Shown piece after piece: positions 1 through 64,000 of a stretch of 64,000 bases of DNA. The stretch comes from Corallium rubrum (Eukaryota; Cnidaria; Anthozoa; Scleralcyonacea; Coralliidae). Made by a program: the position numbers and the translations under genes. Position 1 is the first letter of the stretch. Every line of letters begins with the position of its first letter. Below the pieces are notes generated by a model that ran no database searches, was not told where the DNA came from, and worked only from the letters and a program-made list of their open reading frames with translations. The stretch is from positions 25,869,442-25,933,441 of the forward strand of contig OZ035998.1 of the NCBI GenBank assembly GCA_964035015.1, written 5' to 3'.

Positions 1-804
1 ACTGATTTAACATTTCAAAGCTTACAAAATATGTTTTTAGGAGGTTTCAAAAGGGATTATTTTTAATAAGCTTTAAATGGCTTCCCTATGAATACATGTT
101 TTGCAAAGGCAGAATTAAATGTCAACAGCTCAAAAATTACATTTATAAAAGAGTCCAGGATAAAAACAATTCGGTAGAATTGTAGTATTAAACAGACAAC
201 GTTTCAGTCGAAAATATTTAATAAAAAAAGGTGATTGCAATGCCAATAAAATCATCACGTCTACATAAGCTTATAAAGGTAGTGTTTTAAGTTAGCTTTA
301 GTTAAGCTGATTTATGGTTTGGACGAGCAAAGGGAAAGCACGAAAACGAGCAGTATATTGTTTAGGTTAAGCGAAAACTTGAAAACAAGAATCCTACCGT
401 TAACTTTTGACCACGGAATCACTGTAATTCAGATCGAATTTTTGTTTACCATACGTCGTTTGGTTTCTTCAAGTTTTCTGGTTTCTCTTCAAGATATATT
501 AAACGGGTTGTTTGTATCCTTTTCTTCGTGCTCCATTTCGTTTCGTTTAATAAACGAAAGCAAAATACTATTTCATTTGCTTGAGAGTTTATAGTTTTCT
601 TCATCGCTAGTCACCAGTGCCCAACAATTCTTACGCGTGACACCGTACCAAACATATATATAAATATATATATATATATATAAACTATTTCTCAGATTTC
701 GTCTCCCTCGCTTTTTCTACACGCGTGTAAAATGGACTCCACGCGCGTCGAGATTAGCACCCTCACCGGGCTCCGGGCCTTCGGCCCTCCGCCCGGCTCG
801 GGGA
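1..804 (+). repeat. Dispersed hairpin-tailed repeat, copy 1 (cut by window edge)
   Basis: This stretch is clearly similar to 45003-45793 and more weakly to 56940-58101. Shared stretches include the segment around 60-200, the segment around 285-345 and the tail at 712-804. The tail has two CACGCGTG-like palindromes, then a GC-rich hairpin with a GGCC-TTCG-GGCC core, and ends in CTCGGGGA. No coding capacity is recognised. Copies 2 and 3 end directly against ATT repeats; this one is followed by unrelated sequence. The class is unknown: probably a non-autonomous retroelement or terminal-hairpin element. Confidence 0.7.
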
Positions 805-1018
805 CAACTAAGTGACGGAGAATGTTCTTATCACATTGAATGGAGCTACTGTAGTTCAGAAACTGATGAATACTGAACTTGGGAAAAGAAAAAATGCTTT
901 TCATTCCAATCCAATCCAACCCAATACATCAAAATGAACTGTTATTTGAAATTAATTGATAAATTTATTGTTAAAAGTTTAAGGTTAATTTGTTCGTATA
1001 TTCATCATAAAAAACCCC

Positions 1019-1360
1019 AACAATTTTGATAAATTTACAAGCAACTTCCAAACAGTAGCAATAACAATAAATTTCCAAACAAGCTTCCAAACAGTTTTAA
1101 TAAATTTCCAAACAGAGCGATAAATTTCCAAACAATTTCCAAACAGTACCGATAAATTTCCAAACAATTTCCAAACAGTAGCGATAAATTTCCAAACAAT
1201 TTCCAAACAGAGCGATAAATTTACAAACCATTTCCAAACAGTTTCGAAAAATTTCCAAACAATTTCCAAACAGTAGAGATAAATTTCCAAACAGTTTTAA
1301 TAAATTTCCAAACAATTTCCAAACAGTAACGATACATTTCCAAACAAGATTCATACTGAT
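1019..1360. repeat. Minisatellite of TTTCCAAACA-type units
   Basis: About 340 bp of imperfect tandem units are built from AAATTTCCAAACA, CAATTTCCAAACAG and TAGCGAT-type spacers, giving a higher-order period near 35-40 bp. The minus strand reads as repeated VWKLFGNL in two frames. That is a by-product of the repeat, not a protein gene. It lies in the DRC1-like gene, downstream of its most distal visible exon. Confidence 0.8.
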
Positions 1361-1654
1361 TTAGGGCTAATTTCCAAGTAATTTCCAAACTGTATCAATA
1401 GACTTCCAAAGTATTTACATACTATTTCAAAAAAGTGATTGAAATAGAATAAAATTTCCAGATAAGTTCCAAACTAAATGCAAATTTCCATAGTATGTCA
1501 ATGTCACATGTAATTGGAAATTGCCATTTACAGTGTATATCCCAACTAGTTCCAAACTATTTACATTGTACGGAAAGGTTTTGATTTTTCTGGTGTAATT
1601 AGCAAATTTCTTTTACCAACTAATAGAAAAGCAAAAATTCACAAGCAAGCTTAC

Positions 1655-1699
1655 CTTTGAATTGATGTATTGATGAAGAAGCATTCTTAACTCTGAATT
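1655..1699 (-). CDS. DRC1: DRC1-like gene, penultimate or near-terminal exon (15 codons)
   Basis: A 45-nt minus-strand exon translates to NSELRMLLHQYINSK. It is preceded by a good acceptor (CTTTTTGTCAG) and followed by the donor GTAAGC. Both junctions are phase 0, matching the phase-0 end of the exon at 6916-7069. The motif (Q)NxELRMLLHQY(I/L)NSK is the hallmark end of the sperm-tail C-terminal domain of dynein regulatory complex subunit 1. DRC1 is a coiled-coil scaffold of the nexin-dynein regulatory complex linking outer doublets in motile cilia. The remaining C-terminal codons (normally a short tail beginning VN/IN) were not found and should lie beyond position 1. The exon is too short to stand out as an ORF. 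Confidence 0.78.
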
Positions 1700-2248
1700 C
1701 TGACAAAAAGAAAATGTTTGTTTAAAGGAGAACTCCAGTAAAAAAAATCGATAATTTTTCAAAAAAAGGAATAAAGGATCGTGTTAAAAAATGCCGGTTT
1801 AGTCCTATGATATCTGTTTTTGTTTTAGAGAAATAACATTTCTATTTTCATATATTTGTGCTACTTTAGGATATATTTTGTAGGCTCAAAATTGGTGCCC
1901 AGTGGTAATTCTATTTCAATTTTGATGTCATTGAGTGCTGAAACAAAAGAAAAGCACTCAATGACGTCAAAATTCAAAAGAAAGTGCGCACTGTACACCA
2001 ACGTTGAGCCAGGGTGCTCTAAAACACGGGCGGAGAAACGGCAATGGGAGCCCTGATCTACGTGCGATGCGCATATATCACTTCGAGCTTTGATTCAATT
2101 TCATTTTTGAAAGATAAGAAACCATGAGCGAAGAAAACTGAGACGGCTGAAAGAAGATGCCAACGACAGAATAACCTTTACCGATAGAAACCTCCGCTTT
2201 AAAAATTGCAGCAATGATGGAAAAAAAAATTGATTCACTATTAAAGAC

Positions 2249-2389
2249 TTATTAACCGAGTGCGAGGTCTGTACGGGAAAGTATTTGCCTGAGGTTTTTG
2301 TACAGACCGAGCGACGAAGGAGCGAGGTTTGTGCAATAAAACCGAGGGCAAATACTTTCCAGTACAGACCGAGCAAACGAGGTTAATAA
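2249..2389. mobile_element. Small inverted-repeat element (MITE), ~140 bp
   Basis: The ends are TTATTAACC and GGTTAATAA. The inner part is also inverted: a GTCTGTACnGGAAAGTATTTGCC-like arm on the left is mirrored on the right before AGTACAGACCGAG. There is no ORF of note. The target duplication is unclear. It lies within the 5.2-kb intron of the DRC1-like gene. Confidence 0.7.
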
Positions 2390-2839
2390 GAAATTTATTA
2401 TATGGCTATTGGTTCACTTTATTTTTAAGCTTCGAGCGTTGTTTTCGTCTTCGGATTATGCTGTTTACCTTGCCTGTTGACTTTTTCGTATCGCTTCTTG
2501 GCCTTCTTATTTACACCAGTTCGGCTTTTATTTGTCGTGTTTTTAGATAAACAGCTTTAAAGAAAACCAGCAGTGATGTTCCAACACATTTTATTGTTCA
2601 GAATATATGAATAAAGATACCTGTTTCTCTTTTATTTGTTTTCAAATCAACTCAGAAATGTTCCCGCGAAAACTTACAGGGCCGGGGAAAAAGCGTATTG
2701 ACCGGTCGGTCAATATCGTAAAATCCCGACCCCTCAGGAACCAATCAGCGTGCGTCGTTTTGCGTACGGACCGGAAATCAAACCCAGCCATATAATAATG
2801 CATGTTATGGCTGATCCAGCTACTGCAAGATGAAGTCAA

Positions 2840-4592
2840 AGACTGTACCTGTACAGTCGTTTACATAACTTAGCCAACAGGGAAGGAAAGAAACTGAAAT
2901 CAACATTTCTTAAGAGAAAATTGGAACAGCTTAAGTTTAATCCTAATCCAAAAAAGTGGTGGGATTCAATAAAAGGGCTTGCAGGATACCCCAAGAAAGC
3001 ACAAATTTCGACCTGTCTTATTGGCAATCAAATCCTTGCTGGAAGAGCGCTTGCAGATAAAATAAATGACACATTTTCGTCCGTTACGCAACACATTGTT
3101 CCCCTTCAACCTAATCCTGAAGTTAACGAAATTGAAATCTTATCGAGGTACATTATTAGCGAAGACGAAGTTTACGCGAAACTCTCTTGTTTACGTTCTT
3201 CTAAATCGCCTGGCCCGGATGATGTTCCAAATTGGATGTTAAAAATGTATGCACCTATTCTTGCTGCCCCTGTAGCCTCTATCTTTAACGAATCTATACA
3301 GCAAGCATGTGTTCCTGGAAGAAAGCTGACATTATTCCTATTCCAAAAACTGCGAGAGTTGTCGATACAACGAAAGATCTACGTCCTATTTCATTAACAG
3401 CAACTCTGTCTAAAGTTTGTGAACGCTTTATTACAGATTGGCTTATAGAGTCCATATGGGATATGATAGATAAACGACAATTTGGTTCGATACCCAATTC
3501 ATCTACTTCCCATGCACTAACCAGTTTTGTCCATCATCTACTAAGCGAAACCGACAGAACTAAGAAGACAGTAAGAGTATTTTTGCTTGACTTTTCTAAG
3601 GCATTTGACCTAATCGACCATACTATTCTTCTTTAGAAGTTATCCAACATGAATGTTCCACCAACGTTGATTAACTGGATAAGAAGTTTTCTTACAAATC
3701 GAAAACAACGTGTAAAATTGAAGGAATGCGTTTCTGAATGGCAAACAGTCAACGGTGGGGTTCTGCAGGGAACTGTATTAGGACCGATACTTTTCCTTGT
3801 GATGATTAATGATCTATTGTCATACTGGACAGACCGATGGAAATACGTCGATGATAGTACAGTTACTGAAAGCATTCCTAGTAATTGTGACAGTAACCTA
3901 CAAAGTCTTGTCAATGAGATCAACGACTGGACTACTCAAAATAAAATGAAACTTAATGCTACTAAATGTAAAGAATTAATCGTCGATTTTTCAAAAGAAA
4001 AACGGTCGTTTTTGCCTTTGAACATTGGAGGAGTTTTAGTCGAAAAAGTCAAATCTGCTCGATTACTTGGACTTATTTTCCAGACGATCTGAGATGGAAT
4101 GAACATGTTAATAGCATCGTGAAGAAAGCAGGAAAAAGGCTTTACATGTTGAGATTACTAAAACGATCAAATGCTGAAATAGATACGTTAATAATAGTAT
4201 ATACTACGATAATTAGACCTGTGCTTGAATACGCTTCCCAGGTATGGCATTATAATATTCCGAACTATTTGAGCGACGAGATTGAAGTCCTGCAAAAACG
4301 TGCATTGAGAATTATTTTACCTTACTTAAGTTATAGAGAAGCTTTGGGCTGTACAAAAATTTTAACTTTAAAGGAACGTCGTGAAAACTTATCTGATAAT
4401 TTTTTTAGGAACAATCACAATAACCTAAAGGTTCAAGAATGTTTCCCTGATAGAATTTTAACTAACTATGAACTAAGACTTAACGGATTTTATAACCATT
4501 ATTTATGTAAGACTGAACGTTTTAAAAACTCGTTTTTCCCTCAAAGTGTTTTAAGAAGTAATTTCGGTTTTAATAAATCTGAATATATATAG
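2840..4592 (+). pseudogene. Decayed non-LTR retrotransposon (CR1/Jockey-type) reverse transcriptase
   Basis: This is the 3' half of a LINE ORF2. The visible order is: a linker with the KWWDSIKGLAG motif; SPGPDDVPNWMLK; a finger/palm segment with ADIIPIPK and DLRPISL; motif A FLLDFSKAFDLIDH; motif B GVLQGTVLGPILF; catalytic motif C YVDD (about 3846-3857); and a thumb/C-terminal region with RPVLEYASQVWH. The 5' endonuclease part is absent, so the copy is 5'-truncated. It is dead: a -1 frameshift near 3312, an in-frame TAG near 3634 just after motif A, and another frameshift near 4085. It lies in sense orientation opposite to the DRC1-like gene, inside its intron. The exact clade (CR1, L2, Jockey or relatives) cannot be fixed by eye. 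Confidence 0.88.
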
Positions 4593-5950
4593 GCCTATAT
4601 TAGAAGTCGAATCTTCATTTATATGCTACCAAGTATACGTGTGGTTTCCAGCTTTTTTAGGACGTTATCTTACTTTGTTTGTCCTATAAATGTTATTTTA
4701 ATGAACTATATACCTATACATACTAAAATCATTGTAGTTTGAAGGAATCTCAAACTTTAGAAGCTGAAAAAAAAAACCCAGCCAAACTTCAAGCGGCCGT
4801 GATTATATAGCAACTGTACTGTAGTCTATAAAATAATGGACTTGATCAGATGTGTTTAAAACGGAGACAGAAGTAGATGGTAAGAGACACTACAGTACTC
4901 TTTTAGTATGTCCTTTAAAAATATTTTCAGATATATGATCGATAGTTTTTTCTTCAGAAGTGTTATGATATTATCTATAACAAAATATGCTGAACTGCAT
5001 AAGATTGTTTACTGTGCACATAAAATTTGGCGAACAAAGAGTACTATAATCTTGTTTTTACCGTCGTAAACTAAGTGGTGCAGACTAGCTTGTAGTAAAC
5101 TTTGGCATTTTTATTTACATCATTTGGTTGAAATTTGTTCTAAAAGTCTTTCTCCTCGTATGTTTAACACTATTGGAAACAGGGTTTTAGCATCGTGTAT
5201 ATGTTCATGTGATTGCTCTATAAGAGAAGCATAGGGTTATAAACTTGAAAGTGTTAGCAGTCTTTCAGTTTCACGTATTAAAGCTATATGGCGAGAATGG
5301 AAGAGAACATTTTCAAAAATGGGTTGGTGAAATGTCAATTTTACGAAAAAAGCACAAAAAATATCAGTTGGAAAGCCTATTTAATTGTCTTTACGTTGGT
5401 GTATTCAAATTCACTTTTGTCAACCGTTTCGCAGAGAAAACAAGATTTTAACGCCGTGCGCCCTTCAAAAATGATAAATTTTTAGGAATTTTTTCAACTC
5501 TTACGATAAACAATTGTGATTTTATTAATCTAGAAAAAATCCCTCACAATATATAATTAAAACGAATTTAATCTGAAAGAGTTACTTGCTCTTTTTTTGT
5601 GTTTCTAATGGCAGTAATAAGTTTTCTTCCTTTTCAAAAAGAGGAATTTATCTCGGGTACTCTTCAATTTTTTTGTCGCCATTGAAAGTGCGTTTTTGTT
5701 GATTATCTGAGCCCAAGCGCGCTCATTCCAGTCATTTGATGCATCACACGCAGCACGCCAAATTATATGCGCGTTTCTCCGCCCGTGGTTTAGAGCGTCC
5801 TGGTTGAGCTGTCGAAATATAGCGCCATCCAGAAGAAAACTATACAAAGTGAACTAACGTTTTCACATTCGTATATTTTGGTTATGGACAGGCATGATAC
5901 TTAAGGCTTTTTATTTGAATATAATATTTTTATTAGTGTTCTCCTTTTAA
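4593..5950. other. No recognised gene
   Basis: The first part (to about 4790) is probably the 3' UTR of the preceding LINE. The rest shows short ORFs without recognisable domains. The longest, 5605-5847 on the minus strand (80 codons), does not match any family I recognise. There is no microsatellite or clear inverted repeat. Confidence 0.4.
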
Positions 5951-6730
5951 GTGTCCCTAACCCCAAAAATTTTATCATTTACCTTGAAACCATGTCTAAA
6001 GTTATGAAGAATGTCGTTGAAAGTTCGGCTATATCAGTTTTTCTTCATAAGTTATTGATGTTTTTGTAATATGCAAATAAGGCACATGATGACGTAACAT
6101 AAGGAAAGCAGAATTGTCGAAGATTTATATCTTCAAAATTATTCATCAAAATTTCTCCAAACTTTGCATGTATTTACAGACTACTAAACTGAAAGAGATA
6201 GTTCGAGTTATATAGTCGTAATGGTAACCAATTAGTTTCCAGACCTCTTAATTTAAAAAACAAATTTTGTTTTCTCTTAAGTGCTGATCATTTTGAAGTT
6301 GGTAATATTGCAGGAAGATTCTAAACTTTGGAGGAAGATTACAAACTTAATTAATCTTATACTAAGCTGAAGTTGTAGTAAACTCTGCTATGGCAGGAAA
6401 AAAAATTTTGAGCCTGAATTTAGAGATCTGGAAACAAATCGGTTGTCATGAAGGCTAAATAGCTCAAATTATGTTTCTTAGTTAGGTGGTCTGTATATAT
6501 GTGTAAAGTTTTGAGAAATTTCGATGTATAAGTTTGAAGATATACACGATATAATATCTTCCACAATTCTGCTTTCCTTATCTTACGTCATCACATGCCT
6601 TATTTGCATATTACAAAAACCCCGATAACTTAAAAACAAAAATCGATATCGCCGAACTTCCAATGCCATTCTTCATGATTTTAAGGGTGCTTTTAATCTA
6701 AACCATAAACATGTGGGGGTTGGGGGCAAT
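5951..6730 (-). mobile_element. TTAA-flanked palindromic MITE, copy 1
   Basis: It starts GTGTCCCTAACCCC after TTAA (5947-5950) and ends GGGGGTTGGGGGCAAT before TTAA (6731-6734). It is homologous to 8055-8791 and 34052-34811, in inverted order. The two halves of each copy are diverged inverted repeats of each other, with shared GTTATGAAGAATG..GTTG.AAGTTCGGC stretches. It encodes nothing. TTAA duplication fits Kolobok or piggyBac mobilisation in trans. Confidence 0.8.
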
Positions 6731-6788
6731 TTAATATCGTAATATAATTGTAAAAAATGTTTCGTAGACGTTCGAAAATGTTAATAAA

Positions 6789-6858
6789 CCCCTGATCGAA
6801 CCTGCAACCTTCTCATGACCGGGTAGATCTTCCAACCGTTGACCTACACAGAAGCTCG
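6789..6858 (-). repeat. tRNA-derived sequence (SINE head or decayed tRNA)
   Basis: The minus strand contains an A-box-like TAGGTCAACGG and, about 35 nt later, a B-box-like GGTTCGATCAGG, with tRNA-like spacing. The cloverleaf is degenerate, so a functional tRNA is unlikely. It lies between the palindromic MITE and a DRC1-like exon. Confidence 0.45.
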
Positions 6859-6915
6859 GGTGGGCAGCTATATGTATACGTTTGCAAATTCATAATTTGC
6901 CAAATTTACTCTTAC

Positions 6916-7069
6916 CTGTTGATCTAAAGCATCAGTTTCTTGTATTAAAGCGGCTCGTTCAGTTAAAACAGATAAATATTTCTCAAATCCTTCAATTAAC
7001 CCATTCCAAACATGTTCCTTTGATCTGTCAATAACGGATGTCATCTTCTGCCAATGTTCTGCATCGAGA
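6916..7069 (-). CDS. DRC1: DRC1-like gene, exon with sperm-tail C-terminal domain
   Basis: A 154-nt minus-strand exon is bounded by the acceptor TTTACTTCAG and donor GTAAGAG. It starts with one nucleotide completing the codon split from the 11.2-kb exon and then reads 51 codons: LDAEHWQKM, then SKEHVWNGLIEGFEKY, LSVLTERAALIQETD and ALDQQ. Tryptophans in EHWQKM and VWNGL, the LxxLEKYxxVLTER heptads and the final xLxQQ before NSELRML are the conserved features of the NYD-SP28-associated (sperm-tail C-terminal) domain of DRC1. In the cell this acts in the nexin link that regulates dynein arms of motile cilia and flagella. No frame-breaking change is seen, so the gene looks intact here. Confidence 0.8.
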
Positions 7070-7377
7070 CTGAAGTAAATAAGAATCCAAAAAGTTCATG
7101 TTTTGATAGGAGAGATAATGTAAAGTGACAACCACTAAGAGTAATTTTTAGCCGTTTTTATACTAGTGTTATTACGTTTAAGCACTGTGAGCGACGTCCT
7201 ATAAACGTCTCAGTTGGCTTACACGTTTAGTATAAATATGTATGTCCAAACAACGTACTAAGATCAATTCATGTACAAAGGCTTCAAATGAAAAAATCTG
7301 TAATCATTTGGTTGGTATAATACTTTTAAACCAGTCATGAAAATTTGACACAGATCGGTTAAAATGTTTTCGAGTTA

Positions 7378-7562
7378 TAGACCACTTTCATAAAGGCCAC
7401 CGCTTTATAAATATTCTTTTATGTGCAACTAAATTAGCCTTTCTGGCCTCGTTATGAAGCAAAGATTCTTTTGAATTGAAGACACACAAACCAGGCTAGA
7501 AAGGCTTATCAAGATGCACATAAAAGAATATTCAAATTAATCGCTATTATGAAAGTGGTCTA
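7378..7562. mobile_element. Hairpin MITE with TA ends (mariner-like)
   Basis: The terminal inverted repeats are TAGACCACTTTCATAA and TTATGAAAGTGGTCTA. The inner arms (TATTCTTTTATGTGCA and TGCACATAAAAGAATA) also pair, so nearly the whole 185 bp folds back. TA at both ends is compatible with Tc1/mariner target use. No coding capacity. Confidence 0.72.
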
Positions 7563-7637
7563 TTAGACTAACATTTTGTCGACCTCAAAATGACATTTTG
7601 TAACAAAATTTTAACTTGAGATTTGAATAAGTGGTGG

Positions 7638-7776
7638 CCGGATATTTTGCCGAAAGACATTTCGCCGAACAGACTATTTGTCGAACGGGCTATTTGCCGA
7701 ATAGACTATTTGCCGAATGGACTATTTTCCGAACAGAGTATTTGCCGAATGGACTATTTGCGGACAGGACATTTTC
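7638..7776. repeat. Short tandem array of GCCGAAnnGACTATTT units
   Basis: About eight imperfect 16-17-bp units of the form TTTGCCGAATGGACTA follow one another. The reading frames through it are repeat by-products. Confidence 0.7.
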
Positions 7777-7861
7777 TCGGGAACAGTTACCCACCCTGGC
7801 AGACTTTTTATGATTGGTGGTTAGTTTGAAACGGATTTGAGAATGCAAAGCAGCTCTTTAA

Positions 7862-8049
7862 GCCTGGTTCTCATATGTCGCCGATGGTCGCCGATTTGTG
7901 ATTTAGGTGCATGTTAAAACGGGAAGTGCAGCAGCATGTTAAGTAATAAAGAATGCAGAAAAGTAGTGCTTTTATTCTTTTACTTAACATGCATCTAAAT
8001 CAGGCGTCGGCGATGATCGGCGACCATCGGCGACATATGAGAACCAGGC
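7862..8049. mobile_element. 188-bp hairpin MITE with TTTAA flanks
   Basis: It starts GCCTGGTTCTCATATGTCGC and ends with the reverse complement. Both ends carry about 30-bp arms containing CGCCGATGGTCGCCGA. TTTAA lies on both sides (7857-7861 and 8050-8054). The right flank TTAA is also the left flank of the next element at 8055, so the two elements are nested at one site. Confidence 0.75.
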
Positions 8050-8054
8050 TTTAA

Positions 8055-8791
8055 AGTGCCCCTAACCCCCAAAAATTTATGGTTTAGATTAAAAGCACCC
8101 TTAAAATTATGAAGAATGGCGTTGGAAGTTCGGCGATATCGATTTTTGTCTTTAAGTTATCGGGGTTTTTGTAATATGCAAGATAAGGAAAGCAGAATTG
8201 TGGAATATTATATATCGTGTATATCTTCAAACTTATACATCGAAATTCCTCAAAACCTTTGCACATATATACAGACCACCTAACTAAGAAACATAATTTG
8301 AGTTACTTAGCCCTCATGACAACCGACTTCTTTCCAGACCTTTAAATTCAGGCTCAAAAAATCTTTGTTTTCTGCCATAGAAGAGTTTACTACAACTTCA
8401 GACTTTAGTATAACATTAATTAAGTTTGTAGAATCTCCTTCCAATATTACCAACTTCAAAATGATCAGCACTTGAGAGAAAACAAATAGTTTTGTTTTTC
8501 AAATTAAGAGGTCTGGAAACTAATCGGTTACCATGATGACTATATAACTCGAACTATCTTTTCAAGTTTAGTAGTCTGTAAATACATGCAAAGTTTGGAG
8601 AAATTTTGATGAATAATTCTGAAGATATATTCTGAAATAAATCTTACGTCATCACGTGCCTTATTTGCATATTACAAAAACATCAATAACTTAAGAAGAA
8701 AAACCGATATAGCCGAACTTTCAACGACATTCTTCATAACCTTAGAAGTGGTTTCAAGGTAAACGGTAAAATTTGTGGAGTTAGGGGTACT
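8055..8791 (+). mobile_element. TTAA-flanked palindromic MITE, copy 2
   Basis: The ends are AGTGCCCCTAACCCCC and GGAGTTAGGGGTACT, with TTAA at 8051-8054 and 8792-8795. The left and right halves are diverged inverted repeats, giving a long imperfect hairpin. Copies 1 (5951-6730) and 3 (34052-34811) are homologous along their length. Non-coding. Confidence 0.83.
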
Positions 8792-9297
8792 TTAAAAAAC
8801 ACTTAACATAAACGGAATCCGAATTCCCATTGCGGATGACTTGCGCTGTTGTGCTCGCAATTCCCGTGTGGGCCATGTGTAGAAATTTAAATAATCAAAC
8901 ATATATAAAGTGAAGCGCATAAACAAATCGCATTTGGATAATCATGGAATTCATTCGTAACTCTCGGGGTAATAGGGTTTTTTCGGGGTAATAGTAAAAT
9001 AGTTTTTGAAGGTTACTTTATGTCCACGACAAACGTAAAGGTGATATGTCGTACTGGAGATGTGAGGAACGGAAAGAGTGTTCTTGTAGACTGACAACAC
9101 TACTAGACAAACTCTGGCATCAACCTACAACGTATACGCATTTATATAATTGATTTTCTGTATAAAAATCTTCTGTCTTCTGAATAAATTCAGCATACAC
9201 ATATATAGCAAATAAAAAAATCGAATATGGTAGAGTTCGCTTAATTCTGTGCACACGACACAAAAATTAAGTTTGTCTCGTTTGAAAGAACGCTTAA
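8792..9297. other. No recognised gene
   Basis: An AT-rich spacer between two TTAA elements. I see no ORF, splice-bounded exon or repeat structure that I can support. Confidence 0.4.
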
Positions 9298-10310
9298 GGG
9301 TGTTCAGACATATTTATTTTGACCCGTTGCTAGGGAAAACTTGATTTGACAACAGAGCTTCTAGAGCTTTACAAATTTGATTCCCATGCTAGAAATGCTA
9401 GATATTCTGCACGTAGTATATATGAATGAAGTTCTTTCGTTTGATGACATCATACAGTGACGTCATTGTGACGTCATTGAGATAAGAAAAAAACTATAAT
9501 TTCCGCCAACTGAAACGTTTTCCTAACTAAAGAAGTTTCACTAGAACCAGAATTGTTATGTGCAAAAACATACGCATGCGTTTCTCAATTGAAAAAATCT
9601 TAATGACTTTATGGCCGTTTTAATTAAATTTTAAGGGATATTTTCAACAAAAAATAGACTATCTTTGTCATTTTTGGTTTAATCATAAAATCCATGCGTA
9701 CTTTTTGGGACACATGTTTTTCCAAGGTGTAAACGAAAGAAAAGTGTCGATTCGATAAATACTCGCGGAAATTATAGGAATCTTGTGAGCCATGTTTTTG
9801 CGACTCAATGCCACTCAACCTCCTCCTGCCTGCTACCTGATCGGATCTTGCCAGCTAAATTGCGAGTTCAGCCGTGGTTCCAAGCCAAGAATGCTCGAAA
9901 AGTCGTCTTGTTCTACATACAAAGTTAAAAGTTGATGTCCACTGTCTTCGGAATGTTTGATTTATGGTTCATCAGCTCTGCCGATTTCTAAATTCCGGCA
10001 TTCAATCCAAATATCTCGACGTGACGACGTCCTTCGTTTATTTTTCCATCTATCGCCGTCTGTGTACCGAAGTTCTTCAACTCTTCAAGTGTTTTTGCAA
10101 GCGACATTCTACAGCAAAGGAATAGTTTTCTTTTGTTTTGGTATTTTTTCTCACAAACTTGCTCGCCTCTTTTCGGTTTTTTTTTGTTATCATTTTATAC
10201 CTTTTTGCAGTGTATAAGTACAAAAATATGTTTTTGTGAAAAGATTTCTCCGACCGGAAGTAATGTCCTTAGCAACCTGTTGCCTAGCAATGAAATACGT
10301 CCGAACACCC
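9298..10310. mobile_element. Kolobok-type non-autonomous element, ~1.0 kb
   Basis: The termini are GGGTGTTCAGACATATTT and AAATACGTCCGAACACCC, flanked by TTAA at 9294-9297 and 10311-10314. GTTGCTAGGG near the left end pairs with TTGCCTAGCAA near the right end. TTAA duplication with GG...CC ends is the published signature of the Kolobok superfamily. The internal ORFs (for example 9957-10217) match nothing I recognise, so it is treated as non-autonomous. Confidence 0.72.
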
Positions 10311-10361
10311 TTAAAATGACAAAGTAACATCGTTTGGACCCGCAGTAACTGGCCCACCCTG

Positions 10362-10670
10362 CCACCATAGTCAATCGAGATATGGTCTGGAAACTCGGCA
10401 AACGTCAAAGTACCTATAATGAGCTGTGATTTTATGTTGAACCGTACCTTACACCATGCACATCCTTTGTCTTAGGTTTATTAATATTTAAATAGCACGG
10501 TTGAGTGATTGAACTGAAACGTTGCTATTGGATAATTCGTTCATTATACTAAAACACAATGTGTTCAGTGACCGTGCACCGTGCACAAAAATGCATAAAG
10601 GCGAACAAAAAGATAGACCAAAGACTTTAGCTGAGTTTCCAGACCACATCTCGATTGACTATGCTGCCAC
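10362..10670. repeat. Inverted repeat pair, ~38-bp arms
   Basis: The arm containing CAATCGAGATATGGTCTGG (10371-10400) is mirrored by CCAGACCACATCTCGATTG (10639-10658). The sequence between is AT-rich and non-coding. It may be the ends of a small inverted-repeat element. Confidence 0.5.
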
Positions 10671-11124
10671 CCTTACGGTAACATTGTAATGTTTCTGTTA
10701 TGTTTGTTGTTTTTTTCCCTTCATTTATTTTAAATTTTTATTCGCAAAGATAATAAAATAAAAAAAGGTAAAAAAAACTATTTTGCAATTTTAATTTTCT
10801 TTGCTTCGTTTTCAAGATATTTCAGTTTGTTTGATGTGTAAATGTCACATGTTGAGACGTGTCCGTACATAATGACTTATTGGGGAGGGTTATACATCTT
10901 TGGTATTATCAAACGAAATCACTTTAAATTCTATGTTGTGTAAAAAACACACGGAGATGCTTTATTCGAATTAAGTTTGGTCTGGAAGCAAACCAAAAAC
11001 TGCAAAAGATGTTGCTTTGTCAAGTGAGACAATGTTAATTCCCATGCCTTAAATATAAGCAAGAGGAAAAAACAATTCGATTTGTCATCACGTTGTTGTA
11101 CGTATACTCATCATATTACAAATA

Positions 11125-11128
<4 letters not shown>

Positions 11129-11162
<34 letters not shown>
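11129..11162. repeat. (CA)n microsatellite
   Basis: An uninterrupted CA dinucleotide run of about 34 bp lies 36 bp from the donor of the 11.2-kb DRC1-like exon. Confidence 0.95.
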
Positions 11163-11167
<5 letters not shown>

Positions 11168-11198
11168 AACTATTAGTATCATGCCGTTGTTTACTTAC

Positions 11199-11252
11199 CT
11201 GGCATTCCGTTCAGGACCACATCCCATTTTAAAGGTTGGTTTTCTGCCATCC
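11199..11252 (-). CDS. DRC1: DRC1-like gene, 54-nt exon
   Basis: On the minus strand an acceptor (TTTTTATTTGCATTAG) precedes 54 nt ending at donor GTAAGT. It starts with the single nucleotide needed to finish the AG-split codon of exon 33719-33825, and ends with AG completed by T from exon 6916-7069. The peptide is DGRKPTFKMGCGPERNA between two split codons. It would link the LGVENEDD region to the sperm-tail C-terminal domain, where DRC1 proteins have a short variable linker. The phase match on both sides is the main support; the peptide itself is not diagnostic. Confidence 0.62.
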
Positions 11253-11741
11253 CTAATGCAAATAAAAAGAAATCCGTATTAGGTCCAGTTCCCATGCTAT
11301 AATCGTGTCGCTCGTTGAACTATCTATCGCACGACAGAAGATTGTTTTTATTGGCAATGTAATTGACCGTTGCGAAAAAGATGGCGTCTTGTACATTCAA
11401 CCACAATCCTTTGCGCACATTAAATATTGTTTCTTGCAGAATAATCGGAAGATAGGGTTTAAAAAGGGTTAGCTTTGGTAGGAATAAAGTTCATGCTTAC
11501 TTGAACCATTTTAGCATGATAAGAAATGTTTAGTTGTTATTTGAGCTGATTTGGAGTCGCAAAGCATTATGGTTAAATGTACTGCCGCCATCTTTTTCGG
11601 TCCCGTCAATTGTATCAGAATAATTTTATATACATATAACCGCGTAGTGATCACGCCATTGTTGTACGATTTAACAGTCCTGGACTGGCCATTGGGCATT
11701 TTGCCTTGGAACAATGGGCAGTCACTGTTCTATACCCAGTA
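11253..11741. other. No recognised gene
   Basis: Intronic sequence of the DRC1-like gene between the 54-nt exon and a fold-back element. The short ORFs on both strands at 11511-11742 overlap one another antisense and match nothing recognised. Confidence 0.4.
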
Positions 11742-12743
11742 GGCTCTCCGAGAGGCGCGGGGGGAGTTGAAAGAGAGCCTGCTACTGAAGTAGTAACATT
11801 TTGGATTTATGCGTACAGATCGTACGCAAAATTCCCATTCGTAATCCCTTTTAATTAGTAACTTGTTGCGGTATTTTGCAGAAACACAAGGCCTAGACGC
11901 TCTCAAAGGTATTTTTATGGTTCTGGTAGTCATTTAATCAGTGCCGTGATATTTTGCTGCCGATGGGCTTTGATGTTGACGACTTTTGAATGATTCCGAG
12001 GGGGAAAGAGGCGAGTGTGAAGTGGTATGGCATACTGCACGCGGCATCTTGTCAGTTGTGGAACAAGATGGCTAGTAAATTCAGAATTAGTCATCACTAA
12101 AATATATTGTGTACGTATGTCGTCACATGTTGAATTAGCTTTCATTTGATGTATAGTTCAAGTTTCTCCGTTAAGTAAAACTCGTTAAAATGTCCACAAT
12201 GCGCGAACCGATGTTCGAAATAATATTACAAATAAACAGGAAGTTGACTTGTCACAAGTGTTAGTACAGAATTTTAAATGATATAATAAATGGGACACAT
12301 ATCAAACAGAAGCTATTGAAAAATGCTATTTGGGAAATATTTATAAAATGGGAAAACGTCGTTTATTTGATTCATTGCGTGGATGATTCACTAGAACACA
12401 TTCACGCAATGAATCAAATGAACGACGTTTCCACATTTTAAAAATATTTCCCGTTTAGCTAAAAACTAGAAATTTCTATCCCAAATAGCATTTTACAATA
12501 GCTTCTGTTTGATAAGTATCTCATTTGTTATTATATCATTTAAAAAAATCTAAAATTCCCATAAAAATACCAATTAGTTGAGAGCGTCATGGCCTGGTAT
12601 TTCTGCAAAATATCGCACCAAGTTACTAATTAATAGGGATTAGCCAATGGGAAATTTGCGCAAAATCTGTACGCATAAATCCATAAAATTACTGCTTCAG
12701 TAGCAGGCTCTCTTTTAACTCCGCCCACGCCTCTCAGAGAGCC
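11742..12743. mobile_element. Fold-back element with long inverted arms, ~1.0 kb
   Basis: The left end, GGCTCTCCGAGAGGCG then GAGTTGAAAGAGAGCC, is mirrored at the right end. The arms run about 200 bp inward, including the GGATTTATGCGTACAG and GAGAGCGTC-type stretches. At the centre (about 12272-12545) a second palindrome has GAAAACGTCGTT mirrored by AACGACGTTTCC. No domain is recognised in the short ORFs, and the target duplication is not clear. The superfamily is unknown. Confidence 0.7.
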
Positions 12744-13184
12744 AGCGGCCTGCTTATCCCTTTCCGGGAGGCGGGAAACTTGCAGGCGGAGGAATGGCCG
12801 CATGTAAAAAGCCGGATTTTGTCTTTTTCGTCTGATTGGTCCATAAGACAAAAAAGCCCGAAAAACTCTATTTGGTTTCTGTACATTTATAAATACGAAT
12901 TATGATTTACATAATTAACAATGCGTCTAACGAATCTTGGGATTCAACGATGTCACAGTCTCACGGACGATGTTTAGTTAGAGAAGTTTAATTAAAGTTT
13001 AAAAAATCTAAAGAAAGAACAGCGCGAATGTATAGAAAGAGTCCTGTTTAATGAGGATGTGCTATCTGTACTCCGTACTGGTTATGCCAAGAGTTTAATA
13101 TACCAACTTCTCCCAAGCGTCTACGGAAAGAGTTATAAGAGACGTATAATAAAACACGTACTGCGAATGTTTTGAATAGCTTAA
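12744..13184. other. No recognised gene
   Basis: AT-rich spacer between two inverted-repeat elements, with no supported ORF or exon. Confidence 0.4.
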
Positions 13185-13836
13185 GGTTACAGGATACCCT
13201 AGGAAGCCATTTCAAGAAATTTGTTACTGCTCGCTCAATTTTTTTCCGATTTGTCTCAAATTTGCAACCAATATAGTTAAGTATGTAACGGACACTATCG
13301 TACTATACAGTAAATAAGAAATAAAATATTGTTGCAGATATACTCATCAGTTTAAAATCACAGTACTTTCGCGCCGCGGTTTAAGGCGGTCTTTGGTTTT
13401 ACCAAAAAGCTCTCAATTTATCATATTTACACTTCTCAATGTCTGTTCTAAAAAAGGGTGTTCGCATTTTTTTATTAATGTAGTGGTTTAGCAGCTAGGA
13501 TATTTTATTTCTCGACCTATGTTGTGGCACAAGCAATTGACAAATAAAAGCCTGTAACTCACTTTTTTAGAACAAACATTGAGAGGTGTAAATATGATAA
13601 ATTGAGAGCTTTTTGGTAAAACCAAAGACCGTCTTAAACCGCAGCGCGAAGGTACTGTGATTTTAAACTGATGGTATATCTTCAACAATATTTTATTTCT
13701 TATTTACAGAAAAATACGATAGTGTCCGTCACATACTTAACTACATTTGGTGCAAATTTGAGAGAAATCGGAAAAAAATTGAGCGAGCGGTAACAAATTC
13801 ATTTCTTGAAATGGCTTCCTAGGGTATCCTGTAACC
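13185..13836. mobile_element. TTAA-flanked palindromic element, 652 bp
   Basis: The ends are GGTTACAGGATACCCTAGG and CCTAGGGTATCCTGTAACC, with TTAA at 13181-13184 and 13837-13840. The inversion continues through GAGAGCTTTTTGGTAAAACC and beyond, so the whole element is a near-palindrome. GG...CC termini and TTAA duplication point to a Kolobok-type non-autonomous element. Its right TTAA is also the left target copy of the autonomous Kolobok element that follows. Confidence 0.82.
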
Positions 13837-14128
13837 TTAAAGGGACATTCTACCCCCAAAACAAGTGGTGTTCATATGAAAGGTCTATATGTACTTACTT
13901 TGGAATGGGTATTCATTTCCTTCAAATCTTTTTGGTTTTCGAGAAATTTGACTTTGTTTGTCGTATTTTTGACACACTGTATGCCGCCATGTTTGCTTTG
14001 CTTGCGGGTGAAAGCGGTCCCTCCCATTAGCGTTTTGACGTCATTGAGTGATAGAAAGAAATTGTCCTTCGACAGCGTGGTGTTTATTAGCATAAACATC
14101 TTTGGTTTATCGATTTATACTTTTTACA

Positions 14129-14314
14129 ATGCCTCATTGCATGGTGCCCGGCTGCACAAATAATTCACGCAAGACTGTGGGAGTAAGTTACCATCGACTT
14201 CCTGCGGATGATCGACTGCGACAAGCCTGGCTCGCCAGAATTCGCCGTACTAATCCACGTTCGCGCAACAACTCGTTTGTTTGTTCGGAACATTTAAATG
14301 TAAAATGTAAATGA
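14129..14314 (+). CDS. THAP zinc-finger domain of Kolobok transposase (partial)
   Basis: The reading frame from the ATG at 14129 gives a THAP-type C2CH domain. C4 and C9 lie in PHCMVPGC, followed by the conserved YHRLPAD proline segment, the RQAWLARIRR tryptophan helix, and the C-x2-H pair in VCSEHL. THAP domains bind transposon ends in Kolobok and P-type transposases. The frame stops three codons after the last lysine-rich residues. An intron, or a frameshift near 14300, probably joins it to the acidic linker around 14329-14775. The usual Phe after the CxEH pair is Leu here. The ATG is chosen because CxxxxC starts at residue 4, as is typical. Confidence 0.8.
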   Translation: MPHCMVPGCTNNSRKTVGVSYHRLPADDRLRQAWLARIRRTNPRSRNNSFVCSEHLNVKCK

Positions 14315-14494
14315 AATGCAATTCACCGATGAAGATCTTGGGCTGGCGAGTATCGAAGAATGCAGATCGTCTGAAGGTACTTGTACTGATGCTCCTTTAG
14401 TTTTATCCTTTGCTGTAGACTGTGACCCATAACAACTACAACTGATACTGAGACCCAATGTGAACTGTTAGTAAGACCAACTAGAAGTATTGAA

Positions 14495-16230
14495 GTGCAA
14501 ACGGAACCTGTACTTTTTGCCTGTCAAACAGATAACAACCCCCCAAGTCCACATAAAGTTGCACATTCTGCTGCTGTTGACCATTGTTATAGCCATAAAA
14601 CTCTGCCTTCTTCACCCATTCCTTCTACAAGTCAAGCTCAGTATATATCTCCATCAAAAAGCATTTCTTCAGGGCCAGTTGATTCAGATTCTGATGGAGA
14701 TAATACTGAGGATATTTACTTGCCTGGTTCTGCAGACAGCCAATCTGAAACAGAAGCTGATAATGAGCCAGATCGGAGCCTCCTGCAACAGAAAAGGTTA
14801 TTGTGTTTAAAGAACAACTCGATAAGCTTTTTGTCAGTTGTTCCACTTGTGGTAAACCCATAGCTGAAAGTTCAAAAACTCTTGTTGGTAGTATGGTTGT
14901 GGCAAAATCATCATGTATTGATGGCCATGATAAAACGTGGCAATCGCAACCCATGATTCATGGAAACGTTGCAGGAAATATGATGATTGCAGCATCCATA
15001 CTCTTCAGTGGTAATTCATTCGCAAATGTAAATTCACTGGCATGTCGCCTCAACCTGGCTTTTATAAGCAGTGCTCTCTTCTATAAAATACAGAAGAATC
15101 ATCTATTTCCTGTGATCGAGAAGACTTGGAAAGAACACCAAGATAACCTGTTCGAAGAGATAAGAAAATCAAATAAATTAGAAGTGTGTGGAGATGGCAG
15201 AAGCGATAGTCCTGGACACTGTGCAAAATATGGTGCATATACAATAATGGACGAAAGCAGCAGTAAAATTATTGATTTCAGTGTCGTGCAAGTTACTGAG
15301 GTGTCTTCATCTAATGCTATGGAAGCCGAAGGGTGCAATCGAGTCCTCCAAAATATGAAGGCAAAAAAAGTAAAGGTGAAGTGCTTGACAACTGACAGAC
15401 ATGTTACAATTACATCTGAGATGAAGAAGAAGCATCCTAAAATCACACACCAGTATGAGTATGATGTATGGCATCTTGCTAAATGGGTGGTCAAGAAACT
15501 AACAAAAAAGGCCAAGAAGAAGGACTGTGCAGACCTAATGACCTGGATACAGTCTGTATCAGCTCATTTCTGGTGGAGCATATCAACATGTGAGGGGAAT
15601 CATGACCTACTCATTGAAAAATGGACTTCCATTGTTCATCACGTTGGTAACAAGCATTCATGGAGAAAGTCAAAGATCTTCAAGAAATGTGTCCATCACA
15701 AGCTTAAAAGAAGAGAGGTGAAAGCAATATGTTGGCTCAAACCTGGAACCGCTGCACATGTGGCATTGGAAGAGATTGTCTTCAACAGCCGACTGTTAAA
15801 GGATATGAAGTTGGTCACAGAATTCCATCACACTGGTAATCTGGAGGTGTACCATTCCATGATGCTGAAATACTGTCCCAAAAGACAGCATTTTAGTTAC
15901 GAAGGAATGGTTGCTAGGACACAGTTAGCTGCCCTTGATAACAACAACAATTGTACAAGGGAGCAAGCCGTGATCCAGCATGGTGAATCAAAAGGCAGTC
16001 TACGGTACAATGTGGTCTTTCCAAAAGTTCGTAAGACATGGGTGGTCAAACCAATAAAACAGCCGAAGACATATAGTTACCTAGATGACATGATGGAAAG
16101 AGTCCTGAAAGGTGATGAAGTCGATGGAGCCTGCAAGTCTACGCCATTTGCCAAAAATATTGCTACAAAACCTATGCCGAATAAATCAGCAGCAATTGCA
16201 AGCCACATCAGCAGATTTAAGCAAAAGTGA
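14495..16230 (+). pseudogene. Kolobok transposase: acidic linker and DDE catalytic domain
   Basis: An Ser/Asp/Glu-rich segment (14495-14775) is followed, after a frameshift near 14775, by a 475-codon frame (14803-16230). Near its start is a zinc-binding-like CSTCG. The DDE-type core shows GDGRSDSPGH (first Asp around residues 131-135), TTDRH (second Asp, about residue 198), DVWHLAK, and LEVYHSM (candidate Glu, about residue 348). The GDGR.DSPGH..KYG.YT.MD and TDRH..I blocks are typical of cnidarian and fish Kolobok transposases. The protein would cut and paste the element at TTAA. The core is open to the end. Only the upstream joint is broken, so an intron cannot be excluded. Catalytic residue assignment is by motif position only. 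Confidence 0.82.
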
Positions 16231-16519
16231 ACAGTTATCTGTTTTAAAACTTGCCTAATTACAAAGGTCGCAGATCAAGGTGATTAAGCCATATATATAT
16301 TAATGGCACCAAAAAAGTAGAATGCTGCATGGGCAGTGTTTTGCAAAAGTTAATAGGTTGTGAACTGCCGAGAATTTTGAGGAACGAAATACTGATGTTT
16401 CTGACCACACATGATGAACAACAATTTCTTATGGTATGTATGCCTTTCAATACTCAAAATATATAATGAACAAATAACAAATGACAACTAAATAATATAT
16501 ACATGTAATTATACAAAAT

Positions 16520-17376
16520 TCAATTTTCCCCATCCGACGCTTCCCTATGCCCAGCAAACACATGTTCATCTTCTGGTCCAGGAGGTGGAAAATGCGCTCT
16601 AATACAGCTTACTGCACAAGAGGGAAGCACAACTCTTATGTGCCTTCCAAGTACTCCCCAGCCTAATCGTGCAAGTTGTCTATAGCAATATGCTATGTTT
16701 TTGGTGTTCTGGTCCTTCATAAGCATTCTCATACTGTTGCTTATACTGGTACCATGTTGTTCGAAGAACCAACTGATTCAAACACACAGCCGAGAATCCA
16801 GGGTTATCAGTTATGCAAGAAATATTTGTTTTTAATTTTTCGAGGACCACCGCTTCTTCGTTGAGGGAGATCATCTCGGGGATTTCTTGGCAACAAACAC
16901 ACTCTACCACTGCATCCATCATTTGACAATTGCCACACTGACACCTAACGTTACATTAAAGCATACAAACGAAATCACCTTGCAACAGTCTTATCATTTT
17001 TCTTTGCTCGCAAAGTGAAGTCTTTATATTTATATTTATTGATATTTATATGTATGCATTTAAATTTGAAGAAGTCCGAATACTCGATTATTTATAAATA
17101 ATTATGGTCACATTTTACAAGAGATTATGTTGTTGTTTTAACTTACCATTCTAGGTTATCCAAACGGCTTTCGTCAACGGATGAATCCAAGTTTTCTTCG
17201 TCAGTAGAATCATCAGAACTAGACGTAGACACTGTTTTGGTGGGCTCAAACTGGTAGGGCTGTATCGAGTCGATAGAGTACTCCGCTTCCTTGGCTGGAC
17301 TACCTGGACTATTTGAACGGCACGACATTGCCATGGTATCCTCATTGTCGGAAGAGCTACTACTCGATCCGGACAT
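16520..17376 (-). pseudogene. P2X7 C-terminal (ballast) domain protein carried by the Kolobok element
   Basis: Exon 1 (17376-17147) encodes MSGSSSSSSDNED, a Ser/Asp-rich stretch and PYQFEPT, ending at donor GTAAGT. The intron is about 202 nt. Exon 2 starts at 16944 after ...CGTTAG. Splicing restores LEWCQCGNCQMM, then ECVCCQE, the CITDNPGFSAVCLNQLVL block, and YRQLARLGWGVLGRH, RVVLPSC, CIRAHFPPP. These blocks (WCxCGxC, ECxCC, HP/NPGF..VCLN..VL, YRQ..RW..G.LG, VVIPSC, IR..FP) are those of the zinc- and nucleotide-binding ballast domain of P2X7 receptors, here without any channel segments. One-base frameshift near 16700 separates the CLN block from the YRQ block, so this copy is broken. The start at 17376 is preferred because the upstream ATG (17412) lies inside the terminal repeat. 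Its role in the element is unknown. Confidence 0.78.
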
Positions 17377-17569
17377 TTGTATATTTCGAGCATTCGCCCG
17401 CAAACAAAGCAAACATGGCGGGCATACAGTGTGTCAAAAATACGACAAACAAAGTCAAATTTCTCGAAAACCAAAAAGATTTGAAGGAAATGAATACCCA
17501 CTCCAAAGTAAGTACATATAGACCTTTCATATGAACACCACTTGTTTTGGGGGTAGAGTGTCCCTTTAA

Positions 17570-18222
17570 AAAACGAAACATTTGGCAAGTTCATTGACGT
17601 ACTAATTTTAAGAAACAACGTTGTCTAACTTGTCTAAACAACGTTTTTCTAACGTTAGGCTATTTAAGTCGCCTTTATGTATGTATATTTATCACTCTGG
17701 TGATGTTACGTGTAGTATACGAAACGTTAGTAAATATTTTCAAAATTATTTTGTGTTATGGTTTTGTTTAAAGCAATATACTGGGCAAGAATACTCCTTT
17801 CTAAAATCAGATTTCCGCCTGGTTCATTCATTGCGATGATTTTAAGCTGGGAACATTAAAGCAAAAGTTTATGTAACCTAAACCTAAGAAAATTGAAGCT
17901 AAAGTTTATGTAAATGAACCTAAGTTTATGTGGTACGCTAAAATTTATGAAAAGTTTATGTACTGATTTCTTTTGTGTTTTCCTCATAAATTAATGAACT
18001 TCGACAAAATGTGTCGAGCAGGAAACCCTATGTTTTCGTCCAAATTCGCTCATTTTCAACATTGAATAGGGGAGGAGGAGGAGGGGAAACACGAACGTTT
18101 GAAGAAATTGAAAGTACGTGTCCAACATTATTTGACCATGATTGTATACGCTTCGCCTAGCTCATTTCATTTTTATCGATAAGACAGATATGTATAAGTA
18201 AAAAATAATATCGACGTTATAA
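17570..18222. other. No recognised gene
   Basis: AT-rich spacer after the Kolobok element. It includes several scattered AAGTTTATGTA-type repeats (17865-17970). No supported ORF. Confidence 0.4.
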
Positions 18223-19690
18223 TCCCCGTAGAGTCATTTTACATGCGTGGACAAACGTGACATGCGAACAAATTTCTGTGATCTGAATATTTGTTTGCGT
18301 GTGCATGTAGTTCGTGACAAAAATATTTGAACTAACAACATAATATATTCTTGACAAAAAGACTTGAGAAAGGAGTTTTTGGGATACGTATATCCCTTTC
18401 AAAAGAACAGAAACAAATAAACGGTTACGTATAAAGCACAACAAAGTCTTGAGTAGAAGGAAATCAGTCAAACCGAAACTCGAAAGGAGGAAAAAGCAAT
18501 AGCGAAAACAAAACAACGAAGAAAAAAGCCAAAAATTTTAAGCTTACGGCGAAAATATAGAGTAATCACGAACATTTAGTAGCACTGATAATTTTCGAGT
18601 TTCCCTGTTTACATCCTATCACTGTTTTAATTTTGTTTTCTATTACGTGTGTCCTTAAAGTATTTTAAACGTATATTCGTTGCATGGTTTTCCTTGCCGG
18701 CCGTTTCTTTTTACCTGTGACTGCCGTCTTATCTTCTTCTAAATAGTTTTCTTATCGTTTAACTCTAATTTTTAAAGAAAAACGTAACAAATAACAGAGA
18801 ATTTTCAAGACAATATTCAGAAGAAAAATTGAGATGAAGAATAATGCAGGTCGCACCACGGTTTGAACTCGACCATTTCGCGTGCGAACTGACGATATTA
18901 CCACCAGGCCACTGAAGAAGCTTCGGAATATCAGCAAAATATTAGAGTTATATTTTACAGTTCTTTCTATTCATGTTTACAAAGAAGCTAGAGCATCTAA
19001 AATATTTGCATTTTTCAAAGGCCTGATTCTACAGCTGCATAGCTGCCACGGTTATACTCATTTTATGGCATTTCAAATTCATTTAGAATAGCAAAAACAA
19101 ATTTCGTTTCAAAATCTGAAGTGCTAAAACTGTTTTCAGCTGGAAAAACTGTTTTCATGCAGTCACATCTGTAATGCTTGAACATGCAGCATTTATACGC
19201 TTAACCGTTTTTTATGCCAAATTATAAAACATATTAAACGGATACGTTTAAAATACTTGAAGAACACACGAAATCGAAAACAAAATTACTGTTACAGTGA
19301 CAGGATATATTAAAAACAGAGAAACACGAACAGCATTGCTACTAAATGTTTACCGTATAAGCTTAACCTTTCCAGCCTTTTTCTTCGTTGGTTTTTTCGC
19401 TATTGCTTTTTCCTCCTTTCGAGTTTCGGTGTGACGGGTTTTCTTCTACTAAGGATGTTGTTCTGCTTTATACGTAAACGTTGATTTGTTTCTGTCCTTT
19501 TGAACGGGATATACGTATTCAAAAAAAGCCTTTTCTGAAGTCTTTTTGTCAAGAACAAATTTTTATTGTTCCCAGTGCCCCACAATCCTAACCGCGCAAG
19601 TGAACGTACCATGCATAGAAATAAATAAATATTCAGATCACAGAAATTTGTTCAGATATCACGCTTGTCCACGCGTGTAAAATGACTCCA
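18223..19690. mobile_element. Fold-back element, ~1.45 kb
   Basis: The left arm (18223-18560) and right arm (19340-19690) are inverted homologues. Both hold the GAGTCATTTTACACGCG-like end, AACAAATTTCTGTGATCTGA, ATACGTATATCCC, and CCGAAACTCGAAAGGAGGAA. The centre is non-coding and holds a tRNA-like stretch. The right arm continues into the fold-back element at 19722. Class unknown. Confidence 0.75.
18849..18918 (-). repeat. tRNA-derived sequence inside fold-back centre
   Basis: The minus strand has an A-box-like TGGCCTGGTGGTAAT and a B-box-like GAGTTCAAACC at tRNA spacing. The arms do not pair well enough for a functional tRNA. It may be a SINE head. Confidence 0.42.
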
Positions 19691-19721
19691 CGCGTGTCGA
19701 AATTAGCACCCTTACCGCGGG

Positions 19722-21272
19722 CACAGAATAAGGATCAACCAGAAGTCCAACTCGCGGAAAAAAGTGTCCCATTATTTTTATGCGCATGCGCCAGTCGGCC
19801 ATTTTGAAAGTAAGTGCACCCGGGAAATTATCCCTCTCGTCCTTACGACCCTCGGGCTCCTGTATTCAATTACTCTCGGCCTTCTTGTGACCTTTTATTT
19901 AACTTTATATTGTTATCTGTACATATATAAATAATATTTATTAAGTAATAAGTAATTTACTTCAGAAAACATTTCGTTGGAGATGAAATTCTTTGACCAC
20001 AAGGTTATTAAAACTTCAGTACGCGGATACTACGGGTAAAAGTCCGTGGCAAAAAAGTCCTGTACTCACGAGCTGAGTTTAACATTTCTCGATGATGTCG
20101 ACACACTTGTTTATAGAGAAAGATGGCTAAAAAATTCGGAACTACGCATTGTTCAAATACATCGAGTACGTATGTTGTTAGAAATTTTATAAGCTTTCAT
20201 TCGGTATATCGTTCAAATCATAGTGTTTCCTGTAACTTTTTAAAATGTTCAAAATGTTCAAAATGTTCTGACCATTGACCATAAAAGTTTTAATATTTTT
20301 TCATATATTCAGAAGGTATGATTACTAATTTGCACCAAAAACGTTTTCAACTTCAACTAGAAATTTGCAAACTTTTCCACTCATTTCGTATTTGAATTAG
20401 CTTCTGTTCAAGAAATATCTTAGGTTCATGCCGGAAGTCTTTCTGAGGTTATAGCAAACACCAAAACAACAAAAGGCAAAACAAACTTAAGAAATTCATC
20501 CATTTCAGACGGTCCACGTCAAAATAATGATGGTTTTTTTCATATTTTAAAATATTTCCCAGCAAGAAAATTAAAAGTTCTGACATGAATAGCACTTGAC
20601 AACACCCTTTGTTTAATATCTTGTTCAGGGCAGTGCGTTTAGTATTTAAAATCCAAAATTCTATAGCACTTGTGAGGAGTCCATTTCCCATTATACAATT
20701 CTTATTTTACGAACAATGGTGAGAACATTTTGAACATTTTAAAAAGTTACAGGTAACACTAAAACTTAAATTATATACCAAATGAAAGCTTATAAAATTT
20801 CTAACAACATACGTACCCGATGTATTTCAACAATGCGTAGTTCCGAAATTGTTAGCAATCTTTTTCTATAAACAAATGTGTCGGCAAAATCGAGAAATGT
20901 AAAACCCGCTTCATGAGTGCAGGACTTTTTTGCCACGGACTTTTACCCGTAGTATCCGCTCACTGAAGTTTTAATAAGGTCGTGGTCAAAGAATTCTATC
21001 TCCAAAGAATCGTTTTCTAAAGTAAATTATTTTTTTACTTAACTAAATATTATTAATACAGATAGATAACAATATAAAGTTAATTAAAAGATCACAAGAA
21101 GGCCAAGAGTAATTGAATACAGGAGCCCGAGGGTCACAAGGACGAGAGGGCTAATTTCCCAGGTGCACTTACTTTCAAAATGGCGCCGGGATCGCGAGGC
21201 CGACATTTCCCGAGGACGCTTACATCAAAGGTGCCGACAGAGAGTTGGACTTCTCGTGATCCTTATTCTGTG
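19722..21272. mobile_element. Long-TIR fold-back element A (CACAG ends), 1,551 bp
   Basis: The termini are CACAGAATAAGGATCA and TGATCCTTATTCTGTG, flanked by a perfect 7-bp duplication CCGCGGG (19715-19721 and 21273-21279). The inverted arms extend about 550 bp inward, with shared blocks such as AAGTAAGTGCACC, TTGAATACAGGAGCCCGAGG and GAAAGCTTATAAAATTTC. No domain is recognised. It inserted into the GC-rich tail of the hairpin-tailed repeat, since GCTCCGGGCCTTCGGCCC follows on the right. A 7-bp duplication with CA ends could suit P-type or other superfamilies; the class is open. Confidence 0.82.
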
Positions 21273-21316
21273 CCGCGGGCTCCGGGCCTTCGGCCCTACG
21301 CCCGGGCTCGGGGAAA
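21273..21316. repeat. Remnant GC-hairpin tail of the hairpin-tailed repeat
   Basis: GGGCTCCGGGCCTTCGGCCC and CCCGGGCTCGGGG are the same tail seen at 760-804, 45757-45793 and 58062-58101. Here it is split from its left part (19680-19714) by element A. Confidence 0.75.
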
Positions 21317-21738
21317 ATTGTTTTCGATATATTAATTGAAAGGAATTTGAAATGACATAAATGAATATAGCCGTGGCAGCCACCCAGGCGGTTGTTTCAG
21401 TAATTTTCAACCAATTCAATGCCTTCTGGAAAATGCAAATATTTTAATAGATGCTCTAATAATGTTTCTTGTAAACATGGAAAGAAAGAACTGTAAAATA
21501 TAACCCTAACATTCTGATGAAATTTTTATGGAAGCGAAACCCTGGATATTGTTCATCTCAATATTTTTTTATGAAATATCATCCTAGAATTTTTCTGTTC
21601 CTCGTTACCTTTTTCTTTAAAAAATTAGAGTTAAAAAGCTTTTTATTTCCAATATTCCACTACAATTTAAATGGGGTTATGAAATAACCAAGGTTAAACC
21701 ACAGGAGCGGGGACGCAAGTGGTTCTGGGTTCTAATGC
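21313..21738. other. No recognised gene
   Basis: AT-rich sequence before the DIRS element. It may contain the element's left terminal repeat, which I could not delimit. Confidence 0.35.
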
Positions 21739-21854
21739 TTGGAACGCAGCTGGGCATGCAAGGTGTGCACGTTGACAGCACGTGATAACCTGGCTAAGCT
21801 CGTACTACATGAAAGGCTCGAGCACATTCTCGCAAACGCACGAGTTATCGCAGA

Positions 21855-23397
21855 GTGGACAACTATTCGCAAATGTCCGAGCCAACAGAGCAGAATCAAG
21901 AGGGAGGCCCCTCCACAAGTTTCATGGAAAACGACAGCAATTCAGGGCGACAAGATGGCCAAGCAGTGGCCCTTCAGTTAAACTCTCCGGAGTTTATCAC
22001 CACCGTTCAGAATATGATCTCACAAGTATTGTCTCAAAGTCATAGTCGAACATCTGTTGGCGAGGGCAACGTAACAACGCAATGCAACGCAGCGCCCATT
22101 CACTCCGTGGGTCAAGTAACTATTCCCCGTTTCTCCAATCCAGCGATAAGAGTTTTGCGCGGTTCAACGCTATCGTCAACAGCGCCTGGCATCTCCGCAG
22201 CGACTGTGTTGGATTCCAACGTCGGTTCCACATCAGGTACTGTGAACATTAATTCAATTTCTGCCCCACCATTTGTTCCACTCGCAAATAACTTGCCTGG
22301 TAATGCCACGACCCAAGAAACAGGCGAAGATGTCACGTTCAACGTAGAAGGGCAACGTACCGTACCAGGAACAAACCCCGGTATAGGCGATACTAATACC
22401 GGCATAGTAGCCCCGCTCGCGCTGGGGCCTGGGCATACACCTATTCCCGCCAAACTGGTAGAAAAAATTTTGACAGGGCAGTATATCGACATGGCGGAGT
22501 TGATCCCCGAGAACTTGGACGATCACTCCGAACAATTCCAATTCAGCACGGTGGCGGGACCCGTTATTATTCCCACGTTACCATATTCTAGAAAGCGACG
22601 CAGGGAAATCTCGGATATTGTTACCTGGGTAGAATGTTTTGTCAGTTTTTTGTCAGTAGTTACAGCCTACTATCCCGACAGATCGCAAGACCTCTTGCCA
22701 TACATGTCTTTGATTTTGCGCACATCTCGGCGTTTTGGGGGCCTTTCCTGGTTGCACTACGACAAAGCCTTCAGGTAGGACGCGGCTGCAAATGGTCTGA
22801 CAGATTGGATTGTCGTGCGGACAGACCTCTACAACTACCACACGGCGGGCATGCCTCTCAACCGCGCTCAGACCTCCTTTCGCTCCACCGGTAAAGAAGC
22901 GCTCAGCATTGCACGACTGCCCCAAATCTGTCGATCATGGAACCAGGGCCAAAGCAGATACGGTGTCTGCAATTACCAACATCTCTGTGACACCAATGGT
23001 TGCGCCGGTGCACACCGCCGTATCGATTGCCCTCAACAGCAAGCGCGTCAGCACGCCTACCACCAACCAAAACGTCACCGCTCCAGTTCACCAAGTCGCC
23101 GCATTACAGCTCGACGCTAGAGGTTCAAACCTACCTCAAAACGAATTTTTTCTTAAGTCAGTTAATGTTCTTTCACATGTTTCGTTAGTGTCACCAATCC
23201 AGGTGGAACAATTCGCACTTGAACTATCCTCGCACCCGGACTGGGAAAAGGTCCGTTTTATAACGGAGGGCCTTCGGCACGGTTTTTCTTTATTTTTCAA
23301 TAACGAGTCAAACTTGAAACCGGCAAACGCTAATTGTAAATCCGCTCTTACTCACCCAGACGTAATCGATAACTATCTCACTAAGGAATCTCACTAA
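21855..23397 (+). pseudogene. DIRS gag-like region
   Basis: A first frame (21855-22778, 307 codons) begins MDNYSQMSEPTEQNQEGGP and is Ser/Thr/Pro-rich, then holds PIPAKLVEKI and a helical segment ending in RRFGGLSWLHYD. That is the usual DIRS gag ending before its zinc knuckle. The knuckle follows in another frame (about 22920-23035) as ICRSWNQGQSRYGVC, then HLCDTNGCAGAHRRIDC, a CCCH-like pattern. A third frame (22810-23397) holds the conserved pre-RT segment FALELSSHPD and EGLRHGFSLFF. At least two frameshifts break the protein. Confidence 0.75.
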
Positions 23398-23404
23398 GGT
23401 CGCA

Positions 23405-23991
23405 TTGCAGGGCCCTTCGATAAACCTCCGATCGCAAACCTTCACGTCAGTCGCTTCGGTGTTATTCCCAAGAAATCTGCTGCGAACGCGTGGCGCCTTA
23501 TCCTGGACTTGTCCTTCCCCGAAGGAAACCGTGTTAATGATGGCATTGATCCAAATGTGTGTCAAACGCAATACTGCAAAGTCGACAAACTAGACATTAA
23601 GAGTGCCTACCGCATAATACCTGTTCATCCACAAGATCGATTTCTGCTTGGAATGAAATGGCGCGGAAAATTCTATGTCAATTTAGTTCTTCCATTTGGC
23701 CTTCGATCGGCCCCATTCATTTTCAATTCGTTTGCAGACATGCTGCAATGGTTACTGCGAAATAACTATTCAATACAGGATCTTATACACTACTTGGACG
23801 ATTATTTTACGCTTGGTCCTGCCAACAGTATTCAGTGTGCTACTAATTTAGCGAAGATTAAGGACACATGTGCTCGCTTAGGCATTCCGTTAGCCCCGGA
23901 AAAATGTATCGGACCTACAACGTGTCTTGTATTTCTAGGAATCGAGCTAGATTCTGTGAAACTATGCGCGCGCCTTGGCGGAACTTCGTAG
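23405..23991 (+). pseudogene. DIRS reverse transcriptase
   Basis: The frame from about 23405 reads GPFDKPPIANLHVSRFGVIP and WRLILDLSFPEGNRVND. It then passes to motif A LDIKSAYRIIPVHPQD, LPFGLRSAPFIFNSF, and the catalytic HYLDDY box (about 23800). LGIELDS marks the end of the thumb. About 25 residues normally present between QYCKVD and KLDIKS are missing, suggesting an internal deletion. The frame ends at 23991 by frameshift. Confidence 0.85.
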
Positions 23992-24074
23992 CCTAATCCG
24001 ACTGTGGCAACGCAGGAAGTGCTGCACCAGGCGGGACCTGGAATGGGTAAACTACAACACGCATTGCAAGTATC

Positions 24075-24730
24075 GTGGTTCGTCCCAGAAGAACCTTCCT
24101 ACGTAGAATTATAAACGCTCTTCGTGGGGTACGACGACCCCATCACTTTATTCGACTCTCCCGTGAATGCAAGCTTGATATTGCCTGGTGGAATGAGCTT
24201 CTCGCGGACTGGAACGGTGTTAATTTTTTCGAATTACCTCAATGGGAGATGGCTCCAGATCTGCACATATCTACCGACGCTTCTGGCAAGTTGGGTTTCG
24301 GTGTCGTCCATAACAATGCGTGGTTCAATGGTACTTGGTCTCCTGCTCAAAGACCACTGGGTATCGCCTACAAAGAGCTTATTTCCCATTGTCTTAGCGT
24401 GTGCGATATGGGGGCCATCGTGGCAGCAAAAAAGGGTGCAATTCCAGTGTGATAATGAAAGCGTAGTAGCCGTGCTACGTACTGGTTTCATCACGGGAGG
24501 ATAACATTATGCATTTGGTCCGTTATCCGTTTTTTATTACCGCCCGTTTTAACTTTACCGTGAGTGCTGTACATGTACCTGGGAAACAAAATGCTATCGC
24601 TGATGCACTGTCCCGCTTTCGATTGCAGGAATTCTTCCGCCGGGCTCCGTCAGCGTCTCCCACTCCAGTCGCCGTTCCACAGCTGCTGCTAGACCGATTG
24701 ACCTCCAATTTCTCCAACACCGTACTCTAA
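24075..24730 (+). pseudogene. DIRS RNase H domain
   Basis: Three frame pieces give WWNELLADWNGVNFF, the first catalytic Asp in HISTDASGKLGFG, the Glu in YKELISH, the DNESVVAVLRTG segment, and the final Asp block HVPGKQNAIADALSR. The piece boundaries at about 24450 and 24500 are frameshifts or stops. This matches RNase H of DIRS elements. It is inactive as a continuous protein. Confidence 0.8.
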
Positions 24731-24735
24731 CCTTT

Positions 24736-25664
24736 ATGGGACAGGGTATAGCCTCAGCTACACGACGAACATATTCTACTGCTCAGAAACGGTTCACTGA
24801 CTTCTGCTACCGAACTAACCAGCTATCACCATCAGGATTTCCATGCCCAGCATCAGAATGGACTTTAATGTTATTCGCCACACACTTGGCCGGGTCTGTA
24901 CATGCAAACTCCATCAAGGTATAGCTAGCCGGCGTGAGGTCTCTACACATTGAGCAAGGGTTCCGTAACCCATTGGAAAATTGTCTAAGATTGGAAAGAG
25001 TGCTTCGAGGTATCAAACGCACCCATGGAAATTCAACATCAGCAAGACTTCCAGTGACGATAGATGTACTGAGAACACTACGGTCACAACTAGAACTGAC
25101 GCGGTATGACGATATATTGTTTTGGGCAGCCTGCTGTCTTGTTTTTTTTTCGGTTTCCCTCGGTGTGGGGAATTCACCACGCCCACGTGCAGTTCCTTCA
25201 ACAAAGATTACCACCTAAGTATCGACGACATTTCAGTAGATCGACACATTTCACCTAACTACATGATGGTGAAGATAAAAGCATCCAAAACCGACCCGTT
25301 CCTCAAAGGGGTTACACTTCGCCTGGCAGCATCTGGCTCCTCAATCTGCGCGGTGAGAGCAGTACTCCAGTTCCTCCACGCCAGAGGGAATGCGGCAGGC
25401 CCCCTCTTTATCCAACGGGACGGTAAACCTCTGACTAGAACAACTTTATCCAGATGGCTACAGAGCACAGCGAACCGAGCAGGCCCCAAAGGAACTTTCT
25501 CGGGACACAGCTTCAGAATTGGGGCAGCCACGACTGCCGCGCTGGCGGGGATTCCGGACCACCTTATCAAAACCCTGGGACGTTGGGAAAGTAATGCCTA
25601 TCAACTGTACATTCGAACACCGGCACGTATTTTGGATAATGTTCCGTCGGTACTGACACGATAA
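24736..25664 (+). pseudogene. DIRS tyrosine recombinase
   Basis: The N-terminal core-binding part reads RRTYSTAQKRFTDFCYRTN and later SLHIEQGFRNPL. The catalytic part (25122-25664, 180 codons) contains RCGEFT (catalytic Arg), KASKTDPF (beta-hairpin Lys), GHSFRIGAAT (His-x-x-Arg), GRWESNAYQLYIR (Trp at the second His position, then the nucleophile Tyr). All catalytic positions are present. Frames change near 24920 (an in-frame stop in IKV*LAGV) and near 25150, so the enzyme is broken upstream of an intact catalytic half. It would have inserted the circular cDNA. Confidence 0.85.
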
Positions 25665-25889
25665 TTCTACGGTAATCTTCTAACTTACGTTTCTTTAGCT
25701 TCTTTCTTGTTTATTTTTCTTGTTAAAACACATTACGTTATAAACATAGTTAACTTGTTGTGCCTCAATCTATGACTCCTTTACGTTCCCCTTGGCGTCC
25801 GAGTGCAAAATTCGGCCCAACGAACCAAACTATACTATTACTCACTGGGTAGCGGATTATTTACTTCTTTAATTTGCGTGGACAAGTTA

Positions 25890-26405
25890 AGGTCCAATGA
25901 ACCCACCAACGCAATCAACAGTGGGTCCAATGCACCCACTAACGCAATCAGCAATGGGTCCAATGCACCCACTAACGCAATCAGCAATGGGTCCAATGCA
26001 CCCACTAGCGCAATCAGCAATGGGTCCAATGCACCCACTAACACAATAAGCAACGGGTCCTACGAACCCATTAACGCAATCAGCAATGGGTCCAATGAAC
26101 CCACTAACGCAATCAGCAATGGGTCCAATGAACCCACTAACGCAATCAGCAATGGGTCCAATGAACCCACTAACGCAATCAGCAATGGGTCCAATGAACC
26201 CACTAAGGCAATCGGCAATGGGTCCAATGAACCCACTAACGCAATCAGTAATGGGTCCAGTGAACCCACCAAACGCAATCAGCAAGGGGTCCAATGCACC
26301 CACTAACGCAATCAACAATGGGTCCAATGAACCCACTAACGCAATCAGCAATGGGTCCAGTGAACCCTCCCATGCAATCCAGAATGGGTCCAATGAACCC
26401 TTCCG
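25890..26405. repeat. 33-bp tandem array, ~15-16 units
   Basis: The unit is GGGTCCAATGAACCC plus ACTAACGCAATCAGCAAT. The period of 33 bp is a multiple of three, so several frames on both strands stay open, giving peptides such as NGSNEPTNAIS. Sub-variants (CAATGCACCC versus CAATGAACCC) are grouped, showing local expansion. It starts about 225 bp after the DIRS recombinase stop. A protein function is doubtful. Confidence 0.9.
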
Positions 26406-26689
26406 TGCAGATGGGCCAAAGGAATGCCGATGAGGCAACCGCTGGATGGTAATGGTGGGTACCAGTTCTAACTCCAAGCACTGTCCAGCCAAATAAGAAA
26501 AAATCACGTCGGCAGCCCACCAGTTACCCAACCATCCATTCGGGTAAGTATAAAAAATATAAATATGAGTTCATCGCATTTAAGCGACGAATGGTTTAAA
26601 CTATATTTCGATCGTTCCGACAGGAATGGCTATTTCCAGGCCCCCAATAAAATAAAGCGTATAGGAGTTGCAGTAACGTTTTATAATCA

Positions 26690-26756
26690 GGGGGTATTTA
26701 CAAAAATTCATGTAAAAGCGCGTGAAGGGTTATTGCGTTTCTGTATTTCTAGTATG
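26690..26756 (-). repeat. Solo terminal module of the hairpin-tailed repeat
   Basis: Its minus strand begins TACTAGAAATACA and contains AACCCTTCACGCGCTTTTAC and a run before the C-rich stretch. This is the start module of copies at 44738 and 56783. Related solo modules lie at 43487-43556 and 44596-44665. Confidence 0.65.
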
Positions 26757-26821
26757 CACATATAAAACGAATTACGTAACAAACAATAGGGCATTTGTAT
26801 GACAACGTACGATGGTGGGTT

Positions 26822-26915
26822 ATTACTACTACAACTACCAGAATGCTTTGCTAGTATCCTCTACTTTTTACCACAAGAAGACGGACAAAGCATTCTGGTT
26901 GGTTGTAGTCACCGA
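26822..26915. repeat. Hairpin, ~27-bp arms
   Basis: ACAACTACCAGAATGCTTTG is mirrored by CAAAGCATTCTGGTTGGTTG, with a loop of about 34 bp. It may be a miniature inverted-repeat element. Confidence 0.6.
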
Positions 26916-29121
26916 CCACACAATCGTATATCTTCGTGCAAATGATCTATTGCACGCATACTATAGATTCAAACACAAAATCTTACTTCACAGATTGCCG
27001 ATTTTCTTCAACAAAATCTCTTAACTTCTTGACGACCTCATTTGGGTGAATAAGGTCAGGTAAATCTAAACAAGTCAGAGAAGGAAGGGTTAGGATTCTA
27101 GGTCGGGGACAGTTTCAGACTGCCTGGCATGTATTCTAAAGTGGGCGGAACTCGCATTTTCATATTTAGGAATTTTGGCCATTTAGCTTTTACAGTCATT
27201 TTCAGCTAGCTTTGTGCGAGTGGTTTGAAAGCTTCCAGCCAAGTTTCGAATTACGTTTCCAAATTTGGAACGTATATATAGGTTGGCGAAGTTCGATTCA
27301 AAATTCAAATTTCGATTCAAAATTCAGCTTTGTGCCCTTCGTTAGCTGTGTGCCAATTAATTATTGGGAATCGCAGACTGATGAATGGCCGATGAATCAC
27401 ATGTTTTCTTGAAGGAATTGGACAAAGAGTAAGTCAGGACAGTTATTCAAACATTTCAGCGTTTTATTTTAATTAGCAACTACGGCACAATTGCGGCAAA
27501 TTCAAGATATCTTATACACCGTGGTTATAGTTCCGACATCAGATCTAATTAGGTTTGACGGATATAGATCCGACATTGACATAACGCGTTCGCGACTCAA
27601 GTAAAAAGCGTCCGTCATTTTGTTCAAAATCTTTTTTTGCAGTTTAATTTTTTTGCGAGATAAATTTCCAGCAAAACGGCGTCAGCATTTTTTTATATGT
27701 CGAGGTTTGTTGATTTTTGTGACGACCAAAGTTGAAAATGCTATTTTTCGACCAACATTCGGACAAAATAAGTCATAAAACCGAAACCAGGAAATAAATA
27801 AAAAAAAAAACACGCTGACACCGTTTTGCTGGAAATTTCTCTCGGAATCGAACTGCGAAATTTTTTTTTGAACAAAAAGAAACGCTTTGTCCTTAAGTAG
27901 CACCGAGTGAAGCTCTCTGGTTTTAATTAAAAAATTTGCAACCATTATTGACTTGTGTTTATCGCAAAATTGAATACAACATTGTATTCCCCAAATTAAT
28001 AGCTTTCTAACGATATATATTTTATTTTTGTGGCATAAATTCTGACAACTTGAGAGCACTTCACCGAAACGACCCTGCAAACCTTAATGAAGACCTTAAG
28101 TCACTCTGACACACATTTTCTGCTTAGAATCAGACTGAAAGTGTATCTAAGCATGTTTATGCGTATGTAGGTTCAGTCAAATATCAAAACTATCTTTTAA
28201 ACAATTAATTATAATGTGAAAGATTGAAAGTTGAGAATGTAAACGACGATGCATCTTCCAGACGAGAAACATCAGTGTAAATAAATTTTCCACGCAAGCT
28301 AAGTTTTCTTACAAACCTTTGGTCTAAACTCACAAGACTAAATGAATGTTGAACCTTGTGCTGGTTGTTGAAAAGATCCGACAAGCACTAAGTGCAAAAT
28401 AGACTCACGCGTTACTTCAATGTCGGATCTATAGCAAGGGGGGTGACTATAAGGTGCTCAGTTGTTTCTTTCAGAATATTTAACAAGGGCCGGGGGGTGG
28501 TAACAGGCAATACTTACTACGTGGGGGCAGGGGAGCGCCGAAGGTGCGACAAACTTCCAGAGGATGCGGGGGCACGCTTCCCCGGAAAAATTTTGAATTT
28601 TTGAGTCTCTGAAATAGCATTTCCTGCATTTAGAGGGGGATTTGAAAGAGTTTTGAACCAAATATATGAATATACCATATGTCGTCACAATCTCGTACCC
28701 AGAGCCTGCGATCCTTTTGGTCATTACCAAGGAACGGAGGCTCTGGGCAACTCCGATGAAACTCGGCATCTGATTTGTTAGTTCAATCAATCTCGACCCA
28801 GCAATAAATAACAGTGAAAATTATAATTCTGTGCACGTTGCTAACTTGTTTAATTGATTTATCAACGTTCTGTAACACATAATTATAAACGACAAACCTA
28901 ATATACAATTGAACACATGAAATAATTCAAAACAGTGAAAATCCCGATAATTTACAAGTTAAAACTATTATTATTGTCGCTTTGTCGCCAAACAAACATC
29001 TGTCGTCTGATTCGTCTCGTATTTCTTCGCAGTTTCGTCTCAGAACTTTAAAAATAACATTAGAGCATGCAAGGTTGATAGAATTTAGCCAAAATTCATA
29101 ACAGAAAGTACAATTCCTTAC

Positions 29122-29235
29122 CTGAGCAGCTGAGCCGAGCCGATCACGGCCAACGCGGACAAATAAAACCAGGGCGCTTATATACGGGGCGGTGCAACGC
29201 GCTCATATCGCGCTGATCGGTGTGTGATGCACAAA
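29122..29235 (-). promoter_or_regulatory. TATA promoter-like module, leftward, with 5' splice donor
   Basis: The minus strand reads GCATCACACACCGATCAGCG, then CACCGCCCCGTATATAAGCG. About 55 nt past the TATA box is CTCAG followed by donor GTAAGG (29121-29116), which would end a short non-coding first exon. The module is homologous to 30322-30400 in opposite orientation. The target transcript is unknown. Confidence 0.5.
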
Positions 29236-30321
29236 AGGACTGGCATGAGCGTGCTTCTGAGCAAAAGTTGATCAAAAGTGGATTTTTGGGCACTGTGATA
29301 TTCTCGCTGTTTTTTCTTTAACTATGTAATTTCGGAGGAACCTTTTGCAATGTACCGACGAAGTACTTATTCGTTTAATGTATGAATATTTGTTTGGCGT
29401 AAAAAGTTGTACTATAAAGGAGTTATTATGAATAATGACTCGATTTTTTGATGACTTCTATTGAGGGAAAATTTCATTACAAGATTTGAGCATGTTAACA
29501 GGTCGTCCACGCCTAGGAATTCAGGTATGTTGAAGATTATAATAGTGTGGTTATATCTTAAAGTTTTCACAAAAATCGGAGTTGATTATTTGGAGATATA
29601 GCGTTCGGATGTTAGGTATTTTTATGGTTTAACTCTTGCCTGTTTAGTTCCTCAATTGCTGCAAGAGAAGTAAACAAAACTTATAGTTTCTCATGTTACG
29701 ATTCTTAGTAATTATATCAATAACTTTATCGGGTTTTTGAAGCATTAGATTAGAATAACTGTAAGATGTAAACAAATTTTACTCTCCGATCAATTTATTA
29801 AAATACGACTTGCTGGGACGCATGCCGAGCGTATTATGTGATAAAATTTCGTCCACACTTGTAATTTTGCCATCAGATAGCCAGGATGACTTCTTGTTAG
29901 GTTTCATTGAGAAAATGCAAATTGGAGTTGATTATTTCTTGATATTCAATTGGAAAGATGACCTACCAGCTAAAATTCAGTGCAAGAGGTTGTCTTCTAT
30001 GGAACATGGCCGAATGATAACGTGCACAAACAAAGATTTCCGAAGACTTCTTGCGTCATTTCTCTTGCGAAAGCAACGGTACGGTTCATATTTTTCAGCA
30101 ACATATTTGTTCATGTTTCAGCAACGACTCCGAATTTTTGGGAGTAACACCAGAGAATATATTAGCTGAATCCACTGATATATCGTATGGCTCGGCAATT
30201 TCATCCACGTCCTCTTCTAAACTCAACTCAGAGACTTCCACATCAAGCGTATTTTACCCGCCATATTCTGGACTTTCCCTGGCTTAGCGTTCGTCGCTAT
30301 GGTGACAGGGGGCTTGTTACC

Positions 30322-30400
30322 AGTCCTCTGCATCACACATCGATCAGCGCGCCCATTGCCGTTTCACCGCCCCCTATATAAACGGCCTGAATAAAACCTA
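30322..30400 (+). promoter_or_regulatory. TATA promoter-like module, rightward
   Basis: GCATCACACATCGATCAGCG is followed by TTTCACCGCCCCCTATATAA and ACGGCCTGAATAAAACC, the same order as in the leftward module. The downstream ATG at 30443 opens only 13 codons. The match covers about 80 bp; the flanks differ. Confidence 0.48.
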
Positions 30401-32329
30401 CGGCTCAAATCGTCCAGTCAACGGTTAGGAGAAAAGCAAAGAATGGCCATTCTTACACGAAATGCTTTGTCGAGAGCCTTGTAAAACATGTTGATTTTAT
30501 TCATCGGTAACAAAGATTTCCCTGGTCTTCGGGACTAGCGAACGATCATCAACATAACAGTTACAAATTATGAGGAACTAGGAACCAAAGGACTGGGACC
30601 AAAGACCCCGATTTGGGGACTTTTTCATCGGAGTTTCCCAGAGTCTCCGTCATTGAACTCTAAGTAAACTGGAACGATAACTCGATGGCGTATCATGAAG
30701 CCAAAAATGGCGGACATGGGGGCCGCCATGCACGTCAATCCCAGTCCCTTTTACTTTATAACCGAGAGAAAATGAAGCTGAATTTGGTGAACTGGGTTGC
30801 AAAAACAGCTTGAAATCAAAGAAAAACTGAACTTGTTAACCACTTTTAGGCTTAAATCAAATTCCAATATACCGTAGAGTAGGTGAACACTGACATGACG
30901 AGTAAAAACAAGGAAAACAGTAAAAATATAAGCTCTCAAATGAAAGTCAACAATACGCAACCAAAATTGCCATTGGTTTGGACAAATATAAAGAAAATAC
31001 ATATGAAACCCAGGTTTAAAATGAAGAGGTTGTTTATAAAAACAGTTGGGTTTTAAATTTCTCAATTTTCAGTAGGAAAAAAACCAACAAAATGCACTTT
31101 ACTGTGTGTTATTACAGCTCTGGAATTACTCTTCGTATCGAAAAATGTCAGATTTAGCATTTCCACAACTAAAACTTGAGTTAAAGCTATAATTTAGCAT
31201 GATCTTATTACTAATTCTTGGCAAGACAACCTTCAAACGTTTGAGATAACAAAGAAAAATAAGAGAAACCTACATTTTCCGTACGAGTTTCGGACTCGAA
31301 TTTTGCTTTTGTTCGGCAGATATTTCGTCATTCAATCCATTTTCGTGTGTAGAAATTGTTCAGGTACAAGGCCAATAAGCCCAGTACATACTATCTTTTT
31401 CGTTATCATCTATAAAAAAGCTTTAGGTCTAAAAAATGGTTGTTTTTTGCAGCGAGTTTTCAGTTTTTCATTGTACGTGCCGCTCATAGGTTCTGTTGAC
31501 GTCAGACGTGCAATGGCGACCCCCAGCGGCCGGAAGTTTGACTTCACCCAATCATAGGGCCTTTCTTATGGAGTTAGCGTTCCAGTTCATTTAGAGTTCA
31601 ATGGTCTCCGTTCCTTGGTAATGACCAAAAGGATCGCAGGCCCTGGGTACGAGATTGATGTCGTCATTGTCGTGGACTCATGGGGACATGTTTATACGTT
31701 TATGTTCCAAAATTATTATGTATATTCAGATTTCAGATTGAGATTGTATACCATACGTCTATATAATCGTGATTCTTACTGTTTTAAAATTGGGGTTTCA
31801 AATTTACAAGATGTTAGCGTATCATGATGTCCAATCTTATTGCAAAGGGAGAGGCCATAGCTACGGCCTGTATCGATAAGCATTGTTATACAATATAATT
31901 TACGCACGTTTTACACACAAGTGACTGTTGTGATTTGTAAAAACAGCTGCAAGTGTATCGCTGTAATCCTGTATTGGTTGGGTGTTGACAGAACCTTCGA
32001 CAAACAGAAAAGAAAGCAAATTTCGAGCTTCTGATACTTATTCAAAGCAATTTCGTGTACTTAATCGAACAATGGAACTTTGAATCCAACTTCACCAACC
32101 TGCTTTCCAAATTTGGAAACAAAATTTGAAACTTGGCTGGAAGCTTTCAAAGCGCACGTTTAAAAACACGCTGAAAACGACTGTAACCCCGTGTCCGCAC
32201 TAGATCATGGTCAAGATACTGATATATTGCTTACTTAAGTCTGCAAGCGCTCAATATATACATCGGAGAGCAACGTTCAAGTCTGTTGATTAGTCAAGCT
32301 GCATTTCATTGCGACTAAGAAATACAGCC

Positions 32330-32390
32330 GCTCTCGTCGTAGCTCAGTCGGTAAAGCACTGGATAGATTCCCAAAGTCCCGTGTTATATA
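32330..32390 (+). repeat. tRNA-derived fragment with perfect A box
   Basis: TCGTCGTAGCTCAGTCGGTA contains a perfect A-box consensus (TAGCTCAGTCGG) after a seven-nucleotide acceptor-like stretch. No convincing B box follows, so it is a 5' tRNA fragment, probably a SINE head. Confidence 0.45.
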
Positions 32391-32924
32391 TTTTAAAGAT
32401 AAGTCCAAAAGTGTATTTTATGAAGAAACTTAGGTTCGATCTTTCGATTTATTAAGGCGGGTTCTTTTTAAAGGAGGGAGATGATCGTTCCGAAAGATAG
32501 TTGTTCCGAGAGAAGCATGTAGGAAAGAAATCTACTTTTCTTTTTCTAAACTTGTTAGATATTGCAGAGTACCTTTAAAGACGTTGATTCTCTTGTTTGT
32601 CGTTTCTTCGTTTGCAATCAGTCCGCTTTTTGTATGATCAGTGTCGCTTACCTCTCCAGATTGCACATTTTCAACACTAATACAAAAGGCACAATTTTAA
32701 ATGGATTTACATTCTAACAAAAGTTTACATACTCGAAAGATTAAACTGTTGCTTAATGCAGATATTAGCTTTTTCCCACTTTCTGTCTTCTGATATTCCA
32801 TCAATTACGTCACTTTCTTTCCCTAATTTTAATTGGCTTTACCACTTACCTTGCATTTGTCTCTACCACTTACCTCTAACAGTTATTATTAGTAACTTAT
32901 CTATAAATTTGTCATGCAGGTACT

Positions 32925-33178
32925 CTCACTCACTCACTCACTCACTCACTCACTCACTCACTCACTCACTCACTCACTCACTCACTCACTCACTCACTCA
33001 CTCACTCACTCACTCACTCACTCACTCACTCACTCACTCACTCACTCACTCACTCACTCACTCACTCACTCACTCACTCACTCACTCACTCACTCACTCA
33101 CTCACTCACTCACTCACTCACTCACTCACTCACTCACTCACTCACTCACTCACTCACTCACTCACTCACTCACTCACT
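32925..33178. repeat. (ACTC)n microsatellite, ~255 bp
   Basis: A nearly perfect CTCA tetranucleotide array of about 63 units. Reading frames through it (THSLTHSL) are artefacts. Confidence 0.97.
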
Positions 33179-33430
33179 CTCATTTATTCATTTTCATTTA
33201 GTCATTTTCATTTATTCATTTTCATTTATTCATTTTCATTCACTCATTTTCACTCATTTTCATTTAGTCATTTTCATTTAGTCATTTTCATTTTCATTTA
33301 TTCATTTTCATTCATTCATTTTCACTCATTTTTCATTGATTCATTTTCATTTATTCATTTTCATTTATTCATTTTCATTTATTCATTTTCATTCACTCAT
33401 TTTCATTCTTTCTTTTTCATTCTTTCTTTT
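33179..33430. repeat. Degenerate TTCATT/TTTCATTTAT simple repeat
   Basis: Imperfect units of CATTTTCATTTATT and CATTTTCACT join the ACTC array to the TTCG array. It looks like a decayed or intermediate stage of tetranucleotide expansion. Confidence 0.9.
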
Positions 33431-33439
33431 TAATTCGTT

Positions 33440-33617
33440 CACGTTCGTTCGTTCGTTCGTTCGTTCGTTCGTTCGTTCGTTCGTTCGTTCGTTCGTTCGT
33501 TCGTTCGTTCGTTCGTTCGTTCGTTCGTTCGTTCGTTCGTTCGTTCGTTCGTTCGTTCGTTCGTTCGTTCGTTCGTTCGTTCGTTCGTTCGTTCGTTCGT
33601 TCGTTCGTTCGTTCGTT
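33440..33617. repeat. (TTCG)n microsatellite, ~178 bp
   Basis: A near-perfect GTTC tetranucleotide array of about 44 units lies about 100 bp from the donor of DRC1-like exon 33719-33825. The open frames (RSFVRSFV; NERTNERT) are artefacts. Confidence 0.97.
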
Positions 33618-33718
33618 CTACAAAACCTTATATTATATGGCTTTGCTTCGTGTATTTTGCTAGGCATTGATTAAGCTTAGATTATGATATAGACTCTTAT
33701 ACATATTTTTCTACATAC

Positions 33719-33825
33719 CTATCATTCTCCGTAAGTGTTTCTTTCCATTTTCTCTCTTCGATGTCATTCTTAAAAAAGTATCTTGCTAGATTGTAAATGT
33801 CATCTTCGTTTTCTACTCCTAATGC
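33719..33825 (-). CDS. DRC1: DRC1-like gene, exon with LGVENEDD motif
   Basis: A 107-nt minus-strand exon is bounded by the acceptor TTTTCTTACGTTAAG and donor GTATGT. It starts in phase 0 and reads ALGVENEDDIYNLARYFFKN followed by DIEERKWKETLTEND, ending with the split codon AG. The (F)xALGVE(N/S)EDD(I/V)Y.LA.(Y/F)F block lies upstream of the sperm-tail C-terminal domain in DRC1 proteins. Its split codon is completed by the 54-nt exon at 11199-11252, across a 22.5-kb intron. The preceding exon, expected to encode the region before FxALGV, was not found at higher coordinates. Confidence 0.78.
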
Positions 33826-34051
33826 CTTAACGTAAGAAAAGTTATTTTCATGAAAAACATGTTCTAATTAATACTAAACGAATCCCTACAGGGCACTGGT
33901 ATTTTTTTAATTCGTTACAAACAATTAAATGTATCCAACTTTGTGCGTTGTGATTACAATACGGATCCGGATAAAGGGTACGTCTGCACCCACAACTGCT
34001 TAGTCAGCACTAGACCTAGTGATTTAGTAGCATGTCAAATCTTTTTCTTAA

Positions 34052-34811
34052 AATGCCCCTAACCCCCAAAAACGTATGGTTTAGATTAAAAGCACCCTTA
34101 AAATTATGAAGAAAGCGATATCGATTTTTGTTTTTAAGTTATCGCGGTTTTTTATAATATGCAAATAAGGCATGTGATGACGTAAGATAAGGAAAGCAGA
34201 ATTGTGGAAGATTTTATATCGTGTATATCTTTAAACTTATACATCGAAATTTCTCAAAACTTTGCACATATATACAGACCACCTAAGTATAAGAAACATA
34301 ATTTGAGTTATTTAGCCCTCATGACAGACCTCTAAATTCAGGCGCAAAAAATCTTTGTCTTTTTGCCATAGCAGCGTTTACTACAACTTCATACTTTAGT
34401 ATAAGATTAATTAAGTTTGTAGAATCTTCCTCCAATATTACCAACTTCAAAATGATCAGCACTTGAGAGAAAATAAATAGTTTTGTTTTTTAAATTAAGA
34501 GGTCTGGAAACTAATCGGTTACCATGACGACTATATAACTGTAAATATATTATAGTATATTATAGTATAGTCTGTAAATACATGTAAAGTTTGGAGGAAT
34601 TTTGATGAATAATTTTTAAGATATACTCGAAAATAAATCTTCGACAATTCTGCTTTCCTTATGTTACGTCATCACGTGCCTTATTTGCATATTACAAAAA
34701 CATCAATAACTTAAGAAGAAAAAACAATATAGCCGAACTTTCAAAGACATTCTTCATAACTTTAGAAGTGGTTACAAGGTAAACGATAAAATTTGTGGTG
34801 TTAGGGGCACT
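34052..34811 (+). mobile_element. TTAA-flanked palindromic MITE, copy 3
   Basis: The ends are AATGCCCCTAACCCCC and GGTGTTAGGGGCACT, with TTAA at 34048-34051 and 34812-34815. It is homologous to 8055-8791 over its length, with short indels. A TATTATAGTATATTATAGTA slippage stretch near 34550 is specific to this copy. Confidence 0.83.
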
Positions 34812-34815
34812 TTAA

Positions 34816-35470
34816 CTAGCTTTGATAAATCAGTTATTTTATCTAAACCAGTTGCACACTGTTTGAAAGACATTTAGATATTTTAGATGTGTATTATAAA
34901 AACTACCAGATTTTATAATTTAAATAAATTATAAAAGTACAGAAGGGAATAGGTACACCTGAACTTTTAAAGTGCCTATTTCACCTGTGGGTATTTTCGT
35001 AATGTTGCGGTTCTCCCGAAAAAAAGTGAAATATATCTTGCTATTCCAAAATTTCATCTTTATGAACTTTTTCGCGGCTGTTAAAGTGGGTAACTACTTA
35101 CCAAAAGTGACGTCAAAGAAGGGACGAATTTTTTGAAAGAAAGATTTTAAAATATAATTACACGTCTTTCCCGTTCTTTCCGGTATTTATTAGGAAATAA
35201 CACTGTTTGGGAAGAATTAATTTAATTTAAAACTGTTTTAAGTAAACTTTACTTAACTTTCTTCGTGACTAACTTTTTGAAAGTTCAGTAATGGCAAATA
35301 AACCAGCAATTTTTATGACGTTGATGAAACGACATCATTTTATGTCGTATCAAACATTACATGCACCATCAAGTCAGTTTGGCAAGATATTTAAAACACC
35401 ACATGTGGTATTTTTCTTAAATACCCCTAGTAAAAAAATTCGAATGTAATACTGATGTCATTAACCAATC
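34816..35470. other. No recognised gene
   Basis: AT-rich, without a supported ORF. It probably includes the 3' UTR of the LINE whose tail is at 35471-35521. Confidence 0.35.
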
Positions 35471-35521
35471 AGGAAAGTGTCCCCAATTACACTTAAATAA
35501 AGTTATTCATTCATTCATTCA
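35471..35521 (+). repeat. LINE 3' tail with AATAAA and (ATTC)n
   Basis: AGTGTCCCCAATTACACTTAA followed by AATAAAGTTATTCATTCATT is the usual 3' end of L2/CR1-type LINEs: a conserved tail then a short 4-bp tandem repeat. No coding part is left nearby. Confidence 0.6.
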
Positions 35522-35795
35522 AATTAATTGAAATATTATTAAGTGCGAAAAATAAAAGTATATAGTGTTGTAAACACTGTTTCTTTTCTCAAGCCCATTT
35601 GCTTTATCAAGGCCACTTCCGGTAAGCAGTTAGAAGCTTTGACAGGGAAAAAGTCCATTAAAGATGATCATCAAGATATATTGCAATTTTGCTTACTAGA
35701 ACTCAAAGATTACGTAATTCGTGCTAATTTTTGGCTATATGTTTATGTTACCGAAAAGAATTGTAGGCAATCGATGACCGAGGAAAGCACATGTG

Positions 35796-36921
35796 GCCCA
35801 ATCTTACACTAGGTGTACAGTTGTTATTGCTGTATTTGTTATATCAACTTGCGAAACATGTTGCCGTATCTTAACTTATAGTTCCGCAAATCATTAAAAT
35901 ACTTAAAAAACTTACTTTTGACAGTTCATCTCTCATGTTGTCTACATTCAGTGAGTTGACACTTGCAGCGGCAATAGTTTCGAACGGAGTCCGGCCCCGT
36001 TAAATATTCAAACAAGGTTGGAAACTACTCTCTCTCGCGCTTCCATCGCTCTGACATAGCTCATGAGCGAGATTTTTTCCACCAGAAGTCCGTCCAATCG
36101 CCGTTTTGACCTTTCTCACATGAAGATCGATACTTCTCCTTCCTCAAAAACGTCCAACTTTTCAAAACACCTATCCACAACCTTCGATTTCCACGGCTAA
36201 GCCATCGACTTCTTCGACCGGAAAGTTCTTGAGTAATTTGAATCGGTCACGACGGTTTGAAAAACGGGCTCTCGGTACCATATCTCGGGTACCATATCCC
36301 GGGTACAGTTACAATTATTTCATATTATTGGACGAGATTGAGAATGATATCAAGAATTGTATTATGTCCCGAAGCCGGTAATACAAACCTTGGCTTTGAT
36401 AATTCTTGATATCATGCTCACAAGAGGCGGCTGTTTTCTCAGGCTAGCTCAATATGGTATCGGGAGCCCGTTTTGCAAACCGTCGTGGCCGATTCAAATT
36501 ACTCGTAAACTTTCCGGTCGAAGAAGTCGATGGCTTAGCCGTGGAAATCAATCAGTTGTGGATAGGTATTTTGAAAAGTTGGATGTTTTTGAGGAGGAAG
36601 TATCGATCTTTATGTGAGAAAGGTCAAAACGGATTGAACGGATTTTTGGTGGAACGAATCTTGCCCGATGGCAGAGCGATCGAGCGGCGAGAGAGCGTAG
36701 TTTCCAACCTTGTTTGATTATTTAACGGGGTCGAACTCCTTTTGTATTGCCGCTACAAGTTTCAACTCACTGAAGGTAGACAACATGAGAGATGAACTGT
36801 GAAAAGTAAGTTTATTTTAATGATTTACGGAACTATAAGTTAAAATACGGCAACATTTTCCAAGTTTATATAACAAATACAACAATAACAAACCTAGTAA
36901 ACCTAGTGTGAGGTTGGGCTA
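35796..36921. mobile_element. 1.1-kb palindromic element with an ORF kept in both arms
   Basis: The left arm (about 35796-36330) and right arm (36345-36921) are inverted homologues, with shared stretches such as AACTTATAGTTCCG, CATGAGAGATGAACTG and GAAGAAGTCGATGGCTTAGC. The outward-reading frame on each arm, from ATG at 36454 (plus) and its mirror near 36283 (minus), gives nearly the same peptide, including FPVEEVDGLAVEI. After that point the left arm hits a stop, while the right arm continues to 36717. No family is recognised. The arms have diverged by substitutions and small indels. Confidence 0.75.
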
Positions 36922-38239
36922 TCTATGAGGAAAGGCTTGTATATTTGAATGTAGGTCCTCGTTATGCGGGTGTACTAACCTACAGGACGAACGCTTTCGC
37001 TATTCAACGCAGAAACTAGTTCGCAGCTTGCTGCGAGTATTTGTATCTCACTAAAAATAACGCACAACGAGAGAACAAGCACTGCGAGTTGTTTTTAATT
37101 AGATGCAAACACTCGCAGCGGGCTTTTTTTTGCGAGCGGTTTTTGCGATGACTGGAAAAGAGCCTTAATACAGAACGCGGATTACTTTTGAAACATATTT
37201 CTTGTTGTGAAACATACACCCAAAATTTATAGAATACTGCTTGTTCAGTTGTTTGTAATTTTGTATATAGTCGAAACACACATGTCTGCGTTGCAAACAT
37301 TTTAGAACACTTCAGCATGTATGTACTTTGCCTTAGTCAGGTTAAGTTTATTTAATAATCGCGCGGTAGTGTTAAACTACAGCAACTGAGAAAGGTATTC
37401 TTTGCAAAGAATTGTGGCAAAAATAGCAAATGAAGTAACTGAACCGGAAGAACAGTCTCTTATCCGGCGGCCTGAAATGAGGATCGCTATCGACGCCTGC
37501 GTGCCATTCCAAATCCTTCACGTGGGTGAAGTGTGTGAGGAACAGCACTTCTGTGAAATGATAAGGATGACAGCACTTCCTGCCACTACTTAATTAGTTT
37601 TGTTATACAGTATACCAAAGACTTCGTTTGCCAAAGATGAAATCCTATTAGTCAAATCATGGTTACGTGTTGTTCAACAAACGCAATGTTTCTCTCTGCC
37701 GTTGCACTGTTTCCCTCTGATAATTGCACTGTTTTCCCTAAATTTCCTACGTTTCCATACATTGCACTGCTTCCCTCTGATAATCATGTATTGTTCACGT
37801 GAATACACAATTATTGCATCAGATAAAGAACTTTGGACTCTTTAGAGCTTGTTTCGAGCTTGTTTGGTACGAAATAGTCCATTTCCCAAAAGAAAGAATT
37901 TCCATACATATGTACAAAGGTCTGAAAAATACTTGGAGAAATTTGTTCTTTGTACTTGTTGAGTTTGGTGTATTTGTTTAGTTGAGTGACTTGAATTGAA
38001 ATTACGAAGACAAAGTCAGAGTGTCTTGGCAAGTCTTTTCGAGTCAGTTTTGTATTTTGTATTTTAAAAGTCTTTGGTATATAACAAAACGCTTGCTGAC
38101 TTATGCCTCGAGAAACATCGAGTTTTATGCACTCGAAGGCTTCAATGTTACCCGAGGGCTTTATATATACCATTGCCTTGGGGAAGAAACTGTGTTGATA
38201 ATAGAGTTAAGAGTTTGGGCTTGGTTTTATTTTAGTTTA
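36922..38239. other. No recognised gene
   Basis: Short ORFs at 37016-37318 (minus) and 37402-37593 (plus, 63 codons) match no family I recognise. The segment 37680-37800 holds three imperfect TTGCACTG(T/C)TTCCCTCTG repeats. Confidence 0.4.
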
Positions 38240-38437
38240 CAATCTTTGAGATCGTATGTGGTATATCAAGTTTCTTGCGCGGGATGTAACTCCCGTTACA
38301 TAGGCGAAACCACACGTCACCTCACCATACGGATTAAAGAACACACTCAGACCGACAAAAACTCGCACATATACAAACATCTTCAACAATCCCCTTCACG
38401 TAAAATCAATACAACTCATCATGCATTAACATTCTAG
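38240..38437 (+). pseudogene. Penelope-like element GIY-YIG endonuclease remnant
   Basis: The frame reads YVVYQVSCAGCNSRYIGETT and then RHLTIRIKEH, DKNSHIYKHL. This is the GIY-YIG endonuclease of Penelope-like retroelements, which follows the RT domain: VxYxxxC...YIGET(T/S)R.L..R..EH, then (K)NSH(I/V)..HL. The RT is absent, so the copy is 5'-truncated. The endonuclease C-terminus is lost at the stop at 38435. Element 3' sequence may run to about 38880. Confidence 0.8.
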
Positions 38438-38800
38438 ACACGGCAAAGTCTGCTATCACACTGAAACTAAAGGAAGCTCTTTACTTTAAAAAACCAAACC
38501 TGACCTAAACGTTCAAGTCTCTCATTTTAACACTATATTTAGTTTATAATTTTATAATTAATTTTTTGCCCTCCTCTCTCTCCCTCTTTACATCTCCACC
38601 ACTATAATTAGAATTTCTATACTTGTTTTTTACGCTAGACGCCTTCATTAGAATGACATGTCACCTTGTCAATATTCTCTTCAGTTCGTCACATCGTGTT
38701 AGAATTTTCTATTTAGATTAGTATCACCATTGTAACACAAAACAGGTTAAGTTATATAAATACTGCTTGTAAACATTTTAATCCATTATTGCTTATAGTA

Positions 38801-38832
38801 CTGAAGATGGCATAAGTGTTGCCGAAACATGT
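38801..38832 (+). ncRNA. Hammerhead-core-like motif in Penelope 3' region
   Basis: CTGAAGA, a GGCA/TGCC stem and GAAAC follow in order (CTGAAGATGGCA, loop, TGCCGAAAC). Hammerhead ribozymes (CUGANGA - stem II - GAAA) are known from Penelope-like elements. An extra U before the stem and unproven stems I and III make activity uncertain. Confidence 0.3.
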
Positions 38833-38879
38833 TTACTTTTAAAAAATTTGTCGTTTATTTGAAGTGTATACTAATTTCC

Positions 38880-39849
38880 TTTTGTGAAGTGAGATAAAGG
38901 ATTTATCTCGCGAGTAAAGCTTACAACGGTCACGAGAGGCCACATCTTATCTCATCACTCTTCTGTGATGAAATCGGGTGGGTTTTTTAAAATTACTTTT
39001 CCGAGAAAGAAACTTCACGAGTTAGGAATCAAAATTCTCATTAGTATGTGATAAACGGGGTGATAAGTAATACTTAATAAACGAATGGGTGTGTTTTACC
39101 AGGGGTTACAAACACGAAAATCACGAGGCTGTTAACAGAGTAATTTTCATTGTTCTCGACAAACACGAGAAAACATTGAAAATTACGAGGTAGGCTAATA
39201 GGCCGAGTGAACTTTCTTGTTCTCGAGTGTTTGCAACCCCTGATAAAATACGATACACGAGTTTATGAAATAGCTTCTCAATCGTCAGTTATAGTTGCAA
39301 ATTGTGATGTCACGAGTGGCGTGAGTATGCTTGTTTTACTGAGGTTTTAAAGTGAACTTTTCTTCAAATTCTTCATGTTTTCACATTCAAATGACTATGT
39401 TGACGTTTCAAATGATTTTATCGCTTTACAAACCTGCCTATATATAAGCCACAACCGAGTTTTCGCGGTAAACGTTGTTAATCTTTGTTTTGATGTTTCC
39501 TGTGTTGTTTTGAAGAAACTGGCGTCCCAAAATAGTACTTTGTTTTGCTCGGAATTTGGGATGCATATTTAACTAGTAAACCTTGATATTTTCTTTTAAA
39601 ATGAGTAATAATTGACGGGAATTTTATCGTATTGTGGCTTTGTCGTATTTACAGTGAGTTCGATTTTCATTTTAAGTTATATTAATCCTAAACTTTGAAT
39701 ATACTAGAGGTTCTTTTAAGCGTGTCAATTTTAATTTGTTGTGCTCACGCCATCAAGTTTCCTATCCAGTCAATCCTATCCATTGGTGCATATTAGATTA
39801 GACAATGGTTTCACGATGAATTTATAATTAAGAAAAGTGGAAAGCAGCA
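38880..39849. other. No gene; repeat with internal inverted motif
   Basis: The segment 39090-39275 has an inverted structure with GTTTTACCAGGGGTTACAAAC mirrored by GTTTGCAACCCCTGATAAAA. A related arrangement is found at 63690-63780. The frame at 39375-39572 is not recognised. Confidence 0.45.
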
Positions 39850-40300
39850 AAGACCGTTTATAACACCATGATACAGCCAATTTTTTACTATGCGGATACC
39901 AGCTGGGGAGTGCTCTCAGAAGCATGCGATAATGAATTACAAAGGTTCCAAAATCGAGCAGCACGTATTGCTCTGAGAAGAAATCGCACAGAAGATTTTT
40001 TTTCCTCCTTAAACTGGCTCCAACTTTCCACCAGATTAAAAATACATCGACGTGTTCTTGTTTTCAAAATATTAAATAACTGTGTTCCAGTTTGTTTTGA
40101 TAATTATTTTATTAAATACTCTAAGGTTCATAATTTTAATACAAGACACAAGGAAAATCTATTATTACCAAAAGTTAAGATAGAACTTGGTAAAAAACTT
40201 TTAGATTCACAAGAGCAAAGGATTATAACGATCTCCCAACTGATATCACGAATGTGTTATCGCTTGCCAGCTTTAAAACTAGGATTAAAAACTCATTAAT
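39850..40300 (+). pseudogene. 5'-truncated LINE, RT C-terminal end
   Basis: The 143-codon frame (39868-40299) reads MIQPIFYYADTSWGVLSEAC, then LQRFQNRAARIALR, DFFSSLNWLQLSTRLKIHR, FKILNNCVP, FNTRHKENLLLPKV. This is the conserved post-thumb end of CR1/Jockey-group LINE polymerases (LQ..QNRAARI.....W..L..R...H......K...). No catalytic motifs remain. The frame is open to its end except for likely decay in the last 40 codons. Confidence 0.8.
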
Positions 40301-40564
40301 AATTCATGAGGAAAACTAAAAGGAAAATCATGACCGTGACGTGTCTCTATATGCGATAGAGACACGCTCGCTATTTTCGATTGTTATAATAGTTATGTTT
40401 AGGGTTTAGTTACGATTGATATTTGAGACTTTGGAATTATCAATATGTGGTCGTTAATATTGTTAGATCACGTGTTAGATCACGTGATTGATTATAGGAT
40501 TATTAAATATAGGGTAACTAATAGTGACAATCACTGTACATAGAGTTGTGATTCGGGTTGATTT

Positions 40565-40612
40565 CAATAAACGATTTATCCCCGAGCCCGGACGTAGGGC
40601 CGAAGGCCCGGA
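40565..40612 (-). repeat. Hairpin tail of the hairpin-tailed repeat, inverted
   Basis: CCCCGAGCCCGG and GGGCCGAAGGCCCGGAGCC are the reverse of the tail at 45757-45793. The composite fold-back element inserted in its GCCCGGG. Confidence 0.72.
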
Positions 40613-40619
40613 GCCCGGG

Positions 40620-42451
40620 CACAGAATAAGGATCAACCAGAAGTCCAACTCGCGGAAAAAAGTGTCCCATTATTTTTATGCGCATGCGCCTTTTGAACGG
40701 GATATACGTATTCAAAAAAAGCCTTTTCTGAAGTCTTTTTGTCAAGAACAAATTTTATTGTTCCCAGTGCCCCACAATCCTAACCGCGCAAGTGAACGTA
40801 CCATGCATAGAAATAAATAAATATTCAGATCACAGAAATTTGTTCAGATATCACGCTTGTCCACGCGTGTAAAATTACTCCACGCGTGTCGAAATTAGCA
40901 CCCTTACCGCGGGCACAGAATAAGGATCAACCAGAAGTCCAACTCGCGGAAAAAAGTGTCCCATTATTTTTATGCGCATGCGCCTGTCGGCCATTTTGAA
41001 AGTAAGTGCACCCGGGAAATTATCCCTCTCGTCCTTACGACCCTCGGGCTCCTGTATTCAATTACTCTTGGCCTTCTTGTGGCCTTTTATTTAACTTTAT
41101 ATTGTTATCTGTACATATATAAATAATATTTATTAAGTAATAAGTAATTTACTTTAGAAACATTTCGTTGGAGATGAAATTCTTTGACCACGAGGTTATT
41201 AAAACTTCAGTACGCGGATACTACGGGTAAAAGTCCGTGGCCAAAAAGTCCTGTACTCACGAAGCTGAGTTTTACATTTCTGGATGATGCCGACACACTT
41301 GTTTATAGAGAAAGATGGCTAAAAATTTCGGAACTACGCATTGTTGAAATACATCGACTACGCATGTTGTTAGAAATTTTATAAGCTTTCATTCGGTATA
41401 TAGTTCAAATCATAGTGTTACCTGTAACTTTTTAAAATGTTCAAAATGTTCTGACCATTGACCATAAAAGTTTTAATATTTTTTCATATATTCAAAAGGT
41501 ATGATCACTAATTTGCACCAAAAACGTTTTTAACTTCAACTAGAAATCTGCAAACTTTTCCACTCCTTTCGTATTTGAATTAGCTTCTGTTCAAGAAATG
41601 TCTTAGGTTCATGCCAGAAGTCTTTCTGAGGTTATAGCAACCAAAACAACAAAAGGCAAAACAAACTTAAGAAATTCATCCATTTCAGACGGTCCACGTC
41701 AAAATAATGATGTTTTTTTCATATTTTAAAATACTTCCCAGCAAGAAAATTAAAAGTTCTGACATGAATAGCACTTGACAGCACCCTTTGTTTAATATCT
41801 TGTTCAGGGCTGTGCGTTTAGTATTTAAAATCCAAAACTCTATGACACTTGTGAGGAGTCCATTTCCCATTATACAATTCTTATTTTACGAACAATGGTG
41901 AGAACATTTTGAACATTTTAAAAAGTTACAGGTAACACTAAAACTTGAATTATATACCAAATGAAAGCTTATAAAATTTCTAACAACATACGTACCCGAT
42001 GTATTTCAACAATGCGTAGTTCCGAAATTGTTCGCAGTCTTTTTCTATAAACAAATGTGTCGGCAAAATCGAGAAATGTAAAACCCGCTTCATGAGTGCA
42101 GGACGTTTTGGCCACGGACTTTTACCCGTAGTATCCGCTCAGTGAAGTTTTAATAAGGTCGTGGTCAAAGAATTCTATCTTCAAAGAATCGTTTTCTAAA
42201 GTAAATTATTTTTTTACTTAACTAAATATTATTTATACAGATAGATAACAATATAAAGTTAATTAAAGGTCACACCAAGGCCAAGAGTAATTGAATACAG
42301 GAGCCCGAGGGTCGCAAGGACGAGAGGGCTAATTTCCCGGGTGCACTTACTTTCAAAATGGCGCCGGGATCGCGAGGCCGACATTTCCCGGGGACGCTTA
42401 CATCAAAGGTGCCGACAGAGAGTTGGACTTCTGGTTGATCCTTATTCTGTG
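40620..42451. mobile_element. Composite fold-back element B with captured flanking DNA
   Basis: The outer ends CACAGAATAAGGATCA (40620) and CTTATTCTGTG (to 42451) are flanked by a perfect 7-bp duplication GCCCGGG (40613-40619 and 42452-42458). Inside, only 71 bp of left end (40620-40690) is followed by 223 bp (40691-40913) that match 19498-19721, the host DNA just left of element A, including A's target copy CCGCGGG. A full left end and body follow (40914-42451). The element thus carries DNA from the edge of locus A. The body is very similar to element A throughout. Confidence 0.83.
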
Positions 42452-42559
42452 GCCCGGGTGAGGATGCTAATCTCGACACGCGTGGAGTACACGCGAAATT
42501 ACACGCAAGTGGGAAAGAAATTCTGCGAGATGTTTATATATCTATATATCTATATATAT

Positions 42560-43486
42560 GTTATCAAGTCCACAACTTGCGCAGTTCGAATAGCAGGGTA
42601 CTGGTAACTAACCTGTTAAATTATTCAAATTATTTAAATTTACGTCAGCAAATTATAATTTATAAGTTCGGTTGGATTACGAAATAGTTTTTCAACGATC
42701 ATGACGAAAGAAATCTTTGCCAGAAAAAATCGTTTACGCTAAAATGTACATTAATATTACTATGAAAAAAGCCCAAAGAAAGAAGGCTAACAAGAGATGT
42801 GGCAGCGAGAAAAAGACAAGAATAAATACGACTTAAAACCACTGGAAAAAGCCTAAAAATTAATACGATAAAGTCCGAAAACGATGCCGACCGAACTGTA
42901 ACTGAATTGAAAGAAGGATGTGTCCTGAAACTGTTCAAAGCCGGTAAAGAATTTTGCTCTGGTGTATTCTACATAACTTGAGAGGGAACGATGAAGAAAT
43001 TTTGAAACAAACGGCTTTTTAAATCATGAAGAGAACTGAATGATGCCTTGTCATATTTATGTGTCAACACCGAAAAAAGTAAGAAACCGCGAACGAGAAA
43101 AACAATCCGAAAAGAGTAGACTGAATTGGCAGTGGTCACAAAAGCAGAAGAAAGTTTAACGGTAGGAGATTCGTATTTAACAGTTTAGCTGAGTTAAAAC
43201 GGAAGAAATCTTGAAAATGAAAATTAATATAAATAATATATTGTCTAGAATTGTCTTTCAACGCTAGGACGTTGACATTGTGTGATTTGTGTCTTTTCTT
43301 GGCCACTGTTTATATATATTTTTGAATGAAAATTTGTCATTCGGTTCATCTCGTTTTTGCTTTTTTTAATATTTACATTGCATGTTCTTTCGGTGTGTCA
43401 ATACACGACTACAGATGAACCTTGCTAACTAATTTTCTGGATGTTTTCTGATCTGTGTTCATTAATACAACAAAAAACAGAAATTA
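42560..43486. other. No recognised gene
   Basis: AT-rich. The left edge (42459-42545) is an inverted piece of the hairpin-tailed repeat (GATGCTAATCTCGACACG, CGCGTGGAGT). No supported ORF or exon elsewhere. Confidence 0.4.
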
Positions 43487-43556
43487 GGGGGGGGGGGGGG
43501 GGGGTTAAAAATGCATATAAAGCGGGGGAGGGGTTGTTGCGTTCATGTATTTCTAG
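43487..43556 (-). repeat. 18-bp poly-G run with solo terminal module
   Basis: An unbroken run of 18 G (43487-43504) is followed by GCATATAAAGCGGGGGAGG and ATGTATTTCTAGTA. This is the inverted start module of the hairpin-tailed repeat, whose C-rich stretch is here expanded to a homopolymer. Confidence 0.75.
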
Positions 43557-43559
43557 TAT

Positions 43560-44595
43560 TCTTTATAAAATCGATGAACTTTTTCTTCTATTTTGCGGCT
43601 CAGACAACTTCAACTTTCAAAATTGATTGCTATATGAGCTTATTATATGGATAGTTTTTGAAGCCATTTAAAACATTCGTAGTACGATATCGCCTCATGT
43701 TTTAAATCTGATAAAACACTGCAGCTCATGTTTTAAAGGAAATATTTGCAAGCGAATAGGATTTTTATGTCTTCCATCTGTCCGGTTTATATTGTAATTG
43801 AGAATGTAAATAATGCAAACCTTAGTAATGAGAGCGAACATCACCCAAGGCAAAGAGGTGGTCTATCTTTACAAATGGGAAAGATGAAATTACAGCTACT
43901 TCCTATAGGGCATATAGCTGTTATAGGTAGAGTACAGTCTCAGTAATCGCTGCTCTTCCAAGTCAGGTAGACGAACCATTTCAATTTGATTTTTAAACCT
44001 TCAAGTTGGTTTTGGTGTTCTTCGTCTACAAGGTAAGAGTTGTTTTGAATCTTACGTTACTATATTGTTCTGCGTTTCTTTATTGTTTTACCAAGGCAAA
44101 GGAGTCTAGTTCTGCGCTTATCCTTATCCTTAGCTTTTAATAATGCTAAATTACATTCAGGCAACAAATGTTTATAACTTGCCTACTGAACATGCTTCTA
44201 GTATATTTGTGCGCACCTCTTCGTTTTTGCTTAAGTCCTTTGCCAACTATTAAGTTACTATTTTGCCTGTCACAAGCTACATTAGAGTAAGTTAGAAGTT
44301 GGGCTATATTATTATATAATCATTCGTAAACTGAACTAAACAGTAACGTTGTCTGCTTAACTAGAGTGCTCGGCCCCTTGCTACTTCTCTCATTTCCCAG
44401 GTAGGATGTATTATTATTAATTGTTCTCCATGTATTTGGGGTTTTTTCCTCATGTGAGGTTTATTTATTAATAGATTTTGGCCATCCAAGGCTAGTGATG
44501 CGGCGACATTAAACTGTCTGCCATGCTTGTCCTTGTGAAAAACTTTATAATCACAGGTCCTCTATTTATAACAATAGCTGTTATAGACAATAGCT
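43560..44595. other. No recognised gene
   Basis: The minus strand near 44030-43960 has an acceptor-like TTACCTTGTAG followed by DEEHQNQLEGL in one frame. The frame soon shifts or stops and no donor is clear, so it is not called as an exon. Otherwise unremarkable AT-rich sequence. Confidence 0.35.
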
Positions 44596-44794
44596 GTTTC
44601 AAAAAAGCATGTAAAAGTGGGCGAGGGGTTGTTGTGTTTATGTATTTCTAGTAATAATAATAATTAGGTTAACTCTGTCAGCTGCCATAGGCATAGCGCC
44701 TATGGCAGCTGACAGAGTTAACCTAATTATTATTATTACTAGAAATACATAAACACCACAACCCCTCGCCCACTTTTACATGCTTTTTTGAAAC
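44596..44794. repeat. Near-perfect 96-bp inverted repeat (cruciform-prone)
   Basis: The arms 44596-44691 and 44699-44794 are reverse complements with one visible mismatch, separated by the 7-nt loop CATAGCG. Each arm contains the start module of the hairpin-tailed repeat (CTAGAAATACATAAAC), a short AAT run, and CCTATGGCAGCTGACAGAG. The right arm leads into copy 2 of that repeat. Confidence 0.93.
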
Positions 44795-45792
44795 ACCCCA
44801 CCCACCCACCCCCTGATTAGAATAAGCACTCCTGATATACAGCCAATATAAAAACAAACAGATATAAAAACAAATGATATTAAATCCTTGGGATAATTAT
44901 AGAATTTATGGATAGGATGACAAAACTTATTTAAATCATTTAATGAAAGTTGAGCATATCAAAGCAAAACTTAGATTTCATTATTAAATTCTGGTTGTAA
45001 AAATTATATTGTTTTTAGGTTTCAAAAGGGATTATTCTTAGCAAGCCTTTAAATGGCTTGCCTATGCAATAGATGTTTTGCAAAGGCAAAATTAAATGTT
45101 AACAGCTCAAAAATTACATTTATAATAGAGTCTGAGATAAAAACAATTCAGTAGAATCAGATTCCAGAAAGAAGTATTAAACAGACCAACGTTTCAGTCG
45201 AAAAATTGGAAATACAGGCAAGAAAACCGGCAAAGCCCATGCGTATTTTTAATAATAAAGTACAAAGTGCATGCAAAGTCAATGAAAAACATCACGTCCA
45301 CGTAAGCCTAAGGTAGCGTTTTAAGTTAGCTTTAGTTAAGCTAACTTATGGTTTGGACGAGCAAAGGGAAAGCACGAAAACGTGAAGCTGTATATTGTTT
45401 TAGGACATAAGGACAAAATACAAATTACAAATCCCCTACCGTTAACTTAATTGAGACCACTGAGTTGTTTACCATACGGCGTTTGGTTTCTTCAGGTTCT
45501 CTTGGTTTCGCTTCAGAATATATTAAACCGGCTGTTTGTATCCTTTTCTTCGTTGTTCACTTTTATTATTTAAGTAGAGCAGGCTCCATTTAGTTAAACG
45601 AAAGCAAAATACTGACAGATTTATTAGTTTTCTTCGTCGCTAGTCACCAGTGTCCAACTATTCTTACCGCGTGACACCGTACCAAACATATATATATACA
45701 AATAAATAAACGCGTGTAAAATGGACTCCACGCGTGTCGAGATTAGCACCCTCACCGGGCTCCGGGCCTTCGGCCCGTCGCCCGGCTCGGGG

Positions 45793-45793
<1 letters not shown>
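44738..45793 (+). repeat. Dispersed hairpin-tailed repeat, copy 2 (full length)
   Basis: It starts ACTAGAAATACATAAA after ATTATTATT and ends CGGCTCGGGGA directly against an ATT array. The tail carries CACGCGTG palindromes and the TTCG-loop GC hairpin. It is homologous to 1-804 and 56783-58101. No ORF is shared among copies. Flanking ATT on both sides suggests insertion into ATT repeats. Confidence 0.78.
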
Positions 45794-45837
<44 letters not shown>

Positions 45838-45838
45838 G
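45793..45838. repeat. (ATT)n array
   Basis: About 15 ATT units lie between copy 2 of the hairpin-tailed repeat and an endonuclease-type LINE fragment. Confidence 0.95.
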
Positions 45839-46456
45839 AACTTTCTCGCAACGACCCTACAGACCGTAAGTGGTTCAAGTCTTTATGTTGATCTTCCATG
45901 GTTATAAAACTCCATCCATAATAACTGGTGACACATACCGTCCAGACTTGCTCCTATCAACTCCAAGTGGATGCCTCTACATTGTTGAACTGACTGCTGG
46001 TTTTGAGTCAAATCTTCAAAACGACGTCGATCGTAAAAAATCCAAATATTCAGAATTGATTAGGGAACAGAGTCAAAGTGAACAATTCAGATCAGTTAAA
46101 TTTGTAAACCTATCGATTAGCTGCCTTGGTGTCTTTGCAGCAGAATGTTCTACATTCATAGAAATGCTAAATGATCTTAATCTTGACAAGACTCATCAAA
46201 AATATTGTATTAATAGAATGACGACGATCGCAATCCGAACCACCTATTACATATTCTGTTGCCGAAACAAGGAATGGACAAATCCTGAACTGCTAACTTT
46301 TTTAAATTATTGTGCTGTATATTTGTTTTATGTTGTTATATATAGTTATTAGTTATATATTGTTAGTGTTGATTCAAGTAGCCGCTTGTAAATTACCTTA
46401 AATAAGCGAGATTTACAATTGTATATTATCTAAAAAGACATTTAATAAAGTTTCCA
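45839..46456 (+). pseudogene. 5'-truncated LINE: restriction-like endonuclease end, copy 1
   Basis: The frame 45870-46352 reads PSIITGDTYRPDLLL, then IVELTAGFESNL, DRKKSKYSELI, FVNLSISCLGVF and TTYYIFCCRNKEW. RPD...(I)VELT..FE...RK..KY is the PD-(D/E)xK restriction-like endonuclease at the C-terminus of R2/R4/Dong-type LINEs. The RT is absent. The 3' end is AATAAAGTTTCCATT running straight into an ATT array. It is nearly identical to 55850-56438. Confidence 0.8.
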
Positions 46457-46481
46457 TTATTATTATTATTATTATTATTAC

Positions 46482-46535
<54 letters not shown>

Positions 46536-46550
46536 CATTATTATTATTAT
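46457..46550. repeat. (ATT)n array
   Basis: About 94 bp of ATT units with single ACT and ATC interruptions follow directly after the LINE 3' end. Confidence 0.95.
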
Positions 46551-46591
46551 TATCTAAAAAGACATTTAATAAAGTTTCCATTATTATTATT
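46551..46591 (+). repeat. Orphan LINE 3' tip
   Basis: ATCTAAAAAGACATTTAATA then AAGTTTCCATT repeats the last ~30 bp of copy 1, followed by ATT units. It is either an extremely truncated insertion or a slippage duplication of the tail within the array. Confidence 0.75.
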
Positions 46592-47912
46592 ATTCAAATC
46601 TGAATTATATGACACACTGACTAATACCATGAATGAAATCGACGAACTACCATTACATCCGAAAAACAAAATTCTAATGTACAATCGCTATGTTCTTTCA
46701 AAAATCTCTTGGCACTTCACCGTTTCTGATATCGGTAAAACCTGGGTAAACGAGAATCTAGATAATATCGTGTCAAAATATATCCGAAAGTGGCTCGAGC
46801 TTCCAATTTCAGCAACTCTTAGCAACGTCCTACTTCCTCATAACAAATTCGGCTTAAATCTCATTCTCCCATCAACTAAATTTCTTCAATGTCAAACTAT
46901 ATCTCGGAAAGTTTTGAAATCATCACCAAACGACGAGATCAAAAACCTATGGATGGCCACAAGCAATCACAAAAATGTACAATATGACAAGTACAAAAAC
47001 ACAAAAGACGTACTGAACACTATCAGGAAAGAAAATGAAAAAAGGCTTCAAAATCACCTCATTTCACAAGGTTCATTCTTCTCCAATATCATCAAATACT
47101 CTACACTCTCGCTCAACTCTATATGGTCCTCGGTCCAAAACAAACTTCCTAAGAATATCTTTAACTTCACCATCCGGTACATAAATAATACGCTCCCAAC
47201 TCGCAAAAATCTGTTGAAATGGGGAATATCACCAACATCCGACTGCTCTTTCTGCTTGGAACCCGAAACCTTGCTCCACGTCGTCAATGGATGCAAGACA
47301 TACCTAAACGAAGGACGTTTTACGTGGCGACACGATTCCGTTCTTAATTTCATTGCAACCTCTCTTAAATCCGTACAACACTCTATTAACCTTTATGCTG
47401 ACCTACCTGGCTTCATCAGTCCATCTGTTATCACCGGAGATAAGTTACGCCCTGATCTTCTGATAACAATCGAAAACAAATACATCTACATACTCGAACT
47501 GACTGTTGGATTTGAATCTAATCTTCTTACTAATGCAACCCGTAAGAGACAAAAATATCTAGAACTTATTAACGAACAGCACAAAAATTATGAAAAAGTG
47601 AAATTTATAAATTTATCTATCAGTTCGCTTGGAGTTTTTAATCAGTCATCTATAGACTTTATTGAAATGCTGAAAGACCTGAAATTTGACGAACGATGTA
47701 GAAAGTACTATACTCAGAAAATGATGAACACTTGCATAAGGGCCTCTTACTATATATTTTGTAAACGTAACAAAGAATGGGATAACCCGACTTTAATGTC
47801 ATACTAATATTTTTTATACCATTTGTTAATTCAAGTAGACATTGGTAAACTACCTGTAAAAGAGAGGTTTATCATTGTAGTATACGTAAATCATAAATAA
47901 ATAAAGTTTCCA
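46592..47912 (+). CDS. 5'-truncated LINE with zinc knuckle and restriction-like endonuclease, copy 2
   Basis: The open frame runs from the edge of the ATT array (FKSELYDTLTNTMNE) through 392 codons from ATG 46629 to the stop at 47805. Visible parts are: RT thumb and linker (NKILMYNRYVLSKISWHF); INNTLPTRKNLLKWG; the CCHC knuckle CSFCLEPETLLHVVNGC (about residues 200-216); RHDSVLNFIA; and the endonuclease RPDLLI..IYILELTVGFE with TRKRQKYLELI. The RT catalytic core is missing, so it cannot retrotranspose alone, but no stop or frameshift is seen. This is the best preserved endonuclease frame here. The 3' end AATAAAGTTTCCATT enters an ATT array. Confidence 0.83.
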
Positions 47913-47970
47913 TTATTATTATTATTATTATTATTGTTATTATTATTACTATTATTATTATTATTATTAC
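47913..47970. repeat. (ATT)n array
   Basis: ATT units with one GTT and one ACT interruption separate LINE copy 2 from the next element. Confidence 0.93.
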
Positions 47971-48271
47971 AATATTATAGTTATCAGTACGACCGACAAG
48001 TTACACGACCGACATGCAAGGCAAATTCTGACTTGTTTATAAGTTTTTAAGATGAAAGCTTAGCTAATGCGGTAACTATATAAAGCAAGAAGTGGCGAGG
48101 AAAGAAATACAGTGAACAGAAAATCGTTTAAAGGTCAATTTACAGACGCTATTAATAATAAGACCCATTGCTGAACCCAAAATGCCGCCGAAGAGAAAGG
48201 ATAAAATATCAGGAAGAATTAAATAAAAATGTAAACGACGTCGAAGCTATTGAAATGACAAGCGAAGATAT

Positions 48272-50074
48272 TTGCATAAACGAACATGCAAATACAAGCA
48301 ATCAAAGTCCAACAGTGTCAATAGATCAATTGATCCAGAAAGCCAGGATCGTCAATCAGTAACCACTAATGCAGATACGGGGCAAGCCGATTTTCGATGG
48401 GATGAAATAAATGTGAATATATTTTGTCAAGGCATAACGAAAGCTTATGAAGAAATAGTGCACTGGAAGCGTAATAATTTTCTTGTGCCTTCAGGAAAAG
48501 CAGGTAAATCTTTCATAAGAGAATTGGCAAGATTATACCAATCGTATGCCGATAATGCTCCGCTACAATGTATTGCACTGAAAGCTTGCTCAGTCATGCA
48601 AAGTCTATTATTGCAAAAGCCACATGCAAAAAGCAAAGCAAAAGAACATACAACCCATTTAGAACGGCGGATGAAACTCTGGGCTCAAGGAGATATTGAT
48701 GGCTTACTGCATGAAGGAAAATGTATCCAAAAGCATCTTAAATCAAATGCTAGTGGAACAAATGAGATAGAGAAGATTGCAAGAGGCTTTAATCGCTTGA
48801 TGTTACAAGGAAAAGTTCGTCGAGCTACTCGTCTGATTTCCAGCGCAGATAACAGAGGTCTTCTGTCAATCGATGAGCTTGTACCCATTGGAGTTGATGA
48901 AAATGGAAATACCACATATCAAACCACCCGGGAGATACGGATGCAGAAACATCCTGAAGGTAAAGTTCCACCGGCAGAAGTACTTCTTGAAGAGACACAA
49001 AATGAAGACAGCTATTATGATCCCACCATCTTTGAACGCATAACCGGGGATACCATTACACAAGCGGCAAATAGAACACAGGGAGCAGCTGGTCCATCCG
49101 GGTTAGACGCACACGCGTGGCATCGATTCTGCTTTTCGTTTATAAGCGCCTCTGTTGATTTATGCAATGCTTTGGCTGGGGTGGCACGCCGTTTGTGTAC
49201 ATCATCTGTTCAACCTGAAAGTGTGTCCGCATTTGTTGGTTGTCGCCTAATCCCACTGAACAAGAATCCCGGCGTAAGACCAATTGGCATTGGGGAAGTT
49301 CCAAGAAGGATTATTTCAAAATCTATCCTAAAAGTGATTGGTCAAGATATCCAGTCAGCTGCAGGCCCCCTACAATGTTGTGCTGGTCACGAAGCAGGTT
49401 GTGAGGCTGCCGTTCATGCCATGAAAAAAATTCAAGAAGCAGATGAAACAGAGGCGATACTTCTGGTCGATGCTGAAAATGCATTCAATACGATTAACCG
49501 ACAGGCAGCTCTACATAATATCAAAGTTATATGTCCTGGTCTATCAACTGTGTTGACCAACACCTACAGCAAACCAATCAGATTATTCGTCACTGGAGGA
49601 GGAGAAATTCTATCCACGGAGGGTATAACACAAGGCGACCCATTAGCAATGGCTATGTATGCACTGACCATCACTCCACTAATTAGACGATTAAGAGAAA
49701 AAGTACAAGATGTAAAGCAAGTGTGGTTCGCTGATAACTCTACCGCTGCAGGAAGAATCCAAGCGCTGCGAGAATGGTGGCAACATCTCACAACCATGGG
49801 CCCTAAATTTGGCTACTATCCAAATCCTGGTAAAACTACTCTGGTGGTTAAATCAGAATTTTTTGAGGAAGCGGCCAAAGAATTTGAAGGGACAGACATT
49901 GAATTGACAGTAGCAGGTCAGAAATTACTTGGTTCCGCAATTGGCACAGCAACCTTCATTGAAGAAGGTGTAGGAGACAAAGTGGAAGAACGGACTGATG
50001 AGATTGTAAAGCTTGCCAAATACCTGAAATATATCCACATTCAGCATATGCTGCTTTTACTCATGGCATTGTAG
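48272..50074 (+). pseudogene. LINE reverse transcriptase with FADN active site
   Basis: A 600-codon frame. Visible motifs in order are PGVRPIGIGEVPRRIISK, motif A LLVDAENAFNTINR, motif B EGITQGDPLAMAMYAL, motif C WFADNSTAAGR, and GPKFGYYPNPGKTTLVVK. Motif C should be F/YADD. The second catalytic aspartate is AAC (Asn), which by family knowledge abolishes polymerase activity. It begins upstream in another frame (48168-48362, SIDQLIQKA). It ends near HAAYAAFTH-type sequence by a frameshift at about 50060, and the frame 50091-50630 continues with LTGRDQCSREVRKLLSLP and RHGGLNITNL. Confidence 0.85.
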
Positions 50075-50090
50075 GGAAATGGATACATAA

Positions 50091-50596
50091 ATGCAAACCA
50101 ATCAAAACATTGGTACTTTACTGCATCCACTAGAAGATGCTATAAGTGAAAATCTAATTCCAGGCTTGACTGGTAGGGATCAATGTTCTCGTGAGGTAAG
50201 GAAACTTCTTTCCCTACCAACACGTCACGGAGGACTTAACATCACAAATCTCGTACTCAAAGCAGATCGCCAATTCACTGCATCGGAAAAAATCAGCGAA
50301 CCATTGAAGAAGATGATCATAGACCAGACTGAATGGTTTGAAAAGCCACAATTACAAAATATCAAAGCAAGTCTGCGTAAACAAAAGAACCAACAACTTA
50401 AAAGCGAGGCTAAAGAAATCAGAGAGAGTCTACCCATGCAGAAGCAACGAGCAATGGATCTTCTTGGTGAAAAAGGCTCATCATCATGGTTAACGGCTTT
50501 ACCAATAAAAGATCAGGGGTTTAGCCCTAATAAAGGCGAATTTCGGGATGCCATTAGCCTAAGATATGGATGGCAACTGAGAAATATACCGCATAA
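50091..50596 (+). pseudogene. LINE post-RT linker
   Basis: The frame continues the same polyprotein: NQNIGTLLHPLEDAI, SREVRKLLSLPTRHGGLNI, KGSSSWLTALPIKDQGF and FRDAISLRYGWQLRNIPHK. These precede the CxCG-x-F-..HA..C knuckle in this LINE group. The next residues are displaced by a nested LINE fragment. Confidence 0.75.
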
Positions 50597-50925
50597 GAAC
50601 GGGATCACAAATTATGGAATAAAGTTGTAAGCAACCCTGATAATCCGCTAAACGAGCTGTTACCGCCTCAGAGGACAAGGTGTTTGAGAGAGCGCAACCA
50701 CAATTATACTTTGCCCAAAGTTAGAACTGAGAGATTTAATCGAGTATTTGTTAACAGATGTCTTTTTGAATTTTAGATATGTGTTGTTGACATCAGTAAT
50801 CTGTATGTTACCTTCCTTTACTTGTAAATATTGGCCTAAATTCTTGTGATGTACATATTTTAACTGTAAAACTCTTACGTTTGTTAAGGGTTATTTTCCA
50901 TTAAAAAGACTAAAAAGACTATTAA
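50597..50925 (+). mobile_element. Nested 3' end of a CR1/L2-like LINE
   Basis: The insert reads LWNKVVSNPDNPLNELLPP, RNHNYTLPKVRTERF and NRVFVNRCLFEF-stop, then an AT-rich 3' UTR ending in AAAAAGACTAAAAAGACTA. It sits between IPHK and YCICGVSFSADHAM of the host LINE. A candidate TAAG duplication lies at its edges. Removing it in mind restores the expected order of the host protein. Confidence 0.72.
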
Positions 50926-51454
50926 GTACTGTATCTGTGGAGTAAGCTTCTCAGCTGACCATGCCATGACCTGCCCACACGGAGGACTTATTATTGCCCG
51001 TCACAACGAGATCCGTGACCTAACTGCAGATTGGCTGAGTGAAATCTGTACTGACGTTGAGAAAGAGCCACAGCTGCAACCTCTTAGTGGAAAGATTATT
51101 CTTCCAAGAACGGCGAACAAACGAGAAGATGCCAGAGCTGATATAAAACCAAGGGGTTTCTGGGGTCGGCGGCAATGTGCATATTTTGATGTAAGGGTAT
51201 TTCACCCCAACGCACCTAGCTACCGTAACACCAGCATCCAAGCCTTATATAGAAAGCAGGAGCAAGCAAAGAAACGGGAATATGGTGACAGAATTAGGGA
51301 AGTTGAGAATGCCTCTTTCACACCCTTGATATTTTCCACCACTGGCGGGCTCAGTAAAGAGACGTCAACAGCAAACAAACGTATGGCCGAGCTGCTGGCA
51401 ACCAAGAGAATCACTGAATACAGTGGATGCGATGTTCTCTTTCGTTTGCACTAA
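50926..51454 (+). pseudogene. LINE knuckle and restriction-like endonuclease
   Basis: The stretch starts with CICGVSFSADHAMTCPHGG, a CCHC-type knuckle, followed by RHNEIRDLTADWL. The endonuclease has ARADIKPRGFWG, then AYFDVRVFHPNA, RKREYGDRIREVE, SFTPLIFSTTGG. In this group the D of A(R/D).DI and the FDVRV segment take the PD-(D/E)xK positions. The domain would nick the target DNA. The frame is open from 50966 to the stop, about 160 codons. Confidence 0.78.
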
Positions 51455-51769
51455 TTAGATCAGCCGTGGCATGCATAAGAGGCACTAGAGTATCCTCGTC
51501 AAGACATGCATTGGAAACGAACATAGACCTTAGCTGTGGAGAAAGTATTATCTTTTATTAAATCTTTCTTTCTTTTATTAAATCTAAGTATTATCTTTTA
51601 TTTTATTTAAATCTTTTATTTGACTCTAGTTTTTAGTTTTTATTATTTGCCTCTATATAGTTTTAGCCTTTTAGTCATTACTAATTGTATAAACGATGAA
51701 TTCGAACAGACTTGATTTTATCCGAATATATACTGTAAATATAATATTTTATGTTAAGCGTTAATAAAG
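51455..51769 (+). other. LINE 3' UTR
   Basis: Non-coding AT-rich tail with TTTATTAAATCT repeats, ending GCGTTAATAAAGATG before the ATT array. Confidence 0.6.
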
Positions 51770-51987
<218 letters not shown>

Positions 51988-52122
51988 TTTGTGCTTCACA
52001 CCATTAGTTGGTATAGGTGGTAATTAGCCTAGAGCATCAAGCTATTTCCCATAGCCTCAGGTGTCCAGCAAACAAGCCTTTTGAAGTAGATCAATGTTTA
52101 CAGATGCTCCAAGCTTCGCAAC

Positions 52123-52602
52123 CTAGGACTTCAGGTTTTTGCTCACTGTACCGAGTGCTCCAATTACAATAGGGATAACAGAAATGCGTCTGCAGTTCCA
52201 GATCTTTCGAACTTCCATTTTTAAATCCTGATAATGCTCAATCTTCTCCCTTTCCTTCTCTAACACTCGTGTATCGAAGGGACAAGCAACGTCAATAATC
52301 GCGCACACTCTTTCTTTCTTTTCGAACACGACAATATCAGGTCTGTTATGATCAAGATGGCGATCTGTCTGAACTTTAAAATCCCACAAAACCTCCGCTT
52401 GCTCGTTTTCTATCACTGCCCCTGGGACATGGTCATACCAATTTTTGCTACACAGAAGACTGAAGTTCTTGCAAAGGTCCCAATGGATAGCTTGAGCTAC
52501 CTTATCGTGTCTCCAGTTCTTGTACTGATTTTCTGCAAGCTTCTTACATTCGGCCACTATGTGGCTCACAGTTTCCTCCCTCTCTCCGCACAGTCGACAC
52601 AC
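52123..52602 (-). pseudogene. LINE knuckle and restriction-like endonuclease domain
   Basis: The 159-codon frame starts with the CCHC knuckle CRLCGEREETVSHIVAEC, then NWRHDKVAQAIHW. The endonuclease holds LWDFKVQTDRHLDHNRPDI, VCAIIDVACPFDTRV, KEREKIEHYQDLKMEV and VIPIVIGALGTV. RPD...IIDVACP is the PD-(D/E)xK core of R2/R4-type LINEs. The frame is intact, though the upstream RT is broken. Confidence 0.85.
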
Positions 52603-52684
52603 TGGGGATACATTTGGTTTGTCAACCTTACTCTTTATGTAGTTTGTTCGGAGGGCTTGGTCTTGTGCCGCAGTTAGTAGACCT

Positions 52685-54390
52685 TCAGTCTCCTTCTTCA
52701 GGGTTCCCCCTCTTTAACCAATTCCATGACCATGGGCCTCTGACTTCTTCAGTGCCCCTAACAAACTGCCCATGCAATGCCATTTCTCGATATCTGTTTA
52801 ATCTCTTTTGTCCTACTCTTTCCTTCTCCTCTCTTTCATCCAAGATATTTTCATTCTTAACAGTCATCAGCAATCTTTCATGACTAGCTTCCACATACTG
52901 TGATAAACTGCCAACTTCAACATTAACACAGTCCTCAACGCTTATCAACCCTCTTCCTCCTTTTGATCTCTTGACATAAAGTCTGTCTACATCTGCTTGT
53001 GGATGGAGTGATCTGTAGATGGTCAGCAGCTTTCTTGTCTTTCTGTCCAGCACCCTTAGCTCTTCCTTACTCCATTTAATGATTCCTGCCCCGTATCTTA
53101 TCAATGAAACGGCTCTTAAATTTAAACATTTCCACTTTTCAACTTTGATTTCAAAATCTTCCTTATCCGTCTTAAATATTTCTTGGATATAAGTTCCTTC
53201 ATGTCGCTGTGTTTCATACCATCCGCCCCCAATATTCCAAGGTACTTATACCCATCTCCTTCTTCCAGTCCTCTGATGACTTGGGCATCTGGCAAAACAA
53301 TGCCTTCACAGGTAGATACCTTTCCCCTCTTCAAAATCAATACAGCACACTTACTAATCCCAAATTCCATTCCAATATCCTTACTAAAGATCCGGACAGT
53401 GTTCATCAAAGTGTCAACTTGTTTCTCATTCTTTCCGTATAATTTTAAGTCATCCATAAATAAAAGGTGATTTAGGAGACCATTCCCATCCCGCACGTCG
53501 TAACCAGCTTCAACTTTCCTTAGCACCATAGACATAAGGATCAGGGCCACCACAAATAACAGTGGAGATAGACTACCCCCCTGAAAAATTCCTCTCTTTA
53601 TATTTACGGTCCCCAGGGTCGGCCCTCCCGCAGTTAATTCCATTCTGTTTTCCACCGATTCATGCTTTTTTCCAGAAGTGCGATCATATTTCCAGCTGCT
53701 CCAAACATATGCAAGCATTTAATGATCCACGAGTGCGGGATCAAGTCGAATGCCTTTTAATAGTCTACCCACGCCATTCCGAGCCGAGTTTGTCTGCTTT
53801 TGCAATTTCTAATAACCATTTTATCAATTAGCAGCTGATCTTTCGTGCCCCTCGACTTTCGTCTACAACTTTTCTGTTCTTCAGGTAACAGATTCTCCTC
53901 CTCCAGGTGTTTATACAACTCATCCCCCATTATGCCAGTAAACAATTTCCACATTGATGGCAAACATGTTATTGGTCTGTAATTTGACACAATGTTCCCC
54001 TTTTCCTTATCCTTAAGGATCAGTGTTGTCCTGCCTCTAGTGACCCATTCAGGCACTTGGTTCGTACCCAAGCAAACCTGCAGCTGCATTGCTATTCTTT
54101 CTGTGCATGATGTGAAACTTTTCAACCAGAACCCTTGCAAACCGTCAGGTCCTGGAGCTTTCCAGTTTGGTCACCATTGCTGGTGTTATCTCAATGTCAT
54201 TCTGCTTCTTCACCTCATTTACTTCACTCTCCAATTCTTTCAACCAATCAGCATTACTGTTGTAATCTATCGGGTTATCCCAAATATTGGCCCAAAATGT
54301 CTTGCTTTCCTCTGCGTCTCGTATCACAGTGTTATCTGTATCCACGTTCTCAAGCTGCTCAAAAAGACGTTTCTGGTTTGACTGGAACAT
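52685..54390 (-). pseudogene. LINE reverse transcriptase (three frame pieces)
   Basis: Piece 1 (54390-53757) has the pre-RT region DNPIDYNSNADWLKELE, then [19 protein letters not shown] and CLPSMWKL. In motif A, WVDY is followed by TAA and then KAFDLIPHSWI: one base change turns the Lys codon into a stop. Piece 2 (53718-53122) has motif B KRGIFQGGSLSPLLFVV and motif C LLFMDDLKLYGKN. Piece 3 (53104-52685) has YGAGIIKWSKEELRVLDRKT, TIYRSLHPQADVDRLYVKR and GGRGLISVEDCV. Catalytic Asp residues are kept. Confidence 0.85.
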
Positions 54391-54956
54391 CCTATTTTGC
54401 CGCTATTGTTCTATCCTACTTTCATACCGCCTGATCTTTTTGCTCTTCGCTAACACCCTCTGTTTTAGCTCCTCCAATACAACTGACAATCTCTTCCTCT
54501 TCAATCCATATCTTCGTTCCAACCCCTCTTGAATTGTTGTATTATTCATCTCACCAGACTTCACCCTTTCTAACCTGCTGACATCTTTTCTTAGTTGCGC
54601 AATCTGACTATTTCACCTCTTCTTTCACCAAGGAACCGTTCATTCGCTCCTCTGTCGCTGTTTCACCCCCAGCCTCCTTGCAACTTCTCTTCCTGCGACT
54701 GACAATAACTTGTTAGTCTGTGTAATATCTTTGGTTTCTATAAAGGCGAGTACCCTATTTATTCCTTCGCTTTTTCTCTCACCCTTTTCCTGTCAACATT
54801 TCGTAAATTTGGTGGAGCATCTTCCTTATTCTTCATACTCTCCGAGTATTTCTACTGCCAGCTCGATTTCCTCTGCACTACAGCCTTTCTTTTCCATGTT
54901 GATAATTACTTCTTCGGTAGTTATTTTGTTACCAGACAACTCTCCTCTGCAGTCAC

Positions 54957-55439
54957 TTACATTTTCAGGATTAGTTTGTTCTCCCACTTCACCACCGCAA
55001 CGTGTTGGCTCTCCGCAGTCTCTCCACCTGCTGTCTCTTCATTTATTTCTCTCCTTATCTCCTCCAATTCCATCTCAGATAACCACTCATTTAATCTGAT
55101 CATTCTAGCCTGATCAGCTAACCTCTGCTCAGAGATCTCAAAAACTCCAATCTCTTTCCATATTCCTATCACCCTCTTCCTGTATCCCCTTTTAGTTGGC
55201 ACACTCTTGTAAAAGCATCTCATAACGATCTTGTTAACTTCCTTATTCCATTTCAGTCTAGTTCTAGCAGTAGCTTGATGACGACCTGGAGTGGGCTGCT
55301 GTCCCCCCACCTCCCTGCCGGGCGAGGCACCTTCCTCAAATATTCCAGTGCCATTATCGCCATTAACGTTTCCGTTTGGAATTGACATAATTCTCATTCT
55401 AATGAGGTAGTCTTTTAAGGTGATACATTCACCAAACAA
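54957..55439 (-). pseudogene. LINE N-terminal domain
   Basis: The 160-codon frame holds [36 protein letters not shown] and [18 protein letters not shown]. This basic helical N-terminal block is typical of this LINE group and probably binds nucleic acid. It is followed by a Glu-rich linker. Confidence 0.7.
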
Positions 55440-55752
55440 GTTTCATGTTACTAATTGTCATGGTCAGGATACCTTGTCTGTCCTCGTTGCCTGCCTCAGA
55501 GGATAAAGTTATTACTGGCTGGGGGCGCCACTTCCAACCAGGGTCCGTTTGCGACTGTTTTCACCCAACAGCCATTCATCCATCAGCACGTTACAACACT
55601 TTGGATTGGGTCTATTTCGCCGTATCCCTGGCAAGGGAGTCTCCGGGTTGCTAGTACTTGCCCAAGGTACTACCCTAAGACTCGTAGAGGGCGGGAGCGT
55701 CTTACTTTTCCCGTGGTAGGCTGCAGCCCAGCTGGTCCTACCCCACTGCCCA

Positions 55753-55754
<2 letters not shown>

Positions 55755-55845
<91 letters not shown>
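55755..55845. repeat. (ATT)n array
   Basis: About 30 uninterrupted ATT units lie between the 5' end of the minus-strand LINE and LINE fragment copy 4. Confidence 0.96.
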
Positions 55846-55846
<1 letters not shown>

Positions 55847-55849
55847 AAA

Positions 55850-56437
55850 GTAAGTGGTTCAAGTCTTTATGTTGATCTTCCAGGTTATAAATGTCCATCC
55901 ATAATAACTGGTGACACATACCGTCCAGACTTGCTCCTATCAACTCCAAGTGGATGCCTCTACATTGTAGAACTGACTGCTGGTTTTGAGTCAAATCTTC
56001 AAAACAACGTCGATCGTAAAAAATCCAAATATTCAGAATTGATTAGGGAACAAAGTCAAAGTGAACAATTCAGATCAGTTAAATTTGTAAACCTATCGAT
56101 TAGCTGCCTTGGTGTCTTTGCCGCAGAATGTTCTACATTCATAGAAATGCTGAATGATCTTAATCTTGACAAGACTCATCAAAAATATTGTATTAGTAGA
56201 ATGACGACGATCGCAATCAGAACCACCTATTACATATTCTGTTCCCGAAACAAGGAATGGTCAAATCCTGAACTGCTAACTTTTTAAATTTATTGTGCTG
56301 TATATTTGTTGTATGTTGTTATATATAGTTATTAGTTATATATTGTTAGTGTTGATTCAAGTAGCCGATTGTAAATTACCTTAAATAAGCGAGATTTACA
56401 ATTGTATATTATCTAAAAAGACATTTAATAAAGTTTC

Positions 56438-56438
<1 letters not shown>
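55850..56438 (+). pseudogene. 5'-truncated LINE: restriction-like endonuclease end, copy 4
   Basis: It differs from 45839-46456 by few substitutions; the frame 55931-56287 carries the same RPDLLL, IVELTAGFESNL and IFCSRNKEW blocks. Both copies begin at almost the same point (GTAAGTGGTTCAAGTC) and both end AAAGTTTCCATT. They are flanked by ATT arrays on both sides. Confidence 0.8.
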
Positions 56439-56474
<36 letters not shown>

Positions 56475-56485
56475 GTTATTATTAT
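56439..56485. repeat. (ATT)n array
   Basis: ATT units with one GTT directly follow LINE copy 4. Confidence 0.93.
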
Positions 56486-56700
56486 ATGCACGGGAAACAG
56501 TTTTGTTTTCCTGAGAGTCTTGATATTTCCCAAGAGGAAGTCGAGGGAAACATCGAGACTCGAGGGGGGAAAAACTAACTATTTCCCGAGGGAGCAGACA
56601 TTATGTGTTTTGTTATATAGCTTGAGTTTCGCTGAATAATTTCGACGTTTAAAGGGAAAGTACACAAAAGACAAACGCTATTAAAGAATTATAGCTATAT
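56486..56700 (-). repeat. Dispersed repeat R-61k, inverted copy
   Basis: The segment is the reverse of 61480-61680. Shared pieces include GAGGGAAACATCGAGACTCG, GGGAGCAGACATTA, TTTTGTTATATAGCTTGA and GGGAAAGTACACAAAAGAC. It contains an internal inverted motif (TTTCCCGAGGG). Non-coding. Confidence 0.75.
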
Positions 56701-56704
56701 AACA

Positions 56705-56705
<1 letters not shown>

Positions 56706-56778
<73 letters not shown>

Positions 56779-56782
56779 TACT
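56706..56782. repeat. (ATT)n array
   Basis: About 24 ATT units pass into ACTACT and then the start of hairpin-tailed repeat copy 3. Confidence 0.95.
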
Positions 56783-58101
56783 ACTAGAAATACATAAATG
56801 CAACAACCCCTCGCCTGCTTTTATATGCTTTTTGAAATACACCCCACCCACCCCACCTTCCAATTAAAATAAGCACTCCTGATATAACTCCTCAGGATAA
56901 TTACAGAATTTATGATTACACATTTCATATTAAACTCTGGTTGTAAAAATACATTGTTTTTAGCCATTTAGAAGGTTTCCAAACAATTACTTTTATGTTT
57001 TGCAATGGCAGGATTAAAAGTTAACAGCTCAAAAACTACATTTATAATAGGAGATACAAACAACAGACAACCTATAAATTTCAGTCTGTATAATCAGGAC
57101 AAAAGAAAATGGACAAACAAAGCCTATGAGTATTTATGATAAGTGCTTGCAATTAAGTCAATGAAAAACATCACGTCCACAGTAGCAAAGGGAAAGCACG
57201 AAAACGTGAAGCTGTATACTGCTTAATGGGTAAAGCAAAAACTTGAAAACAACATATTAAAGGACAAGGTATAAAATTTTATAAGATAGTTGCTAGATTA
57301 TAAAGTTTACAGTAACTTACGAGTGTCTAAAAGGGTTTATATTTAAAACTCTTGCCGTTCTTGGCGTTTACAGAATATATTTATAATGAATAAATGCTGA
57401 TTACAATCAGCAAAATAAAGAAAAACAAATGCCCTACCGTCAACTTTAACATTATTTTGAGACCACTGAGTGACCTGTGACCACAAACACTACTTTTTAT
57501 TTTTTTAACAACTTTATTGGGTATTAGCAAAAGTAAATACTACAATAATAAGACTAAGTTATAAGATAAAGAAAATGTTATAAGAAAATGAGAAAAATAG
57601 TGTACCCAATAGGGAGAAGGCGCAAACGGGACACGAAGACCCATGCGAGGCGCCCCCCTAAAAAAAAAAACAATCAACAAAAAAACAAAAAACACCTACA
57701 AAGAAAGAATATGAAGCAACAACAATTACAATTGAGATCGAGTTTTTGTTTACCATACGTTTGGTTTCTTCAGGTTTTCTGTTTTCTCTTCAAGATATAT
57801 TAAACCGGCTGTTTGTATCCTTCTTTTATTCGTTGTTCTGCTTCTTTCCGTTTAAAACAAAACCATTTGAAACTATTTTGTTTCGCGAAATGTGGAAAAA
57901 ACTATAAGTTTGCCTCAAAGCTAGTCACCAGTGCCCAATTATTCTTACCGTGTGACACCCTACGACGTATATATATATAAACCATTTCCAGATTTTGTCT
58001 CCCTTGCTTTTTCTACACGCGTGTAAAGTGGACTCCACGCATGTCGAGATTAGCACCCTCACCCGGGCTCCGGGCCTTCGGCCCTACGCCCGGGCTCGGG
58101 G
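56783..58101 (+). repeat. Dispersed hairpin-tailed repeat, copy 3
   Basis: It starts ACTAGAAATACATAAA after an ATT array and ends GGGCTCGGGG directly before another ATT run. Compared with copy 2 it is longer in the middle. The frame 57588-57803 is Lys-rich and not recognised. The tail (58015-58101) has the palindrome pair and the GC hairpin with TTCG loop. Confidence 0.75.
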
Positions 58102-58161
58102 ATTATTATTATTATTATTATTATTGACTGATGTGTTTTCACCTTATGGTTTAGCAATCTG

Positions 58162-58200
<39 letters not shown>
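58102..58200. repeat. Two (ATT)n runs around a short unique spacer
   Basis: ATT units at 58102-58126 and 58164-58200 flank GACTGATGTGTTTTCACC-type sequence. The second run abuts the 3' end of the minus-strand LINE that follows. Confidence 0.92.
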
Positions 58201-58202
<2 letters not shown>

Positions 58203-58204
58203 GA

Positions 58205-59690
58205 GCCTATTTTCTATGGGCCAAAATCTCAAGATACCAAAGTTTGTTATCTTTTGTTGAAGTCTACCCTACTTGTACACACTAGACATCACTTTCCTTA
58301 AAATGGATTCACTGTCCATTAATATGGTCTTTTGCATTTCTTTTAGTACCCACTTCTGTCGGGATTTCTCTTTTATCATCTTCTCTATCTGTTCTTCCAA
58401 TTTCTCCAACCCTCCTCCTAAGCATCCGGCTACCAAAGGTACTATTTCAACCATCTGCTTCTCTCTTTATCGAACAATACTCATTTTTATGCTCCCGTCT
58501 CCAGGCAACTTTTATCCATCGACATATTGATAGTGACATATAACAAGCTATTCTGACCTTTGTTTCTTTTGACAGATCCCTCATACTCTTTACCCCTCTG
58601 CCCCCTTTGCCACGAGCCAGATACAACCTTTCGTCGTTTGCATGCCACCCATGCATTTTTCTCTCTCTAAGTTTCCTCTTCACAATCATGTCCATTTCAA
58701 CCAAATCTTCCTTGCTCATCCTGCGAACATTCATCACATATCCTGCTACAGGTATTACTCTACAGTTCACAGCTCTAGCCAGGTTCTTATCATAAAGCTC
58801 TAACTGCGTAAGACTTCTCATTCTCTTTGTTATCTCCTTCACCACTCTTTCCATCACTTTATCTTTGTCCAATTTGTCAGCCTGTTCACACCCTAAGAAC
58901 TCAAATATCTCATTCGCATCAGGATCAAGTGTATTCATTCGCTCCTGCAACACATCTAATCCTTCACCCTTCACCATTTTACCATGTTCCATCACGATCT
59001 CTGCACAATTTGTTACCCCATAGCACGCCCCTGTATCATGGCTGGCCTTGACGATCGTCTTATTGACAGCTTCTAAATTGCTGTGGTTTTCGTGGTACAC
59101 TTTGAGGTCATCTATAAATAAACTGTGTCCTTTTCACTATCCTGTCTCCAGGCATTCCCACCCTGTACCCTCTAGTTTCGCTTAGTATGCTAATTGGCAC
59201 ATCACTTAAGAAAAATCCAACAGGTGAATAACTGTCTCCTTCTAAAAACTCGATCCTAACCGAAATCCTTCTGCTAGTCTTCTTCTTCCCATCTTTCCAT
59301 ACTTCCAATTTTGTTTGTCATTTCTTCATCAGTTCCTCAATTAATTTACACACATCATCTGGTATCCCCACCATCTATATACTTTCAGCGTCCAGTCGTG
59401 ATGCACTTAATCACAAGCCTTCTGGTAGTCGTAGTACGCAACAGCCAGATTTCTCTTGTGTTCCCTCACTTCATCCATTATACATTTATCAGTTAGCAGA
59501 AGATCCACTGTACCCAATTTCCCCTCTGATTTTCCCGTCTGTCCTTCATCTCACATATCATTTCTAACAGCATGGTTCTTTACACACTTCGCTATTAAAC
59601 CAGTGTACGTTTTGTATGAGGTATTCAAACAGGTAATAAGCCTGTAATCTTTAACTGGGCTCAGATCCTCAGTCTTAGGCATTGGTTGTG
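58205..59690 (-). pseudogene. LINE reverse transcriptase with the endonuclease core deleted
   Basis: On the minus strand: 59308-59108 has RISVRIEFLEGDSYSPVGFF (motif B) and GYRVGMPGDRIVKRT. A frameshift at about 59100 leads to FIDDLKVYHENHSNLEAVN (motif C) and the 217-codon frame down to 58447, with FEFLGCEQADKLDKDKV, AVNCRVIPVAGYVMNV and YLARGKGGRGVKSMRD. The next frame (58454-58269) is only the extreme end, VEIVPLVAGCLGGG and MQKTILMDSESILRKV. The CCHC knuckle and PD-(D/E)xK core normally between these are missing. The 5' part fades after about 59690. The tail reaches an AAT run. Confidence 0.8.
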
Positions 59691-59699
59691 AACCATCTC

Positions 59700-61068
59700 A
59701 TGCACATATGTGAATATCCTATACCTTGGATTATATTCCGCCGTTTTTGTTTTCTTTTGCCTTACAGAATTCAGTACTCATCTCACCCAGAGCTTGATTA
59801 CCAATTTTCCCGATTGCCTAAATGGTTGATCTAAATGGTTGATTTAGCACTTGGGAGACCAGATTTCAAATATATACATAATCAAGTGTGTCAAGAGAGA
59901 CAATCGGAACAACCAATATTACGAATATTCAGCAAACTTTGTAAATTTAGCCTTACATTTAGAATCTTATTTATAGCACTTATCAATTTTCAGTAACAGA
60001 CGTCAGGACTCTAATTTTATTAATGCTTCGTGGGGAAGCTTGCTGGTTTTATCTTGTCCCCACTCAGGTTTTCCTGTCACTGGCTTTTCCCAAAGGGTTT
60101 TTACCAGCAGCAGGGGTTTTTCCTGGCTTCCCTGATTTACCAGCTTGTATATACCACTTGCACTTATTTCTTTGATGTCAACTACAAACTATAGAATCTT
60201 CATTGATTAATTTCCCGGTTGAAGTCGAACTTTTATGTTGTCCTCCAGATCCACCGTTTCGACGTAAGGAGCAAGAGGTGTATATAAATACGTGTACTGG
60301 CATACTCGTAACCATTAGCTAGTGATAAAGGGTACACCGGCAGTCGCGGTGCATCGAAGTAAATTAGGAGACTGTCTAGCAAGGGCAGAAGTCTTTCCAA
60401 GGCCTTGAAACAATTAGCTTGACAATTGTTATTGAAAGTTCGCAGTTTGTTTTCACTGGAGAACGGGATTATCTAGCAAGGGCGGAAATCCTTTAACCTG
60501 TGTCACAGATCCGTTTAGGTTAGTATTTTAGTACGAGAAATTTCTGTTTGGCAACAATTGCAATCTTTCATGTTTGTTGATGCGTTATTGTATGGTTGCA
60601 TATTTGGTTGCTGTAATTTCCCCTAAAAATTCATCGCACGAAGCTATGTTCATTAGTGCAACGCGAAATGCGCTAACAACCTGTGTCTCCGTAACAGTGG
60701 AAATGCTTTACAAGGCCGATTAGCACCAGAAGTCTTGAATACACTGGAGAGATATTTTGACAGTTTTGTATTATAAGCGCTCTACTGTGACTACTGGACA
60801 ATCTAGACAACTTGTGTCACGGTGTATCTTATCAGCACTGCATTTGCCTGGGGTGGGGAGGCATCATTATTGCATAATGATCCTTTGGCGTTGTATTGCC
60901 CTCACCTTCACTGGCCTCAATCATCAGTTTGAATTATGGAAAATAATTATCCCCTCGTGTTCGTGTGGTTCGCGACGCGGGCCTCGCGACACGAGGGTAC
61001 TAATCTCGACGGAGTGGGCGGTAAGTCCGGTCGGGGATTGTATCCATGTTGGCGGTTTGGAGTATTCA

Positions 61069-61069
<1 letters not shown>
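59700..61069. other. No recognised gene
   Basis: Two imperfect TCTAGCAAGGGC(A/G)GAA motifs (60378 and 60472) are the only repeats noted. A GC-rich piece at 60960-61035 (ACTAATCTCGACGGAGT) resembles an inverted tail of the hairpin-tailed repeat. No supported ORF. Confidence 0.4.

Positions 61070-61145
<76 letters not shown>
61070..61145. repeat. (TG)n(TA)n compound microsatellite
   Basis: About 44 bp of TG followed directly by about 30 bp of TA. Alternating purine-pyrimidine throughout. Confidence 0.97.
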
Positions 61146-61152
<7 letters not shown>

Positions 61153-61479
61153 ATAGCTAGAGTTTCACCGGATACAACGATGACTGTCATTGGTTGGTGT
61201 GTGGTCACATGACCTTAGCTAAATTTCAATGTCTACCGAGCAGGCAATAATTGAGAAGTTTTCAATTGTTGCCCGCTAGAACTTTGAACTCTTCACGGCA
61301 TCCTATAAACAAAAGCTTGTTTGGTACAAAAAAAGACTATTTATAGGTCTTAGCTTCAAAGCATGTGTGAAGATTAACTGGAGAAATGTATTGCTGTTCT
61401 TTTGTTCTGAGACTTATATTTGTTTGGTTGAAGTGAAATTACGGAGCCAGGTGAAATGTTTGGGTAAAGTTTTACTAGC

Positions 61480-61680
61480 GTTTGTCTTTTGTGTACTTTC
61501 CCTTGATAAACGTCGAAGTTACTCAGCGAAATTCAAGCTATATAACAAAACACTTAATGTCCGCTCCCTCGGGCAGCAGTTAGTTTTGTTTTCCCTCGAG
61601 TCTCGATGTTTCCCTCGGCTTCGTCTCGGGAAATATCTCGGGAAAACAAACTCGGGAGCAGACATTAAGTGTATAATATT
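61480..61680 (+). repeat. Dispersed repeat R-61k
   Basis: Homologous in inverse orientation to 56486-56700. It has CTCGGGCAGCAG, TCCCTCGAGTCTCGATG and CTCGGGAGCAGACATTAAGT, with internal inverted symmetry (CACTTAATGTCCGCTCCC against GGGAGCAGACATTAAGTG). Confidence 0.75.
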
Positions 61681-61699
61681 TATTTATATGTAATGATCA

Positions 61700-63080
61700 A
61701 TGGAGACCATGTTGGGGATCCGTGGGGTGATGGTGGCTAAAAGGGTACACGTGTTTCAGTGTTGTTTTTCTATTTCACGTCAAAAACATCATTTTCGTTG
61801 GAGTTTGAGTACAAAAGCTCAGAGAAGAAAAAATGTTTATAGGCTACAAATGTTGAGAAGTATTCAAGGGAAAGACAAGACAAAGAAACAAGCGAACGAA
61901 CGAACGAAGGGAACAGCACTAGGCTAGAGCAAGATACAAGGAGAACTACAGTAATAATAAGAGACTTGAGGAAAACAAAAAGTACATTAGAGTTTATAGT
62001 CGAAGAAACGAAAAGAGCGATTCGCAATATCAAGGCTAGACACGGTGTCTAGAACTACATCAGCGGAGAGGAACAGCGAAGAGAGAGGCTAGAAATTATG
62101 CCAGAAAACACAGCAAAAAGAATAGCACAAGAGAAAGAGAGACAGCGGAGAGAAAAACTTGAATTCATGACTCAATAACACATGTGAGAAATGGATAGAG
62201 GCCGAAAATTAGGCGAAGGTAGAGAAATATTTTTTAAAATATTTATTTATTAATAACAACAGTAAACGCAATAACAATATATCTGTATTTGACATTTTTA
62301 TACATTCACTGTACTGCACATTGTTTTGTGTAGTCTTTATATTTCTAGATGTATGCATTATGATTTATTATAAATTCATCAATTGGAGTAATGCCTAGCT
62401 ATTCCTCCCTGGAACAATGTCAGGCATTTGCAAACTTTTCATGCCTGGGAGTGGGGCATTTATCTACAGTACTGTTCGAGGTACTGTTTACCTAAAGCTG
62501 AAAAAATTCTGGTTGTTATAGTCACATACTTGCTGTGGTATAATTAGCCAATTAAACAGCAATGCAACTGGGTTGTCAAAATATTGTATTTTGTGCAAAA
62601 AGGCAATATAATTTGTACTGGTATGCTACAATGGGAGGTACGGGACTCCCATATATAGACTATACAGGCATGTGCCACTGGAAAGGGGACGGTTTTCATT
62701 TTTGCCATTTTTAATTTGGAACAGGGTACCGCGCGGTGTAATAATTATCACACTTTTGATCTGGTGCAAGGGCTGTTCTTATATGCTGGCAGTCATTTAC
62801 TCCTTTCTTTCAGTTTGGAACAGGGTACTATTTTTAGCCGTTTTGTGTCTAACAGGGTAAAAAATATGCAATACCTTTGACTGGAGTAACCAACGTAATT
62901 TAAGGGTTCAGTGGTGCACCCCTAGCCTGCATTTGAAGGAGTAGCTCTTCCATGGGATTGAAGGCAGAGTGCATTAATAATAATAAACAATGAACACGAG
63001 GGGTTTGAATTAATGTACTTCTAGTATAATTTAATTATGACTTTTTAATAAACGCGGCTGTGGTCCAAGGGGCCGACCAT
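61700..63080. other. No recognised gene
   Basis: Purine-rich stretch at 61860-62180 with short open frames of basic/acidic residues not matching a known family. The segment 62650-62880 holds three TTTGGAACAGGGTA-like repeats. A solo end module (CTTCTAGTATAATT) lies near 63027. Confidence 0.4.
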
Positions 63081-63082
63081 AG

Positions 63083-63211
63083 CCAATTTATCCCAATAAA
63101 CATAGCTCAGTTAATGCAGTGCTGATATTAGTCAGTTAATGCAGTGCTGATATTAGCCAATTTATCCCAATAAACATAGCTCAGTTAATGCAGTGCTGAT
63201 ATTAGTCAGAG
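63083..63211. repeat. Local tandem duplication
   Basis: CCAATTTATCCCAATAAACA plus GTTAATGCAGTGCTGATATTAG occurs twice, with an extra half unit between. Units are 49 and 25 bp. Confidence 0.9.
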
Positions 63212-63269
63212 AGACACGGTGGAAGACATAAATAGTACATAAATCATCATTTTGCAATCTAAGTTAATA

Positions 63270-63485
63270 TAAAAAATGTAATATACTTTATCTATGTACA
63301 TGTATACCATAACATAGCATTTATTTTATTTATTTATTTATTTATTTTTTTATTTATTTGTAATTGTCGTAACCTATTTTATATCATATTATCATACAAA
63401 TTGTAACTGTATTGTATGCAGGGCCCCTCTGGACACCAGCCATGTAGCTGAATGGGCTACCCTGCTAAAGTAAAGTTTACCTTAC
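63270..63485 (+). repeat. L2/CR1-type LINE 3' end
   Basis: An AT-rich 3' UTR with a TTTA run (63320-63358) is followed by GGGCCCCTCTGGACACCAGC and TGAATGGGCTACCCTGCTAAA, then AGTTTACCTTACCTTA. This conserved tail with a terminal short tandem repeat is typical of L2/CR1 LINEs. No coding part is visible. Confidence 0.65.
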
Positions 63486-63559
63486 CTTATGGTTCTTATG
63501 GTTCTTTGTTTATGCCGTTTATTATCCAATTTCGTAATTATAAATTCAGTTTGCGCGAC

Positions 63560-64000
63560 CTTTACCGGTTTCCAAACTCATACACATGATCAAATAGTTT
63601 GAGAAGTGGTTATCACTGATTCACAGTGTGATAAGTGGTTATCAATTTATTTTCCATTCAAAAGAGTGTGATGTAATATATCAATAACGAGTTTGAGTGT
63701 TTCATCCAGGGGATCCAAATACGAGAAAACAAGTTTTTGGGTGTTTGGATTCCCCTGATGAAACACGATAAACGAGTTGTTCATGGCATCTCAATCGAGT
63801 GATTTCAATTGAAGAGATTTTATTCATGAGTGTGTGTAAAATGTATTCATACAGCAACTTGTTTATTTTGCATAGATAATTGAGATCTTAAGAATTAGAT
63901 GAACACCAGTTTTCATCTAATATCTTGGGTTTTACTGGAGTATCCAACTTCAATCAGGTGATTGAATGAACTATAGTACTTGGCTGATTATTTCATGAAT
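63560..64000. other. No gene; repeat with internal inversion
   Basis: GTTTCATCCAGGGGATCCAAA (about 63699) is mirrored by TTTGGATTCCCCTGATGAAAC (about 63751). The layout resembles 39090-39275. The rest is AT-rich. Confidence 0.45.

What the first reader, a model, noticed from the sequence alone, without database searches (positions are those of the whole stretch)
16520..17376. P2X7 ballast-domain gene carried as a second gene inside a Kolobok transposon
Between the inverted termini and TTAA duplications of one Kolobok element lies, opposite the transposase, a spliced gene whose product shows the whole series of P2X7 C-terminal blocks (WCQCGNC, ECVCC, NPGFSAVCLN, YRQLARLGWGVLG, RVVLPSC). In jawed vertebrates this domain is known as the cytosolic tail of P2X7, thought to have been captured by a P2X4-like gene. 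Stand-alone ballast proteins are known in invertebrates. Linkage to a transposon would give a vehicle for the domain's spread, and possibly for its capture. Its job in the element (accessory factor, nucleotide or zinc sensor) is unknown.
Basis: partly seen in the sequence, partly recalled or inferred. Interest (0 to 1): 0.9.

Follow-up and report, generated by a model that had tools for sequence, protein, structure and literature searches.

The report
Kolobok transposon carrying KolX ballast gene
A jumping gene in an animal genome carries a second gene whose protein is a relative of one part of the P2X7 receptor; this link was already reported in 2022, and the copy seen here looks broken.

The parts
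13837..13840 (.). left TTAA target-site duplication (also the right end of a foldback element 13181-13840)
13841..14015 (+). left terminal inverted repeat, begins AGGGACATTCTACCCCC
14129..14314 (+). THAP domain start of the transposase, 114 bases inside the left terminus; its frame ends in a stop soon after the CSEH motif
   Evidence: Pfam THAP E=1.4e-13; 48% to THAP-bearing relatives P0166 and P0178 over 60 residues
14456..14809 (+). middle piece of the transposase, in another frame from the DDE core
   Evidence: tblastn with P0121, 41%, E=4e-16
14767..16230 (+). ORF with the DDE core of the transposase (homology 14791-16227); GDGR(C/S)DSPGH, TTDRH, DVWH and ALEE blocks present; two residues extra before DVWH
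   Evidence: 76% to P0121; 335 homologues at E <= 1e-3; the window ORF itself reaches no Pfam cut-off
17147..17376 (-). KolX exon 1: acidic, serine-rich start plus IQPYQFEP block; start codon 14 bases inside the right terminus
16945..17146 (-). KolX intron, GTAAGT...GTTAG
16520..16944 (-). KolX exon 2: ballast domain, broken by a frameshift near 16686-16711
   Evidence: Pfam P2RX7_C E=2.7e-11 on the read-through with X at the lesion
17390..17565 (-). right terminal inverted repeat
17566..17569 (.). right TTAA target-site duplication

Best explanation
It is a defective copy of a two-gene Kolobok DNA transposon of the Kol0 kind. One gene is the THAP/DDE transposase that should recognise the ends and cut and paste at TTAA. 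The other, KolX, is an accessory protein of the element, made of a low-confidence, acidic, serine-rich N-terminus and a zinc-held ballast fold. The two genes start 114 and 14 bases inside the two near-identical termini, so both may be driven by the same promoter sequence and made together (inferred). KolX most likely helps transposition by joining or regulating the transposase-DNA complex, perhaps through a bound guanine nucleotide (inferred, not shown). The ballast tail of P2X7 is a relative of KolX; capture from such an element is the published explanation.
Against: Two of five nucleotide contacts are not kept: R574 is V in 118/120, and K583 is E in 112/120 in a gapped stretch, so nucleotide binding is uncertain. 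The only paper in the library that holds the word KolX gave, in the parts I saw, no experiment on it. Linkage in other copies was not seen here. The window's DDE core reaches no Pfam cut-off (best GemA, E=0.038) and neither does its nearest relative P0121; two of the four relatives scanned pass the Mutator-like cut-off. The window copy cannot make the intact ballast protein.
Confidence: 0.62

Rival explanations
1. KolX does not serve the transposition reaction itself but protects the element from the host or regulates expression, for example by binding host chromatin or RNA.
For: The acidic, serine-rich start, modelled with low confidence, would fit a regulatory partner; no catalytic signature was noticed, and only the P2X7 ballast fold was matched.
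Against: No call gives positive evidence for it.
Confidence: 0.3
2. The ballast gene is a host gene or gene fragment trapped once by this one Kolobok copy, not a regular part of the element.
For: Only one copy of the element is in the window; stand-alone ballast genes are described in animals (PMC7016195).
Against: PMC9587614 reports KolX as the second protein of the Kol0 lineage; no repeat pair shown brackets the gene; its start codon sits right at the terminus; the nearest relatives of the two genes are about equally far away, 78% over 61% of the query and 76% over 98%, though they are not shown to be on one contig.
Confidence: 0.05

Closest known systems
Kolobok DNA transposons, Kol0 lineage, with KolX (Kojima and Bao 2022, PMC9587614; represented there by Kolobok-1_XT)
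   Same: TTAA duplication, RR...YY ends, DDE transposase with a C/DxxH-type motif, second protein with the ballast fold
   Different: The paper's sequences, figures and supplement were not seen, so gene layout and strand were not compared.
P2X7 receptor intracellular ballast domain (Pfam PF20478; PDB 6u9v, 8tr5, 9e3m, 9e3q)
   Same: Fold, seven zinc cysteines, R546, H547, R578
   Different: No channel part; R574 and K583 not kept in KolX
Nanor and other stand-alone ballast (ZCD) proteins (PMC7016195)
   Same: Ballast domain at the C-terminus of a short protein without membrane segment
   Different: Treated there as genes of the host; PMC9587614 argues that Nanor is likely a domesticated KolX
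P element transposase (PMC7776569, passages seen)
   Same: THAP plus RNase H transposase; a guanine-nucleotide cofactor is a possible parallel only
   Different: Its GTP-binding domain is an insertion in the transposase itself, its duplication is 8 bp; no ballast protein is mentioned in the passages seen

Membership tests
Kolobok superfamily | TTAA target-site duplication | tested here: met
   13837-13840 and 17566-17569
Kolobok superfamily | 5'-RR ... YY-3' termini (distinguishes from piggyBac) | tested here: met
   AG...CT; rule from PMC9587614, Background
Kolobok superfamily | DDE transposase with C/DxxH between second D and E | tested here: met
   D317, D384 invariant and D405, H408, E508 at least 90% in 18 aligned relatives; the same blocks are in the window. 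Naming these columns as the catalytic residues is my reading. The motif is shared with hAT, P, MuDR and Dada, so it does not by itself single out Kolobok.
Kolobok superfamily | placement in a tree with reference Kolobok transposases | not tested
   no named reference Kolobok transposase was used
Kol0 lineage | second gene KolX with ballast fold | tested here: met
Kol0 lineage | most intact copies carry both genes | not tested
   The genome search did not complete (12 calls); reported for the lineage in PMC9587614
P2X7 ballast domain (PF20478) | Pfam score above the curated cut-off | tested here: met
   44.2 bits against 23.5 on the read-through with X at the lesion; the two pieces apart do not reach it: no match and 17 bits
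P2X7 ballast domain (PF20478) | seven zinc cysteines | tested here: met
   all seven aligned positions are C in the window copy
P2X7 ballast domain (PF20478) | guanine-nucleotide contacts R546, H547, R574, R578, K583 of rat P2X7 | tested here: not met
   three of five kept in relatives, only R578 in the damaged window copy. PMC7016195 reports that these contacts vary even among vertebrate P2X7, so this is not a strict membership feature.

The most novel reading that the evidence does not exclude
KolX is a separate guanine-nucleotide-binding subunit of a THAP/DDE transposase, doing in trans what the GTP-binding insertion does inside P element transposase (pairing the ends and placing the 3' end), and P2X7 inherited its GDP/GTP pocket from this transposition cofactor.
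Probability: 0.08. Interest if true: 0.75.

Novelty: new member of a known kind. Interest (0 to 1): 0.33.

Why it matters
It supports, from an independent sequence and by fold, the published view that part of a vertebrate immune receptor has a transposon-borne relative. The role of the ballast sites in P2X7 is described as unknown (abstract of PMC9859053), and no role of KolX was found; the near-invariant zinc and R546-H547/R578 positions suggest that one biochemical test on KolX could inform both.

Tried and rejected
Other copies and linkage: a search of the window's own genome was asked twelve times and never answered. Scans of viral contigs for KolX, the transposase and the terminal motif and of prokaryote genome contigs for the transposase and KolX confirmed no relative; little was expected of these collections for an animal transposon.

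Tree: FastTree of 140 ballast domains (120 KolX-type, 19 P2X7-type fragments, the window), rooted at the midpoint. The 19 P2X7-type fragments form one clade (support printed as 1.0) with 1.66 of stem on their side of the root; the median distance between 18 named KolX-type proteins is 1.65. With no outgroup, and with the KolX set chosen by likeness to the window, it says nothing reliable on the donor. The nearest by distance was a clam protein, which I do not interpret. Most of the 19 carry no name; they are filed as P2X7-type by Pfam PF20478 and by likeness to the query.

Foldseek against viral structures: 0 matches at E <= 0.001. Single-sequence phmmer against the PDB missed P2X7 and gave two weak UBR4 rows, E 0.42 and 0.43; the profile was needed.

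piggyBac was considered because of TTAA; the RR...YY ends and the transposase blocks speak against it. [quoted passage not shown] not tested. A Xenopus Kolobok paper (PMC6004289) holds none of the words KolX, Kol0, Kolobok0, second ORF, ORF2 or accessory; otherwise not read.

The identity of the element and gene alone I would put near 0.95.

Full report
What is there. Between TTAA at 13837-13840 and TTAA at 17566-17569 lies an element of 3,725 bp with 5'-AG...CT-3' ends. The terminal inverted repeats align over 180 columns at 96.7%, TTAA included; in the outer 149 there are 2 mismatches. The terminal motif occurs nowhere else in the window with up to 3 mismatches.

Transposase. On + a THAP domain begins at 14129 (Pfam E=1.4e-13). 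Further pieces lie in other frames: a middle piece with homology at 14456-14809 and an ORF at 14767-16230 with the DDE core. The core is 76% identical to P0121 and has 335 homologues at E <= 1e-3, 120 of them listed. THAP lies on the same protein in two of the four relatives scanned, P0166 and P0178. The window core and P0121 reach no Pfam cut-off; P0166 and P0205 pass the Mutator-like one. Splicing between the pieces was not excluded, so the number of true breaks is uncertain; the THAP frame itself ends in a stop soon after the CSEH motif.

Ballast gene. On - a gene starts at 17376, 14 bases inside the right terminus. Exon 1 ends at 17147, a 202-bp GT-AG intron follows, and exon 2 starts at 16944. 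The junction makes WCQCGNC, the first zinc motif. Exon 2 then changes frame near 16686-16711, where relative P0001 aligns in two frames in turn. The read-through with X at the lesion matches Pfam P2RX7_C (44.2 bits, cut-off 23.5). The two pieces apart do not reach the cut-off: no match, and 17 bits. 239 homologues were found, the best 120 listed. Named ones among them include Montipora, Porites, Acropora, Oculina, Xenia, Exaiptasia, Batillaria, Ruditapes, Ostrea, Saccostrea, Tubulanus, Antedon, Ptychodera, Saccoglossus and Corythoichthys: corals, a sea anemone, molluscs, a nemertean, an echinoderm, hemichordates and a pipefish (group names recalled). Many of the others have no name.

Ligand positions. 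The 120 listed KolX-type proteins were aligned with 19 P2X7-type fragments. Each of the seven zinc cysteines is kept in at least 98% of the sequences that have the position. R546, H547 and R578 are kept in 117, 115 and 116 of 120. R574 is V in 118, and K583 is E in 112, in a gapped stretch. P2X7 numbering and the nucleotide contacts are from PMC7016195 (outline and two Results sections read); which seven cysteines bind zinc I matched by motif, their numbers recalled. That paper says that H547 was not found in its invertebrates; here the four named molluscs aligned have Y, but the nine named cnidarian proteins aligned have H. The 120 were the most similar to the window and so are not an even sample. 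The window copy itself lacks the R-H pair, at its lesion.

What is known. PMC9587614 (outline, passages and Background section seen) states that Kol0 Kolobok elements encode a transposase and KolX, that KolX resembles residues 476-595 of human P2X7 and has the ballast fold, that Nanor is likely a domesticated KolX, and that P2X7 arose by fusion of a P2X4-like gene with KolX. In the held library, searches for Kolobok with P2X7, KolX alone, P2X7 with ballast and transposon, and Kolobok with ballast showed no other paper making this link (PMC9319628, listed with one mention of each word, was not opened). So the finding is a new member of a published kind.

How it may work. Inferred: the matching termini give both genes the same promoter. 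Inferred: KolX is an accessory protein of the transposition complex. A more daring parallel is P element transposase, also THAP plus RNase H, which needs GTP to pair and place its ends and binds it in an inserted, almost wholly helical domain (PMC7776569, passages seen). KolX might provide a guanine nucleotide in trans. This rests on three of five conserved contacts only; no P element structure appears among the rows, and the nucleotide-binding residues listed for P element were not compared.

Age and state. The termini are nearly identical although the ballast gene is broken and the transposase lies in pieces. This suggests that the copy was already defective when it moved, carried by an intact copy elsewhere. 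It is inference; gene conversion between the termini would look the same.

Limits. No other copy of the element, in this genome or another, was seen as DNA. The claim that KolX regularly accompanies this kind of transposase rests on PMC9587614.

Noticed in passing
13181-13840: A 660-bp foldback element, 86% self-complementary, with TTAA at both ends; its right TTAA is also the left TTAA of the Kolobok, so one inserted at the other's edge.
   Followed up: partly
19798-21184 and 11742-12743: Other long inverted repeats (462-nt arms at 87%; 98-nt and 65-nt arms at 88-89%), perhaps foldback or MITE elements.
   Followed up: no
23398-25661 (+): Reverse-transcriptase piece (23398-23988) followed by a Phage_integrase (tyrosine recombinase) match (25110-25661), the order of a DIRS-like retroelement (the name is recalled).
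   Followed up: partly
46449-53715: Reverse-transcriptase-related ORFs: zf-RVT at 46449-47804 (+), RVT_1 at 48254-50071 (+) and 53122-53715 (-).
   Followed up: partly
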